This document shows positions 1 to 64,000 of a stretch of 64,000 bases of DNA, in pieces; position 1 is the stretch's first letter; each line of letters opens with the position of its first letter. The stretch comes from Marisa cornuarietis (Eukaryota; Mollusca; Gastropoda; Architaenioglossa; Ampullariidae): positions 7,388,501-7,452,500 of the forward strand of contig SMMW01000575.1 of the NCBI GenBank assembly GCA_004794655.1, in the 5' to 3' direction. The notes beneath the pieces are model-generated. The model saw only the letters and a list, made by a program, of their open reading frames with translations. It ran no database searches and was not told the origin of the DNA. The position numbers were made by a program, and so were the translations under genes.

Positions 1-1460
1 CAATATTTCTACTGGCCGCTTAATCAAAACTGTCATCTTAATTTAATTCTTTAACTTATACACATAGACTAATTTAGAGCTTGCCACTATTGTTAAGGAT
101 GTACTGTAGATTACGGGCAATCACCGGACAAAAAAATAGTTTCATAAACATATCCTCATCACTAACAGAAATATTCTAAGCAATGCAATAATAAACACCG
201 TGCTACAATGAATACAAAGACGCAGTGAAGTCATTCAAATGTTCTCACCGTGGTTACAAGCGGCAAAGAAGGGACGTAATAAACACAGCTATGCAGTGGG
301 CAATCTTTTGAGACACTCTTTCTCATAACTCCTGATGTCGACTTAGGCCTTTGCTAAGTGATCCCAACAGTCAAATAAACGGTCTCCCTAGAACTCTAAT
401 CCGGGAACATCAACTCCGCTAGGACGTCGTCCCATGGCTCACGAACGAGATCTCGCGATAGCACACCGGTAGGTGGTAAACAATGCATCGTGTGTGGTGA
501 ATTAACGGTCTGCAACACCCTGCCCCCAATTCCTCCCGTACCCAACCTCCATCTCTCGTTTAGGAGGATAGCGAAGACACAGATACTGCTTGTTGCCAGA
601 GATCAAGTTACTTCTCTGCTTGATCTGTCACAAACGTGACTTTTTCTATGGTTCCGCTTTAATACGCAGCAGCGGTGCAAAATGTCGGTCGAAGGGATAT
701 ATAACGATCATGAGACAATCTAGAATCGAGAAGTTGTACAACAACAGTTTGAAACTCAAGTCATAATAAAGGGTTAATTTAATCGAATATTTGCTGTAAG
801 TGTATGTGAAGCCGTGTACAAGTCTACATCTTTTAGCCTATCCTCACCAACCGAAAGGTTTGATTCATGAGATTACTTCGGAACATCTTCAATAAAACTA
901 ACAGAATTTCTTGATGTTCTAGTCAACAAATGTGTCCTCAAGCCAAATATTTCGTTAAGATGTTTCTTTGTCTATCCTGCACAAAGCCGGATACCACTGC
1001 TAATACTTTGATACAAAACGACTTTCTTAACTGATACTCATTTTTTTTTTCAATATTGCAGGTGTCTCCAGTCAGTGTTCATGCGTCAGCAACATGATTA
1101 AGAGGCTTTAAAAATCAATGGGACGATGTTAATTACAATAGGTTATAGGTTACGAAACATTCATAGTAAACAGTTGCTGTGATAAATTTTGTGTTTGTAT
1201 ACTAAACTGAGATCGTGATCAAGATGAAAGCAATGATATATTAAAACATAATTTTTTATTGCGTATACTTCTTGACAGATATTGAACTCAGTATTGAGGA
1301 CATAGCCCTGAGTTTCTTATGATCTAGTTTTATGGCCTCAAACTCCTTTTAATGTGTACAGTTACTGCATTGGTTAATTTGAAGAAAAAAATGAGTTATT
1401 TTTTTTATTGCAAGGCAATTGTGAACTACCAGTACAATCAATAATTGACAGAGATATAAG
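1..1460. other. AT-rich intergenic stretch, no gene seen
   Basis: No open frame with recognisable protein content, no RNA gene and no clear repeat family was seen on either strand. Short A/T runs are present. Confidence 0.5.
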
Positions 1461-1479
1461 CTGATGCTGAGAGTTAAGA

Positions 1480-1800
1480 AACGAGACCATGTCACTCTTC
1501 TTTGTTTTCTGCAATGGCTACCCATCCATTCTCGCTTTCAGTATAAACAGTCCGTGCTATGTTTGAATTTCTTTGCTGGCTCCTGCCCTGTTTCTCTGAA
1601 CGTCTCATCCCTTACGTCTCAGCCAGACAACTCCGCTCCTCGTCTGACGACCGTCTCCTAACTATTCCTGTCACCAGAACATCTGGTCACAGGATTTTTA
1701 GTTACTGTGCAGCGAAACGATGGAGCTCTCTCCCTTTCCAATATCCGCTACCTACCCACTCTTGAATCCTTTAAATGTGCACTAAAAACACCAGTCCCCA
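1480..1800 (+). mobile_element. 3' end of a non-LTR retrotransposon (LINE) ORF2, decayed
   Basis: The + strand reads, with a frame change near the end, like the last part of a CR1/L2/Rex-type LINE protein. It has a run like RQLRSSSDDRLL, then an R-x-G-x-R-x-FS-Y-x-A-x-x-x-W-x-SLP pattern, and in another frame LESFKCALKT. This order is usual at the C-terminus of these reverse transcriptases. No reverse transcriptase core lies upstream, so this is a 5'-truncated, frameshifted fossil. The family assignment is from memory of the conserved tail. Confidence 0.6.
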
Positions 1801-2454
1801 CAATGCTAGTCCTTTTTAAAACCCTTCCCCTCTTTTCCGCTTATTGCTACTTACCTGCTTGTCTTTCTTTTGCTAAATCATGATACTCTCAATCCTTGTT
1901 ACTTGGATCCTCTTTACGATTTTTGTATTTGTCACTATTCATGGTCGGTAATGTTGTTTATTCTTCCGTCATTCATATGTTGTTTGTTTGATCGTCTGTC
2001 TCTCGTATGTTGCTCATGTCTTATTCTTGTTCTTAAGCGATAAATTTTGCTTTTATTATTATAGGCTCAGAGGCTGAGTACAAAGACTGAGAAGGACTCC
2101 TTTCTTAGTTACCCAGCCCTCGCTAAGTGCTACATATAGAACAGCTGCGCGCTCGAAAATTGTACTAAGAGGTGACGTCAACCTTTCACGCCCCCTGACG
2201 TAACAGTGACGCACAGATATATCTGACATCATTTAAACTCATCAACATCCCCGACCCCTTCGGGGGGTGGAAAAAAAAGACTCGGTCATCTATGTATGTA
2301 TCGATATATATCTCTTTCAAAGACAATGTCCACAGACAACGGTCTTCCAAGCTTTCCAGCGTCTTCTGCATGCACAGCCCACATCAAGGATGGTGCAGGA
2401 TATTCGGCGAGAACAAACCGATTTTCTCACGCAGCAAATGCAGTCTAAAAGCAA
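1801..2454. other. LINE 3' flank and 5' flank of the first GPCR-like gene
   Basis: T-rich sequence follows the LINE fragment. About 2040-2450 probably holds the untranslated leader or promoter of the receptor that starts at 2455. No TATA box or upstream coding exon could be assigned with confidence. Confidence 0.3.
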
Positions 2455-3725
2455 ATGGCTTTTAAGGCGATCAAAGACATCACAGGCAACGAAATATTGC
2501 TTATGACTTTTTCGGGCCTTCTGACCCTGGTGGCAGTGGTGGCCAACATGATGATCATCATCTATTACTACGCCAAGAATTTGCTAAGTCATGTCCACAG
2601 CTCCCTCATTTTTAACCTGGCGGTGTGCAACCTCCTACTGGCAATCTGTCTTTTCAGCCTCCACATACACGTTATGGCGATAGGGGACGATTCAATGTGC
2701 CTCCCGCTGGTCAGTAGCCTGGGTGCTCTGCAGCTGGAACAGTCTCTTCTCCTCTTCCTCATCATATGGGACCGCGTTGTGCTCGTCAAACAAGGCAATC
2801 TATACCAAAGAAAACTCTCCATACCATGGATCACCATCCAGGTAAACAAACGTCTACACATGCTCAGTGCAAGAGTCGATATCAGGCATTTTTTTAAAAC
2901 GTAGAAGCAACAATATTCTCGTTTTCAGTAGAACTATCAACAAGAAACACTTTGCTCTAACTGCTAGTTTTAAGGCAGTTTAATTAATGGTTTATTTTCC
3001 GTTATCATTATTTTTCTCGGTTTCTCTCTCTGGTTGCGCGCTAAACCCCTTGTGAGCTGTGGTCACTAGTTCGTGGTCGTCTCTGAGAGCTCACACAGTG
3101 TAATAAACCACATTTTGCGGGGTTTGCAAGCCATGAGATTGGCGTCGTGGTAAGAGGAAAGATGATTTATAATTGATGTCGATGGGAGACGATGACTCAC
3201 GAATTTTTGATCAAGCTCCTTCTGATTACATGTGCAGGGATAAGGCCAGAGCGTTTACTGAAACTGTTCGTGAACAAAAAGACGCATAGGGACCTTCTTA
3301 TCCACTGCCTTACCCAAATGTTCTTGTTCTTCTCTGAGTAAAATGAGTGCGGTGGCCACGTGCCGTTTTTCCTCATCCATATTGCTTTCATCAATAATGC
3401 TCTGGTCGCTTTTGTGACCATGCATGGTTGTGGATTTAGAAATTGTCGAAAATCTTCACCTGTTGCACTCAATAGACCTATTTAAAGTCAGTTCGTGTAT
3501 ACTGTAGCCAGCAATCTACGAGGAAAATGGCAGCCTTCTCCCTCCTTATTCGAGCATCGATATTTGTGTTCGCCACATGGCTTCCGTTTCTCTGAAAGTC
3601 GCATATAATATGTTCACAACACTCGGATTGGGGTTTCTGATATTTGTTATCTACTTTTCTTTACGGGATTTAATGTATGTGTAGGAAAATCTCGGGGTGA
3701 AGGATGTTAAATCGTGCGTGCGTGC

Positions 3726-3768
<43 letters not shown>

Positions 3769-4266
3769 TGAGAGAGCGCTTGAGAGTCTGTGTGTGTTTG
3801 GGAAGGGGAAGGATGTTTCCCCCGAGAATGCTGACGTTCAATCAGCACGAGCTTCACAGTTGATTGGCGTGGTGATACGCCAAAAGCACCGTAGTGGTTA
3901 GTGCGCTTGACTGCTTAGCAAGAAAGGTCACTGGTTCAGGTCTTACTCGGACATATGGCTGGAAAACTCCACCTGCCCACCCGACAGTTCTGCAGGAACT
4001 GCCAACGGGTACCATAAAAAATGAAGATGGCTCTTCCTGCCAAATGCTGTGCCGTTCCCTAGCCAAAGTGAATCACGTTTGCTAAACTCTAAGGCCTCTT
4101 AACCTTTTTCTTCAAAGCGAAAACAAACCACTGATCGAGCCAATTGTTTTAATTTCTGTAACATTGAAATCATCTTACTCTTTTAACATTCACCTTTGAG
4201 ATACCAAACATGGAGGTACCAAATGCAAATGTTTTCGACTTGAAATTGCCTTTCTTGAGCAACATC

Positions 4267-4320
<54 letters not shown>

Positions 4321-5753
4321 TATATTTTAAAATGTCTTCTAGACTTTTACTGATTTCTCTATGGTCCATTAGTCACATATCCAATTCCATGCACTTTGAT
4401 GAATGTTATTCAAACTCAAAGTCTATTTTGTTCTGAAGGCTTAGCAGTTTTGTATCACTAAGTATACATATTATATCCATACATACATGTGCGTATATAC
4501 GTATGTTTTCCATACTATGATAATGTCCCATCGTGCGTACTCTTATTTCTTGAGACGGTCCTATAAGATGTAACTTTTCAAGGAGTTGGAAAACACACGT
4601 GAAGTGCTTACTTTTCCATTATCATGATTGCACCTCCCCCCGCTCTCATACCGAAGCTCATTGTTCACTGGGCCATCTTCTGCTCCTTCCAGATTCTAAT
4701 GGCGCCCAGCATACTATGTTACAGGTCGTTCTCACCTGGTTTATCTCCATTGGATTAGGTCTTCTCGATGCCCTCGTCGTCAAAACCAGTGCCAGCAAAT
4801 CCAACAAATACTGCCTCTACCAAAAAACAGTCGTCGACTTCGTGTACGCCATCATCATCTTGATACTCCTGTTGTGTCTGGCTCTAAGTATCCACCTGGG
4901 GGTGATGATCAGAAATCTGCGGACCTCCTCCTTCACAGAACCACCGGGTCTCCGGAAATTGTCCACCTCCATCAAAGCCCGTGATGACATCAAGTGGAAT
5001 GATTCTCTGGTGTTAGAGCTGAAGGAGCTCAAGAGGCCAGACAGCCCGAACCTCCAGGAGCAGCAAGTCGTCCTTGGAAACCAGCCAGTTGATGCTGGTG
5101 TGGAGCCGGAAACCCCGAGGAAAGCTGAGAACCAAATCAGGTTGTCACTGGCGAGCCGTAAGTCCTCCTGTGGAGTGTTGCGACCCGGCATCGTCGCACC
5201 CCTCACGGTTCCGGAGAATGAACCCGCTGGCGAAGGAGACAACGCAGAGCAGATCAAGACTGACTATTTCCATCCCCACACCAAGGAAGCGCAGAATGGG
5301 CAAAAGGATCACTTGGCTCCCTTGACGGGTGATCTGGAAACTCCCAACTCGTCCATGGTTTCTGTGGAGGGGGCTCGTAACAAAACATTCCGATCCATTT
5401 TCCCCGTCAAGTTCAAAGGGGGCCACACTGAAGACAGCAGCAGCAATCCGGCTGTAACCAAAGGGAGATGGCCCATGCGGCCCGAACAGTCCTTGCTGCC
5501 GACGCTCCTGCGGCGGGCGACCACTTCGGGGCAGCGGGAAGTATATGGGGTCTTGGAAATAGGCTTGCTGATCCTCGTGCAAATGATCTTTGTCATGCCA
5601 AAGTCACTCAACGCCGTGCTGCTCTCTGCCGGCATCGACCAGGAGCCCAGTATCAATTTCTACATTCAGTGGCTTGTCTTCGGATCCGTCATCGTCATCG
5701 CTTGCTTATATGCCCCTAGCACTTTCTGCTGTCCTTCGCATAAGAAGAACTAG
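2455..5753 (+). CDS. Divergent class A (rhodopsin-like) GPCR-like protein, two exons
   Basis: Exons are 2455-2841 and 4725-5753. Both splice sites fall between codons (cag|gtaaac and acag|gtcgtt), giving 471 residues. The predicted order is TM1 about 14-39 with N31 at the usual Asn, TM2 51-72, TM3 82-109, TM4 122-143, TM5 166-190, a very long third cytoplasmic loop of about 200 residues, TM6 404-428, TM7 441-461. Cys82 and Cys159 could form the usual TM3-loop disulphide. Key class A residues are changed: TM2 Asp is Asn59, DRY is Trp-Asp-Arg (105-107), and TM7 lacks NPxxY. The role is presumably plasma-membrane signalling with unknown ligand. A non-canonical receptor or decayed paralogue is possible, but two long open exons argue for a live gene. 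The start is the first ATG before TM1. Confidence 0.7.
3730..3767. repeat. (TG)n microsatellite in the GPCR-like gene intron
   Basis: An uninterrupted TG run flanked by GCGT repeats and GA dinucleotides. Short open frames across it are artefacts. Confidence 0.95.
3885..4080 (+). mobile_element. Probable tRNA-derived SINE in the GPCR-like gene intron
   Basis: The sequence from about 3887 reads caccgtagtggttagtgcgc, a good RNA polymerase III A box. About 40 bases on there is ggttcaggtct, a B-box-like motif. A non-tRNA body follows. The right end and target duplication are not clear. Confidence 0.45.
4265..4318. repeat. (GAT)n trinucleotide microsatellite
   Basis: About 18 near-perfect GAT units within the intron of the first GPCR-like gene. 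Confidence 0.95.
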
Positions 5754-5759
5754 CAAGGT

Positions 5760-7260
5760 GGCGTCAACAACTTTAGATATCCCTTCTCCCGTCTCTTTCC
5801 GACTCCGGACGTGAAAGGTTGCTGTACCAATGATAATGATGAGGAGGAGGATATCACCTACCACTGACAATGAGTAAGTCGGGATCTCCAGTTTCAATGG
5901 CAAGAGTTGAAGATGGTACAAGTAAGGTTCTCCAGATTCCATTAATTCCCGAAGAGGTTAAAATACGAAATGACACGTTATACCGTGCTGCAGGTAAGAC
6001 ATCTGAAATTTGCTACAAGAAATTTCTAATTGGATAGATCATGATTTCTGCATGTTTCAGTGACAAGCTGATGATGACGACGATGACGCAAATAATGTTC
6101 CTTGGAAATGTCAACTTCGTATAAAAATTTCCTTACATGGAAAATCTGGAACTGATGACCAACTGCAAAACCCACATATAAGAAAATATTGTCGACAAGA
6201 AGTGTTGAACTCATAGAACGACGAATGCTGCAAAAAATGACCCGCAGCTGACAAGTCTGAGAAACTATAATAAGCAGATGGTTTCAGTGATATTGTTGGT
6301 TCATAATTTGCTGCAGCCGGTGTCTCAACTCGTCTACTGCTCGAAGTACCGCTGAAGAAGCCCAGGGAAAGAGGGTACAGCGCACACAGGACCATTGGCG
6401 GCTTGTATTAAGGTGTGCCGGCAACCTCGAGTATCCTTCTCGCCATGGTACTAGCGCGCACTAAATTTCATCTCGAAGACATTCTACAACTTTCCTTCCT
6501 TCCTATCCCCATCTCTCCAATTTTCCAGTCGAATCGGAACTGTAATGGTCGGAAAGATATAGTACAGATTGAATGAATGCAAAGGGAATACCGACGTCTT
6601 TCCATGTTCGTATACCTACCATTGGTGATTAGAATGTGTTATGTTTTAAGACTGATGAGTTTCCGTTTTGTTTTCATCTTTTAGCATTGCTTGAAAAGTA
6701 ATGTTTAGTTCTAAGACTGGGCAAAAGCCATCAAGGCAATAGACGCCAACAGTTCACTGCCGACTGCAAATATAAGAAAACGGAGTATCTTGTTTCTTAA
6801 GAGGATTACATGTGAAGTCAACTGACAATGGCGAGAAACTGGCAGAACAACAATAATAAAAAAAACTGATGATAGCAAGCAACCGAGTAACATGAGTTAG
6901 TGGAAATGCACAAGGTGTGTTGTTAGATAAATACAGACACATAAACGGCACTTTTATTCTTTTAAAACATCATCTTTGTTTGAATAGGGCCTTCTGGCAC
7001 GCATGACAACAACCCAGACAGAACATGTTCAGACATCAGTGCAGCCATACACACCATAAATAACATGTTTTTGTTCTCTCTCTCACACACACACACACAC
7101 ATACACACGGCCATATGCTGACAAAGCCACGCTAAATTCTTCCATCTGTTTAAGCTAGCCATCAGTTTATGATGTGGTCGTTAACAATTAGTCTTTGAAA
7201 CCATGAAAAAGTAGTTGTTTTTCAAAATGTCGCAATCAAACAAATCCTCCTACCTTTGCA
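5760..7260. other. Downstream region between two convergent genes
   Basis: This holds the 3' untranslated sequence of the receptor on the left and of the ankyrin gene (read leftward) on the right, plus a short CA run at 7085-7108. No protein-like open frame was recognised. Confidence 0.4.
6953..6958 (-). promoter_or_regulatory. Candidate polyadenylation signal of the ankyrin-repeat gene
   Basis: AATAAA on the minus strand, about 315 bases after the ankyrin stop codon. It is the first clean hexamer noticed there. Confidence 0.35.
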
Positions 7261-7271
7261 CTCTGCAAGAC

Positions 7272-7539
7272 TTAGACTAGATTGTTACATTTTTGAAACA
7301 GTTCTAGCATTGCTTCATCCTCATTGTCCTTTGCATCCTGGACGATGCTCACTCCTTCCTTATTGGGAATAGATTTTTCTGCCCCTGCCCTAAGAAGTAC
7401 TTTGCAGACATCGTCGCTGGAGTTGCTGTAGGCATGCCACAATGCTGACCACCCATCATCGTCTTGCATGTTTAAGTTGCATCCATGCTAAACAGGCACA
7501 CAGAGAATGTGATCACAAATGTGTTCAAACTGTGTGTGT

Positions 7540-7575
<36 letters not shown>

Positions 7576-10500
7576 ATATGCATCTGACTGTGTGGGAGGA
7601 GCGGGTAGCTGGATTGGGGGGATGGGTAGGCATGGCCATACCCTTTTTATATCCATGCATCTACACATTCCTTCTTTAACCATCTAAGCATATTTTATAT
7701 AAATTATTCTTTTGGGATTATGTGTAAATAGATGTGTGTCTAAATCCTTGTATGCTGGAAGTTTTTTTTAACATATAATCTTACACATATTATCTTTGTA
7801 CACAAGTGTGTGTGTGTGTGTGCACGCATTCTTAAGTGAGTGACTGAGTGGTGCTAAGTGAAGTAGGTTTGGGGTTTGTGGTTGGGTTGAATGAGTGGAT
7901 AAGGACTGGTTTGGTGACAAACCTTTATCAGAATAGTAACTGCTTGAAGATGCTCATTAGCAGCTGCTGCTATGAGGGGCGTACAGCCCCCTTCTTGCAT
8001 GCACACATAGTTAGCATCCGCTCCAGCAGACAACAGAACTTTCATTGCATCATCCTGCCCCTGCTTGGCACATAGGTACAGTGCAGTGTGACCTTGACTG
8101 TTTGGAAGGTTTACATCTGCTCCACCTTTAAGTAAAAACTTATGAAAATGATACAATGACTAAAGAATTTACTTATGCAAAGTGAAATGAATGCTAGTTT
8201 GTAGCTGTCTTGTAAAGAAAGCTCTGTAATAACATTTTCTAATTTGATTGTTGCACAAAGTTAGTAATCAACCCCTTTATTCAGCACAAAAATGTATCAC
8301 ATTAAAAATGGCAGCATACAGTTGTCATGCTTAACAAAGTATCAATGAAAACCATGAACTAGTTAATAAGCTGCAGCAACATGCACACGAGCATGCGCAC
8401 GCACACACGCACACACACACATACCTCTTAAAGTTCTACAGTGGGGTGAAATGTTTGAAAAGGCAGTGCTTCGAAAGAGATCAGCATCATCCATATTAGT
8501 ATATATTTAAGCTGTCAGTGGGAATGCTGGGACAATATGTTAACTAGGCATCTCTCTCATGTAACATCACATTACAAGTTTGACCTCTTGTTATATATGG
8601 TTATGTGTGTAGGTTTGTATCATGTGATCTCAAATCACCAGTTTGACCTCATGTTGTGTGTGGTGATGTGTGTAAATGCATATCACATGAATGAAAGTGG
8701 GGTATCCACCCAGATTTTAGCAAATAGTACGTTGCACCAAGCTTCAGGCAGTGATTAGAAATAAAAATTACACCCCACTATAGATTCTTTTATGTATTGC
8801 TAAACATTATACACATGAACAGTTATGTACCTCCATATAATTCACCCATACAACCTCATTGTTTCTCCCACCCCTAACTACTCAAACCAACAAAACATCT
8901 GTCAGAAAGAGAATGATAAGAGTCGAAAATAATAAGCAAGTTTATGTGAGGAAGAAACAACCACACAGCAGTGTATATAAATATACATATATGTAGCAGT
9001 ATATGTACTCTGCGTACTCATATTAAGCACTTGCTACTGTGTCCACAAATAAATGATACCCAGAACACAAAATAAAGTTTATGCATTGACTCCCTTAAAC
9101 CTTACAAAAGAAAAAGAAAAAAATGAAGTCCTACTCTATCTCTGCATAAAACAGAGGGTTTCACTTGCCTTTCAAAAGAATATTTAGCAGTTCTAAAGAA
9201 CCTTGAGTGGCTGCATAGGTCAGTGGTGTTTCGCCACAGGATAGTGTTAGATTACTTGACAAACCTTTCTGAAGCAAAACTCTCATGACCTAGAAAAGAA
9301 ATTGACTTTTTCTATTTCCTCTAACAATAATAATGTTGCAGATTTATATAGCACATTCCTCTACTGTACTGTAGATTCAATGCACTTTAAAAACATTTTT
9401 GGAATACAAAACACTGAAACCAGACATTCAAACTGATGGAAAATGTATAAAATGCACATACTGATGACACAGACCAAAACATACCAGCAAGAAACCGGCT
9501 ACAGACACCAAAACAGACATAAACGGTGGAAAAATCTGTGCATGAAGCATGCCAGGGGTTCGGCATAGGAAAGGACTGGTAGACTGCAAGTGGGAAAAGA
9601 TGAATTCGAGAAGAGATCTGTTCAGATATCTGACGAGGTAGTGCAGAAAACCCATAAAAAAATACAGAGCAGTCATATTATACACTATCTTGAAACCAGA
9701 GACCTGCACATCTCTGAAGACTCTGAGCGGTAACATGTTCTAATATATAAACTGGTTGGGTTTTTTTTCCATTTCTGATCTCAGCAACCATGTGAATCAG
9801 TATCTTTTTAGCGATCTTATTATTAATGATAGGATACTAACATAGAAAGAACTAATGCAAAGAAGAAATAAATTAACAAAAATGAATGAAAATGGTTAAT
9901 TAATATATAATAAGTGCTTGTGTAAGTGAGCATGGATGTTTTGTGCTGAAATGACTACAAAGGATTTATTAAAGGAAGATCATTAAAAGCTATCGCAACT
10001 CTTTGACTTCTCTGTCACTGGCATTTTAAAATGATTCTTTACATTGTGTTAAAAAAAATCTTTTACCTTGTTTTGTTTTTTCATTATTGCCTCTTCAAAT
10101 GGCGACTTAGAATTTTTGTCATGGAGATGGTAGTCACATCCTTTCTCTAGCAGAAATATTGCCATGTCCTGACTTCCTTTAAAAACAATGCATTACTGTT
10201 GTAGCTTAATTTTGTTTGCACTCTTCAATGCACTAAATTCATAGTAGTAGAGAGCTGTAGCATTATTGTTCATTGTTATAGGATAAAGCATATTTTAGGA
10301 CTGAAAATGAAAACAATGTCCAGCATATCAGCACATGGAGGTAGTGCAAGCTACGTTGACAGCCCTTTTAGACACCTCTTGTCATAGTCTTCCACGAAGC
10401 TAAGGGAAATTATTTTGTATTAGTGTACTAACATCCCACTGTCATTATATCATCAAACAGTCTTGCACAAATCTATGTCATACTCACTTCCATCCATTAA

Positions 10501-11029
10501 CCCATCCCATCTTCACACCATCTATCGATACAAATAACTATCCCGATGTATTATGGCACATTTTAGCCAAAATATTAGCTTTTGGTGTCTTCAAAAGACA
10601 TAAACTTAAACTTATAATGTACAAATTAGTTTAGCCTAGAATTAAGCTCTTTCTCAGATGTCTTGGATTAGACAACTATTATAGTGGCCAAGGTTAATTG
10701 TATATTGTGATATCCAGGATTGTGCATTCAGTGGCATTCTGGTAAAAGATGGTCCCAAGTCTATAGCACTTCATCCAACACCCCCTCCCCAATGATTAAA
10801 GTGCTGGCTGACATTTGACAATTTTTTATATAAACAAAATCTGTATCTAGACCATAAATAATTACCAAGATCAAAAGGATCTTTGATTACCAGTTTCTAT
10901 AGCCAACTGAAGGGGAGTCCACCCATAAAACAGACAGTTGATATCAGTGCCATTTGCTAAGATACTTTCAACAGCTGCTGTATCGCCCTTTCTTACAGCT
11001 ATATGCAGTTCTTGCTCTTGATTTCCCAT
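7272..11029 (-). CDS. Ankyrin-repeat protein, five coding exons, 262 aa
   Basis: Exons in gene order are 11029-10891, 10176-10067, 9289-9169, 8125-7923 and 7487-7272. All junctions keep phase and the total is 789 nt. The ATG at 11029 gives an N-terminus MGNQEQELHIAV. The protein is essentially one stack of about seven ankyrin repeats (roughly residues 6-238), seen as TPLxxA, LLxxGAD and D-x-D-G-W-x-A-L motifs, with a short acidic tail and no other domain, signal peptide or membrane segment. It is probably a cytosolic adaptor that binds protein partners; which partner cannot be said. The third intron starts with GC (AAAG|GCAAGT), a known minor donor type. A 5' untranslated exon may end near 11574 (AAAG|GTGAGTG). 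The family is not recognised beyond the repeats. Confidence 0.85.
7531..7571. repeat. (TG)n microsatellite in the last ankyrin-gene intron
   Basis: A TG run with one interruption just outside the last coding exon. Confidence 0.9.
9325..9398 (-). repeat. Retroelement 3'-tail-like fragment
   Basis: Reads on the minus strand as a short body with 'gtgctatataaatc' ending in a (ATT)n-type run. This pattern is typical of SINE/LINE 3' tails and resembles the stretch at 25550-25640. Confidence 0.35.
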
Positions 11030-11059
11030 GTTGAAATCTGTTAAATTTCTCAAATAATA

Positions 11060-12165
11060 AAGAAATAAAGTATTAAAGAAATATTAACTTAAATGAATTG
11101 TTGTGGAAACTATAATTAAATGCAAACAAACTATTGACTCCTTTAGTGGAATAATAAAAACGCACATAAATCTAGTCACAAGTTTAAGCTAAATGCCATG
11201 CTTGACTTTTATGCCATGCTTTTACAATATTTCGTGACCATACTTTTTTTAAAACTCAAACTTCACACTTATTTAAACAAAGTTATTGAGTCAAGTTCTA
11301 CTCACTCAAAACTCAGATTTAGTATCCATATAGGCACTGAAAGTCATCTAATAAAAGATTTTAAGCAACTCTTTTTAAGAGCTGTAAAAGGCGAAATTCA
11401 GATATCACTCCTCATAAGCTTGATCTAATTGCTGCGCATGAGGAACTGAAAAATATCTTTAGATGAAAACTTTCCTAACTAAACACAAAAGTAGCAAAAA
11501 CATGCATCTGATCCAAAAGAAACATTAAAACAAAACTAGTTAACCAGATATTATTAAAAGGCAAACACTCACCTTTTAACTTCCTGTAAAACTTATGGTA
11601 ACAATAGCAAGATTATATTTACTCAGTTTTAAACAAATTTGATTTCCTCCTGAAAGCGTTTCTAACGACTGGCTTGGTTAGCGTCCTCGGGGAAGCTACT
11701 CTCTTCCATCGAATAACTTATCTCCCATTCCTGCTTTTGTAACATCATTCGAAAAGGGTAAATGATATTTTTAGAAACAAATTTCAATAAAGATTTAGTG
11801 TTGAAAACCTAGCATATCGGCATCAGTGAGTATTTTATGAAGGCCTAATGTTAAATTCTTGCTTAATTGCTGCTGATAAGTGCAAAGCCAGTAAGTTAAA
11901 CAACTGTGTAGAGCACCCTTAAAAGACCAACGCCTCATAGTCTAAACTTATAAATGCGACTTCATATTTTGTAAAGATTTAGTTTCTTGCCTCTCCGTTG
12001 TAGGTTCCTAATATGAGACCTGTAAAGGTTACTAGAGGTATAAGGGGAAAACACGGTTTCGATTTCCTTTGAAACGAACGAAAAAGATGGTTCACTCTTG
12101 TCACTGGTCAGAAAAATATATTGGGATGGGTAAATACTTCTTTCACGAACAGAAGAAAAAAACAT
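11060..12165. other. Region upstream of the ankyrin gene, between it and tRNA-Asp
   Basis: AT-rich. A strong minus-strand splice donor near 11574 suggests a non-coding first exon of the ankyrin gene at roughly 11574-11750. No other gene-like content was seen. Confidence 0.35.
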
Positions 12166-12169
12166 GCCT

Positions 12170-12241
12170 CTCCCCGGCGGGGAATTGAACCCCGGTCTCC
12201 CGCGTGACAGGCGGGGATACTAACCACTATACTACCGAGGA
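12170..12241 (-). tRNA. tRNA-Asp (anticodon GTC)
   Basis: The minus strand begins TCCTCGGTAGTATAGTGGTT, contains the anticodon arm CCTGTCACGCGGG and the T arm GGGGTTCAATTCCCC, and ends CCGGGGAG. All four arms pair. It has 72 bases without CCA, as in other animal tRNA-Asp genes, and closely matches the animal consensus. Internal A and B boxes serve as the promoter. It lies between the divergent ankyrin and NDK genes. Confidence 0.96.
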
Positions 12242-12411
12242 CAGCTACGAATTCGCAATTCATTTATAGTATATATTCTAATCAGGCTTAGCAACATACC
12301 TTAACAAAGTAATGAAATTGCTAACTACAAGTTAAATCCCTTTAATTAACAAATACAAACTGACAAATCTAACCATTTTTTTATGCGATTTATCACAAGC
12401 ATCAATTATGT

Positions 12412-12417
12412 CACGTG
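12412..12417. promoter_or_regulatory. E-box (CACGTG) upstream of NDK
   Basis: The palindrome TCACGTGA lies about 90 bases before the NDK start codon, in a C/T-rich stretch that probably contains the transcription start. This is a motif match only. Confidence 0.3.
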
Positions 12418-12503
12418 ACCTCTCACCTTACCCCCTAGCCTCGGCCTCTCCTTCAGGACGCATGGTTGCGACTCTTCTGTCCGTCTTATCCACATTCACC
12501 AAA

Positions 12504-15422
12504 ATGTCACAGAACTACGAACGAACCTTCATTGCTGTCAAACCCGACGGTGTCCAGCGAGGACTTATTGGCGAGATCGTTAAAAGATTTGAACAGCGAG
12601 GCTACAAGCTTGTTGGAGCTAAGCTGTGCGTGGTAAGTAGAATCAGCAAAATGCCGAACAGAAATGCCACCGGTTTTGTTCGCTGGTGTCGCGTTTAGAA
12701 AGCAGATGGTCGGTGTGTATCTGTGTCCACCGGACTATAGATTGAGAGGGTCGTTTGAAAGCACGCGTTTGTATATAGTTGTGACACTGGTGTTACTGTT
12801 AATAACTTACAGTTTCGATGAAGAAAATAAAATTCAGGTCTGCGTTCCACGTGGATTTCGCCTTTATCATTTTACACGACTAGCCTTTTTCATACTGTAA
12901 GACAATAATTGATTAGGGAACACTTGACGATGCTGAACGTTTTTCAAGTTTGAAACATTCTAAAAATCCTTCTACACTCCTTTATAATACTGGCTTAGTT
13001 TTTTTATTTTAAATTGTAATCAGATTTTTACGATCCTGTTTCTTGGTAAAGGTAAAGGTCAGCCACTAACCTTTTCAGGTCGTTGGGTAGCGAGGTGTTA
13101 GAGACCGCACTTTTCTCGGGGCCATTTGTTAAGGCGGTGCCCATCTCTCCCTCGCTGCCATACCTTCCCCAACCCTCTTTGGAGCCAGGTACCCATTCAC
13201 CGGCAGCTTGGTCAACTGGGGGAGTTTGCTGCGCTTATCGGGAAGTGAACCAGCGCGCTGTCGGTTCGAACACCAGTGCTCTAACCACTTGGCCATCCGC
13301 TTCCCCTGTTTCCTGTACATATTCTTGAAGCTGAAGAGTACAATGATTATATGTGCTGTAATTTATTGTATTTGTAGTAGCATGATATATCTTCACTATT
13401 ATTATTATATGGAGTAAACTGCTGTGCTGATGTAAAACAGTCACAACAAAGTCTTAACTAATCCCCATGACCAACTACTATTCCTATTGAATAGCTACAA
13501 AATTAATGCTAGATTTTTGAAGATCACTGATTGTTTGCACTCCTTTAAAAAAAGGTAGGTGTTTTGTGGAAAGCGTCATTATATGGCCCCACTGCCTGAG
13601 TCAAATCATTCCAGACATGATCATTTTGTCTTTTGTGACAAACGATTTGTGGGCAGTATGATCCGCCACCGTACTTCTGGGGCCAGTTGCACAACACATT
13701 TCTAATTTTAAACACTTTTAGGCCTTAAATCTTTTCAGAAAATCTTTTGTGACAAACGATTTGTGGGCAGTATGATCCGCCACCGTCACTTCTGGGGCCA
13801 GTTGCACAACACATTTCTTATTTTAAACACTTTTAGGCCTTAAATCTTTTCAGATAATAAGTTTAAAATGCACACCACAATTTAAGAATTTTTAAAACTA
13901 AAACTGCTTTAAGTAAGATAAAGTTGTTTAAGTCTGACTTTCCATCCTGTCAGTACAATTTTTGTGCAATGCATCTAAATGGTAGAGAAGAGATTCTGCT
14001 TCTTTAGAACAGTTTTAAGGTTTAGAAACATGTTGTGCAACTGTCCCCTGAACTCTATTTAGATAGGCCCTAATTAGTTTAAAGTGCACACCACAATTTT
14101 AGAATTTTCAAAACTAGAACTGTTTTTAGTAAGATAAAGTTGTTGGAATCTGACTTTCAGTCCTTTCAGTACAATTTTTTGTAAGTTTTAAGATTTAGAA
14201 ACATGTGCAACTGGTCTCTGGCTTCTAGATTTGCAAAGTATGCTTAACATATTTACAGAAGGGCTGACCTTGCAAAATTTTCTTAGATTTGTTGTCTGAT
14301 GAGCTCAGCAAGCATTCTATCCGGCCGTCTTGACATGGCTTCAGACAAGGCACTCGCACACAGAACATTTGCTAAACAAACCATGATAGCAGCTGTGTTT
14401 ACGTTTGGTTGTCAGCAAGGAGCCTTGTTTTATCAAGGCGTTGAAGACTTGGCTCTTTGTGCCTTAGGTAGGCAGTCTTTAAAGGAACTTGTGACGGTTC
14501 AGTGTAAAATTACATAATTTATGAAGGGCGAGAAAATGACAGGAAAATGGCTTGCTTGTTTATTCACACCATAATTTATTTGCATTGCAATGAGATATTT
14601 TATTACCATTATCAAAATGTGCAACGTTTTGGGTTTTTTTTCCCAAGCCAGGGAAGGCGCACCTCCAGAAGCACTATGAGGAGCTTAAGGATAAGCCCTT
14701 TTTCAACGGTCTCGTGGAGTATATGAACTCAGGACCCATTTTTGCCATGGTAAGATCAGAAACTATTTGCTGTTTTTTCAAGATTCCTGTCTTGAATGAT
14801 TGGAGAAATTATTTATACCAAATTGGCATATTCAATTGCACATTGTCTAGTACACTTCTTTTTTGGTTAAAAGGTGTGGGAAGGAAAAGAAGTTGTGAAG
14901 ATGGGCCGCGTCATGCTGGGTGCAACCAAACCACAAGAATCTGCACCAGGAACAATACGTGGTGACTTTGCCATTGATGTTGGACGGTATGTTAAAGGTT
15001 ATAAGGTTAATCACAGAACTCCTCCCCAGTCTGGTCTATTTACCCCTAGTTAATTGATGAAGTAGCTGCTATTAGAGCTCAGCCTTTTATCAAAAAAGAA
15101 TTTTGCATCTTTAATTCCCCATTCATGCTTTATAGTATTAAGAAAAAGTGGTTTGTTGTAGGGAGGAGTTGAGATTCGGATAGGACTATGACAGTTCTTT
15201 TAACTAGGGTGCGCAAGAAGCATGTGAGCACAAGCACTTTATGAAATTTGTATTTTCTCTATATTAGGTCCAAACTTTCTGCACCTCAGAATTTATGTTT
15301 TCAGCAACGTCTGCCATGGTAGTGACTCAGTTGCAACTGCTAAACGCGAGATTGCTTTGTGGTTTTCTGATGCTGAACTGGCCGACTACGTTGCTGTTGA
15401 AAGTCCCTGGGTTTATGAATAA
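12504..15422 (+). CDS. NME: Nucleoside diphosphate kinase (NME1/2 type)
   Basis: Exons 12504-12632, 14648-14749, 14874-14986 and 15305-15422 join in phase to 153 residues, the normal size for the cytosolic hexameric enzyme. It moves the terminal phosphate from ATP to other nucleoside diphosphates through a phospho-histidine. Visible signatures are [15 protein letters not shown] at the N-terminus, [35 protein letters not shown] and the active-site NVCHGSDSV, whose His is near residue 119, ending WVYE. An in-frame ATG at 12408 would add 32 residues, but the protein family starts at the second ATG (MSQNYERTF), so that start is chosen. Exon 2 uses an AAG acceptor. Intron 1 (2 kb) carries a SINE and a MITE. 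Confidence 0.96.
13046..13304 (-). mobile_element. tRNA-derived SINE, family A, copy 1 (in NDK intron 1)
   Basis: On the minus strand it starts with a tRNA-like head (GGATGGCCAAGTGGTTAGAG, A box) with a B-box-like GTTCGAAC close by. It ends in a GACCTTTACCTTTACC tail. It is flanked by the direct repeat CCTGTTTC (13035-13042 and 13305-13312), consistent with a target-site duplication. Another copy is at 40291-40558. Confidence 0.85.
13630..13858. repeat. Tandem duplication (about 114 bp) of the MITE left end plus its flank
   Basis: The sequence from cttttgtgacaaacgatttg through the first roughly 60 bases of the MITE occurs twice, at offset 114, nearly identical. The copied part includes DNA outside the element, so this was a duplication after insertion. 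Confidence 0.85.
13792..14050 (+). mobile_element. MITE (short non-autonomous DNA transposon), copy 1
   Basis: About 259 bases with terminal inverted repeats CTGGGGCCAGTTGCACAACA and, at the right, its near-complement ending GTTGTGCAACTGTCCCCTG. No coding capacity. Homologous copies lie at 45139-45405 (inverted) and 61796-62063. The superfamily was not assigned because no target duplication could be fixed. Confidence 0.85.
14066..14222 (+). mobile_element. Internally deleted or truncated MITE copy of the same family
   Basis: Repeats the inner and right part of the adjacent MITE (gtgcacaccacaattttaga, then a shortened right end with gtgcaactggtctctgg). It has diverged from copy 1, so the two are of different age or were partly duplicated. 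Confidence 0.75.
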
Positions 15423-16240
15423 GACCAAGAGTGCTGACCCAGTACCTGAACTGAAATCTCATGTCACATGGCAATATTTCACAAAGATAGGTAATAAACA
15501 AATGAACTGTATCACACCTTGTTTTAGTGAACTTTGTTGCAAGTACTTTTCGAGTTGTGTCTGGCATTCAGGTGTATATATGTAAAGGTCCCAAAGAGCA
15601 AAGATAATTGGCAAAACAGACCTCTATGAATGGTACAGCTGGAAGAGGTAAGATACTCCACGACAGATAACAGGGATTGGAGTTCTCCGTTTGACACCAA
15701 CAGACATTTTAAATATTATCCACAGAAAAAAATGTCAGGACAGCACAAAGAAAAAAGAGTGCAGAAACAGAAAAGTATGTCTGACACTAACAGGGCTAAA
15801 CAAATTCACAAAGTTTAGTCTGCTTTAGTAAGAGCAATACTGAGTTGGTTTCTTCTTTAACTGCTTAGAGATTTTTTTTTCCCATAAGTAATGGCAAGAA
15901 AATTCTGCATGAACATGAGACCAGTGCAACTATCCATCGCTGTTTTCATGGATATTGGACTTTTTAACTTGTTTGCAACAGTTGTAAACGGTCATTATTT
16001 TGACAGTTACTAGAAGCAATCAGTCATTCATAGAAAGTCTTTATCTTTATATGCTGGTTCCACAGTTTTCTGTTCATGATATGAACAGTAATGTCCATAT
16101 TTGTTCTAAGGTAATTGAGAAGTTTTATTCCTTTTCTATGATCAACACTGCATTCTCAGAAAAGCTTGCAGCATTTTGTACATACCAGAACATGTCACAG
16201 CAGGAGAATTTGTTATATTGAGTTCAGGCAGGCAAACATT
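15423..16240. other. NDK 3' flank
   Basis: Probable NDK 3' untranslated and intergenic DNA. It has several short open frames but none with recognisable protein content. Confidence 0.4.
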
Positions 16241-16258
16241 ATGCCTTTAACCAGAAGA

Positions 16259-16490
16259 AACAGGGACTTGAAATGGTTTACACCCTCTGCTCAACCATAG
16301 ATTGTCAGTCGTGCATACGACAAAGGTTTACCTTAAGAACTGTATTGTGCCTAGCAGGTTTTTTGGACTTGAAATGGTTTACACCCTCTGCTCAACCATA
16401 GATTGTCAGTCGTGCGTACGACAAAGGTTTACCTTAAGAACTGTTTTCTAAATGATGGCACCTAATATTGTGCCTAGCAGGTTTTTTATA
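16259..16490. repeat. Tandem duplication of about 107 bp
   Basis: The block ggacttgaaatggtttacac through caaaggtttaccttaagaac occurs at about 16265 and again at about 16370, nearly identical (one cata/cgta difference). The shared tail 'attgtgcctagcaggtttttt' follows each. Confidence 0.9.
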
Positions 16491-16494
16491 TCAG

Positions 16495-19440
16495 AACACA
16501 CTTCCCAAGTTATAATTGCCTGTTAGGATTAATAACGGTCAGTTGTCAAAATTGTATACTACCAAAGACATTGTACAACATAAATGCATATCCGGCCATT
16601 TGTGTCGTATAGCATTATATGCACATGCCATAGTGCTACATAGCTATTAATGAGTCTTCAGTCCTAGGAAAATTTGTGGCTCCCACCCAAGGTTTGCAAA
16701 AGTGCTGGAGAAGGCAAATCGATAGACATGAACTCTGCTAGCAGGAAACAAAATCCAGGCATTTGAGCACGAGTGCCTGAGAAGGCTGGCTGACCTTCCA
16801 ACACTGCTGGTCAATAATGCACAAGCACATACCCTTTAAAAAGAACAAATTGTACAACTCCTTCCTGACACAGTCTTTATTTTTCTGAAATTGCAGAATG
16901 ACATCTCTCTGGATGATGTCTAAGGTGCAGCCCTGGAAAAAAATGACAAAATTGAATGACACCATAAAATAATTAAGAAATGTGCTGGAAACCAGCTGCA
17001 TTGATAATGTTACAAAGAATGGGTCAACCATGTGGCCACCACCATATAACCCTTACTCAAGGTGAGGAGCAGCGCAAAAAAATAGCGGTTTAAGGGTGTG
17101 TGGATTGGTGTTTTATGCCAAACCAGCAACCAGGGCTATATCATGGCAAGCCAGCCAGTCATGTACACAGATGCCACATGCAGAGAAGGAACATCGTACC
17201 CAAGACAGCTTACTTTCACTGTATTTGTGACGAGCATTATGCTACTGGACCGCCATAGCTTAGTTTGGGGGTTTACTCCAATAAATTGAGATATTGGCAT
17301 GAAATAATTAAGATTTAAATGTGCTTTTGTTTAATGCAAACAGGCAAATGAGTGAAAGGCCTATGCTAAAAACACTTGTAAAGTAATTTTGCTGTTATAA
17401 GTTATCCTTTTCTGAATTGTCAAGTTATCGGTTATCACTGCAGTTTCTAGCAACAAATTTTAATGTCATAATAACATCCCAACTCAGTTGCAATGGAAAC
17501 TTATTTTGATGAATACCAACTTTTTGTTTGATTTATAAGTGAAAATTCTTGGTGGTATTAAGCATTTGCAGAAGTTGAAAATGTATTGACTACACAATGA
17601 AATAAATGCCAAAATAACATTGCGACATTGTGCAAGCCACCACAGTTCCTGTGAAGCAATTGAACCGTTAAATTATTTTTTTATTTCAATTTTTAAAAGG
17701 TTTTGAAATCCAGTCATATGAAAGACAGTAAATTTTAAATGCCTTCAACTATAACCCCACCACTCACCCAACAAGTACATTTATTTTGTGGCACAAATTA
17801 TAAAAGCTTTCTGATTAGACTTCTTTTTTCTAGAACCACAAATTTTTTCGATTTCACAGAAATGGCATGATATTAGCATCGAGTACAGCGTGGAAAATCC
17901 CATTAATTCAGTGTTGGTGCAAAAATAATGTCAACTTTCTTATCAATACTCTGACAAGCGTAAATTCATTAAATACTTTGCATGAAAAGCATAATAGCGC
18001 TTACTTTAATTAAAAGTACATGGTAGTATGCCCAGTGAAGCTTATAAATATCATAGGACATTTTTAAATGTTGCACAAATCTTTTTTTTCAACATGCTTT
18101 CAATTTGAATACCTTTAATTCTTTAACTCAACTACCAGTACTTGGACGCAAAACAAAAATCTCTAGACACGCTTGTGTGGCGGTATGAAAACCTTGTATT
18201 TATTATATTAAAAAGATATTATTATATATGAAAAGATATAATGTACTTAAAAAATTTCTTTAAACTATTTATAAAACATTTTATCACTTACAACATTTTT
18301 AAAACAGTAATTTCTTACCTTAAAATTTATAGGTTTTGAGCTTTTTCTTAATACACAAAATATATAAAACAACATTCTTTTCACACCTTGTACTTCTGCA
18401 GACAGATTTTCGGACTAATATTCCAGACAGTCAATATGGATATTTAATAAAGCTCTCTGGTTAATGTGTAATATGTTCAGGTTCTGACAGGGATAAGGTA
18501 ATAGTGTTCTTGTCATTTTTCTGCAGAAACTAGTACTGATCCCTGTAGGACTGAAAGGCAACTTCAGGTCAGGCATCTACTCCAAAAATTAAAATCTTTG
18601 TTTTGAATTTTTTTAACTATAAGTCAAGGCTCCAGAAGTGCACTCATCGTGTGATGGAGCACAAATAAAAGCGTTCATGGACTCACTACAGAAAATTTCA
18701 GCACATGGCATCAATGCGTTTCAGTCTTACAATCAAAACCTTGAAACATCGTGAATTTTTAAATGTATAAAAGATTTCACTATCAGAATTTTGTGAAATC
18801 ATCAGGGATAGTCACAACATCGCGATGTCATTTCAGCACGTTGTATTTCCCAACACTCATGTCATTTTGCTGTGCAGTTGGTGCCTTTCTCACACCAAGA
18901 TTTATTCTTCTCACCCTCAAATCAGATAAAATTTAACAAACTATGTATCAACCGCAACTGAGTTAGAATGAATAAATGTCAGCCATTTAGCCGATTATGG
19001 AAGCGCTCATTGTTAGGCTTATGAACCAAATTAGATCTTGTTTTAAATTATTTTACCGGATACTACCATGTAAGCAAACAGCCATCTATGACAGAAGAGT
19101 GACCCGGTTTAGTTTGAAAAAGCATAAAAACTATCTTTTAGCATAGGCCTTACACTTGCATAGAGAGCTAGAGGAGAGACTGCTGGTTAAAATGGTATGC
19201 AATGTCGGCATTCATGCGAATGTGGCACGCGTAACCAAGATTCAAACAAAAGCTATTATTGGTATCAGTGAGAGATTTGTAGACAAAATCGATGGATGTG
19301 AAAATGATTTTTTATTTAGCATCAAAACTTTTTTTAAACAAAAACACATCGGAATCTGTTTTATTATGTCAAATGCAAATCTGGTGTTTACTTAAATTTA
19401 TATTTTCTTGAGCTGATCGTGACCTTCAGACTATTTCTCA
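16495..19440. other. AT-rich intergenic DNA between NDK and RPS3
   Basis: About 3 kb with no supported gene on either strand. The last part, near 19443, contains the RPS3 3' end. Confidence 0.45.
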
Positions 19441-19442
19441 CT

Positions 19443-19448
19443 TTTATT
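19443..19448 (-). promoter_or_regulatory. Candidate RPS3 polyadenylation signal
   Basis: AATAAA on the minus strand, about 160 bases after the RPS3 stop codon. That is a plausible short 3' untranslated region for a ribosomal protein gene. Confidence 0.5.
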
Positions 19449-19605
19449 TTAGCACAACAGTGAATAACTACTTTTCATTTACAACCAAGGAATTCACCGT
19501 CTCAAATAAGTGAAATTGCACAAACCTGATCATAATCACGTTCCTGGGTCCCTGGTACTCAACTAATGTGTTATGACTTCATCCAAATTCTAAACACACA
19601 CACAC

Positions 19606-22049
<2,444 letters not shown>

Positions 22050-22062
22050 GCCGAGGTTTTGT

Positions 22063-22074
22063 CGGAAAAGGAAG
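22063..22074 (-). promoter_or_regulatory. 5' TOP-like pyrimidine tract of RPS3
   Basis: CTTCCTTTTCCG lies about 15-25 bases before the RPS3 ATG on the minus strand. Ribosomal protein mRNAs in animals start with such a C plus pyrimidine tract, which couples translation to TOR signalling. The start site itself is inferred. Confidence 0.55.
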
Positions 22075-22079
22075 CGATG

Positions 22080-22589
22080 AGGATGAAGGAGAGGGTTGTG
22101 GGTAATTATTCCTAAAAGGTGAAATCGAAAGAAAGTCAAAGCTACCAATGTAGGGTTAAGACAGTTCTGCGATGTTCCTCGTTTCACTCTTGTACTCAGT
22201 AAATTTCACACAGTTCTTATATACCTACTTTTTATGGGAAATTGTACTGAAATAAGTACCAACACATTAAAAGTATATTAAAAAATGTATGTACCACAAT
22301 GACGTTTGTAACATTTTTCAAGCCAGCGATATAGTTTGATTCATGTAATGCTTCGGAAAATAAAATGAACGTAAATGGCATAAATGTAAGTTAATGTGAA
22401 GAGTATATCTGTTACAGAAAAAAATCTTTGATCCAAATAACCTAAGTTTGTTGTTTTTTTTCTCGATCGCTTGCCTAAATAACCTAAGTAAAATATGTAG
22501 TTCTCAAATGGATTGTAATTTTGAAACGCTTGCGCTTGCGGATAAGTCACATGTTAAAATCGCAGAACGAGAAGTATTTCCAGAGTAAA
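22080..22589. other. Shared upstream region of RPS3 (-) and cathepsin O (+)
   Basis: A roughly 500-bp intergenic space between two divergently transcribed genes, so it should hold both promoters. No clear TATA box was found. Confidence 0.5.
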
Positions 22590-25500
22590 ATGTTGCTAAC
22601 GTTGTTTGTAGTTTTTCCTTGTGTCACGCTTGCAGCTTACAAAGCAGACGATATGTCACTTTTCCATAAGTTCATTGATGATTTTACAAAACCTTATAAA
22701 AACGATACCAAAGAATTTTACACAAGATTTGAAATATTTAAGGTGAGATTAGGGACTACTGTACTAAGAACAGTCTATTTTCGATCAAATTTTGTCGTGA
22801 TATTTGTCTAAATAACTGTATTCTTTCACAATATAAAAACAGACGAATCGCGACATCAAAGTCTTTCGTTTCACAGCTTGACACCGCTAATCCACTATAA
22901 AACTATTGTTTTACCTTCTCTAACACACTTATAATTCCGCACTTCCTTGTTTATCCAAAACAAACTATAAGTAGTACTACACTTAAATGTCCTGTCCAGT
23001 ATTCAGGAGGATATTTCCACTTTATTTTGTACATTGCGCACTCTTCAGGATAACCTCAAACACATCCAAGAGATGAACAAGCCCTATGCGTCTTCTGTGT
23101 TTGGCATTGCTAAATTTACTGATCTTACTCAAAAAGAGTTTAAAGGTAAGAGTTTTAAATATTATCTAAAATCATTTTATTGCATAAATGTTCTGACAGA
23201 AGTAATCTGAGCACAACATCTTCAAAAAACAGGCTATCGTGTAAGAAAATGAAGAAGTCTATAATAGTATATGATGGAAATAAAAATATTAAGTCCATTA
23301 TTTCTCTTCATGTTAGTCTCTTACATCTGAAGTTATCAGGTCATAAATCAGATCCCCGGTTGTGTACATCTTTTAAGTATTTTCGTTGTTAATGAGCAAT
23401 ACTTACAGTTTGAGACATTAACTTCAACTGACATAAATGGCTAGAAAGTTACAATTAAAAATAATTATATTTGCTTTGATGTGTAATGTCAGTAGATTGT
23501 CATGTCCATTCTCCTAAGGAAAAGACCACATTTTTAATAGTTGTATTCCTTTCTCAAGATCAATCAAAGATACTGTTTTATGCTGTAGTTATCAAATATT
23601 TTCAGGAAAATTAGAATGTTAATGCAAACATGGAATGGATATACTTTGTTCACCAGGTTATTACATCTTACCTTTAGTTTTAATGGTGGACTGATTACAC
23701 ATTGTGTAGCTACATTTATGTTTGGAAGATTAAATCAATAATGTTTCTTTTGGTCTTAGAGAAATATCTGTCAGGCTTTAGAAAGATGTCCAGAACAAGC
23801 AAGCCATTGCTGTTCCATGGTTTACCAAGTAGGGGGCAAGTGCAACTACAAGATGTGCCATCAAAAATAGACTGGTAAATGATGCATGACAAGTAATATG
23901 ACTAAGTGATTTGCTATGGATATACATATACACATGGGGGTAAAGCACTATTCACAATTATCTGAGAAGTATTAATTTTATTTCATTCACTCATTAGACA
24001 AGACACAATGATGGTAACCTATTTTCAAAAATTATTTTAAAAAATCCATAATAGATAGCTGGACAAAGAAAATTTAAAAGAAATTTTTAAGTAAGCAGAA
24101 AGCAACTGTTTTTGCCTCATTCCATTCTGAAAGTGCACTTTTTGTAAATCTAAAAGAAATAAGGAATGTCTGTCATGATTTTGAAAAAGTCTTCTTTACA
24201 AAGAATTGTGAAGACTGTGTCACCCTCTTACAGTCTGTTCCTGCAGGTCACTCATCAAATAGAAATAAATTAACCTTACTCATGGTGATGAAAGCCAATA
24301 GAATATTGCATTTTGCATGCTTGCAAATGCAGAGTTGTCTTCAGTATGCACAGAGTATCATGTGCATGTTTGCCATAATATCATCCATTTTGTGATGGTT
24401 GTGTTTCTTATATTGTTGACTGTACTGTACATTGAGCTTGCCCCCACACGAGAACGAGGCTGAGCCTAACCGGCTTCACAGCTCTCGTGTTCCACATTTA
24501 TTTCTGTTATACTTGGTTGTAAGTAACTGCAGTTGATATCCAGTTTGTGCCAGTATTTTCGTCACTGACTGAGCTTTAGTTTCTGCTGTGTTTTTTGTGG
24601 TTGACCGTAGGAATCACGCAGACTTTTGTTCTTCACCAATTTTTCGGAGCAGTGCCATGTCAGCCATTACTTTTCAGCTTCAGCGTTCTGCTCAAGCTGG
24701 TCATCCTGCCCTTGATCCTGTCCAGCCTGGTGATGGCGACGGCCATGCTGGATAAGAAAGCTTTCGGCAAACTGGGGCTGGGCGCCATGATCTACTACAT
24801 GACCACAACGCTGTCACCGTCATTCTTGGCATCATTCTTGTCCTGTCCATCCATCCCGGAGACCCTACGTGACATTAACACCATTCCACGCAGTGGCGCC
24901 TCTAAGAACACCAAATCGCTGGACGCTCTGCTGGACTTGATCAGAAACTGCTTTCCGGATAATTTAATGACGATGTGTTTTCAACGGGAGACAACAGACG
25001 TTGATTCGATTAAAGCCACTACCAGAAACGTGTCCAATGGAACTGCAATGGTGGAAGTCACAGACATTATAGACTGCCAGAACTAGCGGTCACACAGATC
25101 CTGTGGATTATACTACATTCTCTGAAATACTTGCATAGCGGAGGTGACATACACAGGGGCGTGTCTCACTGGCATCCACAACTCTCTCTCCACAATCGTT
25201 ACGACTGGTGCCAGTGAACAGACTATGACTACCCCAACATGCTGTTGATTGCCTCCTGTGGCTCAATCCAGAAATTCTTGAACAGAATCTGGCTTTTATG
25301 GTGATTGTAAAACTAACGTGATGATCTTACTACAAGAATTCGGCTATGTTTCAATGATTCTAAAACTAACCCATGCAACTGCAACTGTAAGCACGTCTAT
25401 GTCATTGGTGGGTGGCCTCATAAGAAAATAATAGCAATATTTTCAGTGTGTAAGTTATCATGATCAGCCTGAAAAATAGGAAAACACTTGTCCTCGTATG

Positions 25501-28500
25501 TCCTCGATTCCAGAATTAACGACCGTACGCCACTAGCATTTATCATGTATGTGTGTTTTTTGTGTAAAGCACTTTGAGTTTATCTTAATGGTGGAGAAAG
25601 GTGCTATAGAAATCATCATTATTATTATTTATTATTAAATGCACTCTGCAAATTCTATTACTGTATTATTATTTGCTACGTATCTACTTCTACAGCTTGA
25701 TGCTTCCCTTTTGACCATCACCATTTTCACTCAAAAAGAAGTGTTGTGAAGGAAAATTTCTACAAATTTCTATCAAGGTTGTTTCCTTTATGATGTAATA
25801 AAGATAGTTGTGTATGGCAGTGCTTCAGCTAGCATGTTTTATGTCTGTAATTTTTGTGTAAAATATATCATAGACTGTTACACACATATTTACGTGTCTA
25901 AGGTGCAGCGAGAATTAGAATGAGTAAGTAATGCTTTGATTAATAGTCTTTGAGTGCTGGGAAGCAAATATGATCAAAAAATTTTGCTTTTTTTCAGGAG
26001 GTCATATGATGTAGTGACTCCTGTGAAGAATCAAGAACAGTGTGGAGCATGCTGGTATACTTTTATACAAAGTATTTGTTATGTTGTCATGGACCATCCT
26101 CCCTACCATCATTATTTTTCTTTCAAATAAATTTCTTCACTAGCCAGTGCTTATTACTTTTGACCTTTACACTGTTTACATATGTCGCTTTCATTAAAAC
26201 ATAATTCATTTACTGACTTGCAAGGGTTAACATATTGTGTAAATGCTATGTAGGAAAGATGGTTTTTTGTATGTTTTTTTTATTTTATTTTTTGTTTGTA
26301 TTGTTTGGTTTAGCATCTCTTGTCAATAACATGATGCAAAACTGACCAGACTGCAGCACAGAATGTGGCAGACATTTTTTTACAAATGGCAGCTTTAGTT
26401 TAGTGATCATGATGGGCTGTAGGTGGGGACTGGTGTCATTGCCAGCCAAAAATTAATAATTGGAATAAGTAAGTAGTCTGTTGGTCATCCTTCAGTGCTG
26501 GCAGCATTTTGTATAATAAGCCATCATCTCTCTGGATGAATAGATTACAAGATGGAGCTTCAGTTAAAGTTTTCTCCCTTTTCCTTCTCTTTGAAAGTTT
26601 TTGATATTTGAGATGGTATCTATATGAAAAATGTGCCATAAGAAGAATAACTGAAACAAGGTATTTTAATAATAATAATAAAGATTTTTTATAGCGCATA
26701 TTCACACTCATAGAGAGCATGCTTTTAGCCCTTAAAACAAGGAAGAGACATGGACTAAATGGATAGGACACAAGGGACGGAAGAATAAACAACAGTACTG
26801 ACGACTAACAGAAAACAAAGATAGAAAACACAAGACACCAAATTTATGACTTGAGCCTCTTGCCAGGTCCGCTGTATTCATCTTTTGTGACAAAACATGA
26901 TTCAAACAGCACAGCATATGAAGATAGGGAAGGGAAAAATAAAATTAGCACCACATGAAAAAAAAATTTTGAGATAATAGAATGTAGAAAAACTGCATCT
27001 TGCCTGAGAACACAGACCAACTAGCTAAAGCCTGTGCATATTAATCAAACCTAAACACTGAGCAGTTATTTTGTTTACACTCACAAAAATAGAAAAAAAA
27101 CAATGCATTACAAACTAATAGAAGATGATAATAATAATAATAAATGAAGATGCTATTAAGAAAATGGTCAGAGATTATTTTTAGCATTAACATTGCATAT
27201 CTGCATTCCTATTGGTTACTTTCCTGGTCAGTCAGTCAGTCACAAAGCACTCACTGATCACGTAATAGATGAATGTTTTCAATTTAGTAATTTTGTTTTC
27301 TGTTTCTCGTGATATAAATTTTCAGGGCATTTTCAGTCACAGAGACCATAGAGAGTTCATATGCAATTAAATACAACACCAGTGCTCCAGAACTGTCTGT
27401 TCAGCAGCTTATTGACTGTGACACTTACAACAACTTTGGCTGTTCTGGTGGCGATACTTGCAGGGCCTTGTACTGGGTGCAGAAGGTAAGATAAGTGAGC
27501 TGCTGTTTTAGGTAACACAGGTTTATGTAAGATAAAGCCATTTAACACATTTGAGATTTATAGTAAAAATAAACACTATCACGATTTCAGCAAAAGTAAT
27601 TTCATGCTTATTTTATCCACTTGCAATACAAAGTAAATCCATCAGGGAAGTTTACAGTAGAAAAACTGCAGCCTGGGAAGAGACCATTTTGAGAAGTAAT
27701 ATCTTTTCTCTTTGATAGGTTTACTTTGCTCTGCCTTTATAACATATACCACTGTTCTTTAAATCTCATTACAAAATGTATGTGCTAATACAAGTAATAA
27801 CACTTGAGCAAGCTGTTTTATTGAATTATTTTGTTGTCTTTTTGATCCACAGAATGGAATTACTTTTGAGAAGAACTACCCATTGACAGACAAAAATGGA
27901 AACTGCAAGCCTTTATCACCGACTGACAAACTAGTGAAAGTGTCCAATTATACTTGTGAAGAGTAAGTAAAGTCTTGGTATGCACCTTTTTAAAACTTTA
28001 TATTTATCTGGATTTCAAGGCTGGAAGAGAATTCAAAGATTAAAAAAATCTTTAAAGTGTACTTGTAAAATGTTTTCTCCACAGAAAACTAAAAGGTCAC
28101 TTTATTAATTTTAAGTAGTTGACATTATCTTCTACCAGCTTTGTTGGCGAGGAAAATAGCTTAGTAAACCGACTGGGAACAACTGGCCCTGTGGCAGCAG
28201 CAGTAGATGCATCAACATGGAATAATTACGTTGGTGGCATCATTCAGTTCCACTGTGCAAATAACACCAACCATGCTGTTGAGATTGTGGGATATGACAG
28301 AACAGGTGAGGATAAATCTGCAGATGATACTCTGTATGTATTGCAGAGAATACTTAACTCTGATCAAAGTGCTCATAACCTTTCAGACAGGATGTCCACC
28401 TGTTTATCACATTTGGCCATACAAAAAAATGGAGAAAAAAAATGTTAGGATAATATAGTTTAATGAGTTTTAACAATTACAAATAAATTAACTGTTCTTA

Positions 28501-29773
28501 TTTTTAAATAAGAATGTTTTTATTGCCTTAGGAAATAGCATATTTAGTTCTTGTAGAAAATTCACACATATCAGACTACTCCAAACTGCTTTACTGAGAC
28601 TGAGTCACAGTAAAAACTTGGTATTAATTTCAAAACAATGTATTTTGATTTTAAGTCACTTAAATACTCAAATCATCCAAAGGTGAATAAAGGTTTTCCA
28701 AACTTAAGGAAAACCCAAGAAATCTAGTAATTCTGATGACCTTGCCAGCACAGACTTTAGAGAAACATGGAGCACTGACTCCTGTAAACATGTTCTGCAT
28801 ATCATAGGAACTATGTATAACAAAATAGACCGGAAGATGAAAGCTTAATACAGGTGAAGTAGTTTGCAGAGAAATCATTCAGCCTCTACAAGCAGCCGTT
28901 ACTTCAATTGAAGCAGTACATTTCATGAATTAAATAAAGAAAAATTGCAAAACTTTGAGAAATCTGCCCTGAGCAACAGCTGCAGCATGCACAAGAAATC
29001 TCAAGCTGCTGCAAGGCTATCCTCCTGTTGAGTTAAAAAGTAACACAATGGACTTAAAAAGGGAGATCATTTTAAATGCTTTATGATTTCCATACATACA
29101 TACATTGTTAGTATTAATTAAACGATCTAATTTTCTTCTCATTGTTACAATATTCTGTTATAAGCACTTCACAACTTTTGCAGTTGGGACCAGGGGATGT
29201 TGATGTTTGGATACTGCACAAGCTTCATATTGGTCTCATTTTAACACTCTCCTTGCATGCCTTTAAAAAAGTTTATATTTGAAAAATTAAATACTGCATG
29301 TTTTTCTTACTGCATTTTGTATTCTTAAGGTCCAGTTCCATACTATATTGTGCGAAACTCGTGGGGACCTGACTTTGGTCTTGATGGTTACATATACATT
29401 AAAATAGGAAGTAATCTCTGTGGTATGTGAACTTCTAGTATTTGATTTTTGTCCTCTTTACAAATTAAAATACCTTTTTTGCATGCCTTCATTAAACTTT
29501 CTGATCATATATTGCAAAAACAAAACAATTACGGTATATTGCTATTGAATTTGAGAAAGATGCAAAAGTGCTGAGTTTTATAACTTGATTATGAGATTGC
29601 TGGTGATGATGAGTGTCTGAGGCACATCTGTAAGTTTTTTGTAGGAGGTGCATCAGGGATTTTTTTCTAGGCAGAGAATTTTCAGATTGTGTAACACACT
29701 TTATAATTTTCATAACAATTTATTTCTGTTTCCAGGAATTGCAGAGCAGATTTCTTCTGCCACAGTTGTTTAA
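22590..29773 (+). CDS. CTSO: Cathepsin O-like papain-family cysteine protease
   Basis: Nine exons: 22590-22742, 23049-23145, 23760-23874, 25998-26054, 27326-27485, 27853-27962, 28139-28305, 29330-29422 and 29736-29773. All phases fit, giving 329 residues (human 321). A signal peptide ([14 protein letters not shown]) is followed by an I29-type propeptide and, from about residue 116, the mature C1A enzyme. The catalytic set is visible: Gln134, Cys140 in EQCGACWAFS, His276 in [11 protein letters not shown] and Asn296 in VRNSWG. Assignment to cathepsin O rests on [30 protein letters not shown] and the end [17 protein letters not shown], which track human CTSO. It is a lysosomal or secreted endopeptidase. 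ATG 22590 is chosen because it directly precedes the signal peptide. Intron 3 hosts an SLC1 retrocopy. Confidence 0.96.
24445..24491 (+). repeat. Hairpin-forming inverted repeat
   Basis: The arms acacgagaac...gaggctgagcc and ggcttcacagctctcgtgt can pair over most of their length. It lies just before the SLC1 retrocopy. Role unknown. Confidence 0.5.
24595..25086 (+). pseudogene. Broken intron-less copy of an SLC1 (excitatory amino acid transporter) gene
   Basis: The continuous sequence encodes [38 protein letters not shown] and, after a frame change near 24808, [19 protein letters not shown]. It then returns to the first frame for [19 protein letters not shown]. These are the conserved SLC1 membrane and loop segments in correct order. 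In real SLC1 genes this length is normally split by introns; here it is uninterrupted, carries two compensating frameshifts, and lies inside intron 3 of cathepsin O on the same strand. That fits an old processed, 5'-truncated retrocopy. No function is expected. Confidence 0.8.
25548..25642 (+). repeat. Retroelement 3'-tail-like sequence
   Basis: Contains aaagcactttgag, then aaaggtgctatagaaat and a (ATT)n run. This is a common end of SINEs and LINEs in molluscs and fishes. It may be part of the element that mobilised, or landed beside, the SLC1 copy. Confidence 0.4.
26668..26720 (-). repeat. Retroelement tail-like fragment, inverted
   Basis: (AAT)n followed by tttttatagcgcatattcac, the reverse complement of a 'gtgaatatgcgctataaaa-(ATT)n' tail. 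In intron 4 of cathepsin O. Confidence 0.35.
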
Positions 29774-32400
29774 CTTCTTGCTTTCCTTGGCCATCACAGT
29801 CAGTTTATTATGGAGAGTGCTTGTCTTCTGTAGCAAGTTCATAGATGGACGAGCATCAGTGTATGTACAACTACATCATTGTGTTTTGCTACCAGAATGT
29901 TGACCTGTGTAGAAAAGGCATGGTCCCTTATCTTTATTGCTCAAATAACAAGTTTCTAAGGGGCATGTAATAATGAGAATCTTTGTTTTGTACATTTCCA
30001 GTTTATCACTTATTCCATCCACTTCAGTGGAGAGAAAGGAGAATGTTAATTATTTTGGTAGGGTTATTGGCCACACATAATTTCAAATTATTATTTAATC
30101 ACTATATGTTTTTGCTGGAATTTATCTTAAACTGTAAGGCTTATATTTCTAGGAGATTTCAGGGTTTTTTTTATCTGTTTCTGGTTAGTTTTGGTTGTGT
30201 GTACATTTTTTAATCATCATTTGAATAATGAAATATGACAAGATATTACAGGGATAGACTGTGATACTGTATCAGCTTCTGGCTTGCCATAAAATATTAA
30301 CAATCATCTGCAAAGAGTCTATTGTAGTTGTGTTAACAGAATTGTCAAAGCTTTGTTACAACAGTGGTCCTAAAAAGCTTTGGCTGTTTCCAACATCAGT
30401 AGGAAACACATAATATTTTTTAAATCGTTGAAAAATATTAATTAGTTATTGTCTTCTATATGACAAGAGATTCAACTTTATATTGTGTGTGTGTGTGTGT
30501 TTCTGTGTATGTGATTTGTATATTTTTGTATTTTAGTTTGCTTTTAATACTGCACAGTGCATCGAGGCTATGTCAATGCATGCAATGCTTCATAAGAATA
30601 ATATTAATACTTTATTATTATTATTTGCATTAAAACTGGTAATGGCTTAGTCTTGTGGCTAGTAAATGCACTAACATTTCTTATTCTACATTTCATTGTA
30701 TTTTCAATCACACAACCCTCTGCCACTCTAAAAGGTTTCCATGTAAGCATATATGTGGAATATTTATGTTACAGAGAGTTGTGTGTACCTTTTTGAATGA
30801 AATGCTTATAAAAGAGAACAGCAATGGAAAAATAACATTGGGATACTGTTAATGCTTTCAACGTTAGTGCCTCTCTGGAGTACAGGTGTATTATTCCGTA
30901 AAATGCAAGAAAAGGGTAGAACCCATCACGCTGGTAGTCTGATATCCATATCAGACATGATCATGGTGCCTTATGATATTTATATCATGTTAAGTTTGTA
31001 TCTGTAAATGCTGATTCTGTGTATCTTATGCAGGACTAACAGACTGAGGCTGTCCTTTGTTGTTTTGGCTATGCAACTTCAGAATGTTACTGTGTGAAAA
31101 TGAATGCAGCTGTCTGAAACATGAATACTGAGTGAATTTGGTGGATATGGATATGTTATGGTATTGTTTTGTGTTTTTATATCGAGCTGTCTAGAATTGC
31201 CCTCTGGGATAAATTAAATGTTATCTCAAATGTGAATGTAATGAATTTATTTTGAAATTCTGAAGTGACTTAATCTGATGCATGACACTGGAGAAAATCT
31301 TTTTTGATTCTGCCTTGTGTATTTTATAAAATGTAATGAAATGAGTATTTTGGAGACTGATGCAATTACTGCCATCATCACAGCCATTATCCGTTTTCTC
31401 CCTTTTGCAAAAGGCAACATTTTATGTTTTTAGGATAATGATTTTTTATGGAGATAACTTTTTTGGTTCTTTGTTCACTCAAAACATTTCTTTTAGCTGA
31501 CAATTTGAAGAGATGGAGAAGGAAGAAAGATTTGCAAAATGTTGTAAAATAAGCTACGAGCAGTGTAAGAATGAGGTGTGGAGTGGAATATAAGAAGCAA
31601 ACCAGAGCAATAAATCACCAAAAGAAAAAAAAACTATATGTATTATTTTGTTTAAATTGAAATGCAAAATGTAATGGGTTTGTTTTAAGTACTTGATCAC
31701 AATTAACTTTTGCTGAAATCTTATATTACATGTTTTTAATTTTTTTTATTTAACAGAGGATGTGCTACACTTCTGTTAAATTTGTTTATACCATACAGTG
31801 AACCAAAATCCTCTTTCTGTATGATATATTGGTTGAGAAAGAAAGGCAGGGAGTGGGATGGCTGGCTCTGCGATGAGTGATGTCTACCCCCTAGATGCTA
31901 GACTATCACTACCCTCTTTTTATACATTTACAGGCTAAACAGGTTAGCTAGAAAGGCGCCTATTTACACTAAAAGTGACTTGTCACATATTTTTGTACAT
32001 TTTGTTATAATAGCTATTCTAGTATTTTGCCATGTGTATTTGTGTAAAATGGCACATTCTGGCTCATAAAGACATATATGTTAAATGGCAAGTCTTCCTA
32101 GTTTGCACAGAGGTGGTAGAGATGGATTGTCAAATGTCTTAATCTGTCAAGTTGAATGTTTCTTATTCTTTTCTTTAGGTGAAAGATCTAGCATTAATCA
32201 CCAAGGTGATATACAATTGTAAATAAGTGCTATGGTGGTTATATGGTATGATCCAGTAAGTGATTTGGAGAATGCATCCAATGGACAAAATCTTTGAAGG
32301 GATTTTATTTAGAAACAGGGTTTGACAGATGATTTCCTCAAGGTTTGCTCGTGTTATTACAGTTAGTACGTTATTACAAAACAAGTTAATGTAATGCTCT
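29774..32400. other. Cathepsin O 3' region and AT-rich intergenic DNA
   Basis: Several AATAAA hexamers (for example near 31610) could end the CTSO transcript. A short GT run sits at about 30484-30501. No further gene was seen. Confidence 0.4.
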
Positions 32401-32403
32401 TAC

Positions 32404-32823
32404 CGTCCAACACAGCAGGTTAATTCGCATCCTTTGGTTTTTGTAAGGGTTCTACGGTCGTGCAGATGTATCATCTCTCTGGTATCCTCTAACTCCGTCT
32501 GCAACTCCAGCATGGGCACAATCCCATCTACTTTCAACCGCAGATTGTGAGGTTTTCCTAGCAGTACTCCTGTGCAATTCTGTCATCCACGTTTATTTAG
32601 CTTCGGAGGCACTGATCTCGCAACCTTCCAGTTAGACTCGTTAGTGCTGCAAACTCACCTCAACATGTTCTACACATAATGCTAGAATATAGTTGCCACT
32701 TTTTGTTACTGCAAGTACTGCACTGCAGAACTGTCGAGAAGGAATTGCAAGCGGCCAACTGGGAGAAGAAGGCAGTCTGGGGTAAACGCAAACAGTAAGG
32801 CGAAACCGATGAGAAATCGTCAT
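32404..32823 (-). CDS. Possible two-exon open segment, unrecognised
   Basis: Read leftward, an ATG at 32823 opens a frame of 56 codons ending at a strong donor near 32655 (GTTGAG|GTGAGT). After about 75 bases, ending CAG, an open stretch of about 59 codons (about 32580-32404) runs to another good donor (GGACG|GTAAGA). Both junctions could be in phase 0. The second part contains N-C-T-G, ELEDTREMIHLHD and three late cysteines. It matches nothing I know. The presumed first intron is very short and lacks a pyrimidine tract, and no downstream exon was found, so this may be chance. Confidence 0.25.
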
Positions 32824-33781
32824 TCATCCTGGGGATCAAGCTGCTTCGGTAATTTATGCACCATTTTTTTCTTTATTCTTTTCTCTTTCTTTTGTTCAGT
32901 TTTCGTTCTTTACTCCCGACTTCAATACTTTCTTGAAAACATCTTTCACTACTTTGACTAATTATTCCTTTGGTTAATGTCAAGGTGAGTGCCTTTGTCA
33001 TTACTCTCCCCTCTCCATGCACTATACTTGTAGTTATCTTCCTTAGTGCCAGGAGCTTTATTTGTTCGTAACTTGCATGTCCCCATCATTAATCCTTCAA
33101 CTGCTGCTTTCAAAAAAAAAAAAAAAACTACAGCCTCCGAGAACGTAAAGTGGAAAGTGTTCAGTTTCATGGCATCAGTAAACTGCGAGGACAATATTTT
33201 TCTAGTTTCAATGCCTAGGGGATCGATGAAACAGTGCCTGAGAGATCTTGGGAAATATATTTCCAACACCCCCATTCTCCCACTCATTTATCGCCGAGCC
33301 TTTTATGTCTTGAGGCACGCTTTTTGTAGCTTTTGTGTCTATAAAGGTAAAGGAATCGTGGTTAATAACAATTGTCGAAATCGCTTTGCTGTCGTGCGTT
33401 CAGTGACTTTCCCAGAGCGAAACAAATATTTCTAAGACGTGTGGTCCGTGAAGACACAAGATGGCTGGTACGTGGTGTAGTTGTCTGCATCATCACTGGC
33501 GAATGTTCTCTTCAGCCAACGAAAATACTTAGCAGTGTCACCGACCGCTGAAAAGCCAGCGTGAGGACTGTTCAGTCAGTTGACTGTTGTTTTCCACTAA
33601 CGTCCCCTGCCAGTCGCAGTCATAGCAGCAACGACGTTTGGACAACGAACGAAATTTGGAATTTTACAAACAAAAAAATAAACACGAAAACGCAACAAAA
33701 TCACCGCTAAATCACAAGGTGAAACGAACAAAAAGGCTTTTCCTGGGTGGCATTGTCTAACTCCAGCTCTACACAAACGCC
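32824..33781. other. Upstream region and probable 5' leader of the CUB-GPCR gene
   Basis: Contains a poly-A run near 33112-33127 and, from about 33430, G/C-richer sequence likely to be promoter and untranslated leader. An open frame at 33046-33435 has no protein-like composition. Confidence 0.35.
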
Positions 33782-35944
33782 ATGACTTCTCTCGTTCCGT
33801 GGATGGGTTTCCTCGTTTTTCTTATGAAAATTAAATCAGCTGCGCCGGGTAAGGCAATCTCAAAAAACTTTTCCGGTGGATGGGACAACTTTAGGAGGGC
33901 CCAGTCGGCATTGACATGATGTTATGGATGCTGTGACATATACCGAGACCGGAATGATAAAACGATCCTAATACTAACCCTAAACTAAACCCGAATCCTT
34001 ACTCAACCTTTAATTCTTCGTCTCATTTGTAAAAGATGTCATGGGGCCCACTAAAGTTGTATCTTTTTTCTATTAAAAAAACCCAAAACGCACTATGTCT
34101 CAAAAAAGTGTAGTTAATTGGCGAGGTTACTTGTATTTGGATACTTAACAAGGAACTAATCGCAGTATTCTCGTCAAGCAAAACGCTGTCGTTGTGAATT
34201 AGTACTTCATTTTTCTCATTCTTGCAGTCGGCCACTAGCAACTCATTTTCATCTCAGCACCCTCACTTATCTCTTCATCCCCCTCCCCTTGTCACTAGGT
34301 TATCAGTAACAGAGCCTCACTGATATAGTTTTAATGACACATCGGATAAAACAGAGCTCGTCAGTGACTGACAAAATATGCATCGAAAATATTTTTAAAT
34401 GTCATCAGGCAGTGGAAACCTAATCTCTTATTGAGTGGGGGCCTTAGAATCAGTGAACAGTAATTGTTTCATGGATTGTTGATTATCCTATTAATGTTCA
34501 GTAATAAAAACATTTTGTCTCAGTTCACATCCTTTGGGTGTAAACACCTCCTATAAAGTCTTGACTAAAACAAATAGCGGACAACTTCAGCACATTATAT
34601 TGAATTAGACATAAACTGTTCTTTATGTAAAATTTACCGCCCATTACTTTTTTTCACAAAGTCATTGAAGACAAAATTTATTGAGACGCGCACGTGTCTT
34701 TTTTTAAAATTTGGTTTACAGTTATCACCACGAGTGCTGACCCAATAAATTCTCATTTGTGATATAATATCAAAGGTAAATTTTGATCCATCTTGACAAG
34801 ATAGGAAGAGAGGGGTGGGGCGCAAGGCACCCAGCCCTGTAAACAGAAAAAAACAGCGTGCGGGAGACGAGAGCTGAACACAGGAGAGGCAACCCTCACT
34901 GTATTAGTGACAGGCACTAACCAGACCCTCCGACAAGATAAGAAAAACTAAATTTAGTAGACAAGCAAAAATAATATACACGATTAAAATGATTAATAAT
35001 ACTACTGGCTAGATATTATGACACGATCGATGTGGTATATATATATATATATACACTGATAATCAAGAAGATATTAAATGGTTACTTTCGTTATTGCCAA
35101 CGCATTCCTCCCATAGTTTTATTATCTATAAATTACCTGAAGACACAAGGAAGATATTTGCACACGCCTAATTCATGTACTTTTAAGAGCCGCTTAAGTT
35201 TTCTTTCTGTTCTAGACTCATTAACACAATACAGTTAGATTTTTTTATTTTTGGAAAAAGTTCTCTGTCACATATGCGTCATGTCGACTACTGCGAAAAT
35301 ATAAAAACAAATCAGTAAAAATTTGCATTGAACAGTACCATAATTTATTAGCATTATTATTGTAGCAGAGTGTTTATGAGCTTTAGCTTTGCCCATTTTA
35401 TGTAAACCGTGACGCCGCCCCACACATACTAAAAATGATATGAGATAACGGCGGAATTCTCGTGAAACTGATTTCCAAAGTCAAAATATAAACTTTTAAG
35501 ACAGAATCATGCAGGCCGTTAGTTTTGCACCACTTTAAAACGTCTCCACGGCGTCACCGTTACTTACATCTCTAAGTACTTAGCTCGGTAGTGGCTGTGG
35601 CTAATTGCTACAGTAATGGCCTAGTGGGGACTGACGCCCTTTCGTTAATCGACGAAGTCTATGACCTGTGTCTAAGTCGCAGAAATGCCAAGTTTGGAGA
35701 CAGTCGGAGACACCGGGTATTTTCTGAGTCCTGGCTACCCTCAGAAGTATCCGCCCTATCAGAACGTGGTATACAAGGCGTACCTGAGGTCACCGGGCCC
35801 CCAGTGGGTGAGAATCTACCTCAGTCTCGACCTGCAGAACAGTAGCGGTGGCTGTAATGATTACATCAGAATCAACAACGGACGGCGCTTTTGCGGCAGA
35901 GGAGAGGGTTATCACGACAGTAAGAACTGCCTGGACACGATGCG

Positions 35945-35994
<50 letters not shown>

Positions 35995-38900
35995 TGCTTC
36001 TCATGAATATAAGAACTGTCTGGACACGATGCGGCGTGCGTGCGTGAGGAGATGCTTACCATGAATATAAGAACTTTCTGGACACGATGCGGCGTGTGTG
36101 TGTGCGTGCGTGTGTGCGTGCGTGAGGAGATGCTTACCATGAATATAAGAACTGTCTGGACACGATGCGGCGTGTGTGTGGTGCTGTATGTGTGCGTGCG
36201 TGCTGAGACGCTTACCAAGAACTGTCTGGATGCACGAATGAGTGTCGCAATGTTTGTAGGGAAACATCTGTGCATACGATTGTCTGTGTGTTTATACGTA
36301 TGTCTGTGCGCTATCCGTGAATGTGCGTGCATGCGTGAAAGCACATGAGAGGTTTAGACAGGCGTGTACCTGTTAATATTTATGTTTGTGTGCACGTATG
36401 GCTGGATGTCTATCGTACCCCCCAGTACAAAGCTGGGAATCTGACCTTTCCTTTGGCTATTTTCAGTTTTTTTGGAAGGCACCGAATTTTCTCTTCTCTT
36501 CCGTTCTGACTATACCATTGAGTGGACAGGTTTCAACGTGTCATATAAAGTAATAACAGGTACGTAACTATCTACATTTTTCTTCATTTTTTTCCCCCAT
36601 GATATGGTACAGAGGGACCTTACCTCTATACTTTAGACGAATTCTAGCTACACCTCATATATGAACTATAGCTACATACTAAATATACTCTAACTATAAT
36701 TAAATACTATAGGTGATTACTAGCTACAATAGACGAATTCTAGCCAATAGTTCTATACTAAAAAATATCCTGACTATACAGAATATAGACGAACCCTTGC
36801 TGTAGACTTGAAGCAGCGCAGGATCCACTAAAACCAATGCAGACGATCACATATACAAACCACTCGGAGGTATATTCAGGCAACGATGTCACGGATAGGT
36901 GACATGGATAAAAGCACGGGAGAATGCAAAGAAGTGTAGTGAGCGTGTTGTACTGATAAAGCGGGATGCACGGGTTGGTCGTTTGTGAGTTGTAGTTTGT
37001 ATGGAAGGTTCGAGAAGGATGAATGGGGAGAATATATAGAAGGCGGTCGCCAAGTGAGGTCGATACGATAGGTGCCAAGACACCTTACGTGGAGAGGAGA
37101 AAGGCGAGACTGAACTACCCAGATAGCCAGCCATATTGAGACAACACCCCGTCGACCCCAGCGCCGACGTGAGGACTGTGCTAGTGTCTGCCGTTCTTCC
37201 CCCAGAGGAGGTACCGGCCTGAAGACAGAGAGCGGGAGAAGAGCGGGACGCCAAGAACTCTGTGCTGTGCTCCACAGAGAGAGAGAGAGAGACCATCTCC
37301 CGTGGGTACAAGCGAACACTAACCCAAGAGATTGTGTTCAGAACAGCACACAGGCGCTCGTCCATTGGGGGCGGCGCCGGCAACGAAATCGAAAGTTTGC
37401 GCAAGAGCAACATTCTGTCCTTTTGAGGGCAGCGTTCCGAGGAGTGGTGTGGTGGCTTCACCTCCTTAGGACGGAGAGAAGGACACATTTAGTTCTTCGT
37501 CCCATCACTGAACTGTGACCTGACAGGAACTGTGAGTAGAGCAGTTGTTAGTGGCTGACCGCCGCGGTTTGATGTTATATTGAGTGGAAGTATTTACTAT
37601 TTGTATTACTGTCTAGACTCTAGACTCTAGAGTAAGGGTATGAGTGTGTGATAGTGAATGTATGAGGAGGGTTGCAACTTTTTCTGAAAGAAAGCGAGAG
37701 TGTGTGTAAGAAATATGGCAATGGGGTTATTAAATGTGACGGGGTTTGCGTAGTGACCGATCGAGTTTTGTTTATTTTGGAAGGAAAGAATGCGCAAATG
37801 TCCGACTGACTGGGTGAGCGCGTGTTTGTGATCCCGTCAGTGTGTGTGTGTGTGACAAACGAGATGGCTTACCTTTTTTGTACTCAAACTCCAAAGTAGG
37901 AGCAGGAAGATTATCGCCCGGGACTATAGTGATAGCTGGACAATGGAGTTATTTGGAGTGCAAGAGTTAATAGGATTATTTAATTTTTAAAAAATGCACA
38001 GGTATGGTCGCCTACAGGGGCAACTGTCATGAAACAAAGGAAACGTTACCTCGGGGTGAGCTTTGTTCCGCAAGCGTTGCGGGGGTCCTGTTAATGGAAA
38101 CAGACGCAAATAGAAAAATCCGGCTGACAATACAGTAGTGACCTAGGAAGATAGCTTATGGGGGGAGGGGCAAACTTCATGCTAACAGTGAACGACGTTC
38201 ACATTTTTGCCTTCTCAGTATCATTTTTGAGGGGGTGGTTGCCTTCCCCTCCCTGGTTCCTGTTGTATAGTGTCTCGGTTCTGCATACAGCCCACAGTTG
38301 TGGCTACAGACGGCTAGGCAAGGCTACAGCGCTGAACATAGATAAACCCGGGGACAGAAGTGTACGTCTGCTTCGTAACTGCAGCCCCGGGAAGACTAAT
38401 CAGAGAATTTTGACACCTACCACTTTTGGCCTTAAGGATAGTCTCATCTACGTAGGGACCCAGCTTGATGTTTTCGGTCATTGACACTCTCCTTGGAATG
38501 CTTCCTTTTCAGATCAGGAAAGGGTTAAAGAGGAGGCACAAGCAATTGTCGAGGCAAGACGCAACAGCACCAACAACACTTTGCGCTTTGTAGACTATGC
38601 GTCCTTCACGGAACTCCCTTTCTACCTCACATGGCAGTTCATTTTAAGTGGGGTGGTCAACCCGCTGATCATCGTCGCAGGGCTGCTAGGAAACACCTTG
38701 ACCATCGTCGTCATGCGCAGACTTAAGTCTGAGGCGTCGTGCTACCAGGTGTACCTGATGGCGCTAGCTGTATCCGACTTGGCCGTGGTGTTGATTGAGG
38801 TCGCCTCCGACTGGCTCTCCTTCCAGTTCGGAATTGAGCTGCAGGTCACCAACGTCGTGCTGTGCAAAACCCAGCCATGGATGGTGTACAGCTTCGGGAC

Positions 38901-39642
38901 GCTGTCCTCCTGGCTGTTGGTGGCCACGACGGTGCAGCGCTCCCTGGCCGTGCTGCGACCGCTGAACGTCAACGTCATCTGCACGACCAGGCGAGCGCGT
39001 GGCCTGGTGATGTCCCTCGCTGTCGTCATCTTCGCCGCGCACAGCAACCTGATGCGCGGCTTCGACATCATCCAGCGGCAGGGCGCCTACGCCAACACGA
39101 CGACTTGCGAGATCCCCATCGCGTACGATGAGTTTTTCGCGGCTTGGAGCGTGGTCGACCTGCTCGTGTCCTCTCTGGTGCCATTCTGCCTGCTGGGCGC
39201 TAGCAACGCCGTCTTGGTGTGGACGCTGGCCAGGTCCTTGCGGCACGCCCGGCGGCAGCTGAACGCCGCACCGCAGGCTCCGCGCGGCGGCAAGAGAGCG
39301 GAGAAGGTCTCCTCTTTGTCCTTGACCCTAGTCATGCTGTCGCTAGTCTACTTCATCCTGACATCACCAGTCTGCGTGCAGCTGATGCTGGAGAACTTCA
39401 GCGAGCCGCCGACTGATCGGATTTCTATGGCCATTCACGTTGTTATTCTGGACGTATGGCGCTGTCTGTGGCGGGCCAGCTTCGCGGTGAATTTTTACCT
39501 GTACCTGCTGACCGGCTCTAAGTTCCGGAACGAGGCGTACAGTATGGTTGTCGCCTGTTCTGGGAAATGGAAGTGTGTTAAGCCCAGCGTGTCGCAGACT
39601 ACTGGGACTCGTGAAATAACTTCGAGTACATGCCATGCTTAG
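33782..39642 (+). CDS. CUB-domain class A GPCR (signal peptide + CUB + 7TM), four exons
   Basis: Exons 33782-33848, 35683-35919, 36467-36559 and 38513-39642 join through three phase-1 introns to 508 residues. Exon 1 is a secretion signal (VPWMGFLVFLM core, SAAP end). Exons 2-3 form a CUB domain, residues about 24-131: GYFLSPGYPQKYP, one Cys pair in GCNDYIRINNGRRFCG, then FSLLFRSDYTIEWTGFNVSY. The usual first Cys pair is missing. A linker with N-glycosylation sites at N150 and N153 leads to TM1 (175-199, GN motif), TM2 with LAVSDL, TM3 with a Cys and QRS in place of DRY, an ECL2 Cys (TTTCEIP), TM5 Pro, TM6 LTSP and TM7 NFYLYLLTGSKFR, as in invertebrate peptide-type receptors. The 7TM exon has no usable ATG before TM1, so upstream exons are required. 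Ligand unknown. The receptor part is certain; the fusion is inferred from phase. Confidence 0.72.
34800..34945 (-). mobile_element. SINE, family B, partial copy in CUB-GPCR intron 1
   Basis: On the minus strand it reads GTCTGGTTAGTGCCTGTCAC (A box), then GTGTTCAGCTCTCGTCTC (B box) and ACAGGGCTGGG. This is the same order as the better copy at 54785-55018. Confidence 0.55.
34946..35682. other. Rest of CUB-GPCR intron 1
   Basis: AT-rich with a short (AT)n at 35034-35053. Nothing coding recognised. Confidence 0.4.
35921..36235 (+). repeat. Compound minisatellite starting at the CUB exon splice donor
   Basis: The unit taagaactgtctggacacga plus tgcggcg and a (GT)n block, followed by gaggagatgcttaccatgaa, recurs about four times (from 35921, 36008, 36067 and 36141), with a fragment at about 36215. 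The first unit begins one base inside the donor GT. (GT)n length differs between units. Confidence 0.9.
36600..36790. repeat. Degenerate AT-rich repeats in CUB-GPCR intron 3
   Basis: Recurring tagacgaattctagc and ctatactaaa-like blocks, two or more copies each. Confidence 0.55.
36880..37960 (+). other. GC-richer block in intron 3, possible solo LTR or other repeat
   Basis: Differs in composition from its surroundings. It has a TATA-like gaatatatagaag at about 37030 followed by G/C-rich leader-like DNA and a GA run at about 37277. Long open frames on both strands lack protein features. The paired LTR, primer site and gag/pol were not found, so this is only a suggestion. Confidence 0.25.
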
Positions 39643-39650
39643 TTAAATAC

Positions 39651-39653
39651 ACA

Positions 39654-39689
<36 letters not shown>

Positions 39690-39691
39690 CG
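39651..39691. repeat. (ACGC)n microsatellite just after the CUB-GPCR stop codon
   Basis: Ten tetranucleotide units in the 3' untranslated region of the receptor. Confidence 0.95.
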
Positions 39692-40280
39692 AGACCCTTA
39701 GTCAAGTACATCCGTCTTGCAGGCACACGTACATTTGAGAATTAATGCAGACAACCTGAAACGTATTGCTGTAGCCCCGGAGACATAGCAGTCCCTCTTC
39801 AAAAGGGGACAGAAGTTACACATCCTATAGAAGACACTTACACACACTTTATCAAGTTCTGCTAGACAGTAACGCTAAACTTTGTCTCCTTCCATCGAAA
39901 GTTAAGAAATTAGAAGGGGTCAATAGTCTAGGGTCAGAGTACGTTTGTTGATTTATATTAATGCACAAGAAATAATCAGTGCAGGTCCTAATCAAATAAT
40001 TGAACATGTAATCAGTACCTGATATGAAGTTACGAGGATTACCTCACCCCGTGGAACGAGACTTAGAGTTTATTCATCTGTTACATTACACATATGAGCT
40101 CTCGCGCAGTTAAGAACAAACGACAAACTGAAGCTAGCTTTCGAAGCCACCCACCCCACTTTCACATCTTCAAAGGGGTGGATTACAGGTGCAAAACATA
40201 AAGTCCCCGCCTGTTATTTCCGAAGCGGTGGCGTGCATGACGCTGAAAGTATTTACAAAATACTTACATTGCCAGTATTA
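39692..40280. other. 3' flank of the CUB-GPCR gene
   Basis: No gene-like feature seen. Confidence 0.4.
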
Positions 40281-40290
40281 ATTGATATCT

Positions 40291-40558
40291 AAAAGGTAAA
40301 GGTCATCCCATAACCTATTCAGGTCGTAGGGGAGTGAGGTGTTAGAGACCCCACTTTTCTCTGGGCCAGCTTTTACATGAGGGTGGTGCCAATCTCCTCT
40401 CCCTCGCTGCCTTACCTTCCCCAACCCTCTATGGAGTCAGGTACCCATTCCCATCAGCTGGGTCGACTGGGGAAAGTTTGCTGCGCTTATCGGGAATTGA
40501 TCCAGCGCGCTCTCGGTTCGGAAGCCAGCGCTCTAACCACTCGGCCATCCGCTTCCCC
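40291..40558 (-). mobile_element. tRNA-derived SINE, family A, copy 2
   Basis: Same family as 13046-13304. The tRNA-like head at the right end reads GGATGGCCGAGTGGTTAGAG on the minus strand and the tail is GACCTTTACCTTTT. A perfect 10-bp target duplication, ATTGATATCT, flanks it (40281-40290 and 40559-40568), which fixes its limits. Confidence 0.92.
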
Positions 40559-40569
40559 ATTGATATCTG

Positions 40570-42742
40570 CAAATAAAAAAAACCTACGAGGTACACTAAT
40601 TCTGTTCACAATTGACACAATTCTTTGTAAAGTTTTGCTGCATCATTACCCGATTTGTAAAAAAAAAACTAAATATCAAAAATGAGATTGAAATATTCAA
40701 GTAAGTATTGATAAAGGGATATTCGTGCACAATAATTCTCCGATCGACTTTAAGGTAATTACAGAAAGTGTCTTTGGGTCATGTGATGTTATAGTTTTTT
40801 TTAAATATGGTATTTACATTAAGGTTTGCTTTGTTCTGACGGTCTGCGTCGGGTCGACCTTTCATCGAAATTATTTACCGTGATTAAAGTTGTGAAATCA
40901 GCGCGTTTGTAAATACGAGTGAGCCCAACTCTCGCACCCACACCTGAGTGCATTATTTTTATAATTATTATCACCCCTTTGTTTACGGTGGCAGAAAAGG
41001 ATGATAGCATACATCAGTAATATTAGTTCTTGAGGGTTGTTCACTCTCTACTCCTACCACGTGTTTTTCGTGATATTTTGCACTATGTAGCAGAAGCACA
41101 CAACGAATGGGAGATTGATCAACGGAGCGGTAAAGGAAATATAAGGAACAGGTTACAGGTGTTTTCAGAACCTACCCACTCCTCTCCGCAATAAAGCAAT
41201 TTTTAAAGTTCATAAGTGAACTAATGAATGCATCAAATCACGGATGTGTTTAGGTGGATTGCTGTCTGTTTGCCGAGACCAACGCTGAGCCTCTTGCGAA
41301 GTCCTCCGCTGTTAGTCTCGGCGAGCCTTAACAATAAATATGAATAAACCGGAAGCTATATCCTCCAAAGCCTCGTTCTAGTAGTTAAACTGAAACGTGA
41401 CTAAACCGTAACCAGCCTCGTTCTATGACTTCACTGAAAAAAATCGTCTGCAAGAAGTCCAGTAATACAAGTCCGTGATCAAATGAAACACAAAATGAAT
41501 AATATATGAATATTGCATAGAATATTCAGTATTTAAATATGTGATATATCAAGCAATATTTCAGCGATTTTATTGTGGTTTTTTTTAATATTTTGAACGC
41601 AGTTTTGAAAGGATGTTCTACAAATTTGTTGTCGAAAGTGAGTACTACTGTTCAGTGCTTAATCAATTTTGGACCAACTCATGTGGACACTGCCCACCAA
41701 TCAATGGTCGGTAAGAGAAATGAGACGAAGCTTGTCGGGACTCGTGAAGAGTTCTTTTCCAATGTGCCTTAGGTTCTTGAATCAAAGAGGTGCCAGCAAT
41801 ACTCGTGAGAGATTACGTTGACATAAATAACTATGATTTTATTTAAAATATGTTACTATAATTAATGCGATTGTATACCTAATGTATGGACTCGCAAAAC
41901 GACATTGCCGACTTCGCGGTCCTGCAGTGTATATAATGAATGAACGCGCGCCAATTTGAGCATGGGTATTACCATGGATACAACCCAGTGAGGAGAGGTG
42001 TAGCATGGACTGCTTTTCCCTTAGTAGCAAAATTATTCTGAGCCCTTTGAAATTTATCTGTTAAGGAGATCAACGAGTAAAGGGTTGCAGTAATCTAACC
42101 GGGACGAAAGCAGACAAGAGTTTTGGGCGGCAGAAACTGACTGGAAGGGTCGGATGTCACTGATGCTGCGAAGGTCAAAGATGGACTTACACACTGCACT
42201 GATGCGAAATTATGAGATAATGATACGTCGAGGATAATTAACATCCCATATTCCAGACGGTCTGCGAAAGTGAGATGTAAACCCCAGAGAATGTAACAGT
42301 GGTAGAGGATGGCACACATTTCATTTGTAGAGGCTGTTGGAATGACCCTACGTTTTGTCGCCATTCATTTTCCGTTTGTTGATCCAGATACCAGGCTTTC
42401 ACAGAATCCACAGTGCCAGGGGCTAGCAACTGTGTGTCATTAGTGCAGTGTGATAGTGCAGGCCCAAGCAGCGGATGCTGGGACATGAGCTTACACACGT
42501 GTTTGTAAACATATGTGAGAGTAATAGCACTGTAATATAATTATGTACAAACATTGTCATGGCCAGTATTAAAGCTTTTTGCAGGTGTACGGAGAACGTG
42601 ATCGCTTCTTAGTCTGTCACATTGTCGTAAAACAAAGGACTATGAAATTAAACGATCACAAACGAGATATTGAAATTTATTTCCTTGCTTTCTGTATTTA
42701 CGTGTCGTTGTGCTCTTTCCCTAGTCTGTCACGCGCGCACGC

Positions 42743-42774
<32 letters not shown>

Positions 42775-43300
42775 GCAATTCTGCAAAAATATTGTTTAAG
42801 CTGTTTGATTCGCAGATTGCGCCTATATTGTTGCACACCTCGGAAATATGGGGACAAAATAGAGTAGCGATAGCAGAAAAGGTCCATCTTGTTGCGTGTT
42901 AAAGTTTCCTGGGTGTCTCAGTAAAAGGTAAGGTATGACAGGGGTAAGTACATGTCTTATGTATACGTGTCGTAACCTAAGGGGCATTAGGTACGTATGA
43001 TGGACTCGTAGTTAAAACCTTAACTACACTCTCGACGACTCCGTCATCCACACCGACATAACTTGTGCGCGATGCACTTCCACTAAATTGGTAATTAGCA
43101 AGAACCATCACACTTACTCGAGCCCCTAGCGCACACCCCCAATAAACAAACACAACGCAATTTTAGTGGAACACGTTAATTATTAATAATAAAGACTGCC
43201 GAGAGTTACACCAATATTTTGATAATAAACAATGTAAGAAATGTAAATTCTGTATCCTGGCTAATAGTCTAAGGCGTCCCGTTAATTCTAACTTCCTATT
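40570..43300. other. Gene-poor DNA
   Basis: Contains a (CGCA)n/(CA)n run at 42728-42774 and a unique-looking stretch at 42075-42500 with overlapping open frames that match nothing I recognise and may be a decayed repeat. No gene is called. Confidence 0.4.
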
Positions 43301-43531
43301 GCTGATCCAGATAACTAGTGAGTCATGGAAACCCTATCTTTAACTACATACACATCATTCTCTTCACTCGTTCCCGTACACATTCACTCGCTCTATACAT
43401 CACACATTCATACGCCACTTAGCCTTGCTGTTGCCGCGTGGAATAGAATGGTCCGTTGGTATGAACGATTGTCTTTGATATACGGGGGGGGGCCCTCCCG
43501 ATGCAACGTAGAGGGGATGGCGATTGATTAG

Positions 43532-43690
43532 CCTTTGTCCTCCTTGTCTCGGGCGGCTCTCCCTGGCACCACGACGTAGAAGAGATGGTGGCCGGCTGGC
43601 CGTTGTCTTCGTTGTCTTGAGTGGCTCTGTCTGGCACCACGACGCAGAAGAGACGGTGGCCGGCTGGCCGTTGTCTTCGCTGTCTGGAAC
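43532..43690. repeat. Tandem repeat, about 68 bp unit, a little over two copies
   Basis: The unit ggctctccctggcaccacga ... ggccggctggccgttgtctt begins at about 43554 and again at about 43622. It lies in an unusually GC-rich block (about 43430-44060). Confidence 0.9.
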
Positions 43691-43699
43691 TTCGCACTC

Positions 43700-45130
43700 G
43701 ACGACTTGTAAGGAGTTGGAACGAGCACTCACGCGTACCGTCCCCTTGCACGGGTGTGCACTCCCTTCTCTGTCACCAGTAGGCCTGAGGCTTCCACCGA
43801 TGAGACTAGCGCCTAGTTTGTGACCAGAGTAACTTATCCCGCTGCCGAGAGTTGCACGGCGACTGCAGGGATAGAGGTTACTCTCCTTGACACTCTGTTT
43901 CAAGAGTGGGCTGCACACCTCTTCACAAGTCCCTTTACCACGTCTCGTGCCTGATGGTCGTAGACAGGTGCTAGCTGACTTTACTCAAAGTCTTTCTCTC
44001 TCGCGTTGATGCGATCACTTCGAGAGTTTGGTGGCGAAGCCCCGATTCTGGGTCCCACACAAAGTTAAATTGCCGGTTTCGACAATAGCGCGGCACAGGA
44101 TTGGTCAGTCACACTCACAACCACGCTCATCATTCATTTGTCCACTTAAATACAGCCAATCATGCATCACCGCTAGTGCGAGACAATGACAGTCCCCTGC
44201 CCAGCCTCTGGAATCCATCCCTACCTGAATTCACAACCCTCGTCCGATTAAAATTGCCAATGAGTGGACTTGCCGAAATCCGAGAGGCGCTACACCCTCC
44301 CTCACCTGGGCTGACCGGCGTCCGCAGGTACTAAAGAGTTGGGCTACGGGAACCAGAGCTGGCGCTATACGCCCTCGATTAACGGACTGTCTTCCCGTCC
44401 CACATTCCACGTTCTTTCGTGACAATATGTCCTGTTTGATACAAATCTGAGAGATAAATATTGTACAAGATTGAAGGAAGGACCTTATCTTCTCAAGCAA
44501 CAATATAGCAGCATCAGTGAGTTGGTAATTAGACGATTTGGATTTTTTATATTCTTGATGGAAAAACGTCGTTTGACGATGAATTGTTAAGCTGTTTGGT
44601 AACTGACCAAGAGAAAATATCTGGTGGAAGGGTGTTGGTGTGTGAAGATGTAGAGGTGAATGCATGCATAAGGAAGGCAAAGATTGAATGATGGACCAGG
44701 GCGGGTATAGGGGCGGCGGTGGTGGGAGGGGGGGTGAAAGGTATTATAGGAGTTTACAAGTGGGTGTACAACCTTAAAATCTTTTCTAGTTTGTCTTTGC
44801 TGTATAATTATATGTGGATATGAGTGTGTGAAAATATAGATGAATTATGAAAATTTTGGTATATTTTAAAAATTTGAGGTTCTCGCACCCTTTCTGTAGC
44901 CAATGTGCTTCGAGCAATAAAATATATGTTTATCTCTCTCTCACTCTCTCACACACACACACACACACACTCTCTCTCTCTTTGGTTCCTTTAACATTAA
45001 CCCTTAATTTTGTGACAGACCTACTGTTGTCTTGAAAGCGTAATCCAGTTCCGACATGGGAAAGCACTCGTAACTGAACACAAAGGACACTAACCTTGAC
45101 CGGGTTAAGTCCCTTTGACATAGCAGACTG
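43700..45130. other. Gene-poor DNA after the 68-bp repeats
   Basis: GC-rich to about 44400, then AT-rich with a (CT)n(CA)n(CT)n run at 44933-44982. No supported gene. Confidence 0.4.
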
Positions 45131-45138
45131 GGGGAAAC

Positions 45139-45405
45139 CAGGGGCCAGTTGCACAATATGTTTCTAAACCTTAAAACTGTTCTAAAGAAGCAAAATCTCT
45201 TCTCTGCCATTTAGATGCATTGCACAAGACATTATAAAATTGTACTGACAGGACGGAAAGTCAGACTTAAACAAATTATCTTACTTAAAGCAGTTTTAGT
45301 TTTAAAAATTCTAAAATTCTGGTGTGCACTTTAAACTAATTATCTGAAAAGAGTTAAGGCCTAAAAGTGTTTAAAATTAGAAATGTGTTGTGCAACTGTC
45401 CTCAG
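45139..45405 (-). mobile_element. MITE, copy 2 (inverted)
   Basis: About 267 bases, the reverse complement of the element at 13792-14050. It begins CAGGGGCCAGTTGCACAAT and ends TTGTGCAACTGTCCTCAG. The terminal inverted repeats are intact to within a few mismatches. Confidence 0.88.
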
Positions 45406-46582
45406 GACATCTGCCACTGATTTAAGTGTTTACTGTTTTAACCCCCACACACACACCCACCCCCACACACACATACCAAAAAAGGACAAACATCCCAGCA
45501 AGAATAACAGTGTATGTTATATTTGAGCATAGCAAGTTTTTTTACGTAGCTCTTTCACCTTCTGTATACATGTATATAATACTGTACACCGAAACAGTAC
45601 AAAACGCGAACATAGAGGGTACATTGCTAAACACTTGTCACCAGAAATTGCGGCTAAATGTTAAGGTCCATTTCGTAATGGAAATATCAACGAACATATC
45701 AACCAGCCAGTTTTCATCATTTAAGATGTATTTTACTCCGCTGCTACACTGACAAGAAGCTTTAGATTTCATATATTGTTTCGAGACTATGTCAGGATCG
45801 AAATTCATTCCTAGCAGCTTTTCGAACACGAACATGGAGATAATTTGTTTCAGTCATCACGGACATCACTTTAGTCCAGCCTGTAAAGCTCTTTGTTGGT
45901 AAACACGTCACATGACAATGACACGTGACATTTCAAGCAAGGAACTGAAAGCAGCTTCCGCCAATAATTTTTCGATAATCACAATAAGATAAAAACGTAT
46001 CTTAACAAAACCTATTTTTAAAACAAACTGCCACAACCACTTGTAGACAACTTGCTCAGGAGGTTTCACAATGTATGCAGATATAGTTCCAGATAGAGAA
46101 CCAGTTCCTACTGATGACTTTGATACATACAGATACATTATAATACCATATACGGAAGTACATTTGCAAAATCCGGATACAGCAATACTTTCATCTCATT
46201 CTGTGCACGAACGAAGCTGTCTCAGCAATTAACTAAGTTCTGTTGTTCACGGGAGTTTTGATAAATAGCCATGAATGTCCGGAAACAAACTCGCATATTA
46301 CCATAACCATACGAGATAATCGGGGTGGGGCAGGGGAGAGTGGTTCATCGTGTCAAATACACGGCATGTAAAATACGCGGTCTAACCCTCTACATCCGGG
46401 TTCTTTTCTAGGTACAGAATCAAACCGGCCTCGAACCTCATACCTTTTGCTCCATGTCAACCAATGGGTGAAGAAAGATAAAGATCAGTGGACCAAAAGC
46501 CAGATAAACGGACACTGGAGGACTTAAAATGTCTTTAAAAGACCAAAGAAAAAAACCCTTAAACTATACTCACTAAGCTATG

Positions 46583-46614
<32 letters not shown>

Positions 46615-49132
46615 TACTTTAAAACGTTCAGCCGACTTTAGAAACATTAAAAATAATTGGTATAACATCACGGATAAAGGACAAAGTATATTTTGTCTCC
46701 AACTGTGTCTCTAATTTCGCATTAACCCCTTCAGCACATGTGTCTTCACCAAGTCACGGCAGACCGCCTGCTGTTTTTTTTTTAAGAGTTCACACATATA
46801 CTTAATAACATCTACACTGTGTCTTGCGTGAACCTCACGTCTAGATACCCGCTTCTTAACAGTGAACACATGGACTAGACTGTAAGCTTGCAAAACTGCG
46901 CAGATGCACAGTCATGCGAGCATCACACCCTACAAAATGCTCTACTAACGAAGCAAAATTTGGTTATATGTTTTCGGATTATATCAGACTTTAAATCCGT
47001 TTTCTAAAAAAAAAATCCCTTGCTTCAGGAAATCATTCTCTCTCTCTCTCTCTTGCTCGCTCTTTCTCCCAACAACTTATTTTTTAAGCCTGCTTTTATG
47101 GTGCTTTGCAATCGCCACGATATGCAGACACTTCCAGTTTGTTTAATTACGCTTAATCTACTTGATTTTCCTTTTGAGGTAGCTTCAGCTGGTAGAAGTA
47201 AAAATAGTGACTAAAGATAAGAATTGTTTATAATTTTAACCTTTTAAAAAATCTTTTTATACATCATAGCACATATTATAAAGAAGCACCGTGTACGATA
47301 TGACTAGATACGAGTCTTGAACCAGCAGCAGTTTTTCTTTCCACACCTACGCCAGCAGAAAGTTTCTTTCTTGCAGGCTTTACTTCATTTTTTTTTTAAT
47401 TTGCTCGCCAGTTATAACTTTCTTTTTAGACTTTTGCTTCGAGATATGGGGAAAATTAATGTTATATGTTAAGTCGAAAATGTTCAGGAGACGAAACTCT
47501 ATCTCTGATGTTAAAGAGGTCACAAACTTCTCATAGTTCTTGTTAATCTCTTGTTTAACAAAATTCTTAACCTATATCAAGCAAACACGATAGCTCGATC
47601 AATGAGTTTTTAAATATAAAAAAAACAGAAATATATAAAACAGTATTCGCCGACTTTGGAAGGTTAAGCTGGGATCAAATATTATATTTGCTTTTCCCTG
47701 TGTCAAGAGCTTACAAGACAAGGCTGAAAGTAATTCATGTGTTCTAGCTTGGTGGCCCACACGTGGTTTCAATACTTTACAATACTTTATTTGTTAGTTA
47801 GCGGTCGAGGGCGTTCAACGTTTAACCATCACTAAATGGCTTCCTCCCTACCGACATTAAAGCTGACGTCATCCCCACCGACATTAAAACTGCGCCGATA
47901 TTTAAAGCCAAACAGCGAAGACCTGATTTGCTCAAATAAGAAACAAGACTACGGTATGTGGGGGAAATGGCGCTAGCGTTCTGAGTATCTGAAATCCGCG
48001 GTCGATTTACTTTTAAGTGATGTACGTTGCGAAATGGAAGACTGTTCGCATTCTAATCTCCTTCCTTCCCTCCGTCCCTTTCCTCCTCCCTCGAAACCTC
48101 CAACCAAAATCCTGATGTTTCTCGACTAGTACTCACGTTTCAGGCCTGCGATTCCCTGATAAGCGGTTAACCCCACGGCTCTGATCAAAGAGAGTCATGC
48201 TGTGACTAGGTCCCACCTACCTGCCAAGCTGTGAGCACGCGAAGTTAGGTCACTCGGCTCATGTGGGTGGGTCAAGGTTGCACGCGCGTGAAGGGTGAAG
48301 GACGTTTTGAGCTCACGGCGGGTGTGTGTGTAGGGCCACCCAAGGTGGTTTGACTTTCCCCATTCCACGCTGACTTTTTTGTTTTGTTTTATTTTTTTCA
48401 AGCGATCAACCCGTAGTGGGCAGTAACTAAAGGATTACGCGTACACACGGACTTCTACAACCGTTATGCTCGCTCAGGCGACCAAGTGACCTCGCTGCGA
48501 TAACAAAGCCATTTCTACTTAACACTTGTTCATTTCATGATAAAATTTGAAAACAAATTTGTCAACACATGAAACAACATCATATTGTTCATTTTCGGTT
48601 TGCTTTTAAACAAACAACGTCATCAGATGAGCTAACAATTAGATGGTTCCAAACACTGATGAACTTTTGGGAAACCACAGGAAAGGATGCAACAGTAAAC
48701 AGGTAAGATCGCATCAGTTTGTTTTTCTTGTTTCTACTGAACGCGAGAGACCAGTTTCTCTATAATCCACATTTGAAGAAGAAGAAGAAAAAAAAACCAA
48801 ACCCACACAAACATACCATTGAGTTGAGATTTATAACATGCATGAGAACTGTTTGTGGGTCGTCTAACAAAGACGCCAGAAAGTTGTCTTTCTTAAAATG
48901 GATTATTCGGTGTGTGAAAAACCAAGGACCCACCCTGGCGCGATAAGAAGGCAGGGGGGGGGGAAGAACTCTAGGTACTTCCGCCACACACACCCTTCCC
49001 AGGCGACCTCTCTTCGACGACAGCGGAGTGGTCACGTGACGTGGAGCCGGCCAACAGGCGCCGTGGCCCTGCGAGGTGGGGGCCTTGTGTCAGGCTGAGA
49101 GACTAGCACGCTAGGTTACCTCCCCTACGCCG
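45406..49132. other. Gene-poor DNA up to the 3' end of the ARHGAP6-like gene
   Basis: Mostly AT-rich, with an (AT)n at 46592-46613 and a CT run at 47037-47052. The final part (48.4-49.1 kb) is probably the ARHGAP6-like 3' untranslated region. AATAAA on the minus strand near 48386 is one possible end. Confidence 0.4.
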
Positions 49133-51149
49133 TCACACCAATGTCTCCTGCTCCGCCTCGGTGGCGCCGTTCCTGCCGGCAGTCAGTTCCTCCCAGTGGC
49201 GCCATCTCTCGCGCTGCCAGGCCGGCGACCCCACCGGCGGGCTCAACAGGTCATCGTCATCGCTCCTTGACGAGCTGGTGTGGGGTCGCCGTCGCGGGCT
49301 GCGCTGGGAAAGCTGGCCCGCCGTCGTAAGCCCTGAGGGGACGGAGGAAGCCGAACGCCGGATGACCTGCGGGGAGGTGCCCCGCGATACTGACGGCGAG
49401 GGTAGCTTCCATTGCCCTCCAGAACAGTCGGAACCCTGCAGGCTGGAATGGTCGCCGGGAGACGACGGGTAGCCGCTACCGCCAGTGCTGGAACCACTGT
49501 TTTCGCGCACGTACGGCGGCCTGGGGATGACCAGGGTCCCGGAGAAGACCTCAGAATGGGGGCGCTCCCGTACAGGAGAAGGGGCCGCCACCACTACCGC
49601 CGGGGCCCCAACACCGTCCGAAACACCTGCCCGCACACCAGCAGCCGGAGGCGCAACGTCCTGATTCCTCCGCCGACCGGAAGTTACCCTCTGAACGACT
49701 TCAGGGTTGGGTGATTCCTGCGAAACAGTCACGAGGGATGGGCGGGTGACGGAGGCGGGCCGGCAGACTGGCAGAGTCCGTGGCGGGGAGGAGGTGGTGG
49801 GGGAACCCTGGGGGCTGGGTGACTGCGACGTGCGGTCAGGGACGCTGTCGACGCTGGAGGTGCGCTCGGCATCGGGCTGCGGTGAGTCCGTCCAAGGGTC
49901 GGCGCTGCGCGAGACCCGCAGTGGGCGGTGGACCGCACTTCGGCGCTGCGCCAGGCTCAGAAGGTCGGCGTCGCTGTTGGCGCTGTGCGGTAGTGACTGT
50001 TGCACTTCAGCGTCCTCAAATACGCTGCATGTTGACTCAGGGTCCGGCTCGATCCTGCACGTCCAGCAGACACTTACTGAAGTTCACACGGAAGCTTTTT
50101 GACGTTGAGGCAAACATTGTTATTCGAAAAAATAGAAGTTACTGACGCTCAAACAGACACTGATATTCGAACAGATACTAAGATTCAGGCATATATTTAC
50201 TGATGTTCAAACAAAGCCTGACCCTCGAAGTTCACTGACGTTTTAAACACTAAACAGACCTTCACGTACAAAATAGATCTTGACATCTGAACAGATACAT
50301 ATTGACGATCACTCTTTCTTGTTGAAGTACTGACAGAGGAGTTCAGACAGAAGCCTTTTCGATGTTAAAAGAGACCCTGACCTTAGGTCAGACAGCCACA
50401 TATTTAAGTTACTCGAAAATTAACAGTTTTAGTAGTTACACTGCAAAAAGTCAGAAGTGGTCAATCCTTCTGTCCACAACAGGTAAATAGGAATTTTTTT
50501 ATAGACTGTTTACTTAGTGACAAGTAAAAATATCAGGAGGTAATAGGAAAGCCCCATCACTCACTGGTTTTCGTGAGCCAGTCGTCGGAGGGCCTTGTCG
50601 AGGTTCTCCTGATCCGCCTCCATCATCAGCCGCAACACCTCGTCACGCTGCTCGGCGGCGATCTGCACAATAAATACAACGTCTCACATCTCACCTTCTC
50701 ACCTGACCACAGGTCATTTGGGGTTCCAGGGTCAGATTTCAAGTGTCTACCTTACCAAAGATAAACACATTGTCATCTTACCGCAAGAAAATATCTGAGA
50801 GTTTACCGGACCACAATTAAACAGTCTTAGATCCCAGAAAAAAAATTGCTAAACATTCGTGTCCACACCAGTCCAGCGTACCTCGAATAAGTCGTAGTGG
50901 TTGTCAATCATGTCCTTGACCACACTGATGACCTCTGCACTCTGCTCTGCCTGCTCTGCGCATTCGGCCATGAACTGCTTCTCGTTGACTGCGCGTGCGC
51001 GGTGTAAGACGTTGGGGCCGAACAATGTGGCCAGGTTATGGGAGTCCATCTTGTTGCCTGACACCTAGCGACAAATAACTCAGCTGAGGCGAGTGTCTGG
51101 CTCTTCTCCATTATCAATTTTTGACCTTTTCCTTTTACGTGCGTACCTA

Positions 51150-51214
<65 letters not shown>

Positions 51215-54200
51215 AAGAGAGAAAATAAAACGCGAAAAATATCTATATAGACCAATGTTCCGCACTTATAAGCGAGAAAGTGAGGAGAGAGACACACACA
51301 CACACACACACAGAATATTAAATATAGCACTGATGCACTGATGCACCAAAGCTTCTTCAGCAGTTATGGACATGAAGCCTAAGGTATTAATGCAAACTAG
51401 AAAGAGAAATTTGGTGATAATAGTAACAACATTAATGTGTATAGCGCAATATGCGGTCAAAAGGCGAATTCATTGCTGACGAAAGCCTCTTCGCAGTCAT
51501 TGTCTTACCTCCCGCCCTTTACTATCCGTTGAGTCTGCGGAATGTCGGTGCACTGTTGCCAGAAAACGAAGAAGAGCCCACAAGGTGTCGCGGTTCGCAG
51601 GCGGAAGTAACGTCAGCAACAACCGAACAGCCTGCGCCTGCTGCTCGCGGTCTTCCAGTTCTGGACAGAATGAAAATACGTCAGTTAAAGGCCTACATCA
51701 GAGTAAAATTCATAAAAACGATACTAAGCCGAGCTTATTACAAGTGCTTGTTCTCCAAAATCTGCGTCAATAACTCAACCGTGTTAACGGGTTGAGAGGA
51801 CAGCATATGTTAATATCGCGCACTAGTATCATTAATGTGGCGCACTAACATCATTAATATAGCATACTGGATTCTGTGACACCACAGCTTCGACTTTGTA
51901 CTTTGCGTAGTTTTTAATTTCAGGTTTATATCCCCAAAACGAAAGATAATGAACAGATATTCGATGAGATTTCGTGACCTAGATCTTGTACTGAGCTTAA
52001 TTAAGAAATTTGAAAAAGTACGTCTTTCGATTCTCCACATCTTACTTGAGGTCTCCTCAAAACGGTATGCATGGCACTTAAACAGCAAACCGGTCAGTAA
52101 TAAGCTAGATTAGACACTGGTAACCCCAAGCAACCATCAAGAGCTTATCAGACTTTCCCACGACACGGAGGGTTAAAACTTTCTTTCCTGCAGACAGCAC
52201 ATATTCTTTCATCTTACCCCAGTTCTGATATAATCAACTGCGTAACTGACGATCAGGACAAGACTTGCAACATCAAAGGAGTACAGCAACAGGCTGCGCT
52301 ATTCTTGGTGGCCATCAACGACTATAACGAAATACACGTGTGTGCCATGCAGAGTCGTGATATGTCGAGGAATATCAGAGAGAGGCGGGGAGAGAGAGAG
52401 TGGGGGAAGGGATATAGGAACTTTCTAATAAAACTTTCTAACGACATTGTCTTGCTATCACTCTTGTGTGATAACGAACATGAACATGGCGCTTTTCCTG
52501 ATGTTATACACTGGTGAATGCCTCAAAGATAAACGATCTTTGACTTTCGGATGAACAAGCCTGATGTTGTGAACAGTACTATCTATTGTGATGTGATCGA
52601 GACAGTTGACTCTAATAAATATTTTGGTACTTCCTTCGACAACCAGCTTGAATGGGATGCCAACACTGACATGATCCTCAGTCGAAGACAGCATCACCAG
52701 TACCTCCTACGGAAACTCGGGTCTTTCTCTGCCAGTTCTCTCATTCTCACTCGGTTCTATCAGTCCTTCGTTGAGAGTATCATCGCTTTCTCCTTCATCT
52801 ATCGGTTTCACAAATTCTCCCTAGGGAACATTCTTATCTTCCTGGTTAATATCTGTTCCAAGTTCACTGGACCCAAGCAGAGAAACTCAGTAGTCTTAAG
52901 TAATCTTCAAATCCGTAGGAAGGCATCACGTGTCCTCACAGTTCCTGATTATGTGTTGTTATGTGAGATCTCAGTCTTGCGGTCTGTTCGCAGTTACACG
53001 ATGCCTGTATGCAGAATGAATCGTCACCGAAGTTCATTTATTCCTTGTGCCATGCACTTGATCAGTTCCACTGCCGCAATGTTTGTGTCAACCTGAGGTG
53101 ACCCAATGCACTGTACCTAGTGAACCTACTCTTGCTGTTTATATATATATATATATATAAAGAACGCATAAATGCAACTGTATATTCCTTGCACATAAGC
53201 AGCTGTAAATCTTCACTGTAATAGCCCCTGCAAGTCTCAGCAGTTAGTTTACAACTCGATATGGTACGGACAAATTACTCAGCAGAAAATAAAACCCTTC
53301 TGCTAGTCATCCCAGGTAATATTTATTTCAGTCTCTTCTTTTTTTTTTTTTTTTTTACAGGGAGGATAGTTCATACAGCGTCACATTTAGACCTGTAACC
53401 GTCCATCAACTATTTTTTCCTGCTACAGTGCGTTAACCTCGACGAAACTCAATATCTCTGACATGTCCTATTCAAATGAACGCGCGTGAGCCCCCTGATC
53501 CCTCCCCATCCATCCAACACGCACATTTTTTTTTATCTTGTTGGTAACGTCTCGTGTAACGAGACGAGGGATCAGGTATATACAAGTATACGAAGAAAAG
53601 ATTGAAATAGTAGAACAAAGCTACAAAAGATAAGAAGGAAGAAATGAGAAGGTTAAAGGTGGTCGCCGCTGGAGACTGAGTTGTGTCGGTCGCTGACCTC
53701 GCGGGCTTCTGATCCCCTCCTGCACACCTTCTTTCTCTCTCTCCCCTCCCACTTAGCCACTCCCCTCCCAGTCTTTCCAATGCACTGCACAGCTGTCTTC
53801 GATCCAAGCGCCATTACAAGGCAGATCTCTGTCGATGTTGTCAGGAGACAAAGACTAGAGACTGGATGCTGCAAATCTCCGTCAAATGCAAAGAAATGGT
53901 TGTCAAATAATAATAAACATTGAGTCGACCCCATCTGATAATGGTTTTTAAAAAGGATAAAGATGGATCCTACTCCATTTATTCTCCCCCCCCTCTCTCT
54001 CTCTTTCCCTCTTTGTGTGTGTGAGAGAGAGAGAGAGAGAGGAATTTGGTAGGTGGGCATACTAAGTTCTCACGACCGAGGATACAGTACACAGGTTGCC
54101 TAGCATCTGGCCAACCGAGATTCCTAACGACTGCTACGGTTTATTTTAAAATGAAGACAGTGGTGGGAAGGGGGTGACGGTTAGATTGTGCACGAGAACG

Positions 54201-57200
54201 CGTGTCTGGTTACAGTTATCAGCAAACTCTCATGTGAAAATCTTCAGCATTCCACGGTCCTGTGTCAAATTACCTCTGGCAAGGAATGTTGTTATTAAGC
54301 GACTGACGAATTGTACACACACTGCAATGTCTTGAGTTTGGCATCCACAGGTTGTCCGCAAAAGTGTTAGACTCACAACGTTTTCTTCTACTGATGTGTC
54401 ATCTCCTAGGTGACATTGTCATCTTTACAGGCGTCCCTCTCGCCATAATATTTACCGTACCGAACAAACAATATTGATTTAGTTTAGTTAGTTTGCTCCT
54501 TTCACCTGCTTGGTCGCGCGAGGGTGGTTGGGGTGGGGAGTGAGAAATGAAACACCTGACAGGGCCCTCCATCGCATCAGTATGGGGAGGTGGGTTACTC
54601 TATAGTCTATACTATTTCGGACCAGTTTCTGCTTGTCAGCCCCTATTTCCGTCTCCTTCCAAAATGCTAGAATATTTTTGGCAAGAATCTGTTGAGGAAC
54701 GTCACGTGGTTTAATCATGGCAGCTGACTGTGGCAAGGAGTGGCTCCGAGGTATTTATTCGCTGCTCGTGTCCGGTCAAATCTTCAGGGGCCCCCGGTAG
54801 TGTAGTGGTTAAAACACTCACTTGTCACCACTGCAGTGAGCGACTCAGGGTTCAGATCTCGTCTCGGGACACTCTCTGTATGTGACACCTGTTCGCAGGG
54901 CTGGGCGGCGGGGGTTTTCTCCGGGTACTCCGGTTTCCTCCCCCCTCCCTTTCCCCCCATAGTGTGAAATCACCGCAAGGTGGAAGCACTTTCCAACTAA
55001 ATAAACAAACAACAACAAGGTCAAATCTTATCCCGACTTCTGCTGCTGGAGATTTTCTCAGTTAAGTCTTGGAGGGGTTTTTTGTATTATTATTATTATT
55101 GGTGCCACTACGTGGACAAAAGAATCATTTGGAACTATCATAGGCGTATTTATGATCTTTGGAGGTCGTCTAGGAAAGAAGTAAAATTCAAATTTGTTCG
55201 CCAATAGTTCAGCCCTGCACCTTGACACTAATCATTTAAAGGAAGCAAATATGTGGACGACAACTGTTAAAAAGAGAGAGAGGACAGGCAGAAAAGGAGA
55301 GGGAGGCAGAGACTTACTGCGCGTGGCGACGAATGGCAAGTAGAGGTCACGTGTGAGGAGAGGCTCCGGCAGGTCCCTGAAGAATTCTTTCAGTAGGGCC
55401 CCGATGTCATGTGGATTATGCTCTTCTGTCAACTGCACGTCCTGCCCAGAGTCGAACTCCTCCCTCAGCTGTTGACGCCAGACAGGACAAAGCGGGTCAA
55501 CAAACTTCACTTTACACGTTATACTCTTGGTTAGCCTAACGCTCGTAACGAAGTTTGTTTGTATGTATTACACGGGCAACTTCCACCAATCCATGCTTAC
55601 CTGTTTCACCCGCTTCTTTGATGATCCAACACGAAATATTCCTAGTACATGTAAACCTGCAAAAGATACACGATAAAAACATGCGTTTTAACTGAGTTGT
55701 GGAGGAAGCAGGAACAACTGTATGCCATCTTGTTTTTACTCCTTCAAAATTTTTTCTGACTACAGTAATGCAATACTCTCCAGAACACCATTTCTCTCTT
55801 TCTGTGTGTGTGTGTGCTTATTTTTTTTTTTTTGGGGGGGTGGGTGCGCGTGGGCGTACGTACGCGGGTGCAGTGAGAGGAACATATGTCACACTAACTT
55901 ACTGATCTAATATTATGTTGACTAGCTATGCGTCACACCGACATATATGTCACGATAATATGGTTTCTCATTTTAGCGACATGCCTAAAAGACATCATCT
56001 GCTCTTGTTCTCATTACATCACCCCGACTTCCTTAAAGGATGTAATCACGAGCACCGTGCACAGCCAGATATATATATATATATATCCACGCACAGCGCG
56101 CGCCCACACACACACACTCACACACACATACAAATATTTATAATTATATAATCGCATCACCGTGCTAACCTGGCATTTTATCAACGTAACACCTGTGTGT
56201 GGCGGATCACAGAAGACCGACTAAAAACGAAAGCAACAAGAAGAAAACAAAAGCAAGAACAAACATATAAGCAGCCGGGCTCACCGTAGGTTTCCAGGTG
56301 CTTGAAGCAGGCTTCGACAACGAGCGGAACTTGTGGCGTTGACCCCTCAGCCTGCGACCTCTCCCCCTCTGCACTCGGCATGGAGAGTGACAGAGCGTCA
56401 ATGAGACTGGAACTCGCGTTACGACCACTGTACTCGGACTCCGACAACGAGTCGGAACTCTGCGCCCTCTGTTCAACACCAACAACAGTGGGAGGTAAGT
56501 ATGGGGGGGGGGAAATTTATTTATTTATTTTTGTTATGTGACCAGCAGCTTATTTAAAGTCTACAAAACAAAGGAAACTTTGCAGACTCCCATCAGCATC
56601 CAAACACTTACAAAAACGTGATTCTCCTTCCACAACTTAGCCTCTGTCTACTATTCATAACCGGTAGATAGGAAGCTTGATAGGGAGAACTAACCCTGGC
56701 CGAGTCGTAGAGAGAGTGACGGCCGGAGGGTGTGATACTTCCGTTGTGAACACCATTGTCCAGGGACCCTTGCGACGAGCTACTGGACTTCCTGCAAAAA
56801 CACAATATTTGTCATCATTATTTTTAGGAATTTGCTTGCGTGTTTCGATCATGGAGTCCTGTACAGGGTGAATTCTCTTTGGAATCTCATACCGAACAGA
56901 CTTGCTAACTAAATCGTGAGGGCGAAGATGTTAAGGAGGCATGGAAATATAATGTGGAGGTCTCGGATGTTTACGAGTAGATACACCTATAGCTCCTTAC
57001 TATCCTTTAGTCTGCACGTCCCAACTAAGCAAATCAGTTTAATAAACGCTTAATTTTAGAGTTAGATTCACATTTTTGTCAGATACACAAGTTGCCAACA
57101 GAAATTTATAGAAAATTATTTTGTTCAGTTTTAAATAAGAAAATATCTGCATTCAAAATCAGAGTTCCACCACAGTTTAAGAGAGATCGACCAAGGCGCA

Positions 57201-57627
57201 AGCTCAGAAACGGTCTCTCGCGAGACTTGCTTGATCACGTGACCTGAGTCGGCAGTCCACGAGAAAGGACAAGCTCGGGTCTGAAGTGTTGGGGGAGAGG
57301 AGAGGAGAGTGAAAGTAGCGAAGGAAGCTGACCTGGCCTGGCGGGAAGACAACAGCTGGTCTGCGCTCTCGCTCCGAGTCTGGAGGCCGGGCGTTTCACT
57401 TCTCGCTCTCCTTTTCAGCAGCTCCCGATCATTGGCGATGCAACGGGCGAGCGGAATGCCAAACACGAGGCCGGCTGCTCTTCCATCTGAAACGATTTAG
57501 AAACAAACAAACAAAAATCGCGATTTGTTGAAACGGTAGGTCAAGGAAGCCTTCTCTTCTCGCCTTACCTGCAACTTCCACGACCACACATGACTGTGCT
57601 CGCGGCGGAGGGGTGCTTTCCCCCTCC
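49133..57627 (-). CDS. ARHGAP6: Rho GTPase-activating protein, ARHGAP6-like (5' end incomplete)
   Basis: Exons in gene order are 57627-57569 (tentative), 57486-57333, 56791-56695, 56468-56285, 55656-55601, 55468-55318, 51660-51509, 51064-50882, 50662-50565 and 50054-49133. Every junction keeps phase; about 684 residues are seen. Exon 2 has [16 protein letters not shown], the motif that precedes the GAP domain in ARHGAP6. The RhoGAP domain runs from [16 protein letters not shown] through [14 protein letters not shown] (the Arg finger), [40 protein letters not shown] and [17 protein letters not shown] roughly 300-residue Ser/Pro/Arg-rich, probably disordered tail ends the protein. It should speed GTP hydrolysis by Rho-type GTPases and so act on actin. 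The N-terminus lies upstream, perhaps with an exon at 62.7 kb. Confidence 0.93.
51153..51220. repeat. (GT)n(GA)n microsatellite in an ARHGAP6-like intron
   Basis: About 24 GT units followed by GA units. A second CA run lies at 51292-51311. Open frames crossing them are artefacts. Confidence 0.95.
52545..53100 (+). mobile_element. LINE reverse-transcriptase C-terminal fragment in an ARHGAP6-like intron
   Basis: An open frame of about 180 codons reads [19 protein letters not shown], then [20 protein letters not shown] and [12 protein letters not shown], the order seen after the catalytic core of CR1/L2/Rex-type LINEs. It ends with a Ser/Arg-rich [13 protein letters not shown] tail. The catalytic YxDD part is absent, so it is 5'-truncated. 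It lies antisense to the host gene. Confidence 0.8.
53101..54784. other. Intronic DNA of the ARHGAP6-like gene
   Basis: (AT)n at 53137-53159, a T run at 53337-53357 and a GA run at 54021-54041. Two overlapping minus-strand open frames at 53472-54060 have no protein-like features. Confidence 0.45.
54785..55018 (+). mobile_element. SINE, family B, complete copy
   Basis: A tRNA-like head (GGTAGTGTAGTGGTTAAAAC, A box; GGTTCAGATCTC, B box) is followed by a conserved-looking core with ggttttctccgggtactccg and an A-rich AACAACAACAA tail. A perfect 11-bp target duplication, GGTCAAATCTT, flanks it (54774-54784 and 55019-55029). Confidence 0.93.
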
Positions 57628-57639
57628 CTGCTTGTGATT

Positions 57640-59500
57640 TCACGAACGTAAAAAAAAAAAAAAGGTAACTCTATAAATAGCTCAGGAAATAACTAGCGAC
57701 ACCTACAGGCCGCCTAAACACACAGGTCGTGGTGCATAGTCTGTGGAAGCGTTCGTGCGAATGGGTCAAGGATCGTTTTCCGCTATGATGGTGTGTCGTA
57801 ACACCGGAGGGTTCGTTAGACGATTAACAGTTTATTTTTGCCCAAATCTCGGATTTCGTTCTGCTGACACTTGTCCCGGTCTTTCGTATCATCTGTCGGT
57901 CACCCACCTCGTCTTTTGTGTGCTTCATGTCATGTCCTGGATGTAGTTGTAAAAGCTTTTATACCTCCAGTTCGTTATGTTGTCTCGAAAGCCTTCTGCT
58001 TCGTGAAGGTTTCTAAAGAAAATACGACCTGTCGAGGAGGGGGAGTGAGCTGGGGATGGCAGCCTTTGACATTGAAAAGGCTAAGCGACATTGCAGTTAG
58101 GACAACGATAATAGCGATTCATGTTAGAGTAAATACAGGTATACATCTGTTTTCCAAAAAAACACAGCATCGCTTTTTCTGAAGGACACCATGACAAGTA
58201 AAGGTGACTTGCTAGCCTCAGCCTTTCACAATAAGACAGCATGCAGACACATTTATTGCCCCTTCATTTCAGAAGCGCCCCTATGAGGACGTCTACGTTT
58301 GGAAAAAGGTCCTGCAAACCAGCCGGAAAAAAATACGTGAACCTGAATATAACATGCAACAAGTGAAACATAAAAAAAATCAAGTTCTACACATAAAATC
58401 TAGGCAACGATATTTCAACTTGATGCCAAGCACACCATAACTGAAAGTCATGAAAATGTGTTAACAGAATTTATTTGCGACAACGCAAGCTGGACGAACT
58501 TTACAATTCTTTTATGTTTTGTTTTAATCCTTATGTTAGTTACCCATACTAACTATAGAAGAATGAAACCTTATTTATTTATTTATTTATTTTTGCAATA
58601 AGCTACCTGTCATAGCATCAGCTTAATGTGCACATTTCTAGTTGGAAATGGAACAGGTAGCATACATTTAAGAAGCAAAACTCTATAATTATCTAGACCA
58701 CTCAGTTCATATTTTAGTGTTTGTGGTGGGAAAGTGATGTGGAGAGAGAATGAGACACCAAGTACAAACACAGTGCCTATGAAACCTTTTCGTTGTCCTT
58801 CTTTCTTAAATGATAAAAGATTCCTGCTTATTTCTTGCCAAACCACAGCCACTTTGTATCTTGTTTTAAAGAGTTTATTGGTTTATTTTAACTTTCAACT
58901 GACTTTAAACTAAATCCTCCTTTTAAAAAAATAAATAAATAATGTTCATCTTTGACATTGTTCAGAATGTCACTTATGGTTGTCGTTCTATATGTTTATA
59001 CGTTTCAACTCTCATCTCGGGCACGCTGTTCTTTCTCTGCATGTAGCATCTGTTTACAAGGCTGGCTGCCTTGCCGTGATATAGCCTTATAGTTGCTGGC
59101 TCGGCGTAAAACACCAGCCCCCCACCCCCCGTATACTTTTCAATTTAGTGTTTTCAGACAAACTGCTTGACCACCATTCAATGTAGTTTTACTTACAAGC
59201 TTGTCAGAAAGAGTTGGTCCTACAATCCTAAAAATGACACTGCATTTAATTGTCAAAAAGCCCCCCAAACTCAAAAGTTTTCTTAAAGCTAAATAAATAC
59301 ATGTTTAAAATAGTATTTTTGTCAACTATACATCTCTTAATTGCTAAGGTACTTCAAGATTTGACTTACAAAAACATTCAACATTCAATTCTCAGCTGAA
59401 AACGCACTTGTTTCCTCTGGCTTTTTCTCCATTTGTTTGTTGTGCAAAGTACAAACTTTATTTGTTCTAGCTGTATAGTTTGTTTATATATATATATATA
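57640..59500. other. Probable large 5' intron of the ARHGAP6-like gene
   Basis: AT-rich with a (TTTA)n at about 58570-58590. No exon recognised. Confidence 0.35.
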
Positions 59501-59509
59501 TATTATATA

Positions 59510-59511
<2 letters not shown>

Positions 59512-59562
<51 letters not shown>
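59512..59562. repeat. (GT)n microsatellite next to (TA)n
   Basis: About 25 GT units, preceded by a TA run at 59484-59510. Confidence 0.95.
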
Positions 59563-59563
<1 letters not shown>

Positions 59564-60537
59564 TCGTTTGCCCGCATGAACTCCCTATCGCATCCATCTG
59601 AACACACGTAAAAACACGAAGCCGTGAAGAGAAGGAGGTAAGAAAGGAGAAAAAAGAGAAAAAAAAAATGGCGAGATAAATAGAAAGCGATACATACGTA
59701 TATATAAGTAGGGAGAGAATGTGTAGAAGAGATAGACTGAAAAAAAACCCGTCTGTCTCAGAGACAAGCAGGAACAAGTGCCGCACGTGCACACACAAAG
59801 GAAAAAGAGATGAAAATGTCAATAACAGCACTTTACTTGCAAAACTGATGTGATAAACAGTCTGCTATTTCACATCTAGCCCTCGCTCAAGACGGGGAGA
59901 ATACAATGACAAAACAGCTTCAAGCAAATATGAAGAGAAGGGTACAAAATATTACAGGTACTATCATCTGACGGTATGATTACTGATTGTTTATTTACGT
60001 AGACTCAGCAGGTAATATTAAAATATAATGGCCTTTATTAGGTTCTCTTGCTTGGTTCATCAGTAATGGGTAGGAGGCCCAGCACATGATCAGAGGTTTT
60101 GATACATCAATTACTGAGAGACAGAGGGAAAGCCTGTGTTTCGATGAAAGGGTGCAGGCAGTGAACCTGTAAGAATAGTACCGTGATAATCAATCCAAAG
60201 AAGCTAGAATGAGACTAGACACTGCTAGCGAACTGGCTAGTGAGCGTGCCTTCTGGTTCCGTAGCCTTATTGCTGTAAACACTAGGCTGCCCACTTCTCC
60301 CAGTGAACTTCAGTTCAGACCGCTTCCCAGCATTCCTGGGTATACTACTACAAGCTGCAGCTTATCACACAGTCTCTTGCACACCTGAATTCCGCAACCA
60401 AAACAGAACCTGTTCAAGATGGTTTGCTAGTCCTTCACGCAGCGTCTCGCACCTGGAGACGCAACCATTCGCTGATCCTTTATCTGCCCTCTAATTCCCC
60501 CCCCACACACACACACACACATATCCCACAGAAATTT

Positions 60538-60581
<44 letters not shown>

Positions 60582-61795
60582 ACACGTCACACGTGGCCCG
60601 CATGGCACCTGTTGTGCAGTGAGGGAAGAAGATGTGTGCAGCGGGAGGAGGAAAGAACAGCCAAATGTGTCACGTAGATGTTCCCGCTGTCCCCACTGCA
60701 TGCACCAGAGGCATGCGACACACTGACCGGCGACTTGCATAACAGAGATGCTGATATGGTGGAGGAATGATTTAGTCCACACAAGTACCTGACAATGACG
60801 TCAACGATTTTCCGTTGTCACGATGATATCGGATAATGATGGTGACGTCAGATAGCTTCTTCTCAAAAAGAAAACAAAAGCAAGCCAGCAGTAACAAATA
60901 GTACAAATATCATTTTCGTGGCCCAGCGATTACTATTTAGATTCCTTCTACTGATATTAACCAGTTTCTGTCTCCGTAATTGGCAGGAACTTCAACATCT
61001 TTTTGACTGTAACAAACTGTCGTCAATATTTCGATCTCAAGAGACAGGTTACACGCACTGCAATAGTAACTACCACAACTCGGAACTCCAAAACAAAGTA
61101 AACAGAAAACATACTCCTCACCAATTCCTGCACTGAAAACCAATGCTTAAGGTAATCAGATGCAGACTTCCTCATTTTTCATGCCTGTCGAGATGAAGCA
61201 AAATAAACACTGTGGGCCAACCCATGACATCAAAGGAATTTGTCCTTCGACGAATCTATAAAAAAAAGGTTTTAATCGTAACTGGACACAGCCAATCGTA
61301 TCACTAAGTTTGCAAAATCATATAAAAATTGACAAATTGTTACGTCTCCGACAAAAATAACTTCTATGATAGAGTTATCTCCGCACGTTCTGAACTGTGA
61401 ACTCTTCACTGCATCCCTTTTATTGTAATTATTTTTTTTATTTTTTTTTTTGAAGGAACAAGCTGGTGTCTAAAATATTGTGGCATGTGGTCCCAGCCAG
61501 AGCCTTTGGACCACGGCAGACTAGTAGCGTGGAGGTGATGGTAGAAGGAGTGAAAACATGTCCGACTTCCTGCCTCTGCAACCAACGCACTTGCCGTGAC
61601 TCTTGCTTTTAACATTTATTTATCGTAGGTCCGAAAAGTAACTCTGACTTTCCTTAAAGCAGCGTCACACTGTATGGCGATATCGGAACGAAACTGGTCC
61701 ACATAGTCAAGAGCTAATCGGACCGGCGAGAACAGACAGTTTTCATTTCTCCCGAAACAGAATCAAAAATAAACGACTTTCCCAACACTACCATC
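59563..61795. other. Intronic or intergenic DNA
   Basis: A second microsatellite, (CA)n at 60537-60579, and short T runs. No supported gene. Confidence 0.4.
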
Positions 61796-62063
61796 CTGGG
61801 GCCAGTTGCACGACACATTTCTAATTTTAAACACGTTTAAGCCTGAAATCTATTCAGATAAACAGTTTAAAGCGCACACTACAATTTTAGAATTTTTAAA
61901 ACTAAAATGCTGTATGTAAGATAAAGTTGTTTAAGTCTGGCTTTCCGTCCTGTCAGTACAATTTTTTGTATGTGTTTGTGCAATGCATCAAAATGGCAGA
62001 GAAGAGATTTTGCTTCTTTAGAACAGTTTTAAGGTTAGAAACATGTTGTGCAACTGGCTCCAG
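61796..62063 (+). mobile_element. MITE, copy 3
   Basis: About 268 bases in the same orientation as copy 1. It begins CTGGGGCCAGTTGCACGACA and ends TGTTGTGCAACTGGCTCCAG, so both ends are almost perfect inverted repeats. No coding capacity. Confidence 0.9.
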
Positions 62064-62666
62064 AATAGGTTTTAGCAACCTGTCGAGTGAACGTTATCGG
62101 AAAGACTCTGCCTGTACTGCTGTCAGTTGTACAGATTTATTGCGAATTGCATAATATAATAATGCCACATAATAAATGCATGCATACATACAAGCAAATA
62201 TGCAAACACGCGCGTCACGTTCAAACTCACACACAGCAAACCGGGATTTGTTTCTTTTACTCTAGCAGGAAGACATTTTTCCGCTTGGTGACAGGTCATT
62301 TTCTCTGCAGCCAACTGACAAAGTGGACAACCAACATGCGAGCGACGGGTCGGCAAAAGCGGGTTAACTGATTCGCTACATAATAAACTGTCCCAGTACC
62401 AGGCCAGGGCCACCCACCATTACTTTCCTCCTCTGCGAGATGTCATGGGCTGTAGCAAGGAAGGGGCAGGAATTGCGCGTTTCCGCTTACAGTGGGTTGA
62501 AAACAATTTTTCATTGTGGCTAAGGTACAGAAAGTGTGTTGGCAAAGGCAGGCATAAGATTCCTTGTCCACGTTCCTTTGTCAAAGGAAGGTGGGGTAGG
62601 GTAGGGGGTGAGGAAGAAAACTGGGCGACATATAATGTCATGTCATTCTTGATGTTAACAGCTTAC

Positions 62667-62749
62667 CTGACTGGGCAAAGGTCAGCGAAGATGCTGTCTG
62701 AGGAACGGAAGATGTGTTGACCCAGATCTATGGCAACTGTATTTTTCAG
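62667..62749 (-). CDS. Tentative upstream exon of the ARHGAP6-like gene
   Basis: On the minus strand an open stretch (AIDLGQHIFRSSDSIFADLC) ends at a strong donor (GTCAG|GTAAGC). It leaves two bases that complete an Arg codon with the first base of the exon at 57627. Upstream is a T-rich tract with CTAAT and a possible AAG acceptor. The frame also allows a TACAG acceptor 13 bases further in. There is no homology that I recognise; the call rests on splice signals and phase. Confidence 0.3.
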
Positions 62750-64000
62750 CTTCACCCAGTCATTAGAAAAAACAAATTGCACCCTACTATAGTCCCTTGC
62801 TTGCACACAAAACAACCAGACCTGCAGCATTCATATCAACAGCAGTCCTTTCAACCGCTTCTTTCGGTATCTTGTGAGGCCAGAGTGTTTCACTGCTGTC
62901 AAGGGCTGCCTATTATGTCTGTCCCACGGGATTTCAGAATGACAGAAGTATGTTTATACCCCGGCAGGTTATAGCTTCAAGAAACCTTCTTTTAAAATTC
63001 AAATAAACCCTCTTCCTTCGGGGGATATAAACCTCATTATTTTTGCCATTGGTGTGTGTTACAAACAGTCTTCAACAATTTTCGCAATTTTGTCTCTATT
63101 TTTTTATTTATTTATTTTATTTATTTATTTTTTGTGCACGTACAAATCGTCTCCGCAAAAGAGTAACTTGATAGTGTTAGGCTTGCGGAGCTTAGACATT
63201 GACTACCAGTGTAAATAAAAGATTCGAATCCGCGTGTTTTATTTTAGGTGTACAATTAAAGAAAACTAGAAGGTATGTGAAAAATATCTGTGTATTAACA
63301 ACCGTTAATATATTTAGGTGTGTTTTTATGCGATAAACGTGAAGTTTTTGTGATTTTTGAGGAAAGTGTTTGGTAGGATGAACACCTTGATTAACGTAAT
63401 CTGAGGGACACAAATACAATACAATAAATCTTTATTAATCCTTTTCAGTAAATTGTCTGCCAATGTTACTATTACATAATAGATCAGACATTACATGATA
63501 CCTCAAGTATGACATTAATATAAACATAAATAGACACAAAAGAACAAGAAATACCGGGCGCTACGGGAATGGGACCGGCAGTATGAGAACCTTCACTCCT
63601 AGCCATGATTTTGGTTGTACTGTATGTGTATATGTGGATTGCCACAGGAATAAAAGAGTACTGTACAAATATGGTGCGGTTCTGGACCGGAGAACTCTAA
63701 ACCTATCACTTCTGTCTCTGCGTCTGTTGTTGAATACCTGTCGGAGTGGATGAGAGTCATCGGCTAAAATTGTAGTCAGTTTGTTGTACAGAAGATTGTG
63801 ATTTAGTGTCTCTAAGTCGTTCTGCCCCTCTCAATCACCCCTCCTGCTTTTTTAATGTTTTTGTTCAACTTGTTCCTGTTTTGGGCCAACACTCATGGCG
63901 CTGCATATTACAGAAGTGTAGAATAGTTGCAGGGGTCCTGGGCGGTCATGAAAAGATCTAAGTTTTCTCAAACAGTAAAGCTGTCTATGCATTTTCTTGA
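62750..64000. other. Right end of the window, no gene seen
   Basis: AT-rich, with a (TTTA)n stretch near 63100-63130. Further 5' exons of the ARHGAP6-like gene would be expected beyond here. Confidence 0.35.

Follow-up and report, generated by a model that had tools for sequence, protein, structure and literature searches.

A predicted class A receptor gene with an N-terminal CUB domain in the genome of Marisa cornuarietis

Adhesion receptors often carry extracellular modules, which have seldom been reported for class A receptors. A locus of the gastropod Marisa cornuarietis raises the question of whether the exon of a class A seven-helix (7TM) receptor and the exons of a CUB domain lying upstream of it on the same strand are parts of one gene. 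The window, i.e. the whole stretch of 64,000 nucleotides that was analysed, corresponds to C449:7388501-7452500 in an assembly of 534 Mb and 572 contigs. Judged from the sequence, the best reading of this locus, and in our view a probable one, is that a signal peptide, a CUB domain and a class A 7TM domain are encoded together by a single gene.

The predicted gene joins four exons of the + strand into one open frame of 508 amino acids, with GT-AG borders and every junction in phase 1. Exon 1 (33782..33848) starts with an ATG and comprises 22 codons plus one base, up to a phase 1 donor. It encodes a probable signal peptide with a hydropathy peak of 2.2, a call that rests on the ATG, the hydrophobic stretch, the donor and the phase. 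Intron 1 (33849..35682, phase 1) is followed by exon 2 (35683..35919), which encodes roughly the initial two thirds of the CUB domain (residues 23-101 of the joined protein, including Cys80 and Cys93). The phase 1 intron 2 (35920..36466) lies inside the CUB domain, the remainder of which is encoded by the 93 nt of exon 3 (36467..36559). Beyond intron 3 (36560..38512, phase 1), exon 4 (38513..39642) encodes a linker with N-glycosylation motifs, the juxtamembrane segment RFVDYASFTELPFYLT, the seven helices and the C-terminal tail, with the stop codon at 39640-39642. The N-terminus would thus measure about 175 residues, of which about 45 form the linker between the CUB and 7TM domains. As the original prediction stated, the codons split at the three junctions (G|AA, A|TT and G|AT) are completed without a stop, and the 7TM exon has no start codon before TM1 and continues in frame from a phase 1 acceptor: the first Met of its open frame (38485-39642) is residue 200 of the joined protein, within TM1. 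The signal-peptide exon proposed at the same time likewise appears probable.

When all six frames of each exon were given a codon score, trained on 10,429 codons from paralogous exons, the predicted frame came out best in all four exons. Among stop-free stretches elsewhere in the window, the score of exon 2 was reached by 2.2% of 731, that of exon 1 by 4.1% of 11451 and that of exon 3 by 10.6% of 7687, so that for the short exons 1 and 3 the codon score is only moderate evidence and no proof alone. The splice sites were ranked against the 3850 GT and 3796 AG sites of the window using a crude, home-made matrix of general-consensus frequencies. On this scale, the donors of exons 1 and 3 fell within the top 0.5% and 0.4% of GT sites, respectively, and that of exon 2 (score 1.7) within the top 4.6%. 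The acceptors of exons 3 and 4 were within the top 1.8% and 1.2% of AG sites, the latter (at 38513) scoring 5.5, and the exon 2 acceptor was ordinary (top 19%). Intron 2 also contains a tandem repeat at 35991-36221, with units of 58 and 78 bases resembling the sequence just past the exon 2 donor, and beside it a GT microsatellite at 35947-35979.

The 7TM part matches PF00001 (7tm_1) at 61.8 bits, against a cut-off of 30.5, over residues 192-436, and Srw is also matched above its cut-off (23.4 vs 22.2 bits). Its relatives of solved structure include GPR139 and the galanin 2 and CCK-A receptors. Nine residues, N193, D221, C250, C331, R275, P356, P418, N459 and Y463, are invariant in a four-row alignment; we take them to occupy the class A positions N1.50, D2.50, C3.25, C45.50, R3.50, P5.50, P6.50, N7.49 and Y7.53, respectively. 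Two whole motifs are altered in the window receptor, DRY reading VQRS and NPxxY reading NFYLY. The Pfam match above cut-off and these key residues place the 7TM part, as predicted from its sequence, in class A (rhodopsin). Pfam gave five matches at E up to 1. As these included neither GAIN/GPS nor an adhesion 7TM, an adhesion GPCR was dropped as a candidate, and so was an LGR, leucine-rich repeats being absent from them too. The origin of Srw is among the subjects treated in PMC3963977, and PMC6836662 provides further background. Elsewhere in the window, the + strand frames at 2449-2901 and 4554-5750 are maybe two intron-split halves of another seven-helix receptor; the first has an Srsx match below cut-off (E 7e-4) and the second has no Pfam match.

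Counting the 7TM exon itself, the genome has at least 109 matches to this exon (898 first-look candidates, 109 scored), the others with 30-39% identity. Many of these matches are clustered, as on contigs C1, C50 and C427, and the contig of the window holds a single 7TM match among the matches listed. The relative P0001 is 82% identical over the 7TM part only and begins within the linker; the segment RFVDYASFTELPFYLT just before TM1 is identical in it (16/16), which is notable for a receptor N-terminus. The best named protein match is from Babylonia areolata, at 32% identity. In a 33-row tree that took in part of the paralogues, the window receptor grouped with P0001 alone, the pair standing on a branch of 2.12 changes per column. 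The end branch of the window receptor was 0.048, and long branches make the exact place of the pair unsure.

The claim that the two upstream exons make up a CUB domain was borne out by Pfam. The joined CUB region alone matches PF00431 at 32.0 bits (E 1.7e-7; cut-off 21.4), and a piece of exon 2 alone reaches 19.3 bits. In the whole protein the CUB match (27.5 bits, residues 32-128) exceeds its cut-off, as does that of 7tm_1, and the Pfam check proposed for both domains therefore came out in favour of the original prediction. The best solved relatives of the window CUB include neuropilin-2 (NRP2) and ADGRG6 (6v55). CUB domains usually, and not universally, have four cysteines in two pairs, and some accepted ones, such as the first CUB of C1r/C1s/MASP, also lack the first pair. 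The window CUB has the second pair only (Cys80 and Cys93). The ligand set of calcium-binding CUB domains includes Glu, Asp and Asp; both Asp align in the window CUB and the Glu position is occupied by Gln (two of three acidic residues kept), the Glu being kept in the CUB relative on contig C446, in NRP2 and in ADGRG6. A chance CUB match was discarded in view of the E value of 1.7e-7 and of relatives elsewhere in the genome at 46, 42 and 37-41% identity.

These relatives came from a genome search with the window CUB. Of its 29 matches with E no higher than 10, two were the exons of the window itself, and the strongest among the remaining 27 lie on C446 (46% and 42%) and C322 (37-41% for the first three). 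The close relatives other than the best one on C446 are at C446:271122, 264447 and 262767 and at C322:3745137-3749675. The best C446 relative, studied in a 5-kb stretch (C446:292500-297500, L037), matches 70 residues of the first CUB exon at 46% identity (E 1.8e-13). Its CUB has an intron at the same place as intron 2 of the window, its second exon is likewise 93 nt long, its first exon has 246 nt vs 237 in the window, its first Cys pair is missing too, and all of its borders are in phase 1 as they were read. The C446 protein thus shares the two-exon phase 1 build of the window CUB, but differs in what follows: the next exon encodes a stalk rich in Ser/Thr, followed by a single hydrophobic helix (as judged by eye) and a stop, and no 7TM was found in the 5 kb when searched with the joined protein and with GPCRs. 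Since a symmetric two-exon cassette is present in two different membrane proteins, exon shuffling is favoured, and the CUB was most likely gained by shuffling of a phase 1-1 two-exon module ahead of the 7TM exon. The original prediction had read the symmetric phases as a sign of module shuffling, and the C446 gene lends support to that idea.

The window gene may possibly be the sole CUB receptor of its family. When 20 stretches of 10 kb (L009-L028) were searched for CUB exons ahead of the paralogues, with tblastn and with a CUB profile built from three sequences, only chance-level matches resulted, the profile being weak enough for a distant CUB to escape it; CUB-like matches in L026 and in L008/L017 were inspected and discarded as chance-level. 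Among the matches listed, C72 is the only contig with both 7TM and CUB-family matches, which lie about 650 kb apart. As for the 27 other CUB matches, the nearest is about 0.69 Mb from a listed 7TM match (on C72), and on C1 the distance is 2.8 Mb. The two lists give minimum numbers, and the CUB of the window is not among the CUB-family matches listed. On C63 and C492, CUB matches occur within open frames of 1370-1446 codons, in at least nine copies, unlike most other CUB exons listed. Local clusters of CUB exons are found on C467, C24 and C464; many of these exons cover the profile from position 1 to about 62, others from about 58 to 110.

Do the CUB and 7TM exons belong together? In 25 of 26 paralogous 7TM exons, the same open frame contains a Met of its own 17-75 residues before TM1, and the 26th is truncated by the edge of its stretch. 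This count covers distinct paralogous 7TM matches of at least 250 aligned residues in loci L002-L028; the window itself (L001), shorter alignments and identical copies were left out. As no Met precedes TM1 in its 7TM exon, the window receptor differs from the kin examined in needing an exon upstream. The lack of a start in the 7TM exon alone would also be seen in a decayed gene, a receptor that lost its start and lies downstream of CUB exons by chance, and stops in 4 of the 26 paralogous matches indicate that damaged copies exist in the family. Decay is nevertheless highly improbable here, as 375 codons of 7TM run without a stop or frameshift and with the best codon score of the six frames, the CUB frame is open as well, and the receptor combines its 82% identity to P0001 with a very short end branch in the tree. 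A more serious alternative, which we still regard as unlikely, consists of two adjacent genes, the first of which (exons 1-3) would encode a small secreted CUB protein and the second a receptor that starts in a separate exon. Read-through past exon 3 meets a TAA two codons on, giving a product of 134 amino acids, and a competing acceptor at 38219, which scores 7.5 vs 5.5 for that at 38513, opens an 87-codon tail ending just before the 7TM frame. The CUB protein would end at that TAA or in the 38219 extension, and on account of these two features a CUB-only product may exist, beside the fusion or replacing it. With the crude matrix, no ATG exon with a phase 1 donor scoring at least 5 was found in intron 3. 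When the threshold was dropped to the 1.7 of the exon 2 donor, two candidate start exons appeared on the + strand, at 37023-37053 (10 codons, phase 1 donor 3.9) and 38004-38055 (17 codons, phase 1 donor 3.5), and these could, in principle, start a receptor without the CUB. On the other hand, AATAAA is absent between 36560 and 38512, where two ATTAAA are present, the exon 3 donor and the 7TM acceptor both rank high and match in phase, and the CUB of the C446 relative is likewise spliced onward in phase 1, as its borders were read.

A single gene could also give rise to several isoforms. Exons 2 and 3 being jointly symmetric (phase 1-1), exon 1 can splice straight to exon 4, which would yield a receptor with a short N-terminus, and exons 1-3 could by themselves yield a decoy CUB. 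Such isoforms are allowed by the phases and the frame, and CUB-deleting splicing is mentioned for ADGRG6 in PMC6954182, but nothing in the sequence requires them and we hold them to be possible yet rather doubtful. Their existence would be compatible with the preferred reading of one gene encoding signal peptide, CUB and 7TM, so that the two estimates do not exclude each other.

The encoded protein was compared with known receptors. ADGRG6/GPR126, named in the original prediction as an adhesion receptor with a CUB, indeed has an N-terminal CUB with a calcium site, as described in PMC6954182, and, as noted above, this CUB belongs to the best solved relatives of the window CUB. However, ADGRG6 is of the adhesion type, with a GAIN and further domains, whereas Pfam finds none of these in the window protein, the helices of which match class A. 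CUB domains are also reported on adhesion receptors of amphioxus in PMC2246102, and Table 1 of the choanoflagellate survey PMC12716839 pairs Rhodopsin with LRR and LDLa only, and lists CUB as an addition to Adhesion. The earlier statement that no well-studied rhodopsin-family receptor was known to carry a CUB needs one qualification, since Nematostella LGR4 and Trichoplax LGR5 are class A receptors whose ectodomains contain CUB domains according to PMC9545775; it stands for receptors other than LGRs, no such class A receptor with a CUB having been found in the portions of the open-access literature searched. The large ectodomains of LGR4 and LGR5 further comprise leucine-rich repeats, a hinge and an LDL domain, whereas Pfam detected nothing of the sort in the window protein. 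The Aplysia AcCR candidate chemoreceptors are characterized in PMC2700072 as rhodopsin-family receptors in clustered multigene families, chiefly single-exon and with short N-termini. The 7TM paralogues of the window receptor are also clustered, a likeness in genomic arrangement, but the window gene itself departs from clustered chemoreceptors by its four exons, its CUB and its long N-terminus.

No protein combining CUB and 7TM was found in the protein database, where 12 and 13 matches, each among 7999 scored, were without a CUB, and a search with the CUB region gave no match among 321 candidates; this database is seemingly poor in spliced mollusc proteins, which makes their absence from it a weak argument. 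The window gene would be a known receptor class joined to a known module, in a build absent from the literature and protein searches made. For a class A receptor other than an LGR, an ectodomain in which one CUB is all that is recognised looks new.

A possible mechanism can be proposed. A phase 1-1 two-exon CUB module, of the kind also present in a single-helix membrane protein, would have been placed before a chemoreceptor-like 7TM exon. The CUB might then capture a secreted or surface-bound protein, or a glycan, and hold this ligand at the receptor. The conserved juxtamembrane segment could relay the signal to the helices, which may couple to a G protein via the retained R3.50 (R275). Both the ligand and the relay, including a relay or tethered role of the segment, are conjecture. 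In the adhesion receptor BAI3, the CUB is the part that contacts C1ql3. A complex of BAI3 with C1ql3 is reported in PMC12048575. With some reserve, we lean toward a non-LGR class A GPCR whose whole ectodomain is a single CUB, shuffled from a single-helix CUB family into a chemoreceptor-like lineage, and which would recognise a secreted or surface protein and not a small odorant. As this genome contains both a receptor family and a CUB family whose intron phases match, the gain of a module by class A receptors becomes directly testable, and so does the question of whether the gain of a CUB moves the ligand from a small molecule to a protein.

The other neighbours in the window are ordinary. They comprise exons of a nucleoside diphosphate kinase, a KH_2 exon (probably ribosomal protein S3), an SDF-type transporter exon and a RhoGAP exon, and these neighbouring exons lie at 12336-12695, 14594-14962, 21516-21845, 24580-25083 and 55235-55567.
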